From the NCBI RefSeq assembly GCF_014196305.1, contig NZ_JACIDJ010000001.1, forward strand, positions 1,288,290 to 1,352,289: a stretch of 64,000 nt of DNA, in the 5' to 3' direction. This DNA comes from Roseococcus suduntuyensis. GTDB taxonomy: Bacteria > Pseudomonadota > Alphaproteobacteria > Acetobacterales > Acetobacteraceae. A program made the position numbers and the translations under genes. The notes under the pieces were generated by a model, which worked only from the letters and a program-made list of their open reading frames with translations, was not told the origin of the DNA and did not search any database. The stretch's first letter is position 1; each line of letters begins with the position of its first letter. Of the stretch, positions 1-64,000 are shown piece after piece.

Positions 1-218
1 CCGGCGCCCCCCGCCCCGCCACGCCCGAGGCCGAGCGGCGCTGCCTGCTGGAGGGCGGCTGGACCATGCTGCCCGTCTGGCGCTTCGAGGCATTGGCGGC
101 GGGGCAGCGCGTGGCCGGCCCGGCCATCGTGGAAAGCCCCACCACCACCGTGCTGCTGCAACCGGGCGATGCGGCGGTGATGGAGCCAGGCGGCTGGCTC
201 GCCGTCAGCCTGGGGTAA
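1..218 (+). CDS. Hydantoinase/oxoprolinase family protein, C-terminal end (partial)
   Basis: Only the last ~71 codons are present, in the frame of codons starting at position 3, ending at TAA 216-218. The visible tail contains GPAIVESPTTTVLLQPGD followed by a short beta-like end (GGWLAVSLG), which is the usual C-terminus of the HyuA/oxoprolinase A family (ATP-dependent N-methylhydantoinase or 5-oxoprolinase subunit). In such enzymes this part belongs to the C-terminal beta domain, not the ATPase core, so substrate cannot be deduced. A HyuB-type partner would be expected outside the window. The stop overlaps the end of the convergent mobA by 14 bases. Family call is by recognition of the tail only. 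Confidence 0.7.
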   Translation, partial: GAPRPATPEAERRCLLEGGWTMLPVWRFEALAAGQRVAGPAIVESPTTTVLLQPGDAAVMEPGGWLAVSLG

Positions 219-777
219 GCTGCGCCCGCGCCAGTTGCTCGGGCGTGTTGATGTTGAGGAAGGGCTCGCCCGGCCATTCCACCCGGGCCACGCCTTGGGC
301 GGCGGCGAAGCGGCCCACCGCGCGTTCGCCCGCCGCCAGGGCCTGGCGCAGCGCGGGGGCCAGGGTGCGCGGCCAGAGCGCGATCACGGGATGGGCGCGC
401 CCGCCGGAGGCGGCCTGCGCCACCGCCGCCATCCCGCGCCCCGCATGCAGCCGCGCCACGAGGTCGGGCGGCAGGAAGGGGGCGTCACCGGGCACGGTCA
501 GCACGAAGGGCAGGGGTGAGGCCTCCAGCGCCGCCAGTACGCCGCCCAGCGGCCCCATTCCGGGCAGGGGGTCGGGCCAGACCGGCAGGCCATAATCCGC
601 GAAGCGCGCCGCATCGCCATTGGCGCTGATGGCCAGCGCCGCGCATTGCCGGGTGAGGCGCGCCAGGATGTGCGCCAGCAAGGGCCGCCCGTGCAGCATC
701 CGCAGCGTCTTGTCGCCGCCGCCCATTCGCGTGGCCCTGCCGCCCGCCAGCACGCAGCCCAGCGTGTCGGCGCACAT
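205..777 (-). CDS. mobA: Molybdenum cofactor guanylyltransferase MobA
   Basis: Cytoplasmic nucleotidyltransferase that joins GMP to molybdopterin, giving the guanine dinucleotide form of the molybdenum cofactor used by DMSO-reductase-type enzymes. The 190-residue protein has the family N-terminus LAGGRATRMGGGDK (residues 10-23), in which the glycine loop and Lys23 bind GTP, GPLGGVLAAL at 75-84, and VPGDAPFLP near 95-103 whose Asp98 matches the Mg-binding aspartate. Length is normal for MobA. It is followed by a membrane protein gene upstream (3 bp gap at 778-780) on the same strand and converges with the hydantoinase end, overlapping by 14 bases. No MobB or molybdoenzyme gene is adjacent. Confidence 0.93.
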   Translation of the reverse strand: MCADTLGCVLAGGRATRMGGGDKTLRMLHGRPLLAHILARLTRQCAALAISANGDAARFADYGLPVWPDPLPGMGPLGGVLAALEASPLPFVLTVPGDAPFLPPDLVARLHAGRGMAAVAQAASGGRAHPVIALWPRTLAPALRQALAAGERAVGRFAAAQGVARVEWPGEPFLNINTPEQLARAQLTPG

Positions 778-780
778 GGG

Positions 781-1308
781 TCAGGTCTGGCGCCGCAGCG
801 GCGGCGGGCGGGCCGCGCGGCGGGCGGACGGCGGCGCCTTCATCCGGCGCAGGGCCAGCGGCCGCAGCAGGAAGCCCGTGCCGAAGCCGAAGGCCGCGTT
901 GATCAGCCCCGCGCGCAGCAGGGTCTGGGTGTTGCCGCCGGCATACATCGGCACCCCGCGCATCTGCGCCACCAGCGTCACCGCCACCAGCGTGCAGCCC
1001 ACGGCGCCGATGAGTGTGGCGGTGAAGAGGTCGGGCAGGGGGGTCCAGCGCAGCACGGCCGCGATCAGGATGCCCCAGACGCCCCCCCAGAACATGGCGC
1101 TGAAGAATTGCGGGATGTGCAGCCCCGCCACGGGCGGATTCGCCATGGCCCGGCCGATGTCCCAGCCCGGCCCCTGCACCCGGCCGATGACGGCGGTCAG
1201 CGCCTCGACATTGTTTCCGTAGTTGTAGAGCAGGTGGATGGTGCCCTGGTGGAACGCCAGGACGGACAAGGCCCCCATGAGGAAACCCCCGATCAATACC
1301 TTCAGCAC
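781..1308 (-). CDS. Conserved small integral membrane protein, unknown function
   Basis: I do not recognise this 175-residue protein. It has about four hydrophobic segments: residues ~3-22 (starting LIGGFLMGALSVLAF), ~68-88, ~93-114 and ~128-148, separated by short loops, and ends in a basic Pro/Arg-rich tail (MKAPPSARRAARPPPLRR). It ends 3 bases before the mobA start, so the two are probably co-transcribed, with this gene first. The start ATG lies at 1308 and faces the divergent TPP-enzyme gene across a 77-bp gap. No catalytic motif is visible; an inner-membrane location is inferred from hydrophobicity only. Confidence 0.7.
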   Translation of the reverse strand: MLKVLIGGFLMGALSVLAFHQGTIHLLYNYGNNVEALTAVIGRVQGPGWDIGRAMANPPVAGLHIPQFFSAMFWGGVWGILIAAVLRWTPLPDLFTATLIGAVGCTLVAVTLVAQMRGVPMYAGGNTQTLLRAGLINAAFGFGTGFLLRPLALRRMKAPPSARRAARPPPLRRQT

Positions 1309-1385
1309 TTGGCGCCCCCCAGGCTTGCCCGTGCGGCATCTTCGGCCCAGGCTGCGCGCCAGTCCAGTTCAGAGGGGAATACGCG

Positions 1386-2927
1386 GTGAACGGTGCGGAA
1401 AGTCTGGTCCACAGCCTGTTGAAGAGCGGTGTCGAGGTGTGTTTCTCCAACCCCGGCACGAGCGAGATGCATTTCGTCGCCGCGCTGGACCGCATTCCCG
1501 GCATGCGCTGCGTGCTGGGCCTGCAGGAGAACATCGTCACTGGCGCCGCCGATGGCTATTGGCGCATGGCCGGCAAGCCCGCCGTCACGCTGCTGCATTG
1601 CGGCCCGGGTCTGGCGAACGGCCTGGCCAACCTTCACAACGCGCGCCGCGCTCGGTCGGGGATCGTGAACTGCGTGGGCGACCAGGCCACCTATCACCGC
1701 CCCTATGACGCCCCGCTGACGGCCGACACCGAAGGCTTCGCGCGCGGCGTCTCGCAATGGGTGCGGACCACGAGCAAGGCCGCCGATGTGGGCGCGGACG
1801 CGGCCGCCGCCGTGCAGGCCGCCCGCACCTCGCCCGGGCAGGTCGCGACGCTGATCCTGCCGTCGGACACCTGCTGGGATGAGGGCGGCACCGTCGCCGC
1901 CGCCCTGCCCGTGCCCGCCGTGCCCCAGGCCGACCCGCACGCCATCCGCGCCGCCGCCCGCGTGCTGCGCGAGAAGAAGAACGTGCTGCTGCTGCTGGGC
2001 GGCTCCATGGCGCTGACCCAGGCGGCGCAGGAGGCCGCGCAGCGGATCGTGGCGCACACCGGCTGCGATATCCTGGCCGAGACCTCCAACGCCCGTTTCC
2101 AGCGCGGCCAGGGCCGCATGCCGCTGGAGCGCGTGCCCTATCCGGTGGACCTGGCCATCCAGCGCCTGTCCAAGGTGGAGCACCTGGTGCTGCTGGGCTC
2201 CAAGGCGCCGGTGGGCTTCTTCGCCTATCCCGGCAAGCCGTCGAAGCACTACCCGGAGAATGCCAGCATCACCGTGGCCTGCCGGCAGGAGCAGGATGCG
2301 CTGGCCGCGCTGACCGCGCTGGCGGAAGAACTCGGCGCGCCCAAGGTCGCCATCGGCTCCAATGGCGAGAAGCCCGAGGTGGCGCGCGGCGCGCCCTCGC
2401 CCGAGGGCCTGGCCCGCACGGTGGCCGCGCTGATGCCCGAGGACGCGATCATCGCCGATGAATCCGTGAGCTACGGCCGCGGCTTCTTCCCCGCGACCCA
2501 TGCGGCCGCCCCGCATGACTGGCTGCAGATCACGGGTGGCGCCATCGGCTGCGGCATGCCGCTGGCCACGGGGGCTGCCATCGGCGGCGGCGGGCGGCGG
2601 GTGATCAACCTGCAGGCCGATGGCTCGGCCATGTACACCCTGCAGGCGCTCTGGACCCAGGCGCGGGAGCAGCTGCCCGTGACCACCATCCTGTTGTCCA
2701 ACCGCAAGTATCAGATCCTGCTGGGCGAGTACCAGAATGTCGGCGCCAACCCCGGCCGCGTGGCGATGGACATGATGGATCTGGGCAACCCGGACATCGC
2801 CTGGGCCAAGCTCGCGCAGTCCATGGGCGTGGAGGCGGCGACCGCCACCACGCTCGACCAGGTGGCGGACCTGATGAGCCAGAGCTTCGCCCGCCCTGGC
2901 CCCTTCCTGATCGAACTCATGATCTGA
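1386..2927 (+). CDS. Thiamine pyrophosphate-dependent enzyme, acetolactate synthase large-subunit-like
   Basis: TPP enzyme of the acetohydroxyacid synthase/benzoylformate decarboxylase superfamily, 513 residues, with the three usual domains. The N-terminal pyrimidine-binding domain shows FSNPGTSEMHFVAAL (20-34) and the catalytic glutamate in GLQENIVTGAADGYWRMAG (Glu48). The C-terminal pyrophosphate-binding domain carries ADGSAMYTLQALWTQ from residue 411, a variant of the GDG...N metal motif. It starts with GTG at 1386 behind GAGGGGAA. No small regulatory ilvH gene follows and the protein is shorter than biosynthetic IlvB (~570), so a catabolic decarboxylase or ligase role is as likely as branched-chain synthesis. 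Substrate is not assignable from sequence. Confidence 0.85.
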   Translation: MNGAESLVHSLLKSGVEVCFSNPGTSEMHFVAALDRIPGMRCVLGLQENIVTGAADGYWRMAGKPAVTLLHCGPGLANGLANLHNARRARSGIVNCVGDQATYHRPYDAPLTADTEGFARGVSQWVRTTSKAADVGADAAAAVQAARTSPGQVATLILPSDTCWDEGGTVAAALPVPAVPQADPHAIRAAARVLREKKNVLLLLGGSMALTQAAQEAAQRIVAHTGCDILAETSNARFQRGQGRMPLERVPYPVDLAIQRLSKVEHLVLLGSKAPVGFFAYPGKPSKHYPENASITVACRQEQDALAALTALAEELGAPKVAIGSNGEKPEVARGAPSPEGLARTVAALMPEDAIIADESVSYGRGFFPATHAAAPHDWLQITGGAIGCGMPLATGAAIGGGGRRVINLQADGSAMYTLQALWTQAREQLPVTTILLSNRKYQILLGEYQNVGANPGRVAMDMMDLGNPDIAWAKLAQSMGVEAATATTLDQVADLMSQSFARPGPFLIELMI

Positions 2928-3058
2928 CCTGACGGGAACGGGAGGCACGACTGCATTTCCTGTGGTTGCGCTTCGTGCCCCCCGCCCCAAATGCGGCTTC
3001 GACATTGATGGCGGGCGCGGATGATCCGGCCCGCCGGAACCGAGGAATTTCCGCGCAC

Positions 3059-3703
3059 ATGAACATCCAGGTGCCCACGACCGCCCTTCCCGCCGACGAG
3101 AAGGCCTCGGCCATCGCCCGGCCGAGCCGCGCGGAGGCCGAGGCCGCCGTGCGCACCCTGCTGCTCTGGGCCGGCGACGACCCGGACCGCGAGGGTCTGG
3201 TGGACACGCCCGCCCGCGTCGCCCGCGCCTATGAGGAATTCTTCGCGGGCTATGACAGCGACCCCGTCGAGATGCTCGCCCGCTCCTTCGAGGAGACGGA
3301 TGGCTATGACGAGATGGTGGTGCTGCGCGACATCCGCCTGGAAAGCCATTGCGAGCACCACATGGTGCCCATCATCGGCAAGGCGCACATCGCCTACCTG
3401 CCGAGCGGCCGCGTGGTTGGCATCAGCAAGCTGGCACGGGTGATCGAGACCTACGCCAAGCGCCTCCAGATCCAGGAGAAGCTGACGGCGCAGATCGCGA
3501 ACACCATCGAGAGCGTGCTGAAGCCCAAGGGCGTGGCCGTCGTCATCGAAGCCGCGCACCAGTGCATGACCACCCGCGGCATCCACAAGCCAGGGGTGAC
3601 GATGGTGACCTCGCGCATGCTGGGCGAGTTCCGCAGCAATGACGCGACGCGCCGGGAGTTCCTGGCGATGATCGGCGGGTCGCGCGGGCCGCTGGAGGGC
3701 TAA
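3059..3703 (+). CDS. folE: GTP cyclohydrolase I
   Basis: Converts GTP to 7,8-dihydroneopterin triphosphate, the first step of tetrahydrofolate (and queuosine precursor) synthesis. The 214-residue protein has the zinc ligands Cys98 and His101 in [11 protein letters not shown] and Cys169 in HQCMTTRG, and the family stretch [21 protein letters not shown] at ~119-139. I use ATG 3059, which has GAGGAAT about 10 bases upstream; the frame remains open further upstream only to a TTG at 2966 with no ribosome site. A strong hairpin straddles its stop codon, and the convergent GNAT gene ends 18 bases away. Confidence 0.95.
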
Positions 3704-3712
3704 CCCTCCAGC
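3691..3712. terminator. Hairpin spanning the folE stop codon
   Basis: Perfect inverted repeat: GCTGGAGGG at 3691-3699 pairs with CCCTCCAGC at 3704-3712 around the four-base loop CTAA, which contains the folE TAA. It lies between convergent genes, so it could stop transcription from both sides. There is no clear T-tract, so termination is inferred from strength and position. Confidence 0.5.
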
Positions 3713-3720
3713 GCGGCCAC

Positions 3721-4164
3721 CTACGGCGCCATGTCGTAGGTGATCCACCAGGTGCGCTTGGCCAGCCGGTCATAGACGCCACGGCCGCGGTAATTGTCGT
3801 CGGCCGTGATCCAGCGGACGGTGGACCAGCCCTTTTCCCGCGCCAGCGCGCGCAGGTGTTCCAGCAGCGCATCGGCCACGCGCTTGCCGCGCTGCGACGG
3901 GTCCACGAAGAGGTCGTCCAGGAAGCAGCCGGTGCTGGCCGAGAGCGGTCGCGCGAAGGCGCGGTAATGGGCGAGGCCGACGGCGCGGCCGGCCTCGTCC
4001 TCGGCCACCACGGCGTTCACCTCATGCGCGGGGTCATGGATCCAGGCCCAGACCTTCGCGCGCATCTCGGGCGTCTGCGTCACCTTGTAGAATTCGGCAT
4101 AGCCCGCGTAGAGCCGTTCCCAATCCGCGCGGTGGCGTTCGGCGAGCGGGACGATCTGCACCAT
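3721..4164 (-). CDS. GNAT family N-acetyltransferase
   Basis: Acetyl-CoA-dependent N-acetyltransferase of about 147 residues; the acceptor is unknown. The acetyl-CoA pyrophosphate loop is seen in FVDPSQRGKRVADALLEHL (about residues 86-104), and a typical GNAT end in ITADDNYRGRGVYDRL. I place the start at ATG 4164, giving [11 protein letters not shown], because it overlaps the dapB TGA by one base (ATGA type) and so is translationally coupled to dapB; the longer open frame to 4221 lies inside dapB. Third gene of a probable dnaJ-dapB-GNAT run on the minus strand. Confidence 0.85.
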   Translation of the reverse strand: MVQIVPLAERHRADWERLYAGYAEFYKVTQTPEMRAKVWAWIHDPAHEVNAVVAEDEAGRAVGLAHYRAFARPLSASTGCFLDDLFVDPSQRGKRVADALLEHLRALAREKGWSTVRWITADDNYRGRGVYDRLAKRTWWITYDMAP

Positions 4165-4895
4165 CACAGCCCCAGCACGTCGTTCATGGAATAGAGGCCC
4201 GGGTTGCGGCCCTGCAGCCACAGCGCCGCCCGCACCGCGCCCGTGGCATAGGCGCGGCGGTCGAAGCTGCGGTGGGTCAGCGCGATGTGCTCGGAGCCGG
4301 CGGCAAAGAGCAGCGTGTGCTCGCCCACCACCTGGCCGCCACGGAGTGCCGCGAAGCCGATGGTGCCGGTGCCGCGCGCGCCGGTGTGCCCGTCGCGCCC
4401 GGATTCGCGGCCGGCCTGCTCCAGCGTGGTGCCACGCCCGCGCGCCACGGCGCGGCCGATGGCGACCGCCGTGCCGGAGGGCGCGTCCACCTTCCGGCGG
4501 TGGTGCATCTCCACGATCTCGGCATCGTATTGCGCGCCCGGCAGGGCGGCGGCGAGTTTTTCCGCGAGCGCGATGACGAGGTTCACGCCCGTCGCGAAAT
4601 TGGCGGCGTAGACGATGGGGGCGCGCTTCGCGGCTTCAGCCACCGCGGCCTCCTCCTCGGCGGAGAGGCCGGAACTGCCGAGCACCAGGCCCTTGCCCGT
4701 CTCGGCCGCCAGGGCGGCATGCGCGGCGGCGGCGTGGGCGTGGGTGAAATCAATCACCACGTCGCTGGCGGCGAAGAGGGCACGGGCGTCATCCCCGCGT
4801 CTCGTGCCGCCCGCGAGGGTGGCGCCGGCGGCTTCCACCTCCTCGGCCAGAAGCGTGCCCATGCGGCCGGCGATGCCGGCGATCCCGATCTTCAT
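4164..4895 (-). CDS. dapB: 4-hydroxy-tetrahydrodipicolinate reductase
   Basis: NAD(P)H-dependent reductase of the diaminopimelate/lysine pathway, giving tetrahydrodipicolinate for peptidoglycan and lysine. The 243-residue protein opens with the Rossmann motif [10 protein letters not shown] (4-13) and has the signature [15 protein letters not shown] at 129-143, with catalytic His131/His132 and Lys135. It is slightly shorter than E. coli DapB (273) but complete. Its ATG overlaps the dnaJ stop by four bases (4892-4895), an arrangement (dnaJ-dapB) common in alphaproteobacteria, so it is probably expressed from the chaperone promoter. Confidence 0.96.
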
Positions 4896-6034
4896 CGTCC
4901 CAGCCCGTCCCAGAATTCCTTGACCTTGGCGAAGAAGCCCTCGCTTTCGGGGCTGCCGCCCTTGGAGGCCTCGGCCTCGAAGGCCTCCAGCAACTCGCGC
5001 TGCCTGGGCGTCAGGTTCTGCGGCGTCTCGACCACCACCTGCACATACATGTCCCCGCGCGCGGCGGAACGCAGCACGGAGAAGCCCTTGCCGCGCAGGC
5101 GGAAATTGTCGCCCGTCTGGGTGCCGGCGGGGATCTTCACCGAGGCGCGGGAGCCATCAATCGAAGGCACCTCCACCGCGCCGCCCAAGGCCGCCTGCGT
5201 CATCCGCAGCGGCACGCGGACCATGATATTGGGCCCCTCGCGCTGGAAGATCGGGTGCGCGTGCACGCCGATATCCACGTAGAGGTCGCCCGCCGGCGCG
5301 CCGCGCAGCCCGGCCTCGCCCTCGCCCGAGAGGCGGATGCGCGTGCCGTCCTCCACCCCTGCCGGAATGGTCACGTTCAGCGTGCGGTCGCGCTGCACGC
5401 GGCCGGCGCCCTGGCAGACCTTGCAGGGGTTCTTGATGATCTGGCCCGAGCCGTTGCAGGTGGGGCAGGTGCGCTCGATCAGGAAGAAGCCCTGCTGGGC
5501 GCGCACCTTGCCCGCGCCGCGGCAGGTGCCGCAGGTCTGCGAACTGGGCTTGCCGCCTTCGGCCCCGGTGCCGGTGCAGGCCTCGCATTGCACGCTGCTG
5601 GGGACGCGGATGGTCTTCTTGGTGCCGGCGAAGGCCTCTTCCATGGAGATGTGAACCTCCTGCCGGAGGTCCGCGCCGCGCCCGCTGGCGGCACGCCCGC
5701 CGCCGCCGCGCCCGCCGAAGCGGCCGAACATCTCCTCGAAGATGTCCTCGAAGCCGCCGCCGCCGAAGGGATTGCCGCCGCCACCCCCGCCGCCGCCGCC
5801 CATGCCGCCCTCGAAGGCCGCATGGCCGAAGCGGTCATAGGCCGCGCGCTTGTCGGCGTCCTTCAGCGTGTCATAGGCCTCGTTCACCTCCTTGAACCGG
5901 CCCTCGGCGTCGGCGTCGCCCTGGTTCCGGTCGGGGTGATATTTCATCGCCAGCTTGCGGTAGGCCTTCTTGAGGTCGTCCTCGGACGCCTCCCGGCCCA
6001 CGCCGAGCACTTCGTAATAGTCGCGCTTGGCCAT
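4892..6034 (-). CDS. dnaJ: Chaperone protein DnaJ
   Basis: Hsp40 co-chaperone that delivers unfolded clients to DnaK and stimulates its ATPase. The 380-residue protein has all class A parts: J-domain (1-70) with HPD at 33-35, a glycine/phenylalanine-rich linker with poly-Gly runs (~75-115), four CxxCxGxG zinc repeats ([32 protein letters not shown]; roughly 150-210) and two C-terminal client-binding domains. It lies 100 bases downstream of dnaK on the minus strand with a hairpin in between, and overlaps dapB by four bases. Confidence 0.98.
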
Positions 6035-6072
6035 GGTTCAGCCGCTCCCGCGAGAAAAGGTCGAAGAAGAGA

Positions 6073-6098
6073 CGCCCGGACCATCGCTGGCCCGGGCG
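6073..6098 (-). terminator. Hairpin between dnaK and dnaJ
   Basis: CGCCCGG (6073-6079) pairs with CCGGGCG (6092-6098). On the minus strand it is followed by a T-rich run (TCTCTTCTTC, then CTTTTC), the pattern of an intrinsic terminator. Placed after dnaK and before dnaJ it could lower dnaJ transcript relative to dnaK, as reported for other dnaKJ operons; that role is inferred. Confidence 0.5.
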
Positions 6099-6134
6099 CG
6101 GTGTCACTCAGGCAGGGGTGCCCGCCCGTTCACC

Positions 6135-8051
6135 TCAAGCCTGGGGCTTCTTCTTGTTCGGGTCCACTTCCTCGAACTCGGCGTCCACCACCTTGTCCTT
6201 CGGCGCACCGCCGGGGGCGGCGGGCTCCTCGGCGGCGGGCGCCGCCTGTTCGGCCTTGTAGAGGGCCTCGCCCATCTTCATCGCGGCCTGGGAGAGCTTC
6301 TCCGCGGCCGCGTTGATCGCGTCCACATCGCCGCCATCCATCACGCCGCGAGCTTCGGCCAGCGCCGCCTCGGCCTCGGCCTTCTCGGCGGCCGGCACCT
6401 TGTCGCCGCTGTCGCGCAGAGTCTTGTCGGTGGAGTGGACCAGCGCGTCCAGGCTGTTGCGGGCCTCGACGGTGGCGCGGCGCTTCTTGTCGGCGTCCGC
6501 GTTCGCCTCGGCATCGCGCACCATCTTCTCGATGTCGCTGTCCGACAGGCCGGACTTGGCCTGGATGCGGATGTTCTGCTCCTTGCCGGTGGCCTTGTCC
6601 TTCGCGCTGACGCTGACGATGCCGTTCGCGTCAATGTCGAAGGTCACTTCCACCTGGGGCACGCCGCGCGGCGCGGGCGGCAGGCCGGTCAGGTCGAAAT
6701 TGCCCAGCAGCTTGTTGTCCGCCGCCATCTCGCGCTCACCCTGGAACACCTTGATGGTCACCGCGGTCTGGTTGTCGTCGGCCGTGGAGAACACCTGCGA
6801 CTTCTTGGTCGGGATGGTGGTGTTGCGGTCAATGAGGCGCGTGAACACGCCGCCCAGCGTCTCGATGCCGAGCGAGAGCGGGGTCACGTCCAGCAGCAGC
6901 ACGTCCTTCACGTCGCCCTTGAGCACGCCGCCCTGGATGGCGGCGCCGATGGCGACCACTTCGTCCGGGTTCACGTTGCGCGCGGGCTCCTTGCCGAAGA
7001 AGCGCTTCACCTCCTCGATGACCTTGGGCATGCGCGTCATGCCGCCCACCAGGATCACCTCGTCAATTTCGCCCGCCGTCAGCCCGGCATCCTTCAGCGC
7101 CTGCTTGCAGGGCTCCAGCGTGCGGGAGACGAGGTCATCCACCAGCGCCTCCAGCTTGGCGCGGGTGAGCTGCATGACCAGATGCTTCGGGCCCGAGGCG
7201 TCGGCCGTGATGAAGGGCAGGTTGATCTCGGTCTGCTTGGACGAGGACAGCTCGATCTTCGCCTTCTCGCCGGCTTCCTTCAGGCGCTGCAAAGCGAGCT
7301 TGTCGCCGCGCAGGTCGATGCCGTTCTCCTTGCGGAATTCCTCCGCCAGGTAGTCGATGATGCGCTGGTCGAAATCCTCGCCGCCCAGGAAGGTGTCGCC
7401 GTTGGTGGACTTCACCTCGAAGACGCCGTCGCCGATCTCCAGCACGGACACGTCGAAGGTGCCGCCGCCGAGGTCATAGACCGCGATGGTGCCGCTGGTC
7501 TTCTTGTCCATGCCGTAGGCCAGCGCGGCCGCCGTCGGCTCGTTGATGATGCGCTTCACCTCGAGGCCCGCGATGGCGCCGGCCTCCTTGGTGGCCTGGC
7601 GCTGGGCGTCGTTGAAGTAGGCGGGGACGGTGATGACGGCTTCCGTCACCTTCTCGCCGAGATAGGCCTCGGCCGTCTCCTTCATCTTGGTCAGCACCAT
7701 GGCGCTGATCTGCTGGGGGGCGTATTTCTTGCCCTCGATCTCCACCCAGGCGTCGCCATTGTCGGCCTTCACGATGTTGAAGGGGGCGAGGCCCTTTTCC
7801 TTCTGCACCATGGCGTCTTCGAACTTGCGGCCGATCAGGCGCTTGACGGCATAGAGGGTGTTGGTCGGGTTGGTGACGGCCTGGCGCTTGGCGCTCTGGC
7901 CCACCAGACGCTCGCCGTTCTTCGCGAAGGCGATCATGGAGGGGGTGGTGCGCGCGCCCTCCGCGTTCTCCAGCACCTTGGCCTCGCCGCCTTCCATGAT
8001 GGCGATGCAGGAATTGGTGGTGCCGAGGTCGATACCGATGACTTTGCTCAT
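6135..8051 (-). CDS. dnaK: Chaperone protein DnaK (Hsp70)
   Basis: Major cytosolic Hsp70; ATP-driven binding and release of hydrophobic client peptides with DnaJ and GrpE. The 638-residue protein starts [19 protein letters not shown], with the phosphate-1 loop, and has [20 protein letters not shown] (second phosphate loop) near 185-200, [13 protein letters not shown] (adenosine motif) near 335, the linker [13 protein letters not shown] near 390, and a substrate-binding domain ending in an EEVD-containing tail ([14 protein letters not shown]). Length is standard. First gene of dnaK-dnaJ-dapB-GNAT. A GrpE gene is not in the window. Confidence 0.99.
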
Positions 8052-8152
8052 ATGAGCCTGCTCCCGTGCGGCGGCTCAACCCCGGCCCTGGCAGGCACCG
8101 GGCAGAGCCCCTTGGTGGTCCGCGCCCCATGCGCGGTCTCTGTCTGGTGCCT

Positions 8153-8182
8153 ATGTATTGAGCAGCGATGGGCGCGACAAGG
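8153..8182 (-). promoter_or_regulatory. Candidate heat-shock/housekeeping promoter of dnaK
   Basis: Reading the minus strand, CCTTGTCG (8182-8175) is followed 12 bases later by CTCAATACAT (8162-8153), about 100 bases upstream of the dnaK ATG. CTTG plus a CxxxAT-type box resembles the RpoH promoter of alphaproteobacteria; the same stretch gives a weak sigma-70 match (TTGTCG, 17 bases, TACATA). Neither is strong, so this is a candidate only. Confidence 0.35.
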
Positions 8183-8192
8183 GTGGCCCCGC

Positions 8193-8876
8193 TCAACCCA
8201 GCAACAAATCGCGGGCTTCGTTGACGCGCGAGGCCATCCAGTCGCTGCCGCCACGGTCGGGGTGGGCCGACTGCATCAGGCGGCGATGGGCCGCGCGGAT
8301 TTCGGTGGGCGAGGCGCCCTCCATCAGGCCCAGGATGGCCAGGGCCTCGTCGCGCGTCATGGGGCCGGTGGCGGGGCGGGGCGGGGGTTCCTGCCGCCAT
8401 TCGGGGTTGGTCCGGTCCAGCCAGGCTTCCAGCAGCGGCACGCTGTCGGGGTCCTGGCTCGCGCATTCGGCCATGAGGTCCATCAGGGCCACGCGGTCCA
8501 GCGCCGCGAGGTCCTGCCCCGCCCAGGGGCCACGGCGCACCTGGCCCGACATGGCGCCGGTCGCGATCTCGAGCCGCATGGTGAGCGTGGCGGTCTCGAC
8601 CACCGTGGCGCCCTCGTCGCCGGGTGGACCCGTGAAGGCGCGACGCGCGCGCCAGCGCCGGAAGGCCTGGGCGATGGCCGGGCCGAACATGAAGGCGGCC
8701 CAGAGCGCGCTGACCCCGCGCCCCGTCGCCAGCAGCACCACGAAGAGCACCAGCCCCGCCGCCCCCAGCCCCCAGACGAGGGATTTCCTCACCGTCCCGG
8801 GGCTCGCCGAAATGAACAGATAAAGGAAGGTGATCGCCACCAGGAGGAAGATGGCGCCGGCCGCCAGCCAGACCAT
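8193..8876 (-). CDS. Membrane-anchored J-domain protein
   Basis: 227-residue protein with two or three N-terminal hydrophobic segments (about 2-22, 34-51 and perhaps 56-70) and a C-terminal J-domain that begins near MTRDEALAILGL and carries HPD at 205-207 in QSAHPDRGG. This layout resembles mitochondrial Tim14/Pam18 and similar alphaproteobacterial proteins: a short J-domain at the extreme C-terminus held at the membrane. It would recruit DnaK to a membrane client. It lies directly upstream of dnaK (141-bp gap) and 6 bases after the VWA gene on the same strand, so the VWA protein is its likely operon partner. Client unknown. Confidence 0.85.
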   Translation of the reverse strand: MVWLAAGAIFLLVAITFLYLFISASPGTVRKSLVWGLGAAGLVLFVVLLATGRGVSALWAAFMFGPAIAQAFRRWRARRAFTGPPGDEGATVVETATLTMRLEIATGAMSGQVRRGPWAGQDLAALDRVALMDLMAECASQDPDSVPLLEAWLDRTNPEWRQEPPPRPATGPMTRDEALAILGLMEGASPTEIRAAHRRLMQSAHPDRGGSDWMASRVNEARDLLLG

Positions 8877-8882
8877 CTGCGG

Positions 8883-9596
8883 CTACCTCCCTGCCGGATT
8901 CTGGGGCGCGGGGAGCTGGCCCGCGATGGCGCGGGCGCCACGTCCGGGCAGGCGGGTGAGCGCCGCGCGGCCGCCGGCGGCGAAGACGGCGACCGCGCGC
9001 AGCAGGTCGCGCAGGGCCTCGGCGCTGCCGGCGTCGAAGGGCGCCCAGGCGCCGCCCGAGACCTTCGCGATCTGCCGGAAGCCCATCTCGGCCGCGCGGT
9101 CGCCGCCCTCCTGGAAGCAGAAGACGGGCGTGCCGTGCAGGCCAAGCTGGCCGGCGGCGTGGCAGGCGGGGTCCACTTCCTCCTCCAGCGCGTCGCCCAC
9201 CAGGACCAGGGCGTTCACGCGCTCGCGCCGGGTTTCATTCAGCGCGTGTTCCAGGCAGCGCAGCACCTGGGTCTGCCCACCCAGCACCGTCACGCCCGAC
9301 ATGCGCCGCGCCAGTTCCATCGTGTCGGTCAGGAAGGGGGTGGCGGCGAATTCCTGGTAGCCGCGCCAATAGGCGAGCTGGACGGAAAGCCCCCCCAGGT
9401 CGCGCGTGGCCTGGAACATCTCGGCCTGGAGGTGGCAGGCGCGGTCCCAGGCGGGCTGGCGCGAGGCGGTGGCGTCCACGGCGAAGATCAGCCTTCCACG
9501 GCGCGCGCTGGTGGGGCGCACGGCGGGCATGGCCTCGACCTTCCTCAGGAAGGCCGCGACGGCCGGGTTCGCGGGCTTGGCGGGAAGCTGGCTCAT
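8883..9596 (-). CDS. VWA domain-containing protein
   Basis: 237-residue protein with a von Willebrand factor A fold. After a short leader, LIFAVDATASRQP (36-48) gives the metal-site motif as D41-x-T43-x-S45 instead of the usual DxSxS, and LVLVGDALEEEVDP near 135 resembles the conserved second metal-site aspartate. No signal peptide or membrane segment is seen, so it is probably cytoplasmic. Start ATG 9596. It is first of a two-gene unit with the membrane J-domain protein and diverges from the Pro/Gln-rich secreted protein across 124 bases. Exact role unknown. Confidence 0.8.
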   Translation of the reverse strand: MSQLPAKPANPAVAAFLRKVEAMPAVRPTSARRGRLIFAVDATASRQPAWDRACHLQAEMFQATRDLGGLSVQLAYWRGYQEFAATPFLTDTMELARRMSGVTVLGGQTQVLRCLEHALNETRRERVNALVLVGDALEEEVDPACHAAGQLGLHGTPVFCFQEGGDRAAEMGFRQIAKVSGGAWAPFDAGSAEALRDLLRAVAVFAAGGRAALTRLPGRGARAIAGQLPAPQNPAGR

Positions 9597-9720
9597 CTCA
9601 CTACCAAGGTGGGGGCGCGGGCGCCGGGCGCAAAGCCCCGGAATTCGCGGTACACGCATTGCGGGTGGCGCCTTCGGGCGTTCTGGTCTTTGATCGGAAC
9701 AACTGACGAAGGAGGTCAAC

Positions 9721-11547
9721 ATGCGGAACGCCACGCGCTGGATGCCCGCCCTGGTTGTCGCGACGGGCCTGGCCCTCGCGGGCGGGGCGGCCGCGCAGAA
9801 GCAGCCGGATCCGCCGCCAGCCGCAGGCGGAAAGGGCGGACCCGCGGCCGGTGCGCAGAGCCAGAAGCTGCACCTGACGCCGCCGCCGCCCGTCGGGCGC
9901 GCACCCCAGACGCAGCCACGGCAGGCGCAGCCCGCGCCCCCGCCCCAGCCACGTGAAGCCCAGCCACGCCAGACCCAGCCACGGCAGGCCCAGCCCGGAA
10001 CGGGGCCCCAGGCCAGCCAGAAGCTGCACCTGACGCCGCCGCCGCCCATCGGCCAGGCGCAGCCCCGCCAGCCGCAGCCCCAACCCGAGCCCCGCCAGGC
10101 GCAGCCGCAGCAGCGGCCGGCCCAGCCCGGGACGGGGCCGCAGGCCAGCCAGAAGCTGCACCTGACGCCGCCCTCCATCGCGCCGGACCCGCGCGGCCCG
10201 CGCCCCGGCTCGCGCACGCCCAATGAGCGGGAGGCCCAGCGCCAGGCACCCAACCCGTCCTGGCCCGCCATGCCACCGCGCATGGACAATGAGCCGGCCG
10301 CGCTGGCGACCTTGCGGGAACTGCTCTCCGACGACGTGCAGGTGGGCTATGGCGAGGCCCGGCAGGAGGGCGAGGTGCTGACCCTGCGCGACGCCGACCT
10401 GCGCCGGGGCGCCGAGCGCATCCTGGTGCAGGAGCTGATCCTGGAAGCGCCCGGCGCGGAGGGGCTGCGCCGTGGCGAGGCGCGCAACCTCCGCTTCGAG
10501 TCGCCCGAGGCGGCCGTTACGCTGGAGCGGCTGGAGATCGGGGGGCTGGCCATGCTGGCGCTGCGCCCCGGCCAGGAGCCCCGCGATCGCGAACCCGACC
10601 AGGTCGCGCTGGAGAACCTGCGCGTCTCGGGCCTGGAGGTGCGGGAAACGGGCGGCACGCGGGTCACTCTCGCGCAGTTCGACCTGTCGGGCTGGCGGGC
10701 CGGGCAGGCCGGCCGCGTGGGCCTGGAGGGGCTGCAGGTGGGCCTCACCGGCGCGCCCGTGGACCAGGTGCGGGTGGCCTCGGCATCGGTGGAGGGGCAC
10801 GACATCGCGGCGCTGATGACCTCGGCCGTGCGGAGCGAGGCGCCGAGCGCGCCCCCCGCCGGGCGCCAGGTCTATCGGGTGCAGGGCGTGCAGGTGATGC
10901 GCGGCGACCAGAGCGTGGCCGGCATGGGCCGCTTCCTCATCGAGGGCGAGACCCGCGCGGATGGCTTCAGCGGCGGCCGCATCGCGGTGAACGAGGTGGT
11001 GGTGGAACGCACGCCGGAGACGGCCATGGTGCTGGACGTGGTGGGCCTCGACCGCCTGTCCATGGACCTCACCATCGACGCTTCCTGGACGCCCGAGAAT
11101 GAGCGGCTGGACGTCTCCGCCTTCGCCTTCGGCGTGCGCGACCTGGGCGCGCTGGCCCTGGGCTGGAGCATGGAGGGGGTGAACATCGAGAACCCCGGCG
11201 GCAACCCCGAGGCGGTGCGCCTGCTGCAGGCCCAGCTGCGCTATGCCGACCAATCCCTTTATGAGCGCACGCTGGCCGACCAGGCCCGGCGCCAGAACAT
11301 GACCCCCGCCCAGGTTCGCGACCAGCACCGCGAGATGGTGACGGCGGCGCTGACCGGCCCCGCGCCCGACCCCGGGCTGGACGGGCTGCGCGAGGCGCTG
11401 CTGCGCTTCGTGGCCGGGCAGGCGCGCGAGGTGGAGATCATCGCCCGCCCGCCCGCGCCGGTGACGCTGGATGCCGCCCAGGCCGCGATGATGCAGGGCC
11501 CCGCCGCTGCCGTCGCCCTGCTGGGGGTGCGGGCCACCGCGCGCTAG
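9721..11547 (+). CDS. Secreted Pro/Gln-rich repeat protein of unknown function
   Basis: 608 residues, not recognised. It starts with a clear Sec signal (residues 1-25, ending GGAAAQ) behind a near-perfect ribosome site AAGGAGGT (9709-9716). Residues ~26-185 are Pro/Gln/Arg-rich, low in complexity, with three copies of SQKLHLTPPxxxG at about 47, 99 and 143. The rest (~190-608) is an acidic, Leu/Val-rich domain with repeated LxxLxV strands (for example LENLRVSGLEV, GLEGLQVGLTGAPVDQVRV), suggesting a beta-solenoid or lipid-transfer-like fold. A periplasmic or envelope location is inferred. The gene ends TAG directly at a palindromic repeat. It could be an adhesin-like or structural protein; no enzyme motif is seen. 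Confidence 0.75.
   Translation: MRNATRWMPALVVATGLALAGGAAAQKQPDPPPAAGGKGGPAAGAQSQKLHLTPPPPVGRAPQTQPRQAQPAPPPQPREAQPRQTQPRQAQPGTGPQASQKLHLTPPPPIGQAQPRQPQPQPEPRQAQPQQRPAQPGTGPQASQKLHLTPPSIAPDPRGPRPGSRTPNEREAQRQAPNPSWPAMPPRMDNEPAALATLRELLSDDVQVGYGEARQEGEVLTLRDADLRRGAERILVQELILEAPGAEGLRRGEARNLRFESPEAAVTLERLEIGGLAMLALRPGQEPRDREPDQVALENLRVSGLEVRETGGTRVTLAQFDLSGWRAGQAGRVGLEGLQVGLTGAPVDQVRVASASVEGHDIAALMTSAVRSEAPSAPPAGRQVYRVQGVQVMRGDQSVAGMGRFLIEGETRADGFSGGRIAVNEVVVERTPETAMVLDVVGLDRLSMDLTIDASWTPENERLDVSAFAFGVRDLGALALGWSMEGVNIENPGGNPEAVRLLQAQLRYADQSLYERTLADQARRQNMTPAQVRDQHREMVTAALTGPAPDPGLDGLREALLRFVAGQAREVEIIARPPAPVTLDAAQAAMMQGPAAAVALLGVRATAR
9859..10173 (+). repeat. Three direct repeats inside the Pro/Gln-rich gene
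   Basis: The segment beginning AGCCAGAAGCTGCACCTGAC recurs at 9859, 10015 and 10147. The last two lie within longer matching blocks (9991-10041 and 10123-10172) that share CAGCCCGG and ACGGGGCC upstream and differ at only a few bases. The near-identity at DNA level, beyond the amino acids, points to recent internal duplication. Confidence 0.85.
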
Positions 11548-11601
11548 CGTCTGATCGCGTTTGGCGGAATCGCCAAAGGCGTGAATCAGTCGCTGTGGCG
11601 T
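11548..11601. repeat. Dispersed palindromic element, single copy
   Basis: Begins at the base after the upstream TAG and ends where the malic-enzyme stop begins. The core stem GCGTTTGGCG and CGCCAAAGGC flank the loop GAAT, with outer TGAT/ATCA. It matches the 56-bp unit tandemly repeated at 38216-38431, with stem changes that keep pairing (GGCG/CGCC here, GGTG/CACC there). It sits between convergent genes, so a bidirectional terminator or REP-like role is inferred. Confidence 0.85.
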
Positions 11602-13875
11602 CTATCCTTGGGCGCGCGCCGCCTGGCTGCCGGCCACGGCGGCGAGGTTCGCGATGCCGCGCGCCGTGACGCTCGGAACCAGCACGTGCACGGGCTTGTT
11701 CATGCCCAGCAGCATGGGCCCCACCTGCAACCCGTCGCTGACCGCCTTCACCAGGTTGAAGGCGATGTTGGCGGCATCGAGGTTGGGGAAGACCAGCAGG
11801 TTCGCCATGCCCTCCAGCTTGGGGTCCGGCACGGCGCGGGCGCGGATGGCGGGCACGATGGCCGCGTCGCCATGCATTTCGCCATCCACCTCCAGCTCCG
11901 GCGCGGCGGCGCGGATCAGGGCCAGGGCGCGGCGCATGCGGCGGGCGCTCTCGGCCCCCGAGGCGCCGAAGGAGGAATGGCTCAGCAGCGCGACCTTGGG
12001 CACGATGCCGAATTCGCGCACCTGCTCGGCCGCCAGCAGCGTCATTTCGCAAAGCTGCTCGGCCGTGGGTTCCAGCATCAGGTGCGTGTCCACGAAGAAG
12101 AGCGTGGCGCCCTGGCTGATGACGGCCGACATGGCATAGGCGCGGCTGACATCGGCGCGCTTGCCGGTAACAGCCAGCACATGTTCCCACTCGCGCATCC
12201 AGTCGCCGCGACCGCCGGCGATGACGGCATCGGCCTCGCCCCCCTCCAGCAGCAGGCAGGCGGCGACGGCGGGGCGGGAGGCCACGCGGCGCTCGGCCGC
12301 CGGGGGCGTGATGCCGCGCCGCCCCACCTTGGACTGGTAGAGGGTGACGAGGGGGGCGAAGAAGGCCGGGTCCTCCTCCGGGTGCAGCACGCGCACGCTC
12401 TCGCCCAGCGCCATGCGCAGGCCGAGTGCCTGGACGCGCGCGGCCACCACCTCGCGCCGGCCGATGAGGATGGGCTCGGCCGTGCCCTCGTCCAGCACGG
12501 TCTGGACGGCGCGGAGCGTGCGCTCATCCTCGCCCTCGGCGAAGACGACGCGGGCGGGGCGGCGGCGGGCCAGTTCCTGCACCGGGCGCATGAGGTTGCC
12601 CGAGCGGAAGACGAAGCGCGTGAGCTCCTGCCGGTAGGCGACGAGGTCCGCGATGGGGCGACGGGCCACGCCGCTGTCCATGGCGGCCTTGGCCACGGCC
12701 GGCGCCACCTCCAGGATCAGGCGCGGGTCGAAGGGCTTGGGGATGATGTAGTCCGGCCCGAAGACGGGCGCCGTGCCCCCATAGGCCGCGGCCACCACCT
12801 CGCTCGCTTCCACGCGGGCGAGGGCTGCGATGGCCTCGACGGCGGCGACCTTCATCTCCTCGTTGATGGTGGTGGCCCCGGCATCCAGCGCGCCGCGGAA
12901 GATGAAGGGGAAGCAGAGGACGTTATTCACTTGGTTGGGATAGTCCGTCCGGCCCGTGGCCACGATGGCGTCGGGGCGCACGGCGCGCACCGCTTCGGGC
13001 AGGATCTCGGGCTCGGGGTTGGCGAGCGCCAGCACCAGCGGCTTCGGCGCCAGCCGCGCCAGCCATTCCGCCTTCAGGATGCGGGGGGCGGAGAGGCCCA
13101 GGAACACATCCGCGCCGTCCAGCACCTCCTCCAGCCGGCGGGCATCGGTGGGCTGGGCGTAGCGTGCCTTGTAGGGGTCGGTGTTGGGGCGGCCGGCATA
13201 GACCACGCCGTCAATGTCGCAGACCGTCACGTTCTCGCGTCGCAGGCCCATGGTCACCAGCAGGTCCAGGCAGGCCAGGGCCGCCGCGCCGCCGCCGGTG
13301 TTGACCAGCTTCACCTGGTCCAGTGTCTTGCCCTGGATGAGCAGCCCGTTGCGGATGGCGGCGGCGACGATGATGGCGGTGCCGTGCTGGTCGTCATGGA
13401 AGACCGGGATGTTCATACGGGCACGGAGCTGCGCCTCGATCTCGAAGCATTCCGGGGCCTTGATGTCTTCCAGGTTGATGGCGCCGAAGCTGGGCTCCAG
13501 GGCGGCCACGGTTTCCACGAAGCGGTCCACCTCGCGCGCCTCGACCTCGATATCAATGGAATCGATGCCGGCGAAGCGCTTGAACAGCACCGCCTTGCCT
13601 TCCATCACGGGCTTCGACGCCAGCGCGCCGATCGCGCCCAGCCCCAGCACGGCGGTGCCATTGGTGATGACGGCCACCATGTTGCCGCGGGCGGTGTATT
13701 CCCAGGCGGCGTCGGGGTTGGCGGCGATCTCCTCGCAGGCGGCGGCGACGCCGGGGGAATAGGCCAGGGCCAGGTCGCGCTGGCTGGCCATGCGCTTGGT
13801 CGGCTCGACGGTGAGTTTCCCCGGCCGCGGGAAGCGGTGATAGTCAAGCGCGGCGCGGCGGAAATCATCGTCCAT
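11602..13875 (-). CDS. maeB: NADP-dependent malic enzyme with C-terminal phosphotransacetylase-like domain
   Basis: Oxidatively decarboxylates malate to pyruvate, supplying NADPH. The 757-residue protein has the two-part MaeB build. The N-terminal malic domain has [10 protein letters not shown] (catalytic Tyr region), [18 protein letters not shown] (catalytic Lys region), [12 protein letters not shown] (metal acids) and [16 protein letters not shown] (nucleotide loop). From ~430 a phosphotransacetylase-like domain begins ([19 protein letters not shown]); in this family it is regulatory, sensing acetyl-CoA. I choose ATG 13875 ([10 protein letters not shown]), which has GAAGGA eight bases upstream; the in-frame ATG three codons earlier is too close to that site. 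It converges on the Pro/Gln-rich gene. Confidence 0.95.
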
Positions 13876-13921
13876 GGCGTGCATCCTTCGTGACACGCCT
13901 GTTATTCGGCAAGCGCGCGCG

Positions 13922-14656
13922 TCAGGCAACCAGCCTGATGGCCAGCACCGACAGCACCACCGCGTTCAGGCCGAACAGCGCCAGGCTGGCCAGGCGCAGC
14001 CCCGGCCCGAAGGCGTGGCGCGCCAGGCGCCCCAGGAAGGCCACGGCCATCAGCGCCGGTGCGGTGCCGGCCACGAAGGCCAGCATGGCCAGCCCCCCGG
14101 CCAAGGCGCTGCCCGAGGCCGCCGCACCGGCAAGCGCCGCATAGAGCAGCCCGCAGGGCAGGGCGGAGAGCAGCAGCCCCAGCCGCACCCCGCGCCATCC
14201 GGTGGGGGCGGCCAGCAGCGCGCCCATGCGCCGTTCAAGTGCCACGGGCAGGCGGGGCGCGGGCAGGCGGGGCAGCAGGGCGGCGAGCGTGGACGAGGCC
14301 TGGGCCAGCATCAGCAGCGCCGCCAGGCCGAGCAGCCCCGCCGCCAGCCAGCGAAACCCGCTGGCCTGGGCCAGCAGCCCGCCCAAGGCCCCGGCCAGCA
14401 GGCCGAGCGCCGTGTAACCCATGGCCCGCCCGAGGTGATATGGCAGCAGCGTGGCCCCGGAGAGCCGCCGCAGCACCCCGCCCGCCAGCGTCGAATCGGC
14501 CGTGGCGGCGGATTGGGCCAGCACGAAGGGCCCGCACATGGTGGTGCAGTGCGTCAGCCCCCCCGCCAGCCCGGCAAGGAACAGCACGCCCATCAGCGCC
14601 GGAATGCCGGCGGGGCCGAGGGCAGTCAGGTCATGCAGGCAGTCGGCGAACATCAT
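13922..14656 (-). CDS. UreH-like/sulfite exporter TauE-SafE family membrane protein
   Basis: 244-residue polytopic membrane protein with about six hydrophobic segments. The first holds GGLTHCTTMCGPFVLAQS (about 33-50), the His-Cys...Met-Cys-Gly-Pro signature of the UreH_2-type transmembrane domain found in proteins linked to cytochrome c oxidase assembly and metal (copper/nickel) handling. A second half repeats the pattern with LLLSALPCGLLYAALAGA. Metal transport is suggested by the Cys/His/Met residues in the membrane but is inference. It lies 46 bases upstream of maeB on the same strand. Two ATGs in tandem (14656, 14653) are possible starts. Confidence 0.75.
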   Translation of the reverse strand: MMFADCLHDLTALGPAGIPALMGVLFLAGLAGGLTHCTTMCGPFVLAQSAATADSTLAGGVLRRLSGATLLPYHLGRAMGYTALGLLAGALGGLLAQASGFRWLAAGLLGLAALLMLAQASSTLAALLPRLPAPRLPVALERRMGALLAAPTGWRGVRLGLLLSALPCGLLYAALAGAAASGSALAGGLAMLAFVAGTAPALMAVAFLGRLARHAFGPGLRLASLALFGLNAVVLSVLAIRLVA

Positions 14657-14782
14657 GGCGCTTGTGCCCGTCCCGGCGCATGGCTGCCTTGCGCAGGATC
14701 AAACCCGGCGCGGCGTGGCGCGAAAATTTTCAGCTTGTGCCGGGGCTTGCACCGGTTGCACGGATAGGTTGCGAAAAGGTCT

Positions 14783-14800
14783 ATGTCATCGAAGCTTCAC
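14783..14800 (+). promoter_or_regulatory. Candidate Pho box upstream of pstS
   Basis: ATGTCAT (14783-14789), four bases, then GCTTCAC (14794-14800) matches the 7-4-7 pattern of PhoB sites (CTGTCAT repeats) at 12 of 18 positions by my count. It is ~100 bases upstream of pstS in a comparatively AT-rich stretch. Other signals there are the direct repeats TTGCACCGG/TTGCACGG (~14747-14763), which I cannot assign. Confidence 0.4.
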
Positions 14801-14899
14801 AAAAGTGAAATGCCGAGGTCGCACACCCCCCCTAAGGCAGGGTGCGAGACGGGCAGCCCTCCAGGCAGCCTCGACCAAAAGTTCCTGATGGAGATGCCT

Positions 14900-15967
14900 A
14901 TGAACCGCCGTTCCTTGCTCGCGCTCAGCGCCAGCGCCCTGGCCGTCCCCGCGATCATCCGCCCCAGCTTCGCGCAGCAGGCGACCATCACCGGCGCCGG
15001 CGCGACCTTCCCCCGGCCCCTGTATGACCGGTGGTCGGCCGCCGCCCGCGAAGGCGCCGGCATCTCGCTGAACTACCAGTCCATCGGCTCTGGCGGCGGC
15101 ATCAACCAGATCGCGGCCCGCACGGTGGATTTCGGCGCGACCGACGCGCCGCTGACCGAGGCCCAGATGGCCGAGCGCAGCCTGTTCCAGTTCCCGACCG
15201 TGATGGGTTCGGTGGTGCTGACGGTGAACCTGCCGGGCGTCGCCAACCACGCGCTGCGCCTGACGCCGGAAATCATCACCGAGATCTTCTTCGGCCGCCT
15301 GAACCGCTGGAACGACCCGCGCATCGTCGAACTGAACCGCGACCTGCGCATCCCCAACATCCCCGTCTCGGTCGGCTACCGCGCCGATGGTTCGGGCACG
15401 ACCTGGGCCTGGACGAACTACCTCTCGCGCATCAGCGAAGAGTGGCGCACGGGCCCGGGCTTCGGCACCTCCGTCCGCTGGCCGGCCGGCAATGGCGCGC
15501 GCGGCAATGAGGGCGTGTCGAACATCGTCCGCAACACCCCGGGCGCCATCGGCTATGTCGAGAACGCCTATGCGGTGGTGAACCGCCTGATCACGACGCA
15601 GATCCGCAACAAGGCGGGCAACTTCGTCCGTCCGGTGAACGAGAGCTTCGTGGCCGCCGCAGGCGCCGCCGACTGGACCGTGCCGACCATGGCGCCGGAC
15701 ACCATTGATCTGTCCGGCCCGAATGTGTGGCCGATCACGGTGGGCACCTACATCATGCTGCCGACCAACCCGGTGGCCGACCGCGTCGAGGGCAGCCGCA
15801 ACACCATGCGCTTCTTCGACTGGGCCTTCCGCAACGGCAGCCAGGCGGCGTCCTCGCTGGAATACATCCCGCTGACCACCGCGACGCATGACCTGATCCG
15901 CAGCCGTTGGGCCCAGGCCATCAAGGACCCGCAGGGCCGCCCCATCTGGACCGGCGCCGCCGGCTGA
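14900..15967 (+). CDS. pstS: Phosphate ABC transporter substrate-binding protein PstS
   Basis: Periplasmic phosphate-binding protein of the Pst system, 355 residues. A Tat-like signal MNRRSLLALSASALAVPAII (twin Arg at 3-4, cleavage after FAQ) precedes the mature PstS start TITGAGATFPRPLYDRW; phosphate-binding elements IGSGGGINQI, VDFGATDAPL and YRADGSGTTWAWTNYLS follow. I use ATG 14900 because GGAG lies six bases upstream; two in-frame ATGs at 14888 and 14894 are less well placed. It is followed by a strong hairpin and then pstC, so the binding protein is probably made in excess. A candidate Pho box lies upstream. Confidence 0.95.
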   Translation: MNRRSLLALSASALAVPAIIRPSFAQQATITGAGATFPRPLYDRWSAAAREGAGISLNYQSIGSGGGINQIAARTVDFGATDAPLTEAQMAERSLFQFPTVMGSVVLTVNLPGVANHALRLTPEIITEIFFGRLNRWNDPRIVELNRDLRIPNIPVSVGYRADGSGTTWAWTNYLSRISEEWRTGPGFGTSVRWPAGNGARGNEGVSNIVRNTPGAIGYVENAYAVVNRLITTQIRNKAGNFVRPVNESFVAAAGAADWTVPTMAPDTIDLSGPNVWPITVGTYIMLPTNPVADRVEGSRNTMRFFDWAFRNGSQAASSLEYIPLTTATHDLIRSRWAQAIKDPQGRPIWTGAAG

Positions 15968-15976
15968 TGCAACGAG

Positions 15977-16004
15977 GGGGCCGGTCCTGAAAAGGGCCGG
16001 CCCC
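15977..16004 (+). terminator. Intra-operon hairpin between pstS and pstC
   Basis: GGGGCCGGTCCT (15977-15988) pairs with AGGGCCGGCCCC (15993-16004) over its full 12 bases with one G-T pair and a GAAA tetraloop, followed by TTCTCCCTT. It looks like a leaky intrinsic terminator or 3' stabiliser that raises pstS over pstCAB. Confidence 0.8.
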
Positions 16005-16038
16005 TTCTCCCTTCCCGAACCGCATCGCGCGAGGTTCC

Positions 16039-17010
16039 GTGTCCGCCAGCACCATCAAGGCACCGCCCATCGGCGCGCGCCGCAAGCCGGGGGAACTCGG
16101 CGACAAGATATTCCAGTGGATGTGCGTGGGTGCGGGCGGCTTCGTGCTGATCCTGCTGGGCGCCATTATCGTCACCCTCTTCCTGGGCGGCCTGCCGGCT
16201 TTCGAGCGCTTCGGCGCCGAGTTCATCTGGGGCACGATCTGGGACCCGGTGGAGGGGCAGGAGGAGTTCGGCGCCGGCGTCGCCATCCTGGGCACCGTCA
16301 CCTCCTCGGTGCTGGCCATCATCTTCGCGGTGCCCGTCGCCTTCGGCATCGCCTTCTTCCTCACGGAGCTGTCGCCCCCCTGGCTCAAGCGGCCCATCGG
16401 CACCGCGATCGAGCTGCTGGCGGCCGTGCCCTCCATCATCTACGGCATGTGGGGCCTGTTCGTCGTCGTGCCCTTCGTGCAGATGCACATCCAGTTCGCC
16501 TTCGGTGACCAGCTTGCGGCCATCCCGCTGATCGGCTTCCTGTTCCAGAGCACGAACTTCGCCGGCACCTCGCTGTTCTCGGCCTCGATCGTGCTGGCCA
16601 TCATGATCCTGCCCTTCATCGCCGCCACCATGCGTGACGTGTTCGACCAGGTGCCGCCCGTCTACAAGGAAAGCGCCTATGGCCTGGGCGCGACCCGCTG
16701 GGAGGTGATGACCGGCGTCGTCATCCCCTACACCCGCATCTCGGTGGTGGGAGGCATCATGCTGGGGCTGGGCCGCGCGCTGGGCGAGACCATGGCCGTC
16801 ACCTTCGTCATCGGCAACGCGAACCGCATCGCGACCTCGCTGTTCGACAGCACGACGACCATCGCCTCGGTCATCGCCATGGAATTCCCGGAAAGCCTGA
16901 CGGGCAGCCTGCAGCAATCGGCGCTGTTCGCCATCGGCTTCCTGCTCTTCGTCATCTCCTTCTTCGTGCTGGCGCTTTCCCGCTACCTCCTGCGTCCCCG
17001 GCTGAAGTGA
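16039..17010 (+). CDS. pstC: Phosphate ABC transporter permease PstC
   Basis: Inner-membrane half of the PstCA phosphate channel, 323 residues, GTG start at 16039. It has about six membrane helices after a ~35-residue cytoplasmic head, and the permease EAA loop in KESAYGLGATRWEVMTGVVI (about 214-233), which contacts the PstB ATPase, followed by LGRALGETMAVTFVIGN, characteristic of PstC. It lies 71 bases after pstS with a hairpin between, and 10 bases before pstA. Confidence 0.96.
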   Translation: MSASTIKAPPIGARRKPGELGDKIFQWMCVGAGGFVLILLGAIIVTLFLGGLPAFERFGAEFIWGTIWDPVEGQEEFGAGVAILGTVTSSVLAIIFAVPVAFGIAFFLTELSPPWLKRPIGTAIELLAAVPSIIYGMWGLFVVVPFVQMHIQFAFGDQLAAIPLIGFLFQSTNFAGTSLFSASIVLAIMILPFIAATMRDVFDQVPPVYKESAYGLGATRWEVMTGVVIPYTRISVVGGIMLGLGRALGETMAVTFVIGNANRIATSLFDSTTTIASVIAMEFPESLTGSLQQSALFAIGFLLFVISFFVLALSRYLLRPRLK

Positions 17011-17020
17011 GGGCCGACCG

Positions 17021-17923
17021 ATGAGCACCACCACCGCCACCATCATGGCCTCGCGCAACATCGAGCAGCAGCGCAGCCTGGGCCGCCGCCGCAAGTTCGT
17101 GGACAAGCTGGTCATGTATTTCTGCCTCACCGCCACGGTGGTGGGGCTGTTCTTCCTGCTCTCGATCATGGGCACGCTGCTGTGGCGCGGCCTGATCGCG
17201 CTGGACCTGATCGTCCTGACGCAGGAATTCCAGCCGACCCGCTATGGCGATGACAGCCTGCCCAAGGGTGGCCTGATCCATGCCATCGTGGGCAGCCTGA
17301 TCCAGACCAGCATCGCCACCGCCATCGGCACGCCCATCGGGCTGCTGGTGGGCACCTATCTCTCGGAATACGCGGGCAAGTCCAAGTTCGGCTACGCGGT
17401 GCGCTTCATCTCGGACATCCTGCTCTCGGCGCCCTCCGTGCTGATCGGGTTGTTCATCTACCAGCTGGTGGTGCTGCCGCAGGGCGGGTTCTCGGGCTTC
17501 GCGGGCGCGCTGGCGTTGGCCATCATCGTGATCCCGGTGGTGGTGCGCACCACGGAGGACATGCTGCAGCTCATCCCCAACACCCTGCGCGAGGCGGTGG
17601 TGGCCTTGGGCGCGCCCAAGTGGAAGATGATCACGCTGGTGGCGTGGCGCGCCGCCATCTCCGGCATCATGACGGGCATCCTGCTGGCCTTCGCCCGCAT
17701 CATGGGCGAGACGGCGCCGCTGCTGCTGACCAGCTTCGGCAACAATATCCTCAGCACCGACCTCAGCCGCGCCATGGCCAGCCTGCCGGTGTCCATCTAC
17801 CAGCAGGCCAATTCGGGCTTCCCCGACCTGATCGACATCGCCTGGTCCGGCGCGCTGCTGGTGACACTGGGCGTGCTGTTCATCAACATCATCGCGCGTG
17901 TCGCGCTGCGCAAGCGCGCCTGA
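17021..17923 (+). CDS. pstA: Phosphate ABC transporter permease PstA
   Basis: Second membrane subunit of the phosphate importer, 300 residues with about six helices. The EAA-type loop is [20 protein letters not shown], followed by [19 protein letters not shown], typical of PstA. Length is normal. It is co-transcribed with pstC (10-bp gap) and followed 16 bases later by pstB. Together with PstC it forms the transmembrane path driven by PstB. Confidence 0.96.
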
Positions 17924-17939
17924 CCGGAAGGCCACAGCC

Positions 17940-18782
<843 letters not shown>

Positions 18783-18793
18783 GGACGCAGGAC

Positions 18794-19519
18794 ATGCCCA
18801 ACACCTCCCCCCAGCACATCGTCCGTTCCTATGACGACGACCTGAAGCGCCTGCTCGAGATGATCTCGCGCATGGGCGGCCTCGCCGAACGCCAGGTGGC
18901 CGACAGCGCCCAGGCGCTGATGCGCCGCGACACCGAGCTTGCCGCCGATGTGGTGCAGCGCGACGCCGCGCTCGACGAGATGGAGCGCGAGGTCGAGGCC
19001 TTCTGCGTCCGCCTGCTGGCGCTGCGCCAGCCCATGGCGCAGGACCTCCGCCTCATCATCGCCTGCATGAAGATCAGCCAGGACCTCGAGCGCATCGGCG
19101 ACTACGCGCGCAATGGCGCGAAGCGCGCCATCGTGGTGTCGCAGCAGCCGAGCCTTGGTTCCTTCAACGGCTTCGCCCGCATGGCGGAGATGGTGCAGGA
19201 AAACCTGAAGGACGCGATCGACGCGCTGGTCGAGGGCGACGCCGCCAAGGCCGATGCGGTCTGGGCCGCGGATGCGCCGATTGATGGCATCTACAACGGC
19301 ATCTTCCGCGAGATGCTGACCTTCATGATGGAAGACCCGCGCAACATCACCTCCGCCACGCACCTGCTCTTCATCGCGAAGAACATGGAGCGCATCGGCG
19401 ACCACGCGACCAACATCGCCGAGCGCGTGCATTTCGCCGTGCTGGGCAAGATGCTGACGGAAGAGCGCCCGAAGGCGGATGTCTCGGCCTCCGCCGTCGT
19501 CCGCCCGCCGGGCGAGTAA
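18794..19519 (+). CDS. phoU: Phosphate regulon accessory protein PhoU
   Basis: Cytoplasmic negative regulator that links the Pst transporter to the PhoR/PhoB system. The 241-residue protein has the duplicated three-helix PhoU fold, each half with an acidic metal-binding motif: KISQDLERIGDYARNGAKRA (first) and KNMERIGDHATNIAERV (second). ATG 18794 with AGGAC upstream. It lies 11 bases after pstB and 14 bases before phoB, completing the pstSCAB-phoU-phoB unit. Confidence 0.96.
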   Translation: MPNTSPQHIVRSYDDDLKRLLEMISRMGGLAERQVADSAQALMRRDTELAADVVQRDAALDEMEREVEAFCVRLLALRQPMAQDLRLIIACMKISQDLERIGDYARNGAKRAIVVSQQPSLGSFNGFARMAEMVQENLKDAIDALVEGDAAKADAVWAADAPIDGIYNGIFREMLTFMMEDPRNITSATHLLFIAKNMERIGDHATNIAERVHFAVLGKMLTEERPKADVSASAVVRPPGE

Positions 19520-19533
19520 CGAAGGACATGTCC

Positions 19534-20250
19534 ATGGCCGAAGCTCTCGGCGCGAATGGCGGCAAGCCCTCCATCCTGGTGGTGGAGGACGAGGCGCCCC
19601 TGCTGGCCCTGCTGCGCTACAATCTGGAGCGCCAGGGCTTCCATGTGGACGAGGCGACGGACGGGCAGGAGGCCCTGCTCCGCATCGCCGAGGCCAAGCC
19701 CGACCTGGTGCTGCTGGACTGGATGCTGCCGGCCATGTCCGGCATCGAGGTCTGTCGGCAAATCCGCCGCCGCCCCGCCACGCGCGACCTGCCCGTGATC
19801 ATGGTGACGGCCCGCACCGAGGACCAGGACGCGGTGCGCGCGCTGGACACGGGGGCGGACGACTACATCGCCAAGCCCTTCGCCGTGGAGGCGCTGATGG
19901 CGCGCATCCGCGCGCTGCTGCGGCGCTCCTCCACCGTCGCGGCCAAGGGCAGCCTGAGCTACCAGGACCTGCTCATGGACCAGGACGCCCACCGCGTGAC
20001 GCGGGCCGGGCGGGCGCTGCACCTCGGCCCCACGGAATACCGGCTGCTGGAATTCTTCATGTCCCATCCGCGCCGTGTGTTCACGCGGGAACAGTTGCTG
20101 GACGCGGTCTGGGGGCGGGATATCCATGTGGAGTTGCGCACGGTGGACGTCCATATCCGACGCCTCCGCAAGGCCATCAACGGCGACAGCGACATGGACC
20201 TGATCCGCACCGTCCGCTCGGCCGGCTACGCCCTCGACGCGGAGGGCTGA
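19534..20250 (+). CDS. phoB: Phosphate regulon response regulator PhoB
   Basis: OmpR/PhoB-type response regulator, 238 residues. The receiver domain has acid pocket residues Glu18/Asp19 (VVEDEAP), phosphoacceptor Asp62 in LVLLDWMLPAMSG, and the Lys of YIAKPF; the C-terminal winged helix includes FTREQLLDAVWGRDIHVELR and VDVHIRRLRKAI. It binds Pho boxes such as the candidates upstream of pstS and ugpB. I prefer ATG 19534 (AAGGA seven bases upstream) over ATG 19528, whose spacing would be one base. The partner kinase phoR is absent from the operon as seen here. Confidence 0.94.
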   Translation: MAEALGANGGKPSILVVEDEAPLLALLRYNLERQGFHVDEATDGQEALLRIAEAKPDLVLLDWMLPAMSGIEVCRQIRRRPATRDLPVIMVTARTEDQDAVRALDTGADDYIAKPFAVEALMARIRALLRRSSTVAAKGSLSYQDLLMDQDAHRVTRAGRALHLGPTEYRLLEFFMSHPRRVFTREQLLDAVWGRDIHVELRTVDVHIRRLRKAINGDSDMDLIRTVRSAGYALDAEG

Positions 20251-20277
20251 AGCGCCCCGGAACACCCTTCGGCCCCG

Positions 20278-20307
20278 TTGACACCCCGCGGCCCCGGTTC
20301 GACACTT
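20278..20307 (+). promoter_or_regulatory. Candidate sigma-70 promoter for the fatty-acid oxidation genes
   Basis: A perfect TTGACA (20278-20283) is followed 17-18 bases later by a poor -10 (GACACT/ACACTT). It lies in the 91-bp gap between phoB and the hydratase/dehydrogenase gene and would separate the two units. Weak because the -10 is poor. Confidence 0.3.
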
Positions 20308-20341
20308 GGGCATGAAAACGAAGCAAGACGGGGAAGACGCC

Positions 20342-22426
20342 ATGGCCGAAGAGCGGTTTGTGGAGCATGCGCGCGACGGCGACATCCATATCCTCCGGAT
20401 CGCCAACCCCCCGGTGAACACGCTGCGGACCGGGGTCCGCGCCGGGCTGCATGCGGGGATCGCGGCGGCGCTGCGCGAAGGCGCGCGCGCCATCATCCTG
20501 ATGGGCGAGGGGCGGATGTTCTCGGCCGGCGCCGAGATGACGGAGTTCAACAAGCCCCGCCAGCCGCCCAGCCTGCCCGAGGTCTTCGAGGCCATCGAAA
20601 CCAGCAAGGTGCCGGTCATCGCCGCCATCCATGGCAGCGCGCTGGGCGGCGGGCTGGAACTGGCGCTGGTGTGCCATGCGCGCGTGGCCTCGCCCACGGC
20701 CATGGTGGGGCTGCCCGAGGTGAAGCGCGGCTTCGTGCCCGGCGCGGGCGGCACCCAGCGCCTGCCGCGGCTGATCGGCGGCGAGGCGGCCCTCAAGATC
20801 ATCGTGGGCGGCGACCCCGTCTCGGCCGTCGAGGCGCAGAAGCTCGGTTTCATTGATGCCGTGCTGGAAGGCCCGCTGGAGGCCGCGGCGGTGGAATGGG
20901 CGCGGCAGAATTCCGGCCGAAGCTTCACCCTGGCCCGCAAGCGGGACGACAACATCAAGGGCGCGGACCTCGCTTCCTTCGACGCGCTGGCGGCGAGCCT
21001 GCTGAAGCGCACGCGCGGGCAGGAAAGCCCCAAGGGCTGCGCCCAGGCCGTGCGCGCCGCACTCACCGGCAGCTTCGAGGACGGGCTGAACACCGAGCGC
21101 GAAATCTTCCAGAAGCTGGTGGCCGGCGAGCAGAGCTTCGCGCTCCGTCACATCTTCTTCGGCGAGCGCGAGGCGGCCCGCGTGCCCGACATGCCGGCCG
21201 AGACGCACCCGCTGCCCGTCAAGCGCGCCGTCGTCATCGGCGGCGGCACCATGGGCGGCGGCATCGCGATGAGCTTCGCGAATTTCGGCATCCCCGTGAC
21301 CATGGTGGAGCAGACCCAGGAGGCGCTCGACCGTGGCCTCAAGAAGTGCGAGGCGAACTGGGAACGCACGCTGAAATCCGGCCGCCTGTCCGAGGCCGAC
21401 TACGCCAAGCGCCGCGCCCTGCTGACCGGCAGCACCGACATGGGCGTGGTGGCCGAGGCCGACCTCGTCATCGAGGCGGTGTTCGAGGACATCAACGTGA
21501 AGAAGGAAATCTTCGCGAAACTGGACGCCATCGCGCGGCCGGGTGTGGTGCTGGCCTCCAACACCTCCACGCTGGACATCGACGCCATCGCCTCGGCCAC
21601 GAAGCGGCCGGAGCTGGTGGTGGGGATGCATTTCTTCTCCCCCGCCAATGTCATGAAGCTGCTGGAGATCGTGCGCGGGAAGGCCTCCTCCTTCGAGGCC
21701 ATCGCGACGGCCATGGATGTCGGCAAGCGCATCGGCAAGGTGAACGTGGTCGTCGGCAATTGCGATGGCTTCGTGGGCAACCGCATGACCGGCAAGCGCG
21801 GCTTCCAGCTGGAACGCCTGCTGCTGGAAGGCGCTCTGCCGGCCGATATTGATCGCGCCATGGAGACCTACGGCATGGCCATGGGGCCTTGTGCCACGGG
21901 TGACCTGGCGGGCCTCGACATCGGCGCCGCCGTCCGCAAGGCGCGCGGCACCAAGGCCCCCATCGCTGATGCGCTGGTCGCTGCCGGCCGCTACGGCCAG
22001 AAGACCGGCAAGGGCTGGTACATGTATGACGAGAAGCGCACCCGCCTGCCCGACCCGGAGGTGGAGCGCATCATCGTCGAGATGAGCGAGCAGCACCAGG
22101 TGAAGCGCCGCAAGATCGAGGACGCCGAAATCCTGGAGCGCATGCTGCTGCCCATGGTGAACGAGGGCGCGCGCATCCTGGAGGAAGGCATCGCCTCCCG
22201 CGCCGTGGATATCGACGTGATCTTCTGCAACGGCTTCGGCTGGCCGGCCTGGCGTGGCGGCCCCATGTTCTGGGCGGACCGCATGGGCCTCAAGGCCGTG
22301 CGCGACCGGCTGGCCCAATACGCCGAGGCGACCAACGACCCCAACCTCAAGCCCGCCGCCCTCATCGAGAAGCTCGCCGCCGAGGGCGGCAGCTTCGCCG
22401 CGATGGGCGCGAAGCGGGCGGCATAG
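20342..22426 (+). CDS. Fused enoyl-CoA hydratase/3-hydroxyacyl-CoA dehydrogenase
   Basis: Bifunctional beta-oxidation enzyme of about 694 residues (FadB/FadJ type, short form). The N-terminal crotonase domain has the two oxyanion-hole segments RMFSAGAEMTEF and IHGSALGGGLELALV and the acid region GLPEVKRGFVPGAGGTQRLP. The central NAD-binding domain shows VVIGGGTMGGGIAMSFANFG (near 300), and GMHFFSPANVMKLLEIV contains the catalytic His; the C-terminal dimer domain has GWYMYDEKRT. ATG 20342 has GGGGAAG upstream; ATG 20312 is an alternative. It is followed by two acyl-CoA dehydrogenase genes in one operon; no thiolase is present. Confidence 0.95.
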   Translation: MAEERFVEHARDGDIHILRIANPPVNTLRTGVRAGLHAGIAAALREGARAIILMGEGRMFSAGAEMTEFNKPRQPPSLPEVFEAIETSKVPVIAAIHGSALGGGLELALVCHARVASPTAMVGLPEVKRGFVPGAGGTQRLPRLIGGEAALKIIVGGDPVSAVEAQKLGFIDAVLEGPLEAAAVEWARQNSGRSFTLARKRDDNIKGADLASFDALAASLLKRTRGQESPKGCAQAVRAALTGSFEDGLNTEREIFQKLVAGEQSFALRHIFFGEREAARVPDMPAETHPLPVKRAVVIGGGTMGGGIAMSFANFGIPVTMVEQTQEALDRGLKKCEANWERTLKSGRLSEADYAKRRALLTGSTDMGVVAEADLVIEAVFEDINVKKEIFAKLDAIARPGVVLASNTSTLDIDAIASATKRPELVVGMHFFSPANVMKLLEIVRGKASSFEAIATAMDVGKRIGKVNVVVGNCDGFVGNRMTGKRGFQLERLLLEGALPADIDRAMETYGMAMGPCATGDLAGLDIGAAVRKARGTKAPIADALVAAGRYGQKTGKGWYMYDEKRTRLPDPEVERIIVEMSEQHQVKRRKIEDAEILERMLLPMVNEGARILEEGIASRAVDIDVIFCNGFGWPAWRGGPMFWADRMGLKAVRDRLAQYAEATNDPNLKPAALIEKLAAEGGSFAAMGAKRAA

Positions 22427-22438
22427 GAGAGAGACCCC

Positions 22439-23641
22439 ATGGAACTCCGCTTCACCGATGAGGAGCGCGCCTTCCGGCAGGAGGTGCGCGACTTCCTCGC
22501 CGCCGAATGCCCGGACGCCACGCGCCAGCACATGATCGCCGGCAAGTCCCCCACCAAGGAGATGGTGGTGGAGTGGCAGCGCAAGCTGAACAAGCGCGGC
22601 TGGGCCGCCCCCGAATGGCCGAAGGACCATGGCGGCCCCGGCTGGACGCCCGCGCAGAAGTACATCTTCCGCGAGGAGCTGCAGATGTGGCCGGCGCCCT
22701 CGCCGCTCGGCTTCAACATCAACATGTGCGGCCCCGTGATCATCGAGTTCGGCACGCCGGAGCAGAAGGCCCGCTTCCTGCCGCGCATGCTGAACCTGGA
22801 CGACTGGTGGTGCCAGGGTTTCTCCGAACCCGGCGCCGGTTCGGACCTGGCGGGTCTCAAGACCCGCGCGGTGCGTGATGGCGACCATTGGGTCATCAAC
22901 GGCCAGAAGACCTGGACCACGCTGGCGCAGCACGCCGACTGGATCTTCGTCCTCGCCCGCACCGACCCCGCGGCGAAGAAGCAGGAGGGCATTTCCTTCT
23001 TCCTCGTGGACATGAAGACGCCCGGCATCACCGTGCGCCCGATCGTCACGATCGAGGGCGGGCATGAGGTGAACGAGGTCTTCTTCGACGATGTGAAGGT
23101 GCCGCTGGATCACCTCGTCGGCCAGGAGAACAAGGGCTGGGATTGCGCCAAGTTCCTGCTGGGCAATGAGCGCTTCGGCCAGGCCCGCGTGGGCGCCAGC
23201 CGCGAGCGCATCCGCCGCCTCAAGATCATCGCGCGGGAGACGATGGACGGGGACCGCCCCCTCATCGAGGACCCCGAATTCCGCCGCCAGATGACCGAGA
23301 TGGAAATCGAGCTGAAGGCGTTGGAAATGACGGTGATGCGCGTCATCGCCAACGAAACCAAGCGCGCCGGCACCGGCAAGCCCGACCCCGCGACGTCGGT
23401 GCTCAAGATCAAGGGCACCGAGATCCAGCAGGGGGTCTCGGAGCTGCTGATGAAGGCCGCCGGCCCCTATGCCTGGGTGGATGGCGACCCCGACGCCGAG
23501 GGCACGAACGAGTGGGACGTGGCGCCCGACTGGGCCTTCGGCCTGGCTGGCGTCTACTTCAACTGGCGCAAGCAGAGCATCTACGGTGGGTCCAACGAGA
23601 TCCAGCGCAACATCATGGCGAAGGCCTTCCTGGGCCTCTGA
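22439..23641 (+). CDS. Acyl-CoA dehydrogenase (first of two)
   Basis: FAD-dependent dehydrogenase of 400 residues that introduces the alpha-beta double bond in acyl-CoA. It shows FSEPGAGSDLAGLKTRAVR (FAD/substrate segment near 129-147), INGQKTWTTLAQHADWIFVL, and the C-terminal YGGSNEIQRNIMAKAFLGL. The ~400-residue size, the insert before the last helix (VDGDPDAEGTNEWDVAP) and the pairing with a second, divergent paralogue resemble heterodimeric dehydrogenases for bulky acyl groups as well as ordinary medium-chain enzymes. It lies 12 bases after the hydratase/dehydrogenase gene and 7 before the next dehydrogenase. Confidence 0.92.
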   Translation: MELRFTDEERAFRQEVRDFLAAECPDATRQHMIAGKSPTKEMVVEWQRKLNKRGWAAPEWPKDHGGPGWTPAQKYIFREELQMWPAPSPLGFNINMCGPVIIEFGTPEQKARFLPRMLNLDDWWCQGFSEPGAGSDLAGLKTRAVRDGDHWVINGQKTWTTLAQHADWIFVLARTDPAAKKQEGISFFLVDMKTPGITVRPIVTIEGGHEVNEVFFDDVKVPLDHLVGQENKGWDCAKFLLGNERFGQARVGASRERIRRLKIIARETMDGDRPLIEDPEFRRQMTEMEIELKALEMTVMRVIANETKRAGTGKPDPATSVLKIKGTEIQQGVSELLMKAAGPYAWVDGDPDAEGTNEWDVAPDWAFGLAGVYFNWRKQSIYGGSNEIQRNIMAKAFLGL

Positions 23642-23648
23642 GGATCAC

Positions 23649-24794
23649 ATGGACTTCGACCTGAACGAATCCCAGGGGATGCTGCAGGACAGCGTCCGCA
23701 AGCTGCTCTCGGACAAGTATGGCTTCGAGAACCGCAAGGCCTATCTCGCCAGCGAGACGGGCTGGAGCCGCGACCTCTGGGCCCAATACGCCGATCTTGG
23801 CCTGCTGGGCCTGCCCTTCGACGAGGAGGATGGCGGCTTCGGCGGCGGCGGCGAAGAAGTGATGATCGTGGCGGAACAGATGGGCCGCCACATCACGCTG
23901 GAGCCCTGGCTCAGCACTGTCGTGCTGGGCGGCGGATTCCTGCGCCATGGCGCGGCGGCGGACCTCCGCGCCGACATGGTGGCGGGGGTGGCCGGCGGCG
24001 GCGTGCTGCTGGCCTTCGCCCAGCAGGAGCGCCAGTCGCGCTATGACCTGCACGATGTCGCGACCACCGCGAAGAAGGATGGCGCGTCCTGGGTCATCAC
24101 CGGCCGCAAGGGCATGGTGCTGCATGGCGACACGGCCGACCACTTCATCGTGACGGCGCGCATCTCGGGCAACCGGCGCGACAAGGGCGGCATCGGCGTC
24201 TTCCTGGTGCCCGCCAAAGCCGAGGGTGTGGCCGTGCGCGGCTTCCGCCAGGTGGATGGCAGCCGCGCGGCCGAGGTGGAGTTCAGCGACGCCCGCGCCG
24301 AACATGCGCTGGGCACGCCGGAAGACGGCCTGGCCCTCGTGGACAAGGTGGTGGACGAGGCCATCGCGGCCCTGGCCGCCGAGGCCATCGGCGCCATGGA
24401 CGTGGTCCATGCCATGACGCTGGACTACATGAAGACGCGCCAGCAGTTCGGGAAGCCCATCGGCAGCTTCCAGGCCCTGCAGCACAAGGCCGCGGACATG
24501 CTGGTGGCGATCGAGCAGTCGCGCTCCATGGCCTATTTCGCCACCATGGCCGCCCGCGATCCGGATGCGGCGGAGCGCCGCCGCAACATGCACGCGGTGA
24601 AGGCACAGATCGGCCGGTCGCAGCGCCTGGTGGGGCAGGAGGCCATCCAGCTCCATGGCGGCATCGCCATGACGATGGAATACGCCGCCGGCCACTACTT
24701 CAAGCGGCTGACGGTGAACGAGGCCAGCTTCGGCGACACCGACTTCCACCTGCGCTCGCTCTCCGACCTGGGCGGGCTGGTGCAGGCCGCCTAA
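23649..24794 (+). CDS. Acyl-CoA dehydrogenase (second of two)
   Basis: 381-residue acyl-CoA dehydrogenase family protein, ATG 23649, seven bases after its neighbour. It keeps the fold (LNESQGMLQDSVRKLL, VITGRKGMVLHGDTADHFIV, TRQQFGKPIGSFQALQHKAA, QEAIQLHGGIAMTMEYAAGH) but the FAD-contact segment after the middle domain is poorly conserved (AFAQQERQSRYDLHDV in place of the usual TEP-GSD run). This asymmetry with the upstream paralogue is what is seen in alpha-2-beta-2 heteromeric dehydrogenases, in which one chain supplies the base and the other most FAD contacts. Heteromer formation is inferred. Confidence 0.9.
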   Translation: MDFDLNESQGMLQDSVRKLLSDKYGFENRKAYLASETGWSRDLWAQYADLGLLGLPFDEEDGGFGGGGEEVMIVAEQMGRHITLEPWLSTVVLGGGFLRHGAAADLRADMVAGVAGGGVLLAFAQQERQSRYDLHDVATTAKKDGASWVITGRKGMVLHGDTADHFIVTARISGNRRDKGGIGVFLVPAKAEGVAVRGFRQVDGSRAAEVEFSDARAEHALGTPEDGLALVDKVVDEAIAALAAEAIGAMDVVHAMTLDYMKTRQQFGKPIGSFQALQHKAADMLVAIEQSRSMAYFATMAARDPDAAERRRNMHAVKAQIGRSQRLVGQEAIQLHGGIAMTMEYAAGHYFKRLTVNEASFGDTDFHLRSLSDLGGLVQAA

Positions 24795-24801
24795 CACCTT
24801 A

Positions 24802-24835
24802 CCGCCGCACCGCATTTCCTGTTGCGGTGCGGCGG
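24802..24835 (+). terminator. Terminator after the acyl-CoA dehydrogenase operon
   Basis: CCGCCGCACCGC (24802-24813) and GCGGTGCGGCGG (24824-24835) form a perfect 12-bp stem with a ten-base loop, eight bases after the TAA, followed by the T-containing GGCTCTTGCTTTGC. A clear operon boundary. Confidence 0.8.
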
Positions 24836-24876
24836 GGCTCTTGCTTTGCTGCGCGCCTCAGCCCCGGAGGCCCGCC

Positions 24877-26091
24877 ATGACCATCGCCCTGCCACGCCGC
24901 GCCGCTCTGCTGGGCGCCGCCGCCACCTTGGCCGCTCCTGCGGTTCACGCGCAGGAAGGTCCGATCCGCATCGGCGAGATCAATTCCTATTCCGCGCAGC
25001 CGGCCTTCCTCACCCCCTACCGCAACGCCTGGATGATGGCGCAGGACGAGGTGAACGCGGCCGGCGGCATCAATGGCCGCCGAATCGAGACGGTGTTCCG
25101 CGACGATGGCGGGCGGCCCGAGGACGCCGTGCGCCATGCCGGCGAGCTGGTGAACAATGAGCGCGTGGCGCTGCTCTCGGGCGGGTTCCTGTCCAATGTG
25201 GGCCTGGCCGTGGCGGACTTCGCCAACCAGAACCGCCGCCTCTACGTGGCGTCCGAGCCGCTGACCGACGCGTTGGTCTGGGCGCGTGGCAACCGCTTCA
25301 CCTTCCGCCTGCGTCCCTCGACCTACATGCAGTGCGCCATGCTGGTGGAGGAGGCCGCCAAGCTGCCCGCCCGGCGCTGGGCGACCGTCGCGCCCAACTA
25401 CGAATACGGGCAGTCGGCCGTGCGCTGGTTCAAGGAATTGCTGACGCGCGCCAAGCCCGATGTGCAGTTCGTGGCGGAGCAATTCCCCGCGCTCGGCCGC
25501 ATTGACGCGGGGGCCACGGTGCAGGCGCTGGCCGGCGCGAACCCCGAGGCCATCTTCAACGTCACCTTCGGCGCGGACCTCACCAACTTCGTGCGCCAAG
25601 GCAGCACGCGCGGGCTGTTCGAGCGCCGCAGCGTCGTCTCCCTGCTGACGGGCGAACCCGAATACCTCGACCCGCTGGGCGACGAGGCGCCGGAGGGCTG
25701 GATCGTCACCGGTTATCCGTGGGAGGAGCTGAACACGGAAGGCCATACCCGCTTCCGCGAGAATTACCGCCGGCGCTTCAACACCCATCCGCGCCTGGGT
25801 TCGGTGGTGGCCTATGACACCGTCTCGGCCATCGTCGCCATGCTGCGGAAGTCGGGCGGCACCGGGACCGACGCCATGATCGAGGCGATGCGCGGCCTGA
25901 CCTTCCCCACCGCCTTCGGCGAGGCCGAGGTGGAGTTCCGCGCCATCGACCATCAATCCACGCTGGGCGCCTATATCGGCCGCACGGCGCTGCGCCGCGG
26001 TCGCGGGGTGATGGTGGATTGGCGCTATGCCGATGGGCGCAACTACCTGCCCACGGATGAGGTGGTGCGCACGCTGCGTCCGCAGGGCTAG
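24877..26091 (+). CDS. Branched-chain-type ABC transporter substrate-binding protein (LivK family)
   Basis: Periplasmic type-I binding protein of 404 residues. Signal peptide at 1-26 (MTIALPRRAALLGAAATLAA, ending VHAQ), then the family start IRIGEINSYSAQPAF and DEVNAAGGINGRRIETVFRD. ATG 24877 has GGAGG seven bases upstream. It heads a liv-type operon with a fused LivHM permease and both ATPases. Such systems carry branched-chain amino acids but also urea, amides and aromatic acids; the N-carbamoyl amino acid hydrolase downstream hints at an amide or carbamoyl substrate, an inference from position. Confidence 0.9.
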   Translation: MTIALPRRAALLGAAATLAAPAVHAQEGPIRIGEINSYSAQPAFLTPYRNAWMMAQDEVNAAGGINGRRIETVFRDDGGRPEDAVRHAGELVNNERVALLSGGFLSNVGLAVADFANQNRRLYVASEPLTDALVWARGNRFTFRLRPSTYMQCAMLVEEAAKLPARRWATVAPNYEYGQSAVRWFKELLTRAKPDVQFVAEQFPALGRIDAGATVQALAGANPEAIFNVTFGADLTNFVRQGSTRGLFERRSVVSLLTGEPEYLDPLGDEAPEGWIVTGYPWEELNTEGHTRFRENYRRRFNTHPRLGSVVAYDTVSAIVAMLRKSGGTGTDAMIEAMRGLTFPTAFGEAEVEFRAIDHQSTLGAYIGRTALRRGRGVMVDWRYADGRNYLPTDEVVRTLRPQG

Positions 26092-26098
26092 TCCACCC

Positions 26099-27937
26099 TT
26101 GTTCGAGAACCTGTTGGTGCAGGGCCTGTCCGGCCTTGCATCGGCCTCCTCGCTGTTCCTGGTGGCGTCCGGGCTGACGGTCATCTTCGGCGTCACGCGC
26201 ATCGTGAACTTCGCGCATGGCAGCCTCTACATGATGGGCGCCTACCTCTCCTGGACGCTGGTGACGGCGCTGCCGCGCGGACACCTCGGCTTCTGGGGCG
26301 GGGTGCTGGTGGCCGCGCTGATCGTGGGCGTCATCGGCGTGCTGATCGAGGTGCTGCTGCTGCGCCGCATCTACAAGGCGCCGGAGCTGTTCCAGCTGCT
26401 GGGCACCTTCGGCGTGGTGCTGATCGTGCAGGATGTGGCGCTGATGATCTGGGGGCCGCAGGATCTGCTGGGCCCGCGCGCGCCCGGGCTGCGCGGCGCG
26501 GTCGAGATCCTGGGCGTGCGCTTCCCCCTCTATGAACTGTTCCTCATCGCCGTGGGGCCGGTGGTGCTGGGCCTGCTCTGGCTGCTGTTTCACCGCACGC
26601 GCTGGGGCACCACGGTGCGGGCCGCGACGGCCGACCGCGAGATGGTGGGCGCGCTCGGCGTCAACCAGCGCATGCTGTTCACGACGGTGTTCTTCCTGGG
26701 CTCGGTGCTGGCGGGGTTGGGCGGCGCGCTGCAATTGCCGCGCGAGAGCGTGAACCTGCAGATGGACCTGGCCATCATCGCCGAGGCCTTCGTGGTGGTC
26801 GTCATCGGCGGGCTGGGCTCCTTGCCCGGGGCCTTCCTGGCGGCGCTGCTGCTGGGGCAGTTGCAGGCCTTCGGCATCCTGATCTTTCCCAAGATCACGC
26901 TGGTGCTGGCCTTCCTGGTGATGGCGGTGGTGCTGGTGGTGCGGCCGCACGGGCTGCTGGGCCGCCCGCCCGCCAGTGCCCATGCCGCGCATGTGGTCGA
27001 ACCGCCCTACCCGCCGGCCACGCCACTGGCGCGAAACCTTGGCTTCGCGGCGCTGGCGCTGGCCGTGCTGGTGCCGCCCTTCATGGGCGAGTTCGCGCTG
27101 ATCGTCTTCACCGAGATCGCCATCATGGTGCTCTTCGCCGCCAGCCTGCATTTCATCATGGGGCCGGGCGGCATGGCGAGCTTCGGCCACGCCGCCTATT
27201 TCGGCCTGGGCGCCTATGGCGCCGCGCTGCTGGCCAAGCATTTCGCGGCCCCCATGGAACTCGGCCTCTTCGCCGCGCCGCTGATGGCGGGCTTCGCGGG
27301 CGTGGTGTTTGGCTGGTTCTGCGTGCGGCTCTCCGGCGTCTATGCCGCGATGCTGACGCTCGCTTTCGCGCAGATCGCCTGGTCCACGGCCTTCCAGTGG
27401 GTGGAGATAACGGGGGGCGACAATGGCATATTGGGCGTCTGGCCCAGCGCCTGGGCGCAGCCGAAGCTGGTCTATTACTACATGGCCCTGGTGCTGTGCG
27501 TGGGCGTCACGCTGCTGCTGCGCCGCGCCATCTTCGCGCCCTTCGGCTACGCGCTGCGGGCGGGCCGCGACAGCCCGCTGCGGGCCGAGGCGATCGGCAT
27601 GGACGGGTTCCGCATCCGCTGGGTGGCGTTCATTCTGGCGGCCATCGCCGCAGGCATCGCGGGGGGGCTCTTCGCCTATGCCAAGGGCAGCGTCTTCCCC
27701 ACCTACATGGCCATCCCGCGCAGCGTGGACGCGCTGCTGATGGTGCTGCTGGGCGGCGTGCAGACGGTCAGCGGGCCCATCGTCGGCGCGCTCGCCTACA
27801 CCTGGATCCATGAGCAACTGATGCGCAGCTTCGACCTCTGGCGGCTGTTCCTGGGCAGCGTCATCGTGGCGCTGGTGCTGTTCTTCCCGCAGGGGCTGGT
27901 GGGCGCGGCGCAGCGGCTCACGGAGCGGCGGAAATGA
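26099..27937 (+). CDS. Fused LivH-LivM branched-chain-type ABC permease
   Basis: Single 612-residue protein combining both membrane subunits. The first half is LivH-like (ASSLFLVASGLTVIFGVTRI, NFAHGSLYMMGAYLSW; EAA-type loop RAATADREMVGALGVNQRML); a linker of about 30 residues at ~300-325 joins a LivM-like half (GPGGMASFGHAAYFGLGAYG, ITGGDNGILGVW, ALRAGRDSPLRAEAIGMDG). The likely start is TTG 26099, seven bases after livK, since upstream in-frame codons lie inside livK. The stop overlaps the LivG start by four bases. Confidence 0.9.
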   Translation: MFENLLVQGLSGLASASSLFLVASGLTVIFGVTRIVNFAHGSLYMMGAYLSWTLVTALPRGHLGFWGGVLVAALIVGVIGVLIEVLLLRRIYKAPELFQLLGTFGVVLIVQDVALMIWGPQDLLGPRAPGLRGAVEILGVRFPLYELFLIAVGPVVLGLLWLLFHRTRWGTTVRAATADREMVGALGVNQRMLFTTVFFLGSVLAGLGGALQLPRESVNLQMDLAIIAEAFVVVVIGGLGSLPGAFLAALLLGQLQAFGILIFPKITLVLAFLVMAVVLVVRPHGLLGRPPASAHAAHVVEPPYPPATPLARNLGFAALALAVLVPPFMGEFALIVFTEIAIMVLFAASLHFIMGPGGMASFGHAAYFGLGAYGAALLAKHFAAPMELGLFAAPLMAGFAGVVFGWFCVRLSGVYAAMLTLAFAQIAWSTAFQWVEITGGDNGILGVWPSAWAQPKLVYYYMALVLCVGVTLLLRRAIFAPFGYALRAGRDSPLRAEAIGMDGFRIRWVAFILAAIAAGIAGGLFAYAKGSVFPTYMAIPRSVDALLMVLLGGVQTVSGPIVGALAYTWIHEQLMRSFDLWRLFLGSVIVALVLFFPQGLVGAAQRLTERRK

Positions 27938-28761
27938 GCGCGTCCGATCGGGCGAGGGCGGGGGTGCCGCCGAGCACCGAGGCCGTGAATCGGCCGCGCC
28001 AGGACATGACCCTGCTGGTCGAGGACATCCACAAATCCTTCGGCGGGGTTCAGGCGGTGGCCGGGGTCTCGCTCTCGGTCGGCGCGGGCGAATTGCTGGC
28101 GCTGATCGGCCCGAATGGCGCGGGCAAGTCCACCTGCTTCAACATGCTGAACGGCCAGCTCAAGCCGGACCGCGGGCGCATCGTGTTGAAGGGGCAGGAC
28201 ATCGCGGGGCTGCCGCCGCGCAGGATATGGCGGCTCGGCGTGGGCCGCACCTTTCAGATCACCGCCACCTTCGCCTCCATGTCGGTGCTGGAGAATGTGC
28301 AGATGGCGCTGCTGTCGCACGCGCATCGCCTCTTCGACATCTGGAACCCCGTCACGCGCGAGGACCCCGCCCGCGCCATGGCCCTGCTGGAGCGCGTGGG
28401 CATGGCGGCCCAGGCCCAGCGCCCCTGCGGCGTGCTGGCCTATGGCGACCTGAAGCGCGTGGAACTGGCCATCGCGCTGGCCAACGACCCCGCGCTGCTG
28501 CTGATGGACGAGCCCACCGCCGGCATGGCGCCGTCCGAGCGCGTGGCGCTGATGGAACTCACGGCCAACATCGCCCGCAACTCCGGCATCGCGGTGCTGT
28601 TCACGGAGCACGACATGGAAGTCGTCTTCGCCCATGCCGACCGCATCCTGGTGCTGGACCGCGGCCGGCCCATTGCGGAAGGATTACCGGCCGAGGTCCG
28701 CGCCGACCCCCGGGTGCGCGAGGTCTATCTCGGCACCGGCGCCACGCACGGGATCGCGTAG
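27934..28761 (+). CDS. Branched-chain-type ABC transporter ATPase LivG
   Basis: ATPase subunit of 275 residues. After a ~20-residue extra head, LLVEDIHKSFGGVQAVAGVS begins the fold; Walker A GPNGAGKST, Q-loop-type RTFQITATFASMSVLENV, a signature changed to LAYGDLKRVELAIAL (the usual SGGQ is missing, as is common in LivG proteins), Walker B LLLMDEPTAGMAP, and TEHDMEVVFAHADRI. The ATG overlaps the permease stop (27934-27937). The next ATPase starts at the base after its stop. Confidence 0.92.
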   Translation: MSASDRARAGVPPSTEAVNRPRQDMTLLVEDIHKSFGGVQAVAGVSLSVGAGELLALIGPNGAGKSTCFNMLNGQLKPDRGRIVLKGQDIAGLPPRRIWRLGVGRTFQITATFASMSVLENVQMALLSHAHRLFDIWNPVTREDPARAMALLERVGMAAQAQRPCGVLAYGDLKRVELAIALANDPALLLMDEPTAGMAPSERVALMELTANIARNSGIAVLFTEHDMEVVFAHADRILVLDRGRPIAEGLPAEVRADPRVREVYLGTGATHGIA

Positions 28762-29463
28762 ATGCTGGAGGTAGAGGGCCTGCACGCGCATTACGGGCGC
28801 GCGCATATCTTGCAAGGTGTCACGCTCGCCGCGCGGCAGGGCGAGGTGGTGGCGCTGCTCGGCCGCAATGGCGCGGGCAAGAGCACCACCATGAAATCCA
28901 TCATGGGCCTGGTGCGCCCCAGCCAGGGCCAGGTGCGCTTCGAGGGCCGCGACCTGGCGGGGCGCGAGCCCTTCGAGATCGCCCGCGCGGGCATCGGCTA
29001 TGTGCCCGAGGAACGCCGCATCTTCACCGAGCTCACGGTGATGGAGAACCTCGATGTCGGCCGCCGTCCGCCGCGCCCGGGGCAGGAGGCCTGGACGGAG
29101 GAGCGCGTGTTTGCCCTGTTCCCCAGCCTCGGCGCCATGCGCGCGCGGCCGGGCGGGCGGATGAGCGGGGGTGAGCAGCAGATGCTCACCATCGGCCGCA
29201 CGCTGATGGGCAACCCGCGCCTCATCCTGCTGGACGAGCCCTCCGAAGGTTTGGCCCCCGTCATCATCGAGCGCATGGCGGACGCCATCCTGGCCCTGAA
29301 GCGCGACGGCCTGACGGTGCTGCTGTCCGAGCAGAACCTGCACTTCGCACGCCTGGTCAGCGACCGCGCCTGTGTGCTGGAGAAGGGCATGATCCGCTGG
29401 GAAGGCACGCTGGAGGCGCTGATGGCCGACGAGGCGGTGAAGCAGCAATACCTGGTGGCCTGA
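28762..29463 (+). CDS. Branched-chain-type ABC transporter ATPase LivF
   Basis: Second ATPase subunit, 233 residues, the usual LivF size. Walker A GRNGAGKST, FEIARAGIGYVPEERRIF (LivF-type Q-loop region), signature MSGGEQQMLTIGRTLM, Walker B LILLDEPSEGLAP and SEQNLHFARLVSDR. The ATG directly follows the LivG TAG. It closes the transporter unit; 120 bases separate it from the carbamoylase gene. Confidence 0.94.
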   Translation: MLEVEGLHAHYGRAHILQGVTLAARQGEVVALLGRNGAGKSTTMKSIMGLVRPSQGQVRFEGRDLAGREPFEIARAGIGYVPEERRIFTELTVMENLDVGRRPPRPGQEAWTEERVFALFPSLGAMRARPGGRMSGGEQQMLTIGRTLMGNPRLILLDEPSEGLAPVIIERMADAILALKRDGLTVLLSEQNLHFARLVSDRACVLEKGMIRWEGTLEALMADEAVKQQYLVA

Positions 29464-29583
29464 CGGGCACGGATTGCCGCCGGTCTGGGCAAGCGCGGCG
29501 CGGCGGGGCAGGTTTCGCCCTCCGGCCCCGCTTGGCGCGCCCATGAGGCTGCGCGACAACCATGCCCAAAGGAAGGGAAATCC

Positions 29584-30549
29584 ATGCCCCGTCTCGTCAC
29601 CCTCGCCGCCGCGCAATTGGGACCCATCCAGAAGGCCGAGGGGCGCGACGTCGCGGTCGGCCGCATGGTCCGCCTCATGGAGCGCGCGCACAAGCGCGGC
29701 GTGGAGGTGGTGGTCTTCCCCGAACTGGCGCTGACCACCTTCTTCCCCCGCTGGTATGAGGAGGACATCAGCCGCGCCGACCACTGGTATGAGCACGCGA
29801 TGCCCTCCAACGAGACGGCGCCGCTCTTCGAGGCCGCGCGGAAATACGGCATCGGCTTCCACCTGGGCTATGCCGAGAAGACGCCGGACGGGCACCGCTA
29901 CAACACCGCGATCTATGTGCACCCCTCGGGCGAGGTGGTGCTGAAGTATCGCAAGGTGCATCTGCCCGGGCACCGCGACTTCGACCCCATCCGCAAGGTG
30001 CAGCATCTGGAGAAGCGCTATTTCGAGGTGGGCAACCTCGGCTTCCCTGTGATCCGCGCGCCGGTGGGGGGGCAGGAGGCGAATATCGGCATGATGATCT
30101 GCAATGACCGCCGCTGGCCGGAAGCGTGGCGCGAGATGGGCTTGCAGCAGGTCGAGATCGTGATGCTCGGCTACAACACGCCCAGCCTGAACATGGACAA
30201 TCGCGGCTTCGAGGCGCACCACCTGCGGGTGGAGCATTCCCACCTCTCCATCCGCTCCGGCTGCTACCAGAATGCCTGCTTCGGCGTCGCAACCGCGAAA
30301 GGCGGCACCGAGGACGGGCACGAGCTGTTCGGCCACTCCATCATCGTGAACCCGCAGGGCGAGATCATGGCCCAGGCCACCTCCTGGGGCGATGAGCTCA
30401 TCACCGCCGATTGCGACCTGGACGACTGCAACCTGGGCCGCACCACCATCTTCAATTTCGCCGCCCACCGCCGCACCGAGGCCTATCAGCGCATCACCAC
30501 CCAGACGGGCAGCGAGGCGCCGCCCGTGTGGAAGCCGGGGCAGGGCTGA
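29584..30549 (+). CDS. N-carbamoyl-D-amino-acid hydrolase (nitrilase superfamily)
   Basis: Removes the carbamoyl group from N-carbamoyl-D-amino acids, releasing the D-amino acid, CO2 and ammonia; last step of D-hydantoin breakdown. The 321-residue protein has the nitrilase catalytic set: Glu47 (VVVFPELALTTFF), Lys124 (LKYRKVHLPGHRDF) and Cys173 (GMMICNDRRWPEAWREMGL), and the stretches closely follow characterised D-carbamoylases, so the subfamily call is firm; the natural substrate is not proven. ATG 29584 behind GGAAGGGAAATCC. The stop overlaps the next gene by one base. A hydantoinase-family tail lies at the far left of the window, but about 29 kb away. Confidence 0.9.
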   Translation: MPRLVTLAAAQLGPIQKAEGRDVAVGRMVRLMERAHKRGVEVVVFPELALTTFFPRWYEEDISRADHWYEHAMPSNETAPLFEAARKYGIGFHLGYAEKTPDGHRYNTAIYVHPSGEVVLKYRKVHLPGHRDFDPIRKVQHLEKRYFEVGNLGFPVIRAPVGGQEANIGMMICNDRRWPEAWREMGLQQVEIVMLGYNTPSLNMDNRGFEAHHLRVEHSHLSIRSGCYQNACFGVATAKGGTEDGHELFGHSIIVNPQGEIMAQATSWGDELITADCDLDDCNLGRTTIFNFAAHRRTEAYQRITTQTGSEAPPVWKPGQG

Positions 30550-31340
30550 TGCCCAGCCTGGAACGCGACGGCGCCACGCTGTGGTGGGACCGGCGGGGCG
30601 ACCCGTCCAAGCCTGACCTGGTGCTGGCCTCAGGCCTGGGCGGCACCCATGGCTGGTGGACGCCGCAGATCGAGGCATGGGGCCAGCATTTCCACCTGCT
30701 GGTGTTCGACCAGCGGGGCACGGGAAACTCCTCGCGCGTGCCGGTGGCCTCGGTCTGGCAGATGGCCGATGACCTGGCGGCCGTGCTGGACGCGGCCGGC
30801 GTGGAGCGCCCGCTCTATCTCGGCCATTCCACCGGTGGCGCCATCGGGGTGGCGCTCGCCTTGCGCCGGCCAGGGGTGTTCCGGCGCATGGTGGTCTATG
30901 CCAGCACCACCCATGGCGATGCCTATCGCCGCAAGCTGCTGGGCCTGCGCCGCATGCTGATGGATCGCGTGGGCATGGACGCCTATGCGCGCTACACCAC
31001 GCTGCTGCTGCACCCACCCTATTTCATCAATGCCAACGCCGAGCGCCTGGACGCCGACGAAGCGGCCGCCGCCGCCGCCCTGGGCGAGCCGGAGGTGCAG
31101 GGCAGCCGGTTGCAGGCCATCCTGGACTTCGACCCGCGCGCGGAACTGCCGGGGCTGGACGTGCCCATGCTGGTCGTCTGCACGGACGACGACATCCTGA
31201 CGCCGCGCCACTTCTCGGAAGAGCTGGCCGCGCTGGTGCCCGGCGCGCGCGCGCATTTCGAGCCGCGCGGCGGCCATGCCCTCTCCCGCACCGAGCCCGC
31301 CCGTTTCGGCGAGATCGTCCTGCCCTTCCTGACGGAGTGA
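30549..31340 (+). CDS. Alpha/beta-fold hydrolase
   Basis: 263-residue hydrolase. ASGLGGTHGWWTPQIEAWGQ (27-46) gives the oxyanion-hole region, GHSTGG holds nucleophile Ser94, DDDILTP near 212 the acid, and GGHALSRTEPARF the catalytic His. It resembles RutD/3-oxoadipate enol-lactonase-type enzymes. Its ATG overlaps the carbamoylase TGA (30549), so the two are made together, and RutD-like removal of a carbamoyl or aminoacrylate product would suit the context, but that is inference. It is followed 4 bases later by the Bug binding protein. Confidence 0.88.
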   Translation: MPSLERDGATLWWDRRGDPSKPDLVLASGLGGTHGWWTPQIEAWGQHFHLLVFDQRGTGNSSRVPVASVWQMADDLAAVLDAAGVERPLYLGHSTGGAIGVALALRRPGVFRRMVVYASTTHGDAYRRKLLGLRRMLMDRVGMDAYARYTTLLLHPPYFINANAERLDADEAAAAAALGEPEVQGSRLQAILDFDPRAELPGLDVPMLVVCTDDDILTPRHFSEELAALVPGARAHFEPRGGHALSRTEPARFGEIVLPFLTE

Positions 31341-31344
31341 ACCG

Positions 31345-32322
31345 ATGCCCACGCGCCGCCGCCTGATCCTGGCCTCCCCCTTCCTCGCGGCCCCCGCCTT
31401 GGCGCAAGCCCAGTGGTCGCCGGAACGGCCGTTGCGCTTCATCGTGCCCTTCCCGGCGGGCGGCAGCAGCGACACCCAGGCGCGGCTGATCGCGGAACCC
31501 CTGGCCCGCGCGCTGGGCCAGCCCGTGGTCATCGAGAACCGGCCCGGCGCCGGCGGCGTGATCGGCGCCACCGAGGCCGCGCGCGCGGCACCGGACGGGC
31601 ACACCCTGTTCATCGCGACCACCGGCACCCATGCGGCCAATGTCTCGCTCTATTCGCGGCTGGCCTATAATCCGGTGCGGGACTTCGCGCCGGTGACCAT
31701 GGTGGCGGACTACGCGCAGTTCATCGGCGTGGGGCCCGAATGGCCGGCGGCGCCGCAGCGCAGCCTGGAGGGCCTGGTGGCCGCGCTGCGGGCGGATACG
31801 ACGAAGCGCTCCTTCGCCTCCTCCGGCAATGGCTCGCCCACGCATCTGGCGGGGGAGATGTTCGGGCATCTCTTCGGCATCCCGATGGAACATGTGCCCT
31901 ATCGCGGCCAGGCACTGGCGGTGGCGGATGTGATCGCGGGCCGCGTGCCGCTGATGTTCCCCTCCATCGCGGATGTGCTGGGGCAGATCCGGGCGGGGCG
32001 TGTCACGCCGCTCGCCACCATGGCGCCCACGCGCAGCAGCGCCATCCCGGACGTGCCCACCACGGCGGAGCTGGGGCACCCTTCGCTGGTCAGTTCCATC
32101 TGGACGGCCATCTTCCTCCGCGCGGGCTCGCCCCCCGCGGCCGTGGCGCGGATGAACGCCGAGATCGTCCGCATCCTGGCCGCGCCCGAACTGGCGCAGC
32201 GGCTGGGCGAGGCGGGCTTCGGCGTGCAGTCCTCGACCCCGGAGGAGCTGGCGCGATTCCAGCAGGCCGAAATCACGCGCTGGGCGGAGGTGGTGCGGAT
32301 TTCCGGCGCGCGGCTGGATTGA
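31345..32322 (+). CDS. Tripartite tricarboxylate transporter substrate-binding protein (Bug family)
   Basis: Periplasmic binding protein of 325 residues. Signal peptide 1-22 (MPTRRRLILASPFLAAPALA), then the Bug start PERPLRFIVPFPAGGSSDTQ, VIENRPGAGGVIGATEAARA and GSPTHLAGEMFGHLFGI, all typical. No TctA/TctB membrane genes are nearby; orphan Bug proteins are common in beta- and alphaproteobacteria and may serve a distant transporter or act as sensors. It is the last gene of the carbamoylase run; the following 148 bases are AT-rich with two inverted repeats. Confidence 0.93.
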   Translation: MPTRRRLILASPFLAAPALAQAQWSPERPLRFIVPFPAGGSSDTQARLIAEPLARALGQPVVIENRPGAGGVIGATEAARAAPDGHTLFIATTGTHAANVSLYSRLAYNPVRDFAPVTMVADYAQFIGVGPEWPAAPQRSLEGLVAALRADTTKRSFASSGNGSPTHLAGEMFGHLFGIPMEHVPYRGQALAVADVIAGRVPLMFPSIADVLGQIRAGRVTPLATMAPTRSSAIPDVPTTAELGHPSLVSSIWTAIFLRAGSPPAAVARMNAEIVRILAAPELAQRLGEAGFGVQSSTPEELARFQQAEITRWAEVVRISGARLD

Positions 32323-32370
32323 AGAATTCAGGATTGTTGCCCGGTTACAAATTCATTTTGTATTTTCGAA

Positions 32371-32391
32371 GTGCATGCGATTGGCATGCAC
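32371..32391. promoter_or_regulatory. Perfect inverted repeat upstream of the GGDEF gene
   Basis: GTGCATGC (32371-32378) and GCATGCAC (32384-32391) with a five-base spacer, about 80 bases upstream of the cyclase start, in the most AT-rich stretch seen in the window. Size and spacing suit a dimeric regulator's operator. A second pair, TTCGATT (32406-32412) and AATCGAA (32431-32437), follows. No regulator gene is adjacent. Confidence 0.45.
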
Positions 32392-32473
32392 AAGGCAGGC
32401 GTGGGTTCGATTCGGCCTTTAACCCGCCCAAATCGAATGCTATCCGACAACCCTGAGCCTACAGGGAATTGTG

Positions 32474-33469
32474 ATGCCTGCTGCTGCCATTCCACCGCAT
32501 GAAGCTGAACGCCTTGCGGCGCTGCGCTCCTACGGACTGCTGGACGGCGCCTGCGATTCGGTGCTGGACGATGTGGTGCAGTTGGCGGCGCGGCTGACCT
32601 CCATGCCCATGGCGCTGGTCACGCTGGTCGATTCCGAGCGGCAGGTGTTGCTGGCCCGCAAGGGGATTACGCCGGCTGAGACGCCGCGCGACGTCTCGGT
32701 CTGCGCCCACGCCATCCTGACGCCGGGCCAGCCCATGGCGGTCTCGGACATGTCGCAGGACCCCCGCGTCTCCGACAACCCCTATGTGACCGGGCCGCCG
32801 CATCTGCGCGCCTATCTCGGCATTCCGCTGGTCAACAGCGAGGGCTATGCGCTGGGTGCGCTTTGCGTACTGGACGAGGTGGCGCGCGAACACGACGACA
32901 ACATGGTCGCGACCATGCAGAGCCTGGCCCGCACGGTGGTGACGACGCTGGAATTGCGCCGCGTGATGCGCCAGGTCCACAACCTGGCACTGACTGATGC
33001 GCTGACCGGCCTGGCCAACCGCCCGGCCCTGATGGATGCGCTGGGGCGGGTCATCGGGCTGCGGGCGGGCTTCTCGGTGCTCTGCCTCGACCTCGACGGG
33101 TTCAAGGGGCTGAACGACAGCCAGGGCCATGCGGTGGGCGACCTCGCGCTGACCGAGGTGGCGCAGGAGCTGCGGCTGGCCTGCGGCCTGGGCGATGTGG
33201 CGGCGCGGCTGGGTGGCGATGAGTTCGCGCTGCTGCTGGCCTCCGGCGACGCCGACGCCATGGCCGAGCGCGTCCGCTTCGGCATCGCCCGGCGCATGGC
33301 GGCGCAGGGCTGGGCGGTGACGGCCTCGATCGGCGGCGTCACTTTCCACGCCCCGCCCGAGGACGCCGCGACCGCCTTGGCCCAGGCCGATGGGCTGCTC
33401 TACGAAGCCAAGCGCGGCGGGCGCAACCGGGCGGTGCTGCGCGTTTCCGAACAGGCGTCGCTGGGTTAA
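32474..33469 (+). CDS. GAF-GGDEF diguanylate cyclase
   Basis: Cytoplasmic sensor enzyme of 331 residues predicted to make cyclic-di-GMP from two GTP. An N-terminal GAF domain (~10-160; ERLAALRSYGLLD, VCAHAILTPGQPMAVSDMSQ, YLGIPLVNSEGYALGALCVL) senses an unknown ligand. The GGDEF domain (~170-325) has DLDGFKGLNDSQGHAVGD and an intact GGDEF motif at 247-251. The product-inhibition site, normally RxxD five residues earlier, reads GLGD (238-241), so feedback inhibition is probably lost. No membrane segment. ATG 32474 (or GTG 32471). Its end overlaps the convergent epmA by four bases. Confidence 0.93.
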   Translation: MPAAAIPPHEAERLAALRSYGLLDGACDSVLDDVVQLAARLTSMPMALVTLVDSERQVLLARKGITPAETPRDVSVCAHAILTPGQPMAVSDMSQDPRVSDNPYVTGPPHLRAYLGIPLVNSEGYALGALCVLDEVAREHDDNMVATMQSLARTVVTTLELRRVMRQVHNLALTDALTGLANRPALMDALGRVIGLRAGFSVLCLDLDGFKGLNDSQGHAVGDLALTEVAQELRLACGLGDVAARLGGDEFALLLASGDADAMAERVRFGIARRMAAQGWAVTASIGGVTFHAPPEDAATALAQADGLLYEAKRGGRNRAVLRVSEQASLG

Positions 33470-34485
33470 TCCGGCACGGCCGGGAAGCCGCCCAGCCACA
33501 GCACATCCTCGATGCGCCGCGCGCCGCTGGCCAGCATGGCCAGCCGGTCGAAGCCCAGCGCGATCCCGCTGCCGGCGGGCATGCCGTGGTCCAGCGCCGC
33601 CAGGAAATCCTCGTCCACCGGCCAGGCATTGTCCGCGCCGTGCAGGCGCACGCGCTCGGCCACGTCATGGGTGAAGCGGGCGCGTTGTTCGGCGGGGTCG
33701 GTCAGCTCGTCGAAGGCGTTGGCGAGTTCCACGCCGCCCACGAACATCTCAAAACGCAAGGCCACGCGCGGGTCGGCCGGATCGCGGCGGGCGAGGGCGG
33801 CCTGGGGGGCGGGCCAATGTGTCAGGAAGCTGCCATGCGCGCGGCCGAGGCGCGGCTCCACATGGTCGAGCAGCAGGCGGAAGAAGGCGTCTTCCCAGCT
33901 TTCGCCGGGCCTGGCCTGCAAGGCCGCCGCATCGCCGCTGCCATCGGGGCGGATGCTGGCCAGCAGGTCGAGCCCTACCCAGCGGGTGAAGGCCTCAGCG
34001 CAGGAGATCCGTTCGAAGGGCAGGGTCAGGTCCGTCTCCACGCCATTGTGCGCCACGCGCGGCGGGCAGAGGGCGCGGACCAGCGCCTCGGCCTCGTCCA
34101 TCAGCCCGTCCAGCGTCAGGCCGGGGCGATACCATTCCAGCATGGTGAATTCGGGCGCGTGGGTGCGGCCGACCTCGCCATTGCGCCAGACGCGGGCCAG
34201 TTCGAACACCGGCCCTGCGCCCGCCACCAGCAGCCGCTTCAGCGCCAATTCGGGCGAGGTCCGCAGCCATAGGGGCTGCGCTGCCCCCGCGCCCAGATGC
34301 GGCTCGAACGCGGTGCGGAAGCCGCGCAGATGCACCTCCATGCCCGGCGCGGGGACCAGGCAGGGCGTCTCGACCTCGCGGTAGCCGCGGGCGGTCAGCC
34401 AGGCACGGGTGTCCGCCGTCAGCCGCGCGCGGGCATCGAGGAAGGGCAGGCGGGCGGCGAGCCGCTCGGGGGACCAGTGGGGCAT
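33466..34485 (-). CDS. epmA: EF-P lysine synthetase EpmA (lysyl-tRNA synthetase paralogue)
   Basis: Attaches (R)-beta-lysine to a conserved lysine of elongation factor P. The 339-residue protein is a class II lysyl-tRNA synthetase catalytic core without the anticodon-binding domain: motif 1 region YREVETPCLVPAPGMEVHL, motif 2 RVWRNGEVGRTHAPEFTMLE, motif 3 GSGIALGFDRLAML near 310. EpmA is usually ~325 residues. It is head to head with epmB (38 bases between starts), the enzyme that makes the beta-lysine, so the two share a promoter region. The efp gene is not in the window. Confidence 0.95.
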   Translation of the reverse strand: MPHWSPERLAARLPFLDARARLTADTRAWLTARGYREVETPCLVPAPGMEVHLRGFRTAFEPHLGAGAAQPLWLRTSPELALKRLLVAGAGPVFELARVWRNGEVGRTHAPEFTMLEWYRPGLTLDGLMDEAEALVRALCPPRVAHNGVETDLTLPFERISCAEAFTRWVGLDLLASIRPDGSGDAAALQARPGESWEDAFFRLLLDHVEPRLGRAHGSFLTHWPAPQAALARRDPADPRVALRFEMFVGGVELANAFDELTDPAEQRARFTHDVAERVRLHGADNAWPVDEDFLAALDHGMPAGSGIALGFDRLAMLASGARRIEDVLWLGGFPAVPD

Positions 34486-34523
34486 TGCGCCGGCGGGGAT
34501 AGCAGGGCAAAGCCCGGCACACC

Positions 34524-35519
34524 ATGAAACGGACCCTTCGCAGCGCGCGCGACCTGGCGGCGGCCGGGCTGGTCACGCCCGCCCGCGCGGCCGAGATCAC
34601 CCCTGTCGAGGCGCGCTATTCGGTGGCCGTCACGCCGGCCATGGCCGCGCTGATCGCGGCGGGCGCCGAGGATGTGGCCGCGCAATACCTGCCCGACCCG
34701 GCCGAGCTGGTCACGGCCCCGCACGAGCTGGACGACCCCACGGCGGATGCCCCCTTCACCCCCATCAAGGGCGTGGTCCACCGCTACCCCGACCGCGCGC
34801 TGTTGAAGCCCCTGCTGGCCTGCCCCGTCTATTGCCGCTTCTGTTTCCGGCGCGAGGCGGTGGGCGCCGATGGCGGCCTGCTGACCGAGGCGGAGCTGGA
34901 GGCGGCGCTGGACTGGTTCGCGCGCACCCCTGCGGTGCGCGAGGTGATCCTGACCGGCGGCGACCCGCTGATCCTCTCGCCGCGGCGCTTTGCGCACATC
35001 TTGGCGCGGCTTTCCGCCATTCCCCATGTCGAGCTGTTGCGCATCCATTCCCGCGTGCCGGTGGCCGAGCCCTCGCGTGTGACGCCGGAATTGCTGGCGG
35101 CGCTGACGCTGGAGACGCCGCTCTACCTTTGCGTCCATGCCAATGCGGCCGCGGAATTCACGCCTGAAGCGGGGGCCGCGCTGCGCGCCCTGCACGGCGC
35201 GGGCCTCGTGCTGCTGGGGCAGAGCGTGCTGCTGCGCGGCGTGAACGACACCGAGGCCGCGCTGGAAGCCCTGTTCCGCACGATGCTGCGGCACCGGGTG
35301 AAACCCTATTACCTGCACCAGCTCGACCCCGCGCCGGGCACCGCGCGCTTCCATGTGCCGGAGGCGGAGGGGCTGGCGCTGCTGGCCCGCCTGCGTGGGC
35401 GCGTGACGGGGCTTTCCTGGCCCGCCTATGTGCGGGAATGGCCGGAGGGGGGCGGGAAATACCCTCTCGGTATGCCCGCCATGCAGCCTGGGGCTGGACA
35501 TCCGCGCCGATCCGGTTAG
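34524..35519 (+). CDS. epmB: EF-P beta-lysylation protein EpmB (lysine 2,3-aminomutase type)
   Basis: Radical-SAM, PLP-dependent aminomutase converting L-lysine to (R)-beta-lysine for EF-P modification. The 331-residue protein, the usual EpmB size, has the 4Fe-4S site Cys100-x3-Cys104-x2-Cys107 (CPVYCRFCFRR), TGGDPLILSPRR, HSRVPVAEPSRVTPELL and a C-terminal GGGKYPL with the PLP lysine. Soluble. Diverges from epmA and lies 16 bases before tRNA-Lys. Confidence 0.94.
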   Translation: MKRTLRSARDLAAAGLVTPARAAEITPVEARYSVAVTPAMAALIAAGAEDVAAQYLPDPAELVTAPHELDDPTADAPFTPIKGVVHRYPDRALLKPLLACPVYCRFCFRREAVGADGGLLTEAELEAALDWFARTPAVREVILTGGDPLILSPRRFAHILARLSAIPHVELLRIHSRVPVAEPSRVTPELLAALTLETPLYLCVHANAAAEFTPEAGAALRALHGAGLVLLGQSVLLRGVNDTEAALEALFRTMLRHRVKPYYLHQLDPAPGTARFHVPEAEGLALLARLRGRVTGLSWPAYVREWPEGGGKYPLGMPAMQPGAGHPRRSG

Positions 35520-35535
35520 AAGGCCCCCCACGGTC

Positions 35536-35611
<76 letters not shown>

Positions 35612-35666
35612 ATCCTTTCCGACATGCCACTCCGACATGCCGCTGCGGTGAAGTGTTGAACGCCAT

Positions 35667-35990
35667 TCAGCGATGGCGCTCCCGCGCGATCCGCCGGCGC
35701 TCCCTCTCCAGCTCACGCTGACGCTCTTCCAGACGTTCTTGCCGCTCGGCCAGGCGACGCTGATCCTCGCGGAGACGCCGCTCCTCCTCTCGGGCGGCCC
35801 GGCCACGGTCACGGTGGAAGTCGCGTTCATCGCGGCGCTCGACACGTCCAGGGTAGCGCTGCGGCTCCTGCTGTGGCTGCTCGAAGACCTGTGGCGCCAA
35901 TTGCCGAAGCATCTGGTTCAGATCTTGCGCCTGGGCCGGCACGACGGAGAGGGCCAAGGCCGCCACGGTCGCGGAAAACAGGATGTTCAT
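35667..35990 (-). CDS. Small secreted, highly charged coiled-coil protein
   Basis: About 107 residues, not recognised. A Sec signal (MNILFSATVAALALSVVPAQ, cleavage after AQAQ) is followed by ~30 Gln/Pro-rich residues and then a long Arg/Glu stretch with a heptad-like pattern (EEERRLREDQRRLAERQER), which predicts a single charged helix or coiled coil. ATG 35990 has GGAGGA five bases upstream, which supports a real gene; an in-frame ATG at 36002 is less well placed. It converges on tRNA-Lys. Probably periplasmic; function unknown. Confidence 0.6.
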   Translation of the reverse strand: MNILFSATVAALALSVVPAQAQDLNQMLRQLAPQVFEQPQQEPQRYPGRVERRDERDFHRDRGRAAREEERRLREDQRRLAERQERLEERQRELERERRRIARERHR

Positions 35991-36188
35991 GGCTTCCTCC
36001 AAGGGCAGGAAGGTGACGATCTCCCTACGAGAAAACCCAACGGTTGGCGGCGCGATTGGTTACCCGATGGTGGTGCAAGCTGTGATGTGACGACATGCGC
36101 CACGGCGACCATGGGCGCGCGCCCGCCGCGCGCGGATTGTGATGCGCCGGCGCCTGACGCAGCATGCCGCCCCATCAAGGGGGGCGAG

Positions 36189-37157
36189 ATGGAACGGCGG
36201 CAACTCGGACACACAGGGCTTGAGGTTTCGGTCATTGGCTATGGCTGCGGCGCCATCGGCGGGCTGATGGTGAAGGGGAGCGCGGCCGAGCAGGACCGCG
36301 CCATCGGCCGCGCGCTCGACCAGGGCTTCACCTATTTCGACACCGCCAGCGCCTATGGCGACGGTGCCTCCGAGCGGAATCTCGGCCGCGCGCTGCGGGG
36401 GCTGGGCGCCAACCCCGTCATCGGCACCAAGGTCCGCATCTTCCCCGAGCAGCGCGGCGACATCGCCGGCACCATCGCGGCCTCGCTGGAGGCCAGCCTC
36501 GCGCGGCTGGGGCGGGAGCGGGTGGACATCTTCCAGCTCCACAACCCCATCACCGCGGCGGGAGCGGCACCCGCCTTCACCGCCGACGCCATCCTGGAAC
36601 AGGCCGTGCCGGCGCTGCGGCGCCTGCAAACCCAGGGCAAGATCGGCCACTACGGCATCACGGGCCTGGGCGATGCGCCGGCCCTGCTGCGTGTGCTGGA
36701 GGAAGGCGGCTTCGCCACCGCCCAGATGCCCTACAACCTGCTGAACCCGAGCGGCGTGACGCCGCCCAAGCCCGGTTCCGCCATGCCCGATCTCGGCGGC
36801 GTCATTGCCGGCGCGGCGGCGCTGGGGGTGGGTGTCATGGCCATCCGCGTGCTGGCGGGGGGTGCCTTGAGCGGCACCGAGGCGCGCGGGCCCATGGGCG
36901 TGCCGGCGCCCGCGCCCATCGCCTCGGGCGCCGACTATGCGACCGATGTGGTGGCGGCGCAGCGCTTCCGCCCGCTGGTGGCGGCGGGGTTCGCGGCGGA
37001 CCTGGTGGAGCTGGCGCTGCGCTTCGCCGCCATGCCGCGCGAGATCAGCACCATCCTCGTCGGCAGCGGCAGCGTGGAGGAAATGGACCACGCCGTCGCC
37101 GCCATCGCGCGCGGCCCGCTGCCCCCCGAAGCCCTTGCGATGCTGGAGACCCTGTGA
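36189..37157 (+). CDS. Aldo/keto reductase
   Basis: NAD(P)H-dependent oxidoreductase of 322 residues with a TIM-barrel fold. RQLGHTGLEVSVIGYGCGAI opens the family; FDTASAYGDGASERNLGRAL (51-70) has the catalytic Asp and Tyr; the Lys of GTKVRIFP and His of FQLHNP complete the tetrad. Substrate unknown. A stem made of CGCCCC (36168-36173) and GGGGCG (36181-36186) ends three bases before the ATG and would cover the ribosome site. Its stop overlaps the next start by one base, so the pair forms an operon. Confidence 0.93.
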   Translation: MERRQLGHTGLEVSVIGYGCGAIGGLMVKGSAAEQDRAIGRALDQGFTYFDTASAYGDGASERNLGRALRGLGANPVIGTKVRIFPEQRGDIAGTIAASLEASLARLGRERVDIFQLHNPITAAGAAPAFTADAILEQAVPALRRLQTQGKIGHYGITGLGDAPALLRVLEEGGFATAQMPYNLLNPSGVTPPKPGSAMPDLGGVIAGAAALGVGVMAIRVLAGGALSGTEARGPMGVPAPAPIASGADYATDVVAAQRFRPLVAAGFAADLVELALRFAAMPREISTILVGSGSVEEMDHAVAAIARGPLPPEALAMLETL

Positions 37158-38215
37158 TGCCCCGACTTTCTTCCGAGGGGCTGATCGCCCTCGTCGCCGC
37201 CATGCTGGTGCGTGTTGGCGCCGAGGAAGCGGTGGCGCACCAGGTCGCGTCCGACCTGGTGGAGGCGAACCTGCAAGGCCATGACAGCCACGGCATGCAG
37301 CTCGTGCCGCGCTATGTGGCGAATGTGGAGAAGGGCCTCATCACGCCCAACGCCGTGGCGCAACAGGTGGGCGGCATGGGCGCGCTGGCGCTGTGGGATG
37401 GCGGGATGGGCTTCGGCCAGGTGGTCGGGCGCCAGGCGACGGCGGCGGGCATCGCGGCCGCGCGGGAACACGGGCTGGCCGGCTTCGGGCTGCGGAACAC
37501 CCACCATCTCGGCCGCATCGGCGCCTATGCCGAGATGGCGGTGGCGGAGGGGCTCATCGGCATCTTCTTCGTGAATGCCGTGAGCGGCGTGCCCTTCGTG
37601 GCGCCCTTCGGCGGGGCGGATGGGCGGATGGGCACCAACCCCATCTGCATCGGAATCCCGAAATCCCCGCACCCGATCCTGCTGGACTTCGCCACCAGCG
37701 CCATCGCCGTCGGCAAGGTGAAGGTGGCCTTCAACGCCGGCAAGCCCGTGCCCGCCGGCGCGCTGGTGACGCATGAGGGCGAGGCCAGCACCGACCCCGC
37801 CGTGATCTACGGCCAGGGCCCGCGCGGCGCCTTGCAGCCCTTTGGCGGGCACAAGGGCTATGGCTTGGCGCTGGTCTGCGAAATCCTGGGCGGGGCGCTG
37901 ACCGGCGGTGGCACCAACCAGCCCGCCACGCCCAACGACCGCGGCATCGTGAACGGCATGCTGGGTATTCTGCTCGACCCCGCGCGGCTGGCGGAAAGCC
38001 CGGCCTTCGCGGCCGAGGTGGACGCCATCAGCGAACACGTCATGGCCAGCGCGCCCGGCCGTGTCATCCTGCCCGGCGAGCCGGAGCGGCGTGCGCGGGC
38101 GGAGCGCGTGGCCCAGGGCATTCCGCTGGATGACGTGACCTGGGGCGACCTTTCCGCGACGGCCACGCGGCTGGGGTTGCCGGAGGGGGAGATCCGGGCG
38201 GCGCTGGTGGGGTAG
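37157..38215 (+). CDS. Malate/L-lactate dehydrogenase family oxidoreductase (Ldh2 type)
   Basis: NAD(P)-dependent dehydrogenase of 352 residues from the family that includes malate, ureidoglycolate, 2,3-diketogulonate and delta-1-piperideine-2-carboxylate reductases. Seen: NLQGHDSHGMQLVPRYV (catalytic His region, ~36-52), GLRNTHHLGRIGAYAE, GTNPICIGIP, LDFATSAIAVGKV and PFGGHKGYGLALVCEILGG. The family does not use a Rossmann fold. Substrate is not predictable; ureidoglycolate would fit the nitrogen-scavenging context. Its TAG is directly followed by the first copy of the 56-bp repeat array. Confidence 0.92.
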   Translation: MPRLSSEGLIALVAAMLVRVGAEEAVAHQVASDLVEANLQGHDSHGMQLVPRYVANVEKGLITPNAVAQQVGGMGALALWDGGMGFGQVVGRQATAAGIAAAREHGLAGFGLRNTHHLGRIGAYAEMAVAEGLIGIFFVNAVSGVPFVAPFGGADGRMGTNPICIGIPKSPHPILLDFATSAIAVGKVKVAFNAGKPVPAGALVTHEGEASTDPAVIYGQGPRGALQPFGGHKGYGLALVCEILGGALTGGGTNQPATPNDRGIVNGMLGILLDPARLAESPAFAAEVDAISEHVMASAPGRVILPGEPERRARAERVAQGIPLDDVTWGDLSATATRLGLPEGEIRAALVG

Positions 38216-38431
38216 CGTCTGATCGCCTTCGGTGGAATCACCTGAGGCGTGAATCAGCCGCTCAGCTATGACGTCTGATCGCCTTCGGTGGAATCACCGG
38301 AGGCGTGAATCAGCCGCTCAGCCATGACGTCTGATCGCCTTCGGTGGAATCACCGGAGGCGTGAATCAGCCGCTCAGCCATGACGTCTGATCGCTTTCGG
38401 TGGAATCACCGGAGGCGTGAATCAGCCGTTC
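38216..38431. repeat. Four-copy 56-bp tandem palindromic repeat
   Basis: Units start at 38216, 38272, 38328 and 38384, each beginning CGTCTGATCGC and near-identical. Each carries a 10-bp stem (GCCTTCGGTG with CACCGGAGGC) around loop GAAT, inside outer TGAT/ATCA. Copy 1 differs in one stem base and in CTAT for CCAT; copy 4 has GCTTTC, keeping pairing through G-T. The array fills the whole gap between convergent genes, from the base after TAG to two bases before the ABC ATPase stop. Related single copies are at 11548 and 58357. Confidence 0.95.
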
Positions 38432-38433
38432 GA

Positions 38434-40020
38434 TTATGCCGCCGCCCCCGGCCGCCGCAGCGCCGCCGCCAGCAGCGCCCGCGTGTAGTCATGGCGTGGC
38501 GCGTCCAGCACCACGTCGCGCGGGCCTTCCTCCACGATGCGCCCGTGCTGCATCACCACGATGCGGTCCGCGATCTCCTCCACCACGCCCAGGTCGTGCG
38601 TCACGAAGAGGCAGGCGAAGCCGCGCCGCCTTTGCTGTTCGCGCAGCAGCCCCAGCACCTGCTTGCGCACCGTGGCATCGAGCGCGCTGACGGCCTCGTC
38701 GGCCACCACGAGGGCGGGGTCGCGCACCAAAGCGCGGGCGATGGCGACGCGCTGCCGCTGCCCGCCCGAAAGCGCATGCGGGAAGCGCGCACCCAGGCCG
38801 CCCAGCCCCACCTCCTCCAGCAGCGCTTCCGCGCGGCGGTGGCGTTCATCGAGGGCCATGCCGCCGGGCAGGCGCAGCGGTTCCGCCACGATGTCGCGCA
38901 CGCGCATGCGCGGGTCGAGCGAGGAATAGGGGTCCTGGAAGACGATCTGGCAGGCCAGGCGGAAATCCAGCAGGGCGGGGCCGGTGCGCGCCGTGACGTC
39001 CGCGCCCTGGAACAGCAATTGCCCGCCGCTGACCGGCACCAGGCGCAGCATGGCGCGCCCCAGCGTGGTCTTGCCCGAACCCGAGCCACCGACCAGCGCC
39101 ACCACCTCGCCCGGATGGATGGACAGCGAGACGCCATCCACCGCCTGGAACATCTCGGCGCGGCGGAACAGGGCGCCGCGCTTGGGGTAGGTGACGGAGA
39201 GGTTGCGCGCCTCGATCAGCGGCGGCGCGGGCGGCACTTCGCGCGCCGGGCCACGGCGGGGCAGGGCGTCCACAAGGGCCCGTGTATAGGCCTCGCGCGG
39301 GTTGTCGAGCAGGGGCGCCGCCGGCCCTTCCTCCACCGCGCGCCCGTGCTGCATGACCAGCGCGCGGTCGGCGTAGCGCGCGACCAGGCCGAGGTCATGC
39401 GTGATGAGCAGCAGCGCCGTGCCCTGCTCGCGCGCAAGGCCGGACATGAGATCCATCACTTCCGCCTGGGTCAGGCTGTCCAGCGCGGTGGTGGGTTCGT
39501 CCGCGATCAGCAGGCGCGGCTTCAGCAGCATCACCGAGGCCAGCATGATCCGCTGCCGCATCCCGCCCGAGAATTCATGCGGGTAGGCCTCAAGCCGCCG
39601 CGACGCATCGGTGATGCCCACACGCTCCAGCATGGCGATGCAGGCCTCGCGCCGTTCCGCGCGGTTCAGGCGCGTGTGCAGCGCCAGGCCTTCCTCCATT
39701 TGCGCGCCGATGCGGTGGGCGGGGTTCAGCGAGGTCATCGGCTCCTGGAACACCATGCCGATGCCAGGGCCGCGCAGTTTGCGCAGCGTGGCGGAACCGG
39801 CTTCCAGCGGCGCGCCCCCGAAGCGGATGGTGCCGCCATCGGGCGCCAGCCCCGGCGGCAGCAAACCTATGACGGCGCGCGCGGTGGCGCTCTTGCCCGA
39901 GCCGCTTTCGCCCACCAGCGCCAGCGCCTCGCCGGGGGCGATGCGGAAGGAAAGCCCGTCCACCACGCGGCGGCCGCCGGCGGCGATGGAAAGGCGGTCC
40001 ACCTCCAGCACGGGCGTCAT
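38434..40020 (-). CDS. Fused dipeptide/oligopeptide ABC transporter ATPase (DppD-DppF type)
   Basis: 528-residue protein holding both ATPases of a peptide/nickel-type importer. First half: Walker A GESGSGKSA (37-45), signature FSGGMRQRIMLASVML, Walker B LLIADEPTTALDSLTQ. Second half: Walker A GGSGSGKTT (~311-319), signature LSGGQRQRVAIARAL, Walker B LVVADEAVSALDATV. Each half keeps the oligopeptide C-terminal extension (PREAYTRALVDALP; PRHDYTRALLAAAL). Fusion as in GsiA/YejF. Overlaps the upstream permease stop by four bases; last gene of the operon. Confidence 0.95.
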   Translation of the reverse strand: MTPVLEVDRLSIAAGGRRVVDGLSFRIAPGEALALVGESGSGKSATARAVIGLLPPGLAPDGGTIRFGGAPLEAGSATLRKLRGPGIGMVFQEPMTSLNPAHRIGAQMEEGLALHTRLNRAERREACIAMLERVGITDASRRLEAYPHEFSGGMRQRIMLASVMLLKPRLLIADEPTTALDSLTQAEVMDLMSGLAREQGTALLLITHDLGLVARYADRALVMQHGRAVEEGPAAPLLDNPREAYTRALVDALPRRGPAREVPPAPPLIEARNLSVTYPKRGALFRRAEMFQAVDGVSLSIHPGEVVALVGGSGSGKTTLGRAMLRLVPVSGGQLLFQGADVTARTGPALLDFRLACQIVFQDPYSSLDPRMRVRDIVAEPLRLPGGMALDERHRRAEALLEEVGLGGLGARFPHALSGGQRQRVAIARALVRDPALVVADEAVSALDATVRKQVLGLLREQQRRRGFACLFVTHDLGVVEEIADRIVVMQHGRIVEEGPRDVVLDAPRHDYTRALLAAALRRPGAAA

Positions 40021-40826
40021 GCGCCGTCCCTCGGGTCGAGCAGGTCGCGCAGCGCGTCGCCCAGCAGGTTCACGCCCAGCAGGCAGGTCGCGATCATCAC
40101 GCCGGGCGCGATGGAGAGGATGGGCGCGTCCTGCATGAAGGGCCTGGCCGAGGCCAGCATGTTGCCCCAGGTGGCCGCCGGCGGCGGCACGCCGAGGCCG
40201 AGGAAGGAGAGCGCACTCTCCGACAGGATCACCCAGCCGAAGAGGGAGGTGGCCAGCACCGTCACGGGTGCGGCGGTGTGCGGCAGGACGTGGCGCAGCA
40301 GCGTGTAGAGTTCGGAATTGCCCAGGGCGCGCGAAGCCTCGACGAATTCCCGCTCGCGGATGGACAGCACCGTGCCACGCACCACGCGGGCCACGGAGGG
40401 CGCATAGGCCAGGCCCAGCGCCAGCACGATGCCCCAGCGCGACGGCCCCAGCACCGCCAGCAGCCCCAGCGCCAGCAGGATGCCCGGGAAGGCCAGCAGG
40501 GTGTCGTTGACGGCGCCCAGGATGCGGTCCGTCCAGCCGCGCAGGAAGCCGCCCGCGAGGCCGATGGCCATGCCCAGCACCAGCGCCACGCAGACGGTGG
40601 AGGCCGCGACGGTCAGGCTGGTGACCGCGCCCTCCATCAGGCGCGAGGCCACGTCGCGGCCGAACTCATCGGTGCCGAGCCAGTAGTCCTGCGATGGCGG
40701 CACCAGGCGGCGGCGCAGGTTGGTCCGCACCGGGTCATAGGGCGTCCAGACCAGGGCGGTGGCCGCCACGACGAAGACGAAGCCCAGCAGCGTGCCGCCG
40801 ATGAGCAGGTTGGGGCGCAGCCGCAT
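40017..40826 (-). CDS. Dipeptide-type ABC transporter permease (DppC family)
   Basis: Inner-membrane subunit of 269 residues with about six helices. The N-terminal DppC motif YDPVRTNLRRRLVPPSQDYW leads to LGTDEFGRDVASRLMEGAVT; the EAA-type loop is EASRALGNSELYTLLRHVLP. It pairs with the DppB-type permease one gap base upstream and overlaps the fused ATPase gene by four bases. Confidence 0.94.
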   Translation of the reverse strand: MRLRPNLLIGGTLLGFVFVVAATALVWTPYDPVRTNLRRRLVPPSQDYWLGTDEFGRDVASRLMEGAVTSLTVAASTVCVALVLGMAIGLAGGFLRGWTDRILGAVNDTLLAFPGILLALGLLAVLGPSRWGIVLALGLAYAPSVARVVRGTVLSIREREFVEASRALGNSELYTLLRHVLPHTAAPVTVLATSLFGWVILSESALSFLGLGVPPPAATWGNMLASARPFMQDAPILSIAPGVMIATCLLGVNLLGDALRDLLDPRDGA

Positions 40827-40827
40827 C

Positions 40828-41772
40828 TCAGCCCGCCGTCACGCGCGGGTCGAAGACCGGATAGAGCAGGTCCACGATCAGGTTCACCACCACATAGATC
40901 ACCGCGATGAAGAGCATCACGCCCTGGATGACGGGGTAGTCGCGCGCGAAGATGGCCTCCACCAGCAGACGGCCGAGGCCTGGCAGGGTGAAGACCGTCT
41001 CGATGACGGCGATGCCGCCCAAGAGGCTGCCCATGATGAGGCCGATCAGCGTCAGCGTCGGCGCGAAGGCATTGGGGAAGGCGTGGCGCGCCAGCACGCG
41101 CCATTCGGGCACGCCCTTGGCACGCGCATGGGCGATGTAGTCCAGCCGCAGCACCTCGACGGTGGAGGCGCGGGCCATGCGGATCAGCACGCCCGTCTCG
41201 ATCAGGGCGAGTGTCGCCACCGGCAGCGCGATGTAGTGCAGCGCGCCCCAGAAATCCTCGGCGAAGGTGACGTAGCCCACCACCGGCACCCAGCCGAGCC
41301 ACAACCCGAACACCAGCAGGAAGATCAAGCCCAGCCAGAAGGACGGAATGGACAGCAGGAAGGTCGCCGATGCCACCGCCGCCACATCGCCCCAGGAATT
41401 CTGCTTCCAGGCCGCCAGCATGCCGAGCGGCACGGCCAGCAGCACCGCGATGCCCACCGAGGCGAAGACGATGGCGGCCGTCACCTGGAAGCGTTGCAGG
41501 ATGAGCGGCCCCACCGCCTCGCCGCTGGTGATGGAGCGGCCGAGGTCGCCGGCCAGGGCGCGTTCGATCCAGAGCGCGAACTGCACCAGCACCGGCCGGT
41601 CCAGCCCATAGGCCAGGCGCAAATCGGCCACCGCCTCGGGCGTGGCCGCATCGCCGAGGATCACCGTTGCCGGGTCACCGGGGATGAGGCGCATGAGGAA
41701 GAAGACGCTCGCCGCCACCAGCACCAAGGTGGGCAGGGCGACAAGCAGGCGCTTCAGGACATAGGCGAGCAC
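40828..41772 (-). CDS. Dipeptide-type ABC transporter permease (DppB family)
   Basis: Inner-membrane subunit of ~314 residues. It begins VLAYVLKRLLVALPTLVLVA and contains FFLMRLIPGDPATVILGD, both typical of DppB; the EAA loop is YIAHARAKGVPEWRVLARHA, followed by LPGLGRLLVEAIFARDYPVI. I choose GTG 41772, one base after the stop of the binding-protein gene; the longer open frame to 41844 lies inside that gene. Confidence 0.92.
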   Translation of the reverse strand: MLAYVLKRLLVALPTLVLVAASVFFLMRLIPGDPATVILGDAATPEAVADLRLAYGLDRPVLVQFALWIERALAGDLGRSITSGEAVGPLILQRFQVTAAIVFASVGIAVLLAVPLGMLAAWKQNSWGDVAAVASATFLLSIPSFWLGLIFLLVFGLWLGWVPVVGYVTFAEDFWGALHYIALPVATLALIETGVLIRMARASTVEVLRLDYIAHARAKGVPEWRVLARHAFPNAFAPTLTLIGLIMGSLLGGIAVIETVFTLPGLGRLLVEAIFARDYPVIQGVMLFIAVIYVVVNLIVDLLYPVFDPRVTAG

Positions 41773-41773
41773 G

Positions 41774-43330
41774 TCAGCGCCGCGCCAACCGGACACCCCA
41801 GGCGCGCGGCGCGTCCACCGCCCAGCTGCGGAAGCCCTGCACATGGGCGGGCGTCACCGCGTTGTTGGTGGAGGAATAGAGCGCCACCACCGGCACATCT
41901 TCCAGGAGTTGGCGGAACATGGATTCGAACAGCGCGATGCGGCGGGCGCGGTCGGTCTCGCGCATGGAGTCTTCCAGCATCGCCTGCACCTGCGGGTTGT
42001 CCCAGGCCTTGCGCGGCTGCGTCGCCTTGGGGCCGGTGAACATCTCGAAGGAGAGCGAGGGATCGAGGCGCGCCGAGAAGCCGAAGGCCATCATCTGGTA
42101 TTCGCCACGGGTGTAGCGCTGCAACTGCGTGGCCCATTCCAGCACCTCCAGTTCCAGGTTGATGCCGGCCTCGCGCAGCATGTCCTGGGCCAGCACCGCG
42201 ATCTCGTAGAAGGCCTCGTAGCGGCGGGTGGTGACGATGCGGATGGGCTGGCCGCGATAGCCCGCCTCCTGCGCCAGGCGGCGCGCGGCCGCCAGGTCCC
42301 GCGCCGGCACCTCCGACATGGCGGGTGTGTGGAAGCCCGAACCCACCGGGATGGGCGCGCGGGAGGGGCGCGAGCCGCCCTCGGTCAGCGCCCGCACCAG
42401 CTCCGGCACGTCGAGCGCCAGTGCAATGGCGCGGCGCATCCGCACATCCGACAGCAGCGGGTCCGTCGTCTGCATCAGGATGATCTGCAGGTCGAAGGAG
42501 GGCGAGGAATGCACGGTCATCCCCGGGCGCGCGCGCAGGTCGCGCAGGTCGCGCGTGCGGGCATCGGGCAGGATGTCGATGTTGCCGGCCAGCAGCGCCG
42601 CGCGGGCGGCCGCGTCATCGGGGATGACGGTGAAGCGCACGCGGTCCACATGCGGCGTCTTGTTGCCGGCCAGGCCGTCGGGCTCGCCGGGCAGGGCGGC
42701 GTATTCGGCGAAGCGTTCCAGCTCGATGAACTGGCCGCGGCGCCATTCACCCAGCCGGAAGGGGCCGGTGCCCACGGGCGCGCGCCAGCTGCCATCGGCG
42801 TTCAGGCTGTCGCGGTGGAAGATGCCCGTCTGGCCGCAATCGGTGCGGGCCAGCGTGGTGAGGAACAGCGCGGAGGGGCGTTCGAGACGCATCACCACCG
42901 TTTGCGGGTCCGGCGTCTCGACGGCGGTGATGCGGGTGACGGAGCCGTCCAGGTCGCCGCGGCAGCGCCAGTTGGTTTCGCGCTTGCGGTAGCGCTCCAT
43001 GGCGAAGGCGACATCGGCCGAGGTCAGCGGCTGGCCATTGTGGAAGCGCACGCCGGGCCGCAGCGGGAAGGTGTAGGTCAGCCCATCATCCGAGATGTCC
43101 ACGCGCTCGGCCAGCATCGGCGCCACGGTGGCATCACCGCGCAGCGCGACCAGCCCTTCCAGCACGTGCCACACGAGGCCATCCGTGTTGGCGTCGCGGT
43201 TCACGCCCGGGTCAGTCGAACGGATATCGGCGTTGAGGCGGATGCGCAGGGTGTCCTGCGCGGCGGCGGGCGCGGCCAGGCCGAACCCCAGGCTGGCGGC
43301 GAGCGCCAGGAATGATGCGCGCAGTCGCAT
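41774..43330 (-). CDS. Dipeptide-type ABC transporter substrate-binding protein
   Basis: Periplasmic type-II binding protein (SBP family 5) of 518 residues, the first gene of the operon. Signal peptide MRLRASFLALAASLGFGLAA (cleavage after AAAQ), then LRIRLNADIRSTDPGVNRDA and the family signature YTFPLRPGVRFHNGQPLTSADV near 90. ATG 43330 has GGGG seven bases upstream. Ligand not predictable: peptides, opines, glutathione or metal chelates are all used by this family. The divergent GntR regulator 76 bases away is the probable controller. Confidence 0.94.
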   Translation of the reverse strand: MRLRASFLALAASLGFGLAAPAAAQDTLRIRLNADIRSTDPGVNRDANTDGLVWHVLEGLVALRGDATVAPMLAERVDISDDGLTYTFPLRPGVRFHNGQPLTSADVAFAMERYRKRETNWRCRGDLDGSVTRITAVETPDPQTVVMRLERPSALFLTTLARTDCGQTGIFHRDSLNADGSWRAPVGTGPFRLGEWRRGQFIELERFAEYAALPGEPDGLAGNKTPHVDRVRFTVIPDDAAARAALLAGNIDILPDARTRDLRDLRARPGMTVHSSPSFDLQIILMQTTDPLLSDVRMRRAIALALDVPELVRALTEGGSRPSRAPIPVGSGFHTPAMSEVPARDLAAARRLAQEAGYRGQPIRIVTTRRYEAFYEIAVLAQDMLREAGINLELEVLEWATQLQRYTRGEYQMMAFGFSARLDPSLSFEMFTGPKATQPRKAWDNPQVQAMLEDSMRETDRARRIALFESMFRQLLEDVPVVALYSSTNNAVTPAHVQGFRSWAVDAPRAWGVRLARR

Positions 43331-43406
43331 GGACAGACCCCTTTCGTGACCCCTGTTTGGTTCTTCATTTGCAGAAAATACCAAGATCGCGGTAAACACA
43401 AGCGCG
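43331..43406. promoter_or_regulatory. Divergent control region between the Dpp-type operon and gntR
   Basis: 76 bases, AT-richer than the surroundings. TTGGT and ACCAA (~43360 and ~43379) form an inverted repeat around TCTTCATTTGCAGAAAAT, and TGTTT/TAAACA flank it more widely. This is the expected place for the GntR operator and both promoters; the exact sites are not proven. Confidence 0.4.
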
Positions 43407-44258
43407 ATGATGCAGGCCACCCCGCTCCACCACGAACTGGCCCGCGCCGCACGCGCGCTGTGGCTGGCCGAGGCGACGCCGCCCGGCACCCCCGTCACCG
43501 AGGCCGCGCTGGCGGCACGGCTTTGCGTCTCGCGCACCCCGCTGCGCGCCGCGCTGCGCCTGCTGGAGGAGGCGGGCATCACTCGGCGCGAGGGCCGCGC
43601 GACCCTGCTGGCAGACCCCACGCGCGACCTGCCCGAGGAGACGACGCGCGACCCGGCCGAGACGCTGGCCGCCGAGATGGTCCGCGCCCATGGCGAGGGT
43701 GCGCTTCAAGACCCGCTGCGCGAGGCCGACCTGATGCGCCATTTCGCCCAGCCGCGCGGCGTGGTGGCCCGCGCGCTGGGGCAACTGGCGAAGCTTGGCA
43801 TGGTGGCGCGCAACCCGGCGCAGGGCTGGCATTTCGCGCCGGGCCTGACCTCGGCCGAGGACCGCGCGGCGGCGCAGCGCTTCCGCCTGGTGCTGGAACC
43901 CGCGGCACTGCTGGAACCGGGCTATCGGCTCGATGCGGGCTTCGCGCGGGCCATGCGCGCGGGCCATGAGGCGGTGCTGGCCCGCCCCTGGCGCGACCAG
44001 CACGCGGTGGCCTTCTTCGAGATGAACGCGGCCTTCCATGCGGGGCTGGCGGCCGGCAGCGGCAACCGCTTCTTCGTGGACGCGGTGGAGGCGCAGAACC
44101 GCCTGCGCGCGCTGCGCAACGCCGATTGGCGCTTCGGCGAGGAACGCGCCCATGCCTCCTGCCGCGAACATCTGCGCGTGCTGGACGCGCTGGAGGCCGG
44201 CAGCCCGCCCCGCGCCGCCGCGCTGCTGGTGGAGCATCTGGTGAGCGCGGGGATATGA
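43407..44258 (+). CDS. GntR/FadR-type regulator with two N-terminal winged helices
   Basis: 283-residue transcription regulator. The first winged helix (~28-70; VTEAALAARLCVSRTPLRAA, then LRLLEEAGITRREGRATLL) is a normal GntR domain. A second, similar unit follows at ~100-142 (LREADLMRHFAQPRGVVARA, then LGQLAKLGMVARNPAQGWHF). The FCD ligand-binding domain (~150-275) starts at RFRLVLEPAALLEP and shows FFEMNAAFHAGLAAGSGN and CREHLRVLDALEAG, with His residues placed for metal or acid binding. It faces the peptide-type ABC operon and overlaps the FAD oxidase gene by four bases, so it probably controls both. Confidence 0.9.
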   Translation: MMQATPLHHELARAARALWLAEATPPGTPVTEAALAARLCVSRTPLRAALRLLEEAGITRREGRATLLADPTRDLPEETTRDPAETLAAEMVRAHGEGALQDPLREADLMRHFAQPRGVVARALGQLAKLGMVARNPAQGWHFAPGLTSAEDRAAAQRFRLVLEPAALLEPGYRLDAGFARAMRAGHEAVLARPWRDQHAVAFFEMNAAFHAGLAAGSGNRFFVDAVEAQNRLRALRNADWRFGEERAHASCREHLRVLDALEAGSPPRAAALLVEHLVSAGI

Positions 44259-45541
44259 AGGCGCAGAATTCGCTTTGGGAAGCGACGGCCGAACCGGCGC
44301 CGGATCTGGTCCCGTTGGAAGGCGCGGCGGAGGCTGAGGTCGCCATCGTGGGTGCCGGCTTCTCGGGCCTCTCCACCGCGTTGGCGCTGGCGGAACGCGG
44401 TGTCTCGGTCACCGTGCTGGAAGCGGTGGCGCCCGGTGCCGCGGCGTCCGGCGCCAATGGCGGCCAGGTGATCCCGGGCCTGCGGCATTTCGTGGCGGAC
44501 CTCATCGCCGAGTATGGCGACACGCTGGGCCGCCGCCTGCACGAACACGGCGGGCGTGACGCGGATGCGACCTTCGCGCTGATCGAACGCCACGGCATCG
44601 CCTGCGAGGCCACGCGCAATGGCTGGCTGCAGGTGGCGGACAGCGTGACCGAGCTCGCCGCCTGCCAGCATCGTGCCCGCGCCTGGGCCGAGTGGGGCGC
44701 GCCCGCCCGCCCGCTGGACGCCGAGGAGGTGCGCGCCATCACCGGCGCGGAGGGTTATCTGGGCGGCTGGATGGATATGCGCGGGGGCACGGTGCAGCCG
44801 CTTTCCCTGGCGCGTGGGCTGGCGCGGGCGGCGCTGGCGGCCGGCGCGCGCATCCATGCGCCGGCGCGCGTCACCACCATCCGTCCCGATGGGCGCGACT
44901 GGCGGTTGGAGACGGCGATGGGCCACCTTCGCGCGCGGCGCGTGCTGCTGGCCACCAACGCCACGGGCGGCGCGCTCTGGCCCGGCCTCGCTTCCACCAT
45001 GATCCCGGTCTGGTCCTTCCAGACGGCCACCGCGCCCCTGCCTGTGGGCAGCCATGTGCTGCCAGGGCATGAGGCCGTCTCCGACACGCGGCGCGTGCTG
45101 CGCTACTGGCGGCGGGATGCGGCGGGGCGGCTGGTGGTGGGCGGCAAGGGCACGCTGCGCGCGCCGCGCGGGCCGCATTCCTTCGGTGTGCCGGAGCGGA
45201 TGCGGGCGCGTCTCTATCCCGCGCTGCCCGATGTGCCGCCACAACACTGGTGGGGCGGGCAGGTGGCCGTCACACTGGACAGGCTGCCGCGCCTCTTCGC
45301 CTTGGCCGATGGCGTCTTCGCCACCGTGCAATGCAATGGCAAGGGGGTGGGCTGGTGCACCGCCTCCGGCCCCGCCTTCGCCGACCTGCTGACGGGCGCC
45401 GATGCGCGCGACCTGCCGCTGCCGCCCGTCACTCCGCTGCGCCCCATTCCCCTTCACCCGCTGCGCACGCTCTATGCCATGGCCGGATCGCTCTGGTTCC
45501 GGGCACGCGATGCGCTCGACCGCGCGAGGCCCACGCCATGA
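44255..45541 (+). CDS. FAD-dependent amine/amino-acid oxidoreductase (PuuB/DAO family)
   Basis: 428-residue flavoprotein. EVAIVGAGFSGLSTALALAE (28-47) is the FAD-binding Rossmann loop; GAAASGANGGQVIPGLRH is the DAO-family segment of gamma-glutamylputrescine oxidase-like enzymes, and VQCNGKGVGWCTASG the C-terminal FAD closure. Likely reaction: oxidation of a secondary or primary amine or amino acid to the imine/aldehyde with H2O2. It overlaps gntR (44255-44258) and the aminotransferase (45538-45541), forming a three-gene unit suited to polyamine or omega-amino-acid breakdown. Confidence 0.9.
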   Translation: MKAQNSLWEATAEPAPDLVPLEGAAEAEVAIVGAGFSGLSTALALAERGVSVTVLEAVAPGAAASGANGGQVIPGLRHFVADLIAEYGDTLGRRLHEHGGRDADATFALIERHGIACEATRNGWLQVADSVTELAACQHRARAWAEWGAPARPLDAEEVRAITGAEGYLGGWMDMRGGTVQPLSLARGLARAALAAGARIHAPARVTTIRPDGRDWRLETAMGHLRARRVLLATNATGGALWPGLASTMIPVWSFQTATAPLPVGSHVLPGHEAVSDTRRVLRYWRRDAAGRLVVGGKGTLRAPRGPHSFGVPERMRARLYPALPDVPPQHWWGGQVAVTLDRLPRLFALADGVFATVQCNGKGVGWCTASGPAFADLLTGADARDLPLPPVTPLRPIPLHPLRTLYAMAGSLWFRARDALDRARPTP

Positions 45542-46857
45542 ACATGCTCCGCAACACGCCCGAGCCCGAGGAGGGCTTCTGGCTGCCCTTCACCGCCATG
45601 CGCGCCTTCCACGACGCGCCCGTGCTGTTCGAGCGCGCGGAGGGCATGCACTACATCACACCATCGGGTCAGCGCGTGCTGGACATGATGGCCGGCCTCT
45701 GGTGCGTGAACGCCGGCCATGCCCATCCGCGCGTGACCGAGGCGATCCGCGAGGCGGCGGGGAAGCTCGACTTCGTCTCCTCCTTCCGCATGTCGCACCC
45801 GGCGGCCTTCACCTTCGCGCGCCGCCTGCTGGACGCGGTGCCGATGATGGGGCGAGTGTTCTTCTCCAATTCGGGGTCTGAGGCGGTGGACACGGCGCTC
45901 AAGATCGCGCGCGCCTATCACCGCGCGCGGGGCGATGCGGGGCGCACCAAGTTCATCGGACGCGCGAAGTCCTATCATGGGGTGGGGTTCGGCGGGCTCT
46001 CGGTCGGCGGCCTCGCGCGGCACAAGAAGGAATTCGGGCCGTTGCTGGCGGACGTCTTCCACATGCCGCTGCCGCATGACCCGGCGCAGCGCTTCCTCAC
46101 CTCGCGCCCGGCCGAGGATGCGCGCTGGATGCAGGCGCTGGAGGACATCCTCTTCGTGCAGGACCCCAGCACGGTCGCCGCCATCATCGTGGAGCCGGTG
46201 ACGGGTTCGGGCGGTGTCTACCCGCCGCCGCTGGGCTATCTGGAAGGGCTGCGCGCCATCTGCGACCGCCACGGCATCCTGCTGATCTTTGACGAGGTCA
46301 TCACCGGCTTCGGCCGCCTCGGCGCCTGCACCGCGTCTCAGGCGCTGGGTGTGACGCCGGACATCATGACCATGGCCAAGGGCCTGACCAATGGTGCGGT
46401 TCCGATGGGTGCCACGCTGGTGACGCAGGCGGTGTTCGACGCCTTCATGGCGCATCCGCGCGGCGCGCCGGAATTCCTGCACGGCTACACCTATTCGGCG
46501 CATCCGCTGGCCTGCGCGGCGGGGATGGCCACGCTGGACGCCTACCAGCAGGAGGGCATGTTCGAGGCCTCGGCGCGCATCGCGGAACCCTTCCGCGACG
46601 CGCTGCTGGCGCTGCGGGGCGCGCCGCATGTGGTGGATGTGCGGACCTGCGGGCTGCTGGCGGCGGTGGACCTCGCCTCGCGCGAGGGGGCACCAGGCGC
46701 GCGGGGCGCCGAGGTGGCGGACCATTGCCTCGCCGCCGGCGTGCTGGTGCGCGCGGCGGGTGACATGATGGTGCTCTCGCCGCCGCTGGTGGTGAGTGAG
46801 GACCAGGTGGCGCAGACGGTGAAGGCGCTGCGCCAGGCCCTGGCCGCGACCGCCTGA
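45538..46857 (+). CDS. Class III aminotransferase (omega-amino acid:pyruvate type)
   Basis: PLP enzyme of 439 residues that moves an omega-amino group to pyruvate or similar. N-terminal FWLPFTAMRAF and GLWCVNAGHAHPRVTEAIRE are typical of beta-alanine/taurine:pyruvate transaminases; FFSNSGSEAVDTALKIAR binds PLP phosphate; LLIFDEVITGFGRLG has the PLP-ring aspartate; the Schiff-base Lys281 is in TMAKGLTNGAVPMG. ATG overlaps the oxidase stop. Its TGA abuts the convergent C45 gene with no gap. Confidence 0.93.
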   Translation: MNMLRNTPEPEEGFWLPFTAMRAFHDAPVLFERAEGMHYITPSGQRVLDMMAGLWCVNAGHAHPRVTEAIREAAGKLDFVSSFRMSHPAAFTFARRLLDAVPMMGRVFFSNSGSEAVDTALKIARAYHRARGDAGRTKFIGRAKSYHGVGFGGLSVGGLARHKKEFGPLLADVFHMPLPHDPAQRFLTSRPAEDARWMQALEDILFVQDPSTVAAIIVEPVTGSGGVYPPPLGYLEGLRAICDRHGILLIFDEVITGFGRLGACTASQALGVTPDIMTMAKGLTNGAVPMGATLVTQAVFDAFMAHPRGAPEFLHGYTYSAHPLACAAGMATLDAYQQEGMFEASARIAEPFRDALLALRGAPHVVDVRTCGLLAAVDLASREGAPGARGAEVADHCLAAGVLVRAAGDMMVLSPPLVVSEDQVAQTVKALRQALAATA

Positions 46858-47991
46858 TCACTCCGCCGCCCGCGCCACCTTCGCCGGGTCCAGGCTGTAG
46901 CTCGTGAACTGCCGGTTCAAGGCCGGCAGCGGCGCGATTTCCATATGCCCCTCGGCGGGCTTCATCAGGATCATCGCCACCGTGGCCGAGAGGTTCCCGC
47001 CCAGATTCATGCGCGGCGGGCGGCACACCGACCAGGGCGATTGCCAATCGTCAAAGAAGGCCGCGCGCAAATCCTCCATCGTCAGCGTGCCGCGCTTCGC
47101 CTCCAGCGCCGCGCGCACGCGCCGGTCGCGGTAGACACTGTCCGGCGTGGTGGCGATGCCCGTGTCGCGCAGCTTGGAAAGCGCGACCGGCGAGCGCCAG
47201 TTGTTGGCATGCACGAGGATGCCGCCCTCGGCCTCCAGCAGGAAGCTCTCATCGGGCGCGCATTCGATGTCGAGGCCCCAGCCCGAACCGTGCGACAGCA
47301 TCACGTTGTTCGAGGCGGATTTCGGCGTGGCGTAGATGGTCTTCACCGCCAGCGCGACATGCTCTTGCTCCAGCACCTTGCGCCGCAGCAGCGAGAGGGG
47401 GATGCCGTCCGTCTGGTAGTCGCGGTCGCTCTCCAGGTAGTTGGCGGTGATGGCGATGCCGGCCGCGTTCAGCCCCGCGCGGGAGAGGCCGCCGGCCTCC
47501 ACGAAGGTCAGGATGTCCGGCCCATCCTCGCGGCGGATGCGGAGCACCACGCCGGTCTCGGCGCATTCGCTCTTCCAGTCCCAGTTCTGGCCGTGCAGCA
47601 GCGTGCCGTCCGCCGTCGCTTCGGGCAGTAGGATGGCGCCGGTGCAGCCATCGGGGTCGGCCTCGGGCAGCAACCCGCGCTTGGCCAGTTGCAGGATTTC
47701 CGTGCGGCAGTTCAGCAGCATCACATCCTCGAAGGGCACATCCGCGCCCTTCGCGATGCCGCGCATCTCGGCCACATAGTCGGCATCGAAATTCTCCACG
47801 CGGGGCGTGAAGGCGCGGGCCAACCTATGGATCTTCGCCGCATCCAGTCCGCCCGCCGAAAGCTGGGAATGGTAGTGGCCGATGGAGCGCCGCACCCGCT
47901 CGGCCGCCTGGCGCCCATAGGAGAGGCCGCGCGCCTCGGCCCCACCCGAGACCTCGTAGAGGGGGAAGGGGGGTGGGATGGGGTGGGTCAT
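46858..47991 (-). CDS. C45 family autoproteolytic acyltransferase/hydrolase
   Basis: 377-residue protein of the acyl-CoA:6-aminopenicillanate acyltransferase family (Ntn hydrolase). The self-cleavage site is probably before Cys116 in EADPDGCTGAILLPEATADG, followed by LLHGQNWDW, a hallmark of the family; Cys116 would become the N-terminal nucleophile. GLNAAGIAITANYLESDRD and the end NLSATVAMILMKPAEG fit. These enzymes cleave or transfer amide-linked acyl groups; the substrate is unknown. No signal peptide. ATG 47991 with GAGGG six bases upstream. Diverges from the cupin gene. Confidence 0.9.
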   Translation of the reverse strand: MTHPIPPPFPLYEVSGGAEARGLSYGRQAAERVRRSIGHYHSQLSAGGLDAAKIHRLARAFTPRVENFDADYVAEMRGIAKGADVPFEDVMLLNCRTEILQLAKRGLLPEADPDGCTGAILLPEATADGTLLHGQNWDWKSECAETGVVLRIRREDGPDILTFVEAGGLSRAGLNAAGIAITANYLESDRDYQTDGIPLSLLRRKVLEQEHVALAVKTIYATPKSASNNVMLSHGSGWGLDIECAPDESFLLEAEGGILVHANNWRSPVALSKLRDTGIATTPDSVYRDRRVRAALEAKRGTLTMEDLRAAFFDDWQSPWSVCRPPRMNLGGNLSATVAMILMKPAEGHMEIAPLPALNRQFTSYSLDPAKVARAAE

Positions 47992-48123
47992 GGTTTTCCC
48001 TCACGATCAAATACCGAGGACGCAAGGTGCCATGCCGGCGCCGCCAGGACCAGCCCGGCCCTTGCCTTGTGGGCGGTTCTGCCCCCCATGCTTGCGAAGC
48101 ACAGCCCAGCAGGAACCTCCGCG

Positions 48124-48897
48124 ATGCGCGTCCCCGTCCCGCACCCCCGCCCTGGCATCATCGGCGAGAACCGCACGATGCTGACGCCGCATTACTGCGT
48201 CTTCCCGCCCGAGGGCATCATGGACAGCGTGCTGCCCGGCTGGCCCGGCTGCATCATCCGCTTCCAGACCTCGCCCGCCATGGGCGCGCGCTTCGCCCAG
48301 GCCCTGCTGATCGCTCCCGCGGGCGCCGGCACGGACGCGCCCGTGGACAACGGGCTGGAACACTTCTTCTACGTGCAGAAGGGGAGCATGACCGTGAAGG
48401 TCGGCGGCCGCGAGACCGCGCTGCCCCCCGGCGGCTATGTCTATGTGCCGGCCGGCACGCCCTTCACGCTGAACAACCTGGGCGGCGAGGAAGCCCGCGC
48501 CCTCTGGGTCAAGCGCCCCTACCAGGCCGCGCCCGGCGTGCCCGCCCCCGGCGTCATCCTGGGCCACCGCGACGACGCGCGGCGCGAGGACAACGGCCCC
48601 CGCTGGCGCTACTTCCTGCTGGGCAACAAGGCCATGTCCATGGACTTCGAGATGAACATCATGTGCTACGCCCCTGGCGCGCATTTCTGGTGCATCGAGA
48701 CGCACATCATGGAGCACGGCATGGTCATGCTTCAGGGCCAGGCGCTGCAGATGCTGGGCCGCGACTGGCATGAGATCTGGGAGGGCGATTTCGTCTGGAT
48801 GGGCCCCTATGTGCCGCAGCAGATCTACGCGGTGGGGAACCAGGACGTGGAATACATGCTCTACAAGGACGTGAACCGGGACGTGACCTTCCCCTGA
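48124..48897 (+). CDS. (S)-ureidoglycine aminohydrolase-like bicupin
   Basis: 257-residue protein of two cupin barrels, like AllE/UGlyAH, which releases ammonia from ureidoglycine in allantoin breakdown. The start region NRTMLTPHYCVFPPEGIMDS and TSPAMGARFAQALLIAPAGA follow that family; the first barrel has EHFFYVQKGSMTVKVGG, the second the metal-binding CIETHIMEHGMVMLQGQA. I use ATG 48124 with AGGAA eight bases upstream. Other allantoin genes are absent, so substrate certainty is moderate. A perfect hairpin follows the stop. Confidence 0.82.
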   Translation: MRVPVPHPRPGIIGENRTMLTPHYCVFPPEGIMDSVLPGWPGCIIRFQTSPAMGARFAQALLIAPAGAGTDAPVDNGLEHFFYVQKGSMTVKVGGRETALPPGGYVYVPAGTPFTLNNLGGEEARALWVKRPYQAAPGVPAPGVILGHRDDARREDNGPRWRYFLLGNKAMSMDFEMNIMCYAPGAHFWCIETHIMEHGMVMLQGQALQMLGRDWHEIWEGDFVWMGPYVPQQIYAVGNQDVEYMLYKDVNRDVTFP

Positions 48898-48905
48898 TAT
48901 CGGAT

Positions 48906-48928
48906 GCACGAAGGCGGCGCCTTCGTGC
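48906..48928. terminator. Perfect hairpin after the bicupin gene
   Basis: GCACGAAGGC (48906-48915) and GCCTTCGTGC (48919-48928) pair over ten bases around GGC. It lies between convergent genes; the rest of the 147-bp gap holds more GC-rich palindromes (GCGGCCGTTCGGCCGC near 48983) and no gene. Confidence 0.65.
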
Positions 48929-49044
48929 CCCTCAGTCGCCGGGCGCCGCGCATCCGCGCGGCTTGGCTTCGCGGCACTTGCCGCGGCGGCCGTTCGGCCG
49001 CTCGGCCCTGCGGGCCGAACTTCCCTGTGCGGCGGCGCCCCGGC

Positions 49045-50109
49045 TCACATAGGCCGCGCCGCCATGTTCCGCTCGCGCGAGGTGGCGGCGGTCAGCGCGC
49101 GGCGGATTTCCTGCTCGCACTTCGCCAGTTCCGCCTCGGCCGTGCGGCGCTGGGCCTTGGCTTCGTCGGCGATGCGCAAGGAATCCTCGATGGTGCCGAC
49201 CAGGGCGGCATTGGCCTGCTTCACCGCCTCCATGTCGAAGGTGCCGCGCTCCAGCTCCTTGCGCGCCTCGGCATTGCCCGAGCGCAGCGTCTCGGCATTG
49301 GCGACCAGCAGCTTGTTCGTGAGGTCGGTGGCCGTCTTCACCGCCTGGCCGGCCTGGCGCATGCGGTGGATGGCCAGCGCCTGGGCCAGCTGCTGGCGCC
49401 ACAGCGGCACCGTATTGGCCAGCACCGACTGGATCTTGGACGCCAGCGCCTTGTCGTTTTCCTGGATCAGCCGGATCGAGGGCAGGGCCTGCATTGCCAC
49501 CTGGCGCGTCAGGCGCAGATCGTGCACGCGGCGCTCCAGCTCGTCGCGCGCGGCGCGGGCGTCGCGCAGCTGCTGGGGGGCGAGGGGCTTCTCCGGGTCC
49601 TCGGCCTCGGCCACGAGGCGCGGGATCATCTCCTCGTCGGTCTGCTTCAGCACGAGGTCGCCGGCGGCGATGTGGTCGGCCAGCGCGTGGAACCAGTCGA
49701 GCGTGGCCACGTAGAGGCGTTCCAGCCGCTCCACATCCTCCAGCAGCTTGGTGCGGTGGGTGTCGAGCTTGTCGCCGATGGCCTCGATCTGCCCGCGCAC
49801 CCCTTCGTATTTCTGGGTGATGGCCGTCACCTCGGCGCCGGCGCGCGTGAAGACGCGCTGGAAGAAGCTGGGCTTCTCGGCCAGCGTGGTCACGTCGAAG
49901 CCCTTCAGCGCCGTCAGCATGGAGGAGAGGGTCTGCCCCGCCTCGCCCGTCTCGCGGTTCTGGGCGCCTTCCAGCATGGCATCGGCGGCCGCCTGGGCGC
50001 GTGACTGCGCGCCGGCCCCGAAGCGCAGGATGGTGCCCGGGTCCTTCAGCGAGATGGCGGCGGCAAGGCGGGTGATCTCCTCCTGCCGCGTGGGTTCGAT
50101 TTCGTTCAT
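49045..50109 (-). CDS. Toxic anion resistance protein TelA family
   Basis: 354-residue soluble protein, mostly helical and charged, of the TelA/KlaA family (PF05816-type), named from tellurite resistance but of unknown biochemistry. Recognisable: EKPSFFQRVFTRAGAEVTAI, GDKLDTHRTKLLEDVERLER, and SIRLIQENDKALASKIQSVL with VPLWRQQLAQALAI. It overlaps the upstream XpaC-type gene by four bases (ATGA). TelA and XpaC are repeatedly found together, which supports a joint role at the envelope, possibly in stress. The third, tiny membrane gene upstream adds to this unit. Confidence 0.9.
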   Translation of the reverse strand: MNEIEPTRQEEITRLAAAISLKDPGTILRFGAGAQSRAQAAADAMLEGAQNRETGEAGQTLSSMLTALKGFDVTTLAEKPSFFQRVFTRAGAEVTAITQKYEGVRGQIEAIGDKLDTHRTKLLEDVERLERLYVATLDWFHALADHIAAGDLVLKQTDEEMIPRLVAEAEDPEKPLAPQQLRDARAARDELERRVHDLRLTRQVAMQALPSIRLIQENDKALASKIQSVLANTVPLWRQQLAQALAIHRMRQAGQAVKTATDLTNKLLVANAETLRSGNAEARKELERGTFDMEAVKQANAALVGTIEDSLRIADEAKAQRRTAEAELAKCEQEIRRALTAATSRERNMAARPM

Positions 50110-50951
50110 AGCCCCTCCTGGCGCAGTCGGTCCGACAGCACCTTCACTTGGATATCCAGCGCCTGGCTTTCCACCTGCCGCAGTTCGCCACGCAGGCGGT
50201 GAGCCGAGGCCGTCAGGTCGCGCAGCAGTTGCGGCAGGGTCTCGGGCGGTTCGGCGCCCGCTTCCAGCCGTTCGACGATGCGCACCAGCCCATCCAGATG
50301 CACGGCCAGGAAGCGGCGTGCCTCGTGCAGTTGGGCCGGGCGGGCGGCCAGATCGTCCACCACGCCCTGCATGGCCGAGACCGCCTCCAGCAGCAGCGGC
50401 GCGTGCGGCAAGGGCGGGGCGGCGGCGCGGATGCGGGCGATCTGCGCGCGCGGGCCGACGAGCGAGGCGGCTTCCGGCGTCGGCGTGGGCGCGGGCGGTG
50501 GCGGCGCCTGGGGCGGTGGTTCGTAGGCGGCCATGTCGGCCGTCAGCAGCCGCACGCCGAAGAACGTGCCGAAGCCCATGGCGACCGCGATGGGTGGGAA
50601 GATCTTGGCGGCCAGCCCAGCCGTGAGCCCCGCGGCCACGCCCATCAGGATGGCGCCGCCGCGCAGGTCGCCGGGGCCGCCGCGGGCCATGCGCGCCGCG
50701 CCCATCCAGGCCAGCGCCACGCCGAGGATGCCGCCCACCAGTTGGCTGGGATTGCCGCGCAGGATTTCGATGGGGATGTCGAAGGCCAGCGGCCACAGGA
50801 ACAGAGGCAGAAGCCACACGCGCCAGCCGAAGATGGGGCCGGGGCGTTCGATGCGTTCCTCGCGCCGTTCCCCGCGGCGCTGGGCCTTCCAGCCGCGCTT
50901 GTAGTCCTTCCAGGCGCGCTTTCGGTCTTCCCAATCTTGTGGCGAGGCCAT
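50106..50951 (-). CDS. XpaC-like membrane protein (5-bromo-4-chloroindolyl phosphate hydrolysis family)
   Basis: 281-residue protein: a basic cytoplasmic head (RKRAWKDYKRGWKAQRRGER), about four hydrophobic segments between ~42 and ~135 (GWRVWLLPLFLWPLAFDIPI; LVGGILGVALAWMGAA; GAILMGVAAGLTAGLAA; IAVAMGFGTFFGVRLL), a Pro-rich linker (PPPQAPPPPAPTPTPEA) and a helical C-terminal domain. This is the XpaC layout. The family name comes from a screen, not a proven hydrolase. It overlaps telA by four bases and a 40-residue membrane peptide by one base. Confidence 0.85.
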   Translation of the reverse strand: MASPQDWEDRKRAWKDYKRGWKAQRRGERREERIERPGPIFGWRVWLLPLFLWPLAFDIPIEILRGNPSQLVGGILGVALAWMGAARMARGGPGDLRGGAILMGVAAGLTAGLAAKIFPPIAVAMGFGTFFGVRLLTADMAAYEPPPQAPPPPAPTPTPEAASLVGPRAQIARIRAAAPPLPHAPLLLEAVSAMQGVVDDLAARPAQLHEARRFLAVHLDGLVRIVERLEAGAEPPETLPQLLRDLTASAHRLRGELRQVESQALDIQVKVLSDRLRQEGL

Positions 50952-51073
50952 CAGCGGAACAGCGCGGCGAAGGCCGGCAGCCATAGGCAGAAGGCCAGCA
51001 GGGTGAAGCCGAGCACCAGCCGCACGGGCAGGGGCGCCGAGGCGAAGGGAATGGGTGGGCGCGGCTTGTCCAT
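50951..51073 (-). CDS. 40-residue single-pass membrane peptide upstream of xpaC
   Basis: Small frame ATG 51073 to TGA 50951 encoding 40 residues: a polar, Pro-rich start (MDKPRPPIPFASAPLPVR) followed by one strongly hydrophobic segment (LVLGFTLLAFCLWLPAFAAL) and a final Phe-Arg. Its TGA overlaps the xpaC ATG by one base (TGATG), the same coupling seen through this operon. The ribosome site is weak. I infer a real small membrane protein that is made with XpaC and TelA; it could instead be a leader that couples translation. Confidence 0.5.
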   Translation of the reverse strand: MDKPRPPIPFASAPLPVRLVLGFTLLAFCLWLPAFAALFR

Positions 51074-51119
51074 GCGCCGCAAGTTGGTCCTTGCGGGGTG
51101 GCGCTGCAAGCGTGGGGAA

Positions 51120-51148
51120 CACATCCTCATGTGAGCAATGTAAACATT
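51120..51148. promoter_or_regulatory. Two small palindromes upstream of the peptide-xpaC-telA unit
   Basis: CACAT/ATGTG with a four-base spacer (51120-51133) and AATGT/ACATT with a two-base spacer (51137-51148), in an AT-richer 88-bp gap. Position fits an operator or promoter for the minus-strand unit. Candidate only. Confidence 0.3.
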
Positions 51149-51161
51149 CCCGACGCGCGTT

Positions 51162-52352
51162 TCAAGCTGCGGTTGGCGAAAGCTCCTGGATCAGGCGCGG
51201 GATGTTCTCGCGGAAGGGAAAGAAGCCGCGGCGGGCCAGCGGCCAGCAGGCGGAATCCCAAGGGCGGCGCCAGAGGTGCAGGGTGATTCCGCGTGCGGCC
51301 AATGCCGGGCGCAGCACATCCAGCGTGTCGGCCGTCTCGCCGATGGCGGGTTCGGGGGCCAGCACGGCGCGGGCACCCGTGGAGGCGGCCCATTCGGCGA
51401 TGGCATCGGGCGGCAGCATGTCGCCCTCCAGGCCGAAGCGCGCGCTGGCGCGGGCCAGCCCGTCTTCCAGCGCGGCGCGGGTGAAGGCCTGGGCGGCCTC
51501 CGCGCGGGGCGCTGGCGCCAGCGCCGCCAGAGCGGCGACGCGGGAGGGAGGCAGGCTTTCCGGGTGCAGGTCCTCCTCGTGCAGCAGCAGCGCCGCCGGG
51601 CCTTCGGGGAGTGGGTCGGCGGGGGCCAGGGGGCGTGCGGAGGGCGGGGGCGGTTCGTCCAGGGGCGCCGCATCCTCGTCCAACTGGCCGCGCGGGTCGA
51701 AGCGGCCTTCCGTGTGGCGCGCGATGTTCTCGGCCCGCGCCAGATAGTGCTTCCCCGGCGTCTGGATGCCCGCCACCCAGCGCCAGGACAGCGTGTTGGA
51801 CGCCGCATCCGCGTCCTTCAGGTGGTGGCGGAAGAACTCGGCGCCGAGCGGCCAGGGCAGGCGCAGCGTGAAGATCCAGATGCTGGCGAACCACATGCGG
51901 GCGTGGTTGTGCAGCCAGCCCGTCTCGACCAGCTCATGCGCCCAGGCGTCGAAGCAGGTGATGCCGGTGGCGCCGGCCATGGCCTGTTCCACGGCGCGGC
52001 GGCGGCCGCCCTGGGTGAGCAGGGCGTCCTGTTCCTCGGCCACGCGCGCGCGATACTCGGCCCACATCGTGGGCCGCAACTGGAGAAAACCCTTCCAGTA
52101 GCTGCGCCAGAACACCTCCTGGATGAATTTCTCCGTGGCCACCGGGCCATGCTGCCCAACGGCGGTGCCGACCAATTCGCCCTCCAGCAACAGACGGTGC
52201 CGCACATGGGCTGAAAGCAGCGACACATCGCGCCGCGCTCCCGGACCCGGATCGGTGTTGCGGCCGGCGGCATAGGCGCGGCCCATGCGCGGGGCGAACT
52301 CGGTCAGGCGGCGCAGCCCATCGGCGCGGGTCGGGGCAGGGAGCTCGGACAT
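51162..52352 (-). CDS. Photolyase/cryptochrome-like FAD-binding protein with swapped domain order
   Basis: 396 residues. The N-terminal part is the helical FAD-binding half of photolyases: NTDPGPGARRDVSLLSAHVR, TEKFIQEVFWRSYWKGF, ITCFDAWAHELVETGWLHNH, ARMWFASIWIFTLRLPWPLG, DADAASNTLSWRWVAGIQTP. The C-terminal ~140 residues (from LLLHEEDLHPESLPPSRVAA) look like an alpha/beta domain (ARAVLAPEPAIGETADTLDV, LAARGITLHLWRRPWDSACW) that in ordinary photolyases comes first. Light-driven DNA repair or signalling is possible; the DNA-contact residues cannot be judged here. ATG 52352; diverges from the metallophosphoesterase across 58 bases. Confidence 0.8.
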   Translation of the reverse strand: MSELPAPTRADGLRRLTEFAPRMGRAYAAGRNTDPGPGARRDVSLLSAHVRHRLLLEGELVGTAVGQHGPVATEKFIQEVFWRSYWKGFLQLRPTMWAEYRARVAEEQDALLTQGGRRRAVEQAMAGATGITCFDAWAHELVETGWLHNHARMWFASIWIFTLRLPWPLGAEFFRHHLKDADAASNTLSWRWVAGIQTPGKHYLARAENIARHTEGRFDPRGQLDEDAAPLDEPPPPSARPLAPADPLPEGPAALLLHEEDLHPESLPPSRVAALAALAPAPRAEAAQAFTRAALEDGLARASARFGLEGDMLPPDAIAEWAASTGARAVLAPEPAIGETADTLDVLRPALAARGITLHLWRRPWDSACWPLARRGFFPFRENIPRLIQELSPTAA

Positions 52353-52410
52353 GGGGCCGAGTTGGCCCCGCTTCATCGCGCGGCAAGGCAGGGCGTGCTA
52401 CCCGGCGCGC

Positions 52411-53314
52411 ATGTGGAAACGCCGCGCCCTCATCGCCGCCGGCCTGGCTGGCGCAGCGCCCGTCGCCTATGCCTTCGGCGTCGAGCCCTATTGGGGGCCG
52501 CGTGTGGCGCGGTATCGGGTGTCACCGCCAGGCTGGCCGGCGGGCGGCCCGCTGCGGATCGCCGCGCTGGCCGACCTGCACGCCGGCGCGCCGGCCATGA
52601 CGCTGGACCGCATCGCCGCCATCGTCGCCACCACCAATGCCGAGGCGCCGGACCTCGTGGTGCTGCTGGGCGATTACGGCCCGAACACGCCCCTGATACG
52701 CCCGCCCTATCCCCACGCCGAGGTCTGCGCCCTGCTGGCCGGGCTGCGCGCGCCGCTGGGCCGCTACGCCATCGCGGGCAACCATGACTGGTGGGAGGAT
52801 GACGCGGCCATGCACCGGCGCGGCGGCCCGCTCTTGTGGATGGAGGCGCTGGCGGAGGCGGGCTTCACGCCGCTCCAGAACCGCGCCTTGCGCCTGGAGC
52901 CGGGCTTCTGGCTGGCCGGGCTGGACAGCCAGATCGCCTTCCTGCCGCTGCCCTGGCGGCCGCATCGTGGCGCGGACAACCTGGACGCGACGCTGGCCCA
53001 TGTGACGGACGACGCGCCCGTGGTCCTGCTGGCGCATGAGCCCGACATCTTCGCGGCGGGCACGGCGCGGGTGACGGTGCAGCTCTCGGGCCACACCCAT
53101 GGCGGGCAGATCAGGCTGCTGGGCTGGTCGCCGCGCGTGCCCTCGCGCTACGGCAACCGCTACGCCTATGGGCATGTGCGCGAGGGCGGGCGGGATTTGG
53201 TGGTCTCCGGCGGGCTCGGCACGTCCACCCTTCCGGTGCGGCTGGGCGTGCCGCCGGAAGTGGTGGTGGTGGAGTTGGCCCGCGCCTGGTCCGCGGCGGG
53301 TTTCGCCGCGGTGA
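52411..53314 (+). CDS. Metallophosphoesterase, frame open past its normal end
   Basis: Calcineurin-like phosphoesterase (YaeI/YkuE type) with an N-terminal basic-hydrophobic anchor (MWKRRALIAAGLAGAAPVAY). All metal motifs are present: LADLHAG (DxH), LLGDYG (GDxx), GNHDWWEDD and GHTHGGQIRLLGW. Homologues end near VVVVELARAW (~residue 293). Here the frame has no stop until 54618, running antisense through the CoA-transferase gene; a TGA at 53312-53314 lies one base out of frame directly behind a hairpin. I give that point as the supported end. Either a one-base error/indel or real loss of the stop explains it. The true annotated product could be ~735 residues. Confidence 0.7.
53291..53311. terminator. 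Hairpin at the end of the metallophosphoesterase gene
   Basis: CCGCGGCG (53291-53298) pairs with CGCCGCGG (53304-53311) around GGTTT, followed by TGAATCAGCCG. The last bases match the right edge of the 56-bp repeat (GTGAATCAGCCG), perhaps by chance. It lies between convergent genes. Confidence 0.4.
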
Positions 53315-53334
53315 ATCAGCCGCGCAAAAACCCG

Positions 53335-54573
53335 CTACTTCCGGCGGGCTTCGACCAGCACGCCCGCTTCTTCCAGCTTCGCGATCTCCTCGGCCGAGAA
53401 GCCCTTCTCCGCCAGCGCGCTGCGCGTGTGCTCGGCGAAGCGGGGCGGGGCGGCGCGGGTGCCGCCCGGCGTGCGGCTGAGCTTGATGGGCGTGCCCAGG
53501 CCGACGAAGCCATCCTTCTCCGTGATCATGGCGCGATGGGCGGTGTGCGCCTGCGCCATGGCCTCGTCCACATGCAGCACGGGGCCGGCGGGCAGGCCGG
53601 CGGCCAGCATGCGCTGGCAGAGGTCATGCCCGTCCTCCTCGGCGAAGCGCGCTTCCAGGATTTCCGTCAGTGCGGCGCGGTTGGTGGTGCGCCCGCCATT
53701 GGTGGCGAAGCGCGGGTCGCTGCCGAGGTCGCCCAGCCCCAGGAAGGCCGCGAACTTGCGGAAGGTCGGGTCGTTGCCGCAGCCCACGAAGATCTCGCAG
53801 GTGCGCGTCTTGAACTTGGCGTAGGGCGCGAGGTTGGGGTGCGGGTTGCCCGTCGCCACCGGCCGCTTGCCCGAGAGGAAGAAGTTGGCCGCATGCGGGT
53901 GCAGCAGCGCCATGCCGCAATCATGCAGCGTCATGTCGCAATACTGGCCCTTGCCCGACCGCTCCCGCTCATGCAGCGCCATCAGGATGGCGATGGCGGA
54001 GTAGAGGCCGGTCGCGATGTCCACGATGGGCGTGCCGAGGCGCGTGGGGCCGGAATTCTCGGTGCCGTTGATGGACATGAGGCCCACCATCGCCTGCACG
54101 ATGGCGTCATAGCCGGGGAAGCCGCCCAGCGGCCCCGTGGCGCCGAAGCCCGAGACGCGGCAATGGATCAGGCGCGGGAAGCGCTTGGACAGCACCTCCT
54201 CGAAGCCCAGGCCCCATTTCTCCATGCTGCCCGGCTTGAAGTTCTCGATGAGCACGTCCGCGCCTTCGAGCAGGCGCATCAGCACCTCGCGCCCCGCGGG
54301 CTTGCCGAGGTCGAGGCCCACCGACTTCTTGTTGCGGTTCACGCCGACGAAGTAGCTGGCATCGCCATCTTCGTTGAACGGAGGGCCCCAGTCGCGCACC
54401 TCGTCGCCCTGGGGCGGTTCCAGCTTGATGACCTCGGCGCCGTGGTCCGAGAGGATCATGGTGCAGTAGGGGCCACCCAGCACGCGGGTGAGGTCCACCA
54501 CGCGCAGGCCGGACAGGGCACCGGGCCCCGTGGCCAGCGCGCGGCCCTCATTCATGGGAACAGCATCGGTCAT
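53335..54573 (-). CDS. CaiB/BaiF-type (family III) CoA-transferase
   Basis: 412-residue CoA-transferase of the formyl-CoA/carnitine CoA-transferase family. LSGLRVVDLTRVLGGPYCTM opens the family; KSVGLDLGKPAGREVLMRLL, IENFKPGSMEKWGLGFEEVL and GFGATGPLGGFPGYDAIVQA are typical, with the catalytic Asp in PGYDAI. Acyl acceptor unknown. It overlaps the stop of the family I CoA-transferase B subunit by four bases, so three CoA-transferase chains are co-expressed. Its antisense strand carries the run-on frame of the metallophosphoesterase. Confidence 0.93.
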   Translation of the reverse strand: MTDAVPMNEGRALATGPGALSGLRVVDLTRVLGGPYCTMILSDHGAEVIKLEPPQGDEVRDWGPPFNEDGDASYFVGVNRNKKSVGLDLGKPAGREVLMRLLEGADVLIENFKPGSMEKWGLGFEEVLSKRFPRLIHCRVSGFGATGPLGGFPGYDAIVQAMVGLMSINGTENSGPTRLGTPIVDIATGLYSAIAILMALHERERSGKGQYCDMTLHDCGMALLHPHAANFFLSGKRPVATGNPHPNLAPYAKFKTRTCEIFVGCGNDPTFRKFAAFLGLGDLGSDPRFATNGGRTTNRAALTEILEARFAEEDGHDLCQRMLAAGLPAGPVLHVDEAMAQAHTAHRAMITEKDGFVGLGTPIKLSRTPGGTRAAPPRFAEHTRSALAEKGFSAEEIAKLEEAGVLVEARRK

Positions 54574-55310
54574 GCGGCGGCCTTTCTCTCGAACACGCGG
54601 GCGCAGAAATCGGGGTAGGTTTCCAGCATCTCGTCGCAGACGGCGCCGCGCAGCAGGGCGAGTTCGGCGTCGGACGGCGCTGGGGTTTCGCCCACGCCCT
54701 CCGGCACGTCGAACTCGAAGCCGGTCATGGCGCGGATGCTCTCGACACTCTCGCCCGCGTGGTAGGAGGCGAGCGAGAAGCGGCCCAGATCGGGGTGGAA
54801 GTCGAACACGCAGCGGCCCGTCACCAAGGCTTGCGCATGGCCGCGGCGGAAGACGCCGGGCTCCGAGGTGCCGGGGGCGGAGATGTGCGCCACCCGGTCC
54901 ACCAGCACGCGCGGCGAATGCTCCTCGCGGAACAGGATGGTGCGGCCGGACATGTAGTACATGAAGGCCGAGCCGAAGCTGCCCGGGAAACGGACCTCCA
55001 GCCCCGGCCAGGCGCCGGTGCCGATGAGGTTGATGTTCGCCTGCCCGTCAATCTGCCCGCCGCCCAGGAAGAAGAGGTCGATGCGGCCCTGGCCCGTCAG
55101 GTCGAACAGCTCGCGCGAGCCATCGGTGAAGGGGTTGCCGCTGCGCTTGTGCAGCAGGGAAAGGTGCAGCGGGTCGCCCTGCTTCACGCAGAGCCAGGCG
55201 GCCGCGGCCGGCACGGGCGAGGCCGCGCCCACCGCGATGTGCCGCGTGGGCCGCGCGCGGATGAGGCGCGCGATGCAGACGGCGAGAAGTTCCTCGGTCT
55301 TGTAGCTCAT
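54570..55310 (-). CDS. CoA-transferase (family I) subunit B
   Basis: 246-residue beta chain of a two-chain CoA-transferase (glutaconate/3-oxoacid type). Begins MSYKTEELLAVCIARLIRAR; DLFFLGGGQIDGQANINLIG and RFPGSFGSAFMYYMSGRTIL are family stretches. Several annotations would read GctB. ATG 55310 overlaps the A-subunit stop by four bases; its own stop overlaps the CaiB-type gene. The catalytic glutamate of family I enzymes usually lies in this chain near the N-terminus and I cannot place it with certainty. Confidence 0.88.
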   Translation of the reverse strand: MSYKTEELLAVCIARLIRARPTRHIAVGAASPVPAAAAWLCVKQGDPLHLSLLHKRSGNPFTDGSRELFDLTGQGRIDLFFLGGGQIDGQANINLIGTGAWPGLEVRFPGSFGSAFMYYMSGRTILFREEHSPRVLVDRVAHISAPGTSEPGVFRRGHAQALVTGRCVFDFHPDLGRFSLASYHAGESVESIRAMTGFEFDVPEGVGETPAPSDAELALLRGAVCDEMLETYPDFCARVFERKAAA

Positions 55311-56143
55311 TCCGCGGCCACCGCCTGGTTGTCGAAGACGTGCTCGGCGCACCATTCGGCGAAGCCCGCCTCGGTCTTGGCGGCGCGGGCGTAGGCCATC
55401 ACGTAGTCGGTGTCGAAGCCATATTCGTCGAGCAGCGCGGAGGGCTGCGCGCCGCGCTCGGCGATGGCGATGCCGCTGATGTAGGTGGCGTTGATGGCGC
55501 CGGGGCAGAGGCGCTCATCCTCCAGGAAATTGCCTTCCACCACGCGCTCCACGGTGACCAGGCTGCGCTGGCTGGCATGGGCGATGGTGGCGCATTCGCG
55601 GCGGCGCCCCACCCACACATTGCCGGCGCTGTCGGCCATCACGGCGTGGAACACGGCCACGTCGGGGTGCAGGGCGGGGAGGAGGGTGATCTTTTCCCGG
55701 CTTCCGCCAATGAGGGGGCCAAACGGGCTTTCGATCACCATCCAGTCGGGCCGGTTGGCCAGGATGTCGCTGCCGATCAGCCCGCGCAGCGGCATGAAGG
55801 GCACGCCCTTCTCGGCGGCCTGGAGCATGGTGTGCATGGCGGGGCAGGTGGCGTCGCGCACCACCAGCGTGCCGGCCTTGAGCGCGGCCGAGAAGCGCGG
55901 CGCGAAGCCGGCCTCGCCCAGCGTCACGGCGGAGGTGTTCACCTCGGCCACGCAGCCCGCGCCGATCAGGATGTCGGTGGCGAAGCCCGAGATGGGCACG
56001 CCCACCAGCCGCAGCCCCCGCGCGCGGCGGCGGATCAGTGCCTTGGCCAGCGCCACGGACGGGATGGAATTGTCCGGCGGCACAGCCACCATCGCGCCAT
56101 CCGGGATCGAGGCGGCCATTGCCGCGAGGCTCATTGGGGTCAT
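55307..56143 (-). CDS. CoA-transferase (family I) subunit A
   Basis: 278-residue alpha chain partnered with the downstream B subunit. It starts MTPMSLAAMAASIPDGAMVA (ATG 56143, GGAGG eight bases upstream) and shows LRLVGVPISGFATDILIGAG, FMPLRGLIGSDILANRPDW and LPALHPDVAVFHAVMADSAG, the last typical of glutaconate/oxoacid CoA-transferase A chains. First gene of the three-gene CoA-transferase unit; diverges from a GNAT gene across 61 bases. Substrate unknown. Confidence 0.88.
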   Translation of the reverse strand: MTPMSLAAMAASIPDGAMVAVPPDNSIPSVALAKALIRRRARGLRLVGVPISGFATDILIGAGCVAEVNTSAVTLGEAGFAPRFSAALKAGTLVVRDATCPAMHTMLQAAEKGVPFMPLRGLIGSDILANRPDWMVIESPFGPLIGGSREKITLLPALHPDVAVFHAVMADSAGNVWVGRRRECATIAHASQRSLVTVERVVEGNFLEDERLCPGAINATYISGIAIAERGAQPSALLDEYGFDTDYVMAYARAAKTEAGFAEWCAEHVFDNQAVAAE

Positions 56144-56204
56144 GTTGCGTCCCTCCCCCGGCATGATTATGCCCAAGGGCGCATTGGGGGAAGGGGACGC
56201 CGCC

Positions 56205-56756
56205 ATGATCCTGGAAGGGCCGCGCCTGATCCTGCGCCCGCTGGAAGACGCGGATGCCGCGGAATTCGCCGCCATGAACGGCGACGCGGCGGTGATGCGC
56301 CATTTCGTGAAGCCACTGGATTTCGCCGCCTCGGAGGCTTTCCGCGCCCGCATCGCGGCGCATTTCGCCGCGCACGGCTTCGGCTTCTGGGGCGTGTTCC
56401 GCCGTGACGCGCCGGGCTTGGTGGGCATGGTGGGCCTGCTGCGCGTGGCGTTCGAGGCGCGCTTCACGCCCAATGTGGAAATCGGCTGGCGCATCGCGGC
56501 CGCGCACCAGCGCCAGGGCTATGCCGAGGAGGCCGCGCGTATCGCGCTGGCCGCCGGCTTCGGCCCGCTGCGCCTGCCGGAGATCGTGGCCTGGACCATC
56601 CCGGACAACGAACCCTCCTGGCGGCTGATGGAAAAGCTCGGCATGCAGGCCGATGGCACCTTCGAGGAGCCGCGCATCCCTGAGGGGCACCCCAAGCGGT
56701 TGCAGCGCCTGTATCGCATCACCCGCGCGGAATGGGTGCGGAGCCGCATGGGTTGA
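56205..56756 (+). CDS. GNAT family N-acetyltransferase (RimJ/RimL-like)
   Basis: 183-residue acetyltransferase. MILEGPRLILRPLEDADAAE is the usual RimJ/RimL start; VEIGWRIAAAHQRQGYAEEA contains the acetyl-CoA loop and IPDNEPSWRLMEKLGMQADG the conserved strand-helix near the end. Acceptor unknown (protein N-terminus, antibiotic or metabolite). ATG 56205 after GGAAGGGGA. Followed 45 bases later by an unrecognised gene on the same strand. Confidence 0.9.
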   Translation: MILEGPRLILRPLEDADAAEFAAMNGDAAVMRHFVKPLDFAASEAFRARIAAHFAAHGFGFWGVFRRDAPGLVGMVGLLRVAFEARFTPNVEIGWRIAAAHQRQGYAEEAARIALAAGFGPLRLPEIVAWTIPDNEPSWRLMEKLGMQADGTFEEPRIPEGHPKRLQRLYRITRAEWVRSRMG

Positions 56757-56801
56757 GGCGCCTTCACCAAGCCTTCACCCTCGGCGTGGCATGGCTTGGC
56801 C

Positions 56802-57779
56802 GTGCCCCAACTCGACGCCGCGCAGTTCGATCCGGTCCGCTTCCCCGGTGTGCCCGAGGATGTGCGCTGGCCACCCGAGAGCTTTTCCTTCGAGGCGCCC
56901 TGGCTGCGGGGCAGTGACCTCGCCTTCGAATGCGGGCTGGACGGGCAGATCATCTTTGTGCGGCGCTATGACGCCATCCGGCTGGTGCTGGACGTGGACA
57001 CGGCCCATTCCGCGCTGGACCTCAAGCCGGGCAGCCATGATTTCCGCCTGCTGCGGCTGATCCCCTCCGCGCTGCGGCTGGTGGAATGCGTGGTCCCGGG
57101 CGACCCCATGCCGCCCGCCCTGCTGGGTGAGCCCCTGCCGCTGCCGGCCGAACACCTGCTCTACTCCGCCACCACGGCCCTGGTCGGCGCCCTGTCGCGC
57201 GGCGCCGGCGAGGCGGGCGAGGCCTATCTGGCCGCGCTGCGCCGCACGCCCCCCGGCCTCGACATGTTCGAGACGGCGGCCGCGCGCTGCGTGACCGATG
57301 GGCAGTTCGAGCTGCAGCGCATCGCCAAGCTCGCCCGCGCGCTGAAGCGCCTGGCCCGCGCCCATGCCGAGGTGCTGGGCGCCCATGCCTCGCAGCCCGA
57401 CTATCCGGGCATGGAGCGCATGGTGACCGCTACCACCAAGGTGATGCTGCGCGATGCCCATTGGTCCGGCGACCTCATCGCCCAGGCGCTGCGGCAGGTC
57501 TCGCCGCTGGTGACGGTGCCGCGCCAGACCGCCGACATGCTGCTCTCCGCCGCCGTGGCCGCGCTGGAGGAGCAGGGCAGCCTGGAAGCCGTGACCCGCA
57601 TGACCGACACCCAGGCCCGGCTGCGCGACCGGCTCACGGAACTCGGCCTGTTCTGGCGCCGCATCGCCGCCGCCTGGGCCACCGTCCACCCCGAGACGAC
57701 CGACCGGCGGGAAATTGACCTGCTCTGCCGGAACCTGCTGCGGCGGTTGCAGATCAGGTCGCTCTACCTGCCGGAGTAG
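56802..57779 (+). CDS. Conserved protein of unknown function
   Basis: 325 residues, probable GTG start at 56802 (VPQLDAAQFDPV). No family recognised. The N-terminal ~100 residues look like a mixed beta domain (SDLAFECGLDGQIIFVRRYD, AIRLVLDVDTAHSALDLKPG, LRLIPSALRLVECVVPGDPM); the rest is helical, with LQRIAKLARALKRLARAHAE, VSPLVTVPRQTADMLLSAAV and LCRNLLRRLQIRSLYLPE. No signal peptide, membrane segment or catalytic motif. Codon use is like its neighbours. It stands alone between GNAT and the thioesterase and could share their transcript. Confidence 0.7.
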   Translation: MPQLDAAQFDPVRFPGVPEDVRWPPESFSFEAPWLRGSDLAFECGLDGQIIFVRRYDAIRLVLDVDTAHSALDLKPGSHDFRLLRLIPSALRLVECVVPGDPMPPALLGEPLPLPAEHLLYSATTALVGALSRGAGEAGEAYLAALRRTPPGLDMFETAAARCVTDGQFELQRIAKLARALKRLARAHAEVLGAHASQPDYPGMERMVTATTKVMLRDAHWSGDLIAQALRQVSPLVTVPRQTADMLLSAAVAALEEQGSLEAVTRMTDTQARLRDRLTELGLFWRRIAAAWATVHPETTDRREIDLLCRNLLRRLQIRSLYLPE

Positions 57780-57829
57780 CCGCGCGGCCGGATTTGCGCG
57801 AGGCTGCGGCCCGCAACGGGGGGCAGGCC

Positions 57830-58267
57830 ATGACGGGCAGCATGACGGAGGAATTCGGCGTCCAGGGCGAATGGACGTTGGCGAAGCGGCACACCATCCG
57901 CTGGGCGGAATGCGACCTCTACGGCCATGTGAACCACGCCGCCTACCTCATCATGTTCGAGGACATGCGGATCGAGCACTGGGCCTCGCTCGGCCAGGTG
58001 CTGCGGGCCGATGCGCCGGGGCCGGTCGTGGCCAAGCTGGAGGCGCGCTATGTGCGGGCCATCGGTTTCCAGGAGGAGGTGCTGCTGACCCTGCGCTGCC
58101 CCAGCCTGCGCCGCACCAGCTATGTGCACGACTACGCCGTGTGGAAGAACGGGCTGGTGTTCGAATGCCAGGCGCTGCTAGTCTGCGTGAAGGATGGGGT
58201 GTCCACGCCGATCCCCGACGAGGCGCGACGGCTGATGGTGGAGCGGGACGGGGCGCGGCAGGCGTGA
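57830..58267 (+). CDS. Acyl-CoA thioesterase, 4-hydroxybenzoyl-CoA thioesterase-like hotdog protein
   Basis: 145-residue single hotdog domain that hydrolyses an acyl-CoA thioester. The active-site segment RWAECDLYGHVNHAAYLIMF has Asp29 as the expected nucleophile or base, and the H-V-N-xx-Y helix of the 4HBT group. ATG 57830 behind GGGGGGC; ATG 57842 is an alternative. The call fits the CoA-transferase neighbourhood. The stop is followed by a palindrome-rich 117-bp gap before the convergent ridA. Confidence 0.85.
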   Translation: MTGSMTEEFGVQGEWTLAKRHTIRWAECDLYGHVNHAAYLIMFEDMRIEHWASLGQVLRADAPGPVVAKLEARYVRAIGFQEEVLLTLRCPSLRRTSYVHDYAVWKNGLVFECQALLVCVKDGVSTPIPDEARRLMVERDGARQA

Positions 58268-58311
58268 GCGGGAGGCGCCGCGGGCGCTGAATCGCGCGAC
58301 CGGAGAAGCTA

Positions 58312-58339
58312 GAGCAGCCTGCGTTCACACAGCCTGCTC
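58312..58339. repeat. Imperfect palindrome in the thioesterase-ridA gap
   Basis: GAGCAGCCTG (58312-58321) and CAGCCTGCTC (58330-58339) form a stem with one C-C mismatch around CGTTCACA. It is adjacent to the GAAT-loop palindrome at 58357 and could act with it as a bidirectional terminator. Confidence 0.55.
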
Positions 58340-58356
58340 CAACCTTTGTTGAGGGC

Positions 58357-58396
58357 GGGATTCAGCGTTTTCGGTGATTCCACCTCAACGCATCCC
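58357..58396 (-). repeat. Dispersed palindromic element, third location, reverse orientation
   Basis: Read on the minus strand it has GGTG-GAAT-CACC as inner stem and loop, then GCGTT/AACGC and outer GGAT/ATCC pairs. This matches the shape and loop of the 56-bp element at 38216-38431 and 11548, with different but compensating stem bases. It covers the last codons of ridA (stop at 58385) and lies between convergent genes. Confidence 0.65.
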
Positions 58397-58792
58397 GCTC
58401 TCAACGGCGACCACAAGGTCAATCTCGACCAGCGCGCCCAGCGCGAGGCCGGTGACGCCCACCGTGGTTCGCGCGGGCAGCTTGCCGGGCGGGAACTCGG
58501 CCTCCCAGATGGCGTTCATGGCGGCGTAGTCGCGGGCGAATTCGGTCAGGTAGATGCGCGCCATCACCACCCGCGCCCATTCCGCGCCGCAGCCGGCCAG
58601 CACGGATTTCAGGTTGGCGATGACCTGGCGCGTCTCCGCCTCGATGCCGCCCGGTACGCAGCGCGTGTTGTCGCCAGGGTCGGTCGGCATCTGGCCGGTG
58701 ACGAAGAGGAAGTCCCCCGCCCGCACCGCATGGCTGAAGGGCGCGACCCGCTTCGGGCCATCGCCCAGGACGAAATGGGCGAGGTCCGTCAC
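58385..58792 (-). CDS. RidA family protein
   Basis: 135-residue YjgF/YER057c/UK114-type protein, a trimeric deaminase for reactive enamines/imines such as 2-aminoacrylate. The carboxylate-binding Arg108 in KLPARTTVGV and Glu123 in LVEIDLVVAV match active RidA members; VTGQMPTDPGDNTRCVPGGI and QVIANLKSVLAGCG are family stretches. It overlaps denD-like by four bases. The diaminopropionate lyase gene nearby makes aminoacrylate, giving this protein a plausible job. Confidence 0.9.
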   Translation of the reverse strand: MTDLAHFVLGDGPKRVAPFSHAVRAGDFLFVTGQMPTDPGDNTRCVPGGIEAETRQVIANLKSVLAGCGAEWARVVMARIYLTEFARDYAAMNAIWEAEFPPGKLPARTTVGVTGLALGALVEIDLVVAVESGMR

Positions 58793-59778
58793 AGGCCCCG
58801 CTCGGTCCGCGTCGCGGCCATGCCGCGCTCAGCCAAGGTTGCGCCCAGGTCATCCTCGCGGAAGGCGGCCAGGATGTCGGCCACGCCCTCCTGCGGGGTG
58901 AAGCCCAACGCTCGGGCGCGGTCGGCGGTGAAGCTCGCCGGCCAGCCGGCCACGATGGCGGCCACATGGGCGTCCGGCTCGGGTTTCACCAGGGCGCGTT
59001 CGGTGGGGGTCAGCGCCGCCAGCATCTCGCCCACCGTGACCGACAGCCCGGGTGGGTTCACGCCCCGGTCGAGGCCCAGTGGCGTCGTGTCCATCGTGGC
59101 CGCATGCAGGAACCACTCCACCGCGCGGCGGGGCGAGCAGACCCAGACGGCGAAGTCCTCGCCGACCGGCAGCGGGGTTTCGAGGCCCAGCAGCGGCTCG
59201 CGCAGGATGGAAGAGACGAAGGAACTCGCCGCCTTGTTCGGCCGTCCGGGCCGCACGATGACGGTGGGCAGGCGGATGGAGACCGCGTCCATGAAGCCCT
59301 TGCGCGTGGCGTCCTGCAGCAGAAGTTCCGCCGCCGCCTTCTGCGCGCCGTAGGAATTGGCCGGAAGCTGGCGCGAATCATCGGGCAGGTGGGCGGACTG
59401 GCCGCCGCCGAAGCTGGCCACGCTGGAGGTGAAGATCACGCGCGGGGGGCTGGGCAGGGCGCGGCAGGCCTCGATGACGGCGAGCGTCCCGTGCAGGTTT
59501 ACCCGTAGGCCCAGGTCGAAATCCGCCTCGGCGGCGGCGCTGACCACGGCGGCCAGATGCACCACCAGGCCCGTGCCGGGCGGGATCGCGGCACGCAGTT
59601 GCGCGGGGTCCGCCACGTCGCCGGCCAGGCGGCGCACCGGGAAGGGGGCGTCCAGCGGGGCGGGCTCGTGCAGGTCGAACAGGGTCAGGCCCGTGCAGCC
59701 GGGCAGGGCGCCTGCCGCCAGCCGTTGTGCCAGCTTGCGGCCGAGGAAGCCCCCGCCGCCCAGGATGGTGATGTGCAT
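58789..59778 (-). CDS. NAD-dependent epimerase/dehydratase family, D-erythronate dehydrogenase-like
   Basis: 329-residue extended short-chain dehydrogenase. MHITILGGGGFLGRKLAQRL holds the glycine-rich NAD loop; VIFTSSVASFGGG has the catalytic Ser region and Tyr143/Lys147 lie in NSYGAQKAAAELLL. The ~330 size, the ASFGG segment, FTSSVA and PGRPNKAASSFVSSILREPL follow DenD (D-erythronate to 2-keto-D-erythronate), but substrate is inferred by resemblance. ATG 59778; overlaps ridA; diverges from the lyase across 46 bases. Confidence 0.85.
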   Translation of the reverse strand: MHITILGGGGFLGRKLAQRLAAGALPGCTGLTLFDLHEPAPLDAPFPVRRLAGDVADPAQLRAAIPPGTGLVVHLAAVVSAAAEADFDLGLRVNLHGTLAVIEACRALPSPPRVIFTSSVASFGGGQSAHLPDDSRQLPANSYGAQKAAAELLLQDATRKGFMDAVSIRLPTVIVRPGRPNKAASSFVSSILREPLLGLETPLPVGEDFAVWVCSPRRAVEWFLHAATMDTTPLGLDRGVNPPGLSVTVGEMLAALTPTERALVKPEPDAHVAAIVAGWPASFTADRARALGFTPQEGVADILAAFREDDLGATLAERGMAATRTERGL

Positions 59779-59824
59779 GACGCCGAGATTGCCCCGCGTC
59801 GGAAGCCCCGCCAAGGTGCGGGCC

Positions 59825-60949
59825 ATGCACCGTCTCGTCCTGAACGCCAACCATGGCACCCCCGGCATCATCGTCCTGCCCGAAGGGGGGTATCGCCGCG
59901 CCCGCGCCGAGATCACCGCCTGGCCGGGCTATGCCCCCACGTCCTTGCACGCCCTGCCCGCCGAGGGCGTGGCCAGCCTGCACTACAAGGATGAGAGCCA
60001 GCGCTTCGGGCTTCGCAGCTTCAAGGCGCTGGGCGGCGCCTATGCCGTCGCTCGGCTGCTGGGGCAGGAACTGGCGCGGCGCGGCACGGCCAACAACGCC
60101 AATGGCGCGGCACTGGAATCCGGCCAGTATGCCCATGCCACGGAACAGATCACCGTCACCTGCGCCACCGACGGCAATCACGGCCGCAGCGTGGCCTGGG
60201 GCGCCCAGCGCTTCGGGGCGCGCTGCGTGATCTTCGTGCATGAGAACGTGTCCCAGGGCCGGCGCGACGCCATCGCGGGTTTCGGCGCCGAGGTGCGGGA
60301 GGTGCCCGGCAACTACGACGACAGCGTGCGCGCCGCCCAACGCGCGGCGGATGAGAATGGGTGGTTCGTCATCAGCGACACCTCCTACCCCGGCTACACC
60401 GAGCCCCCGCGCGACGTGATGCAGGGCTACCGCCTGATGGCGGAGGAGGCGCTGGCCCAGATGCCCCAGCCCCCCACGCATGTATTTGTCCCCGGCGGCG
60501 TGGGCGGGGTGGCGGCCGCCGTCTCGGTGCAGCTGCGCCACCAGGCCCCCGGCGCCCGGCTGGTGGTGGCCGAGCCGGAGCAGGCCGCCTGCCTTCTGGA
60601 AAGCGCCGCCGCCGGCGAGATGCGGGCCGTGACCGGCGCGCTGGACACCATCATGGCGGGCCTGGCCTGCGGCGAGCCCTCGTTGCTGGCCTGGCAGGAG
60701 CTGGAACGCGCGGCCTTCGCCTTCATGGCCGTGCCCGATTCGGCCGTGGCGCCGGCCATGCGCGCCCTGCATGCGCGGGGAATCGAGGCCGGCGAAAGCG
60801 CCGTGGCCGGGCTGATCGCCTTCGAATCGGCCATGACGGATGTGTCGGCCCGGGCGATGCTGGGGCTGGGGGCGGACAGCCGGGTGCTGGTCTTCGGCAC
60901 GGAGGGGGCCACGGACCCCGCGCTCTACGCCGAACTCACCGGGGGATGA
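59825..60949 (+). CDS. dpaL: Diaminopropionate ammonia-lyase
   Basis: PLP enzyme of 374 residues that converts 2,3-diaminopropionate to pyruvate and two ammonia through aminoacrylate. Schiff-base Lys67 is in RFGLRSFKALGGAYA; TCATDGNHGRSVAWGAQRFG is the phosphate/substrate loop with the DGNHGR signature of DpaL; ISDTSYPGYTEPPRDVMQGY and FVPGGVGGVAAAVSVQ follow. Length fits (E. coli 398). The D- and L-forms are both used by the family. It lies across from denD-ridA, giving a RidA for its reactive intermediate. Confidence 0.94.
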   Translation: MHRLVLNANHGTPGIIVLPEGGYRRARAEITAWPGYAPTSLHALPAEGVASLHYKDESQRFGLRSFKALGGAYAVARLLGQELARRGTANNANGAALESGQYAHATEQITVTCATDGNHGRSVAWGAQRFGARCVIFVHENVSQGRRDAIAGFGAEVREVPGNYDDSVRAAQRAADENGWFVISDTSYPGYTEPPRDVMQGYRLMAEEALAQMPQPPTHVFVPGGVGGVAAAVSVQLRHQAPGARLVVAEPEQAACLLESAAAGEMRAVTGALDTIMAGLACGEPSLLAWQELERAAFAFMAVPDSAVAPAMRALHARGIEAGESAVAGLIAFESAMTDVSARAMLGLGADSRVLVFGTEGATDPALYAELTGG

Positions 60950-60987
60950 ACGAAGCCTCTTGCCACGGGATGGTCGCCTTCATCATT

Positions 60988-61005
60988 CTGCAAAAAAACT
61001 GTCAC
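60988..61005 (+). promoter_or_regulatory. Candidate Pho box upstream of ugpB
   Basis: CTGCAAA, AAAA, CTGTCAC (60988-61005) matches the PhoB consensus CTGTCATAWAWCTGTCAY at 15 of 18 positions by hand count, 60 bases before the ugpB ATG. In E. coli the ugp genes belong to the Pho regulon, so position and family agree. Confidence 0.6.
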
Positions 61006-61065
61006 ACCGAGGCAACCAAGCGCGTATAGCGCCCCGCAAGACCAAAACCCTGGGAGAGCACCTTC

Positions 61066-62415
61066 ATGCAGCGCCGCTCACTGCTGGCCGGTTCGGCCGG
61101 CCTTTTGTCCGTTCCCTTCATCGCCCCCTCGGCCCGCGCCCAGACCGGCGCCGGCGGCCGCACCGAGATCCAGTTCTGGTATGGGCTGGCCGGCGCCCTG
61201 GGCGAGCGCGTGGCCGAACAGGCGCAGCGCTTCAACGAGAGCCAGGACCGCTACCGCGTGGTGGCGACCTTCCGCGGTTCCTACCCCGAGGTGATGAGCG
61301 GCGCGATCGCCGCCTGGCGCGCGGGCACGGCCCCGCACATCGCGCAGGTCTTCGAGGTGGGCACCGCCACCATGATGGGCGCGGGCCCCGCCATCCGCCC
61401 CGTGTATGAGCTGCTGGGCGAGGCGGGCATCGAGCTCGATCCGCAGCGGTATCTGGCCGGCGTGCGCGGCTACTACAGCGACACCCAGGGCCGCATGATC
61501 TCCATGCCGCACAACTCCTCCTCGGCGGTGATGTGGCTGAACCTGGACGCCTTCGAGCGTGCGGGCCTGTCCACCACCGACCTGCCCAAGACCTGGGCCG
61601 AGGTGCGCGCCGCCGCCCAGGCCATCCGCGCCCGCAACGCGGCCGAGATGGCGATGACGACCGCCTGGCCGACCTGGGTGATGTACGAGCAGATGTCGTC
61701 CCTGCACGATGTCGCGCTGGCCACGCCCGCCAATGGCTTCCAGGGGCTGGACGCGCGGATGAACCTCGCGGACCCGATCTTCCTGAAGCAGACCGAGATG
61801 CTGCTGGAGATGCAGCGCGCCGGCCACTTCACCTATGGCGGCCGTGACGGCGGCGGTGGCGCGGCCTTCCCGGCCGGCCAGGCGGCGATCAGCTTCAACT
61901 CCTCCGCCGGCCGCGCGGCCGTGCAGCGCGAGGCGCGGTTCCGCTGGGCCTCCGTGGTGCTGCCGCACCATGCGGACATCACCCAGAGCCCGAAGAACGG
62001 CGTGATCGGCGGCGCGAGCCTCTGGGCGCTGACCTCGCGCAACCGCACCGCGGCCGAATACCGCGGCGTGGCGGAGTTCTACCGCTTCATCTCCGATGTG
62101 GAGCAGGACAAGTGGTGGCACCAGGTCACCGGCTATGTGCCGCTGACGCTGGCGGCCTACGAGGCGTCCAAGGCCGAGGGCTTCTACGAGCGCAACCCGG
62201 GTGCGGACGCGGCCATCACCCAGCTCTCCCGCGCGCAGCCCACGCCGAACAGCCAGGGCTTCCGCCTGGGCGGTTTCGTGGAAATCCGCAACATCATCCA
62301 GGAAGAGCTTGAGCGCGGCTTCCAGAACCAGCAGAACGCGCAGACGGCCCTGGCCAACGCCAACCGTCGCGCCGACGTGGTGCTGCGGAACTTCGAGCGC
62401 GCCAACCGCCGCTGA
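61066..62415 (+). CDS. ugpB: Glycerol-3-phosphate ABC transporter substrate-binding protein UgpB
   Basis: Periplasmic binding protein (SBP family 1) of 449 residues for sn-glycerol-3-phosphate or its diesters. Tat-like signal MQRRSLLAGSAGLLSVPFIA (cleavage after ARAQ); mature start TEIQFWYGLAGALGERVAEQ, then FRGSYPEVMSGAIAAWRAGT, PHIAQVFEVGTATMMGAGPA and GYVPLTLAAYEASKAEGFYE, all UgpB-like. ATG 61066 with GGGAG upstream. A perfect hairpin follows before ugpA. Confidence 0.92.
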   Translation: MQRRSLLAGSAGLLSVPFIAPSARAQTGAGGRTEIQFWYGLAGALGERVAEQAQRFNESQDRYRVVATFRGSYPEVMSGAIAAWRAGTAPHIAQVFEVGTATMMGAGPAIRPVYELLGEAGIELDPQRYLAGVRGYYSDTQGRMISMPHNSSSAVMWLNLDAFERAGLSTTDLPKTWAEVRAAAQAIRARNAAEMAMTTAWPTWVMYEQMSSLHDVALATPANGFQGLDARMNLADPIFLKQTEMLLEMQRAGHFTYGGRDGGGGAAFPAGQAAISFNSSAGRAAVQREARFRWASVVLPHHADITQSPKNGVIGGASLWALTSRNRTAAEYRGVAEFYRFISDVEQDKWWHQVTGYVPLTLAAYEASKAEGFYERNPGADAAITQLSRAQPTPNSQGFRLGGFVEIRNIIQEELERGFQNQQNAQTALANANRRADVVLRNFERANRR

Positions 62416-62429
62416 GACTGAACCATCCC

Positions 62430-62452
62430 GGGGGGCGGCTGTTCCGCCCCCC
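62430..62452 (+). terminator. Intra-operon hairpin between ugpB and ugpA
   Basis: GGGGGGCGG (62430-62438) and CCGCCCCCC (62444-62452) pair perfectly around CTGTT, followed by TTCCTTTCC. Same design as the pstS-pstC hairpin: after the binding-protein gene and before the permeases. Confidence 0.8.
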
Positions 62453-62471
62453 TTCCTTTCCGTGAGGCCCC

Positions 62472-63353
62472 ATGCGGCGCAAGGTCATCTTCGGCAACAA
62501 GCTGCTTCCCTATCTGCTGCTTGCGCCACAGCTCATCGTCACCGCCATCTTCTTCTTCTGGCCCGCGGCGGAGGCCATCCGGTATTCCTTCCTGCGGCAG
62601 GACGCCTTCGGCATCTCGGTCATGTTCGTGGGGCTGGAGAACTTCCAGGACCTCTTCGCCGATGAACGCTACCTGCAGGTGGTCTGGAACACGATCTGGT
62701 TCAGCTTCTGGGTGACCGTGCTCTCCATGGGCGTGGCGCTGCTGCTGGCCGTGCTGGCGGACCGGCACATCCGTGGGCGGAACACCTACCGCACCCTGCT
62801 GATCTGGCCCTATGCCATCGCGCCGGCCATCGCGGCGGTGCTCTACATCTTCCTGTTCCACCCGAGCCTCGGCCTGCTCGGCCGGGCGCTGAACGGCTTT
62901 GGCGTGCCCTGGGACTACCGGCTGAACGGGGACCAGGCGATGCTCGTCGTCATCCTGGCCGCGGCGTGGAAGCAGGTCTCCTACAACTTCCTCTTCTTCC
63001 TGGCGGGGCTGCAATCCATTCCGAAATCCGTGCTGGAGGCGGCTGCCATTGATGGCGCCAGCCCCTCGCGGCGCTTCTGGACCGTCATCTTCCCGCTGCT
63101 GTCGCCCACCACCTTCTTCCTGCTGGTGATCAACATCACCTCGGCCGTGTTCGACACCTTCGGGATCATTGACGCGCTGACCGGCGGCGGGCCCGGCAAC
63201 GCCACCCAGACCATGATCTACCGCGCCTATGTGGATGGGCGGGTGAACCTCGACCTCGGTTCCTCGGCCGCGCAGTCGGTGGTGCTGATGATCGCGGTGA
63301 TGGCGCTGACGCTGGTGCAGTTCCGCTTCATCGAACGCAGGGTGCATTACTGA
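62472..63353 (+). CDS. ugpA: Glycerol-3-phosphate ABC transporter permease UgpA
   Basis: Inner-membrane permease of 293 residues with six helices. [20 protein letters not shown] opens the chain; LPYLLLxPQ and the EAA loop [20 protein letters not shown] (about 190-209) are typical of UgpA, and [20 protein letters not shown] its C-terminal loop. It lies 57 bases after ugpB with a hairpin between, and overlaps ugpE by one base. Confidence 0.94.
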
Positions 63354-64000
63354 TGTCTCAGGTTCAGCCCGCCATCGCGGCCCCCGTGCCGCTGGCCGCG
63401 GAGGCGCCGCGCCGCCGCCGCTTCCTCGGCGCCGACCTCACCACCCATGTGATCCTGCTGCTGGGCGTGGTGCTCTTCGCCATGCCCATCTGGATCGTGC
63501 TCATGGGCTCCACCCATGACGCCGCGACCATCGGCCGGGGCGAGGTGCCCCTGCTGCCGGGCTCCGAGGGGTGGAACAACTATGCGACGGCCTGGAGCGA
63601 GGGGAATACCCGCCGCGCCTCCGTGCCCGTCTCGACCATGATGTTCAACAGCGCGGTGATGGCGCTGCTGATCACGGTGGGCAAGCTCGCCATCTCGATC
63701 ACCTCGGCCTATGCGGTGGCGTTCTTCTCGTTCCCGGGGCGGATGCTCTGCTTCTGGGCCATCTTCATCACGCTGATGCTGCCCGTGGAGGTGCGCATCT
63801 TCCCCACCTTCCAGGTGGTGAGCGACCTTGGCATGGTGAACACCTATCAGGGGCTGATCATCCCGCTGATCGCGTCCGCGACGGCCACGCTGCTGTTCCG
63901 CCAGTTCTTCCTGACCATTCCGGATGAACTGGTGGAGGCCGCCAAGATGGACGGCGCGGGGCCGATGCGCTTCTTCAAGGACATCGTCCTGCCGCTCTCG
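63353..64000 (+). CDS. ugpE: Glycerol-3-phosphate ABC transporter permease UgpE (partial at 3' end)
   Basis: 216 residues are visible before the window ends. ATG 63353 overlaps the ugpA TGA. After a ~25-residue head, TTHVILLLGVVLFAMPIWIV is the first helix; WIVLMGSTHDAATIGRG is UgpE-like, and EAAKMDGAGPMRFFKDIVLP is the EAA loop near residues 194-213. About 65 residues are missing. UgpC (the ATPase) would be expected next. Confidence 0.93.
   Translation, partial: MSQVQPAIAAPVPLAAEAPRRRRFLGADLTTHVILLLGVVLFAMPIWIVLMGSTHDAATIGRGEVPLLPGSEGWNNYATAWSEGNTRRASVPVSTMMFNSAVMALLITVGKLAISITSAYAVAFFSFPGRMLCFWAIFITLMLPVEVRIFPTFQVVSDLGMVNTYQGLIIPLIASATATLLFRQFFLTIPDELVEAAKMDGAGPMRFFKDIVLPLS

Follow-up and report, generated by a model that had tools for sequence, protein, structure and literature searches.

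A REP-like hairpin family at gene 3' ends in Acetobacteraceae, multiplied in tandem between two convergent genes

Few non-coding sequences are as common in bacteria as REP-like repeats. To our knowledge, nobody knows how those outside the RAYT system move. The GTAG and CGTC REPs were defined by Di Nocera et al. 2013 (PMC3733652), together with their placement at gene 3' ends and between convergent genes. GTAG REPs often supply a TAG stop codon, and dimers are mostly head-to-head (PMC3733652). CGTC REPs have a terminal unpaired CGTC (or TGTC/CCTC), stems of 8-9 bp starting with AT pairs, a loop of 4-5 nt, a CCA tail and head-to-head dimers; head-to-tail dimers are negligible, no transposase is associated with them, and Acetobacteraceae are stated to be without them (PMC3733652). 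In Escherichia coli, REPs stabilise or attenuate transcripts, and affect translation at distances of up to 15 nt from the stop codon (PMC5082802, PMC12306157). Here, we analyzed a palindromic array of a Roseococcus genome and found that it belongs to a large family of hairpins. The family is real and not an artefact, and it is apparently undescribed, as no paper describing it was found in the literature that we searched.

The array and its hairpin unit

Within the window, by which we mean the whole 64-kb stretch of DNA analyzed, TRF reported an array at 38216-38428 (period 56, 3.8 copies, 98% matches, score 405) that is the strongest by a wide margin. It lies between a gene of the Ldh_2 family (malate/L-lactate dehydrogenase, 353 aa; 37154-38215, plus strand), which ends with TAG at 38213-38215, and a convergent gene for a two-domain ABC transporter ATPase (ABC_tran x2, oligo_HPY, 528 aa; 38434-40020, minus strand), whose TAA stop at 38434-38436 (TTA on the plus strand) is two bases past 38431. 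The gap is filled by four 56-bp units, the fourth of which is truncated. Both the sequence and TRF confirmed the original prediction that the units start at 38216, 38272, 38328 and 38384 in 56-bp register and that the array edges coincide with the TAG of the plus gene and lie two bases from the TAA of the minus gene.

Each period consists of a hairpin of about 47 nt and a linker of about 9 nt, which were copied together. The hairpin of unit 1 (38215-38261, plus strand, like all features of the array) reads GCGTCTGATC, followed by the inner stem CCTTCGGTG-GAAT-CACCTGAGG and by GTGAATCAGCCGC, and its first G at 38215 is at the same time the final base of the upstream TAG. Units 2 (38271-38317, beginning with ACGTCTGATC) and 3 (38327-38373) follow, and the hairpin of unit 4 (38383-38429) has no linker copy, the 3' end of the minus-strand gene coming directly after it. 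In hairpin register, linker 1 (38262-38270) is TCAGCTATG, and linkers 2 and 3 (38318-38326 and 38374-38382) are both TCAGCCATG. The claim that the units have no spacers thus holds formally, but a linker is contained in each period and is missing only after the fourth copy. Similarly, the stem described around GAAT within TGAT/ATCA is present, but it extends to GCG/CGC pairs further out and includes an unpaired TGA on the 3' side. When folded as RNA, one unit reached -26.5 kcal/mol (z -3.8) and the whole four-unit array a z of -7.6, each beating every shuffle.

Two further places of the family in the window had been missed. A single copy at 11547-11592 (plus strand) occupies the convergent gap between genes at 9721-11547 (+) and 11602-13884 (-), and its first G again doubles as the final base of the TAG that ends the plus gene. 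The third place, at 53282-53322 (plus strand), has the short inner stem CGCGGCGGGTTTCGCCGCG. Another convergent gap, at 58310-58402, carries a second palindromic family (TAGAGC...; core GCGGGATTCAGCGTT..GGTGATTCCACC..AACGCATCCCGC) with 15 exact pattern matches in the genome; because it has the GAT...TGA-ATC bulge layout and the GGTGGAATCACC loop in common with the main family, the two may be related. The sole tRNA of the window, tRNA-Lys (CTT), is at 35536-35611.

Over the whole family, the element is an imperfect palindrome of about 47-54 nt with the consensus (TA)GCGYCYGATC, an inner stem of 17-32 nt including the loop, and GTGAATCRGCCGC-TCRGCAA. It forms a stem of 16 pairs with 3-4 more past a mismatch, a TGA bulge and the tail CTCRGCAA. 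In an alignment of 40 units, 94.5% of the cells were paired and two-sided changes were seen at 10 of the 20 pairs, values reached by none of 500 shuffles. Among 308 units, almost all bases of the feet were conserved at 90% or more, a covarying pair (T/C...A/G) being the exception, and the T, G and A of the bulge were each at least 98% conserved. In contrast to these fixed feet, the inner stems came in 226 distinct versions, mainly paired, whose sequence changes with complementarity being kept. Recognition may therefore depend on the feet and the bulge, with the stem having to be no more than a stem. One variant (L248 of genome G009) has the feet GCATGATC...GTGAATCATGC, with an A-T pair replacing the usual T.C mismatch.

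GANTC, which is the CcrM site, is found (as GAATC) in the right foot of 94% of the 308 units, and GATC in the left foot of 95%, as would befit a protein- or methylation-binding array. However, both motifs follow from the pairing of GAT with ATC plus the TGA bulge, and binding predicts neither the placement at 3' ends nor the stop-codon register described below; we therefore consider this explanation very improbable.

On the plus strand of the hairpin, G.T mispairs exceed A.C mispairs (128:49, distinct per array), an excess that drops to 48:23 after collapsing related units. Such an excess is a sign of single-strand selection. It was unchanged whichever way the neighbouring gene is transcribed, even where the element is antisense to the gene, and this speaks for a property of the element itself more than for a role in the flanking mRNA. 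The idea that the excess reflects selection on the mRNA of the flanking gene was rejected on this ground and in view of the drop to 48:23. Judged from these mispairs, the element may use its plus strand in single-stranded form during its own life cycle, with shared ancestry or mutation bias being possible sources as well.

Distribution and turnover of the family

The 56-bp unit is dispersed, and the search of its own and of related genomes proposed in the original prediction was productive in both. BLAST placed the array at 41 places in its own genome, and a covariance model (R1), built after the alignment of 40 units, gave at least 154 matches in these 4.1 Mb. All 20 other genomes tested from the Roseococcus clade had family matches, from 1 to at least 135 each. 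A first impression that the family is limited to a single genus was overturned in a wider sample, where 90 of 200 Acetobacteraceae genomes and 50 of 99 genera, hence half of the genera, carried a match; the numbers of matches are lower bounds, and some single weak matches are possibly other hairpins. In 16 alphaproteobacterial genomes from outside the Acetobacteraceae, no match was found. Carriers named in a pattern scan were Roseococcus, Roseomonas, Rhodovarius and MAGs assigned to Acetobacteraceae or Rhodospirillales, two carrier MAGs being labelled Asaia bogorensis, and Roseococcus thiosulfatophilus RB-3 appears to be one carrier. The plasmid and phage collections that we searched contained no match, so the spread of the family is not plasmid- or phage-borne in those collections. 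No Rfam covariance model matched the element, either at gathering level or with E values of up to 10, and a known Rfam RNA family was accordingly rejected.

We compared the history of individual sites between the own genome and two relatives, G003 (four-fold divergence 17%) and G004 (14%). The array locus of the window has four copies in the own genome, three in G004 and none in G003; there, the overlapping stops of the two genes read TTAA. Four other sites (L012, L015, L047 and window 11546/11547) are empty in both relatives; the empty alleles have TAG already at L012 and L015, TAA at 11546/11547 and TGA at L047, the last despite TAG in more distant relatives. The target is not fixed, since four of the seven empty alleles checked carried TAA or TGA. 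Conversely, the convergent gap at window 3703-3723 is empty in the own genome, with a short GC hairpin instead, and holds two copies in both G003 and G004. These presence/absence pairs are mostly not polarised. Several apparently empty alleles are decayed copies (for instance L269 and L284 of the own genome), and some look like deletions.

Array size also shifts often between species (2 to 1, 3 to 1, 3 to 2). Neighbouring copies were head-to-tail in 105 of 106 pairs, the remaining pair being on opposite strands, and linker identity was 94% within arrays but 47% between arrays. Homogeneous linkers and uniform orientation indicate that arrays grow by local tandem duplication and not by repeated insertion. 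The same linker identity, which leaves no unique spacers, upholds the initial statement that the array is not a CRISPR, for which there was no gathering-level Rfam match either.

Flanking k-mers in 202 arrays revealed no target-site duplication above the shuffled control; single suggestive cases (TTTAG at L293 of G003, CTA at L047) did not rise above it. A MITE derived from a DDE transposon was rejected for this reason and because a search of the own genome for IS630-type DDE_3 found none.

Three sites are more complex. At one orthologous TAG, two main-family copies in G004 (L225) correspond to the second hairpin family in the own genome (L275). At another, five copies in one orientation (L272, own genome) correspond to one copy of another subtype in the opposite orientation (L222, G004). 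At a third (L232 in G004, L282 in the own genome), the element appears to lie within the loop of a pre-existing hairpin, CTGCCCCGG...CCGGGGCAG.

Much of this turnover would also be expected of a purely selfish or neutral repeat, for which stop-adjacent sites would be least harmful and whose palindromy would be kept only by mobility or by hairpin-templated mutation. Copy numbers in the genus extend from 1 to 139 or more, alleles are present, absent or decayed, relatives do not require the element, and the G.T excess follows the element's own strand in any direction of host transcription. However, at orthologous single-copy sites the inner stems differ at 12 of 214 positions, about one third of the four-fold rate (13.8% at four-fold sites, 21% in the next 12 nt of flank); this count was made after dropping a misaligned start in one pair and leaves out the feet, which are conditioned by the search, and the constraint could partly be ascertainment or gene conversion. 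We regard the purely selfish reading as quite unlikely.

Placement at stop codons and possible roles

Gene ends were taken from a simple codon-usage gene caller. The 180 element-bearing gaps comprised 101 convergent, 69 codirectional and 10 divergent ones (56%, 38% and 6%), compared to 55, 368 and 213 among the element-free gaps of at least 30 nt in the same stretches. Convergent gaps are thus strongly enriched (OR 13.5, p about 1e-39), although the counts are not fully independent, since some of the sites are orthologues from three species. The own genome taken by itself had 29 convergent arrays out of 44. Copies are therefore not random relative to gene ends, although the idea that the sites might always be convergent proved wrong. 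The left gene's TAG ends on the first G of the element in 68 of 137 cases, and in 12 further cases the stop is 8 nt inside the element, at the TGA of CTGATC as judged from the offset. TAG makes up 116 of the 215 stops next to elements (54%) and 225 of 1223 elsewhere (18%).

Such a placement would suit a bidirectional transcription terminator or 3'-end protector, with a primarily host function, arrays that raise its efficiency and only secondary spread. Convergent gaps are enriched and divergent ones depleted, arrays are slightly commoner in convergent gaps (41/97 vs 21/78, p 0.04), the hairpin is stable and conserved, the inner stem is conserved at orthologous sites, and bidirectional terminators between convergent genes are common in another alphaproteobacterium, Zymomonas mobilis (PMC7566282). 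On the other hand, a search for a GC-rich hairpin followed by a U-tract found none on either strand, making a classical intrinsic terminator unlikely. The hairpin itself is stable, and the multi-step bidirectional terminator suggested at the outset retains some probability. Moreover, the feet are conserved far beyond the needs of a terminator, many of the convergent sites concerned are without the element in close species, and the 38% of codirectional gaps follow no strong orientation rule (40 '>>' vs 28 '<<'). A primarily host-serving terminator or protector is, in our opinion, unlikely.

We favour a REP-like, non-autonomous mobile palindrome that inserts at the TA of stop codons, is amplified in tandem in place, is tolerated by the host and probably acts as a 3'-end RNA hairpin, an explanation that we hold to be probable if far from certain. 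A copy would arrive by a replicative process without target-site duplication, favouring TA, which in practice means that of a stop codon. The first G of the element would complete the stop as TAG, so that the gene would still be terminated. The placement at gene ends, above all convergent ones, would reflect an insertion preference together with selection against other sites. The unit and a few flanking bases would then duplicate head-to-tail, giving rise to the arrays of 2-5, which are uniform at each locus and vary from one species to the next. In each of the two convergent mRNAs, the hairpin would be placed immediately at the stop codon and would most likely act against 3' exonucleases and/or read-through. 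Based on the known REPs of E. coli, we infer that a hairpin that blocks 3' exonucleases or takes part in Rho trimming is the likelier role at the RNA level.

A bolder version, possible but on balance doubtful, is a stop-codon-directed mobile hairpin with its own single-strand-based mover, which would insert at the stop TA, restore TAG and multiply head-to-tail. If this were true, insertion, restored stop and head-to-tail growth together would allow such a hairpin to colonise convergent gene ends while breaking neither gene.

In this family, close species differ by recent gains and losses, the junction at stop codons is precise, there is no candidate REP transposase and the hosts are culturable; this makes the mover of transposase-less REPs directly testable. 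Likewise, the locus in the window, with its four, three and no copies, is a natural dosage series for asking whether the hairpins set the 3' ends of converging transcripts.

Comparison with known repeat systems

The suggestion that the array is a REP/BIME-type element multiplied in place stands as far as dispersal, 3'-end location and local amplification are concerned, but the family falls outside the defined REP superfamilies. Like the GTAG REPs and BIMEs that accompany RAYTs in E. coli, Pseudomonas and Stenotrophomonas, it consists of short imperfect palindromes in hundreds of copies. As with GTAG REPs, these are dispersed and extragenic, lie at gene 3' ends in convergent and codirectional gaps and often provide the TAG stop (PMC3733652). 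A GTAG-type REP mobilised by a RAYT (Y1) transposase in trans, or by one recently lost, would also fit the TAG at the 5' foot, the single-strand type of imperfect hairpin with a bulge and the lack of target duplication. However, the family tag is not GTAG: 99 of the 202 arrays have TAG at the 5' end of their first copy, and the preceding base is C in about half of the arrays and G in a quarter. Furthermore, a search for Y1_Tnp, with positive controls, found none in the own genome and one among 21 genus genomes; the sole positive genome (G016), with three Y1 proteins, has 7 element copies, and none was found in G000, G003 or G004, with at least 135 copies each. The arrays are head-to-tail and not head-to-head, and the hairpin is longer, with a conserved 3-nt TGA bulge. 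Mobilisation by a RAYT is accordingly highly improbable.

With the CGTC REPs (alphaproteobacteria, Neisseria dRS3, Rickettsia RPE-4/6), the family shares an alphaproteobacterial host, the lack of a dedicated transposase and the 3'-end location (PMC3733652). CGTC stands at the 5' foot in 76% of the 308 units and CGCC in 16%, but its CG is paired in the outer stem. Unlike the CGTC REPs, the family has a stem of about 20 bp with a bulge and a mismatch, the tail CTCRGCAA and head-to-tail arrays. Compared by description, Br-REP1 and Br-REP2 of Bradyrhizobium are similar in being palindromic repeats of alphaproteobacterial 3' UTRs, Br-REP1 also between convergent genes, but Br-REP1 is described as three palindromes (PMC5082802). 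Bidirectional intrinsic terminators likewise place at convergent 3' ends a hairpin that can serve either strand (PMC7566282), whereas our element has no U/A tract and is a dispersed repeat with conserved feet whose presence varies between close species. Because its defining features differ, we did not file the family as a GTAG or CGTC REP; it shares their placement and behaviour but has neither the GTAG tag nor a RAYT in the copy-rich genomes and differs in stem, tail and dimer orientation, and we therefore call it REP-like.
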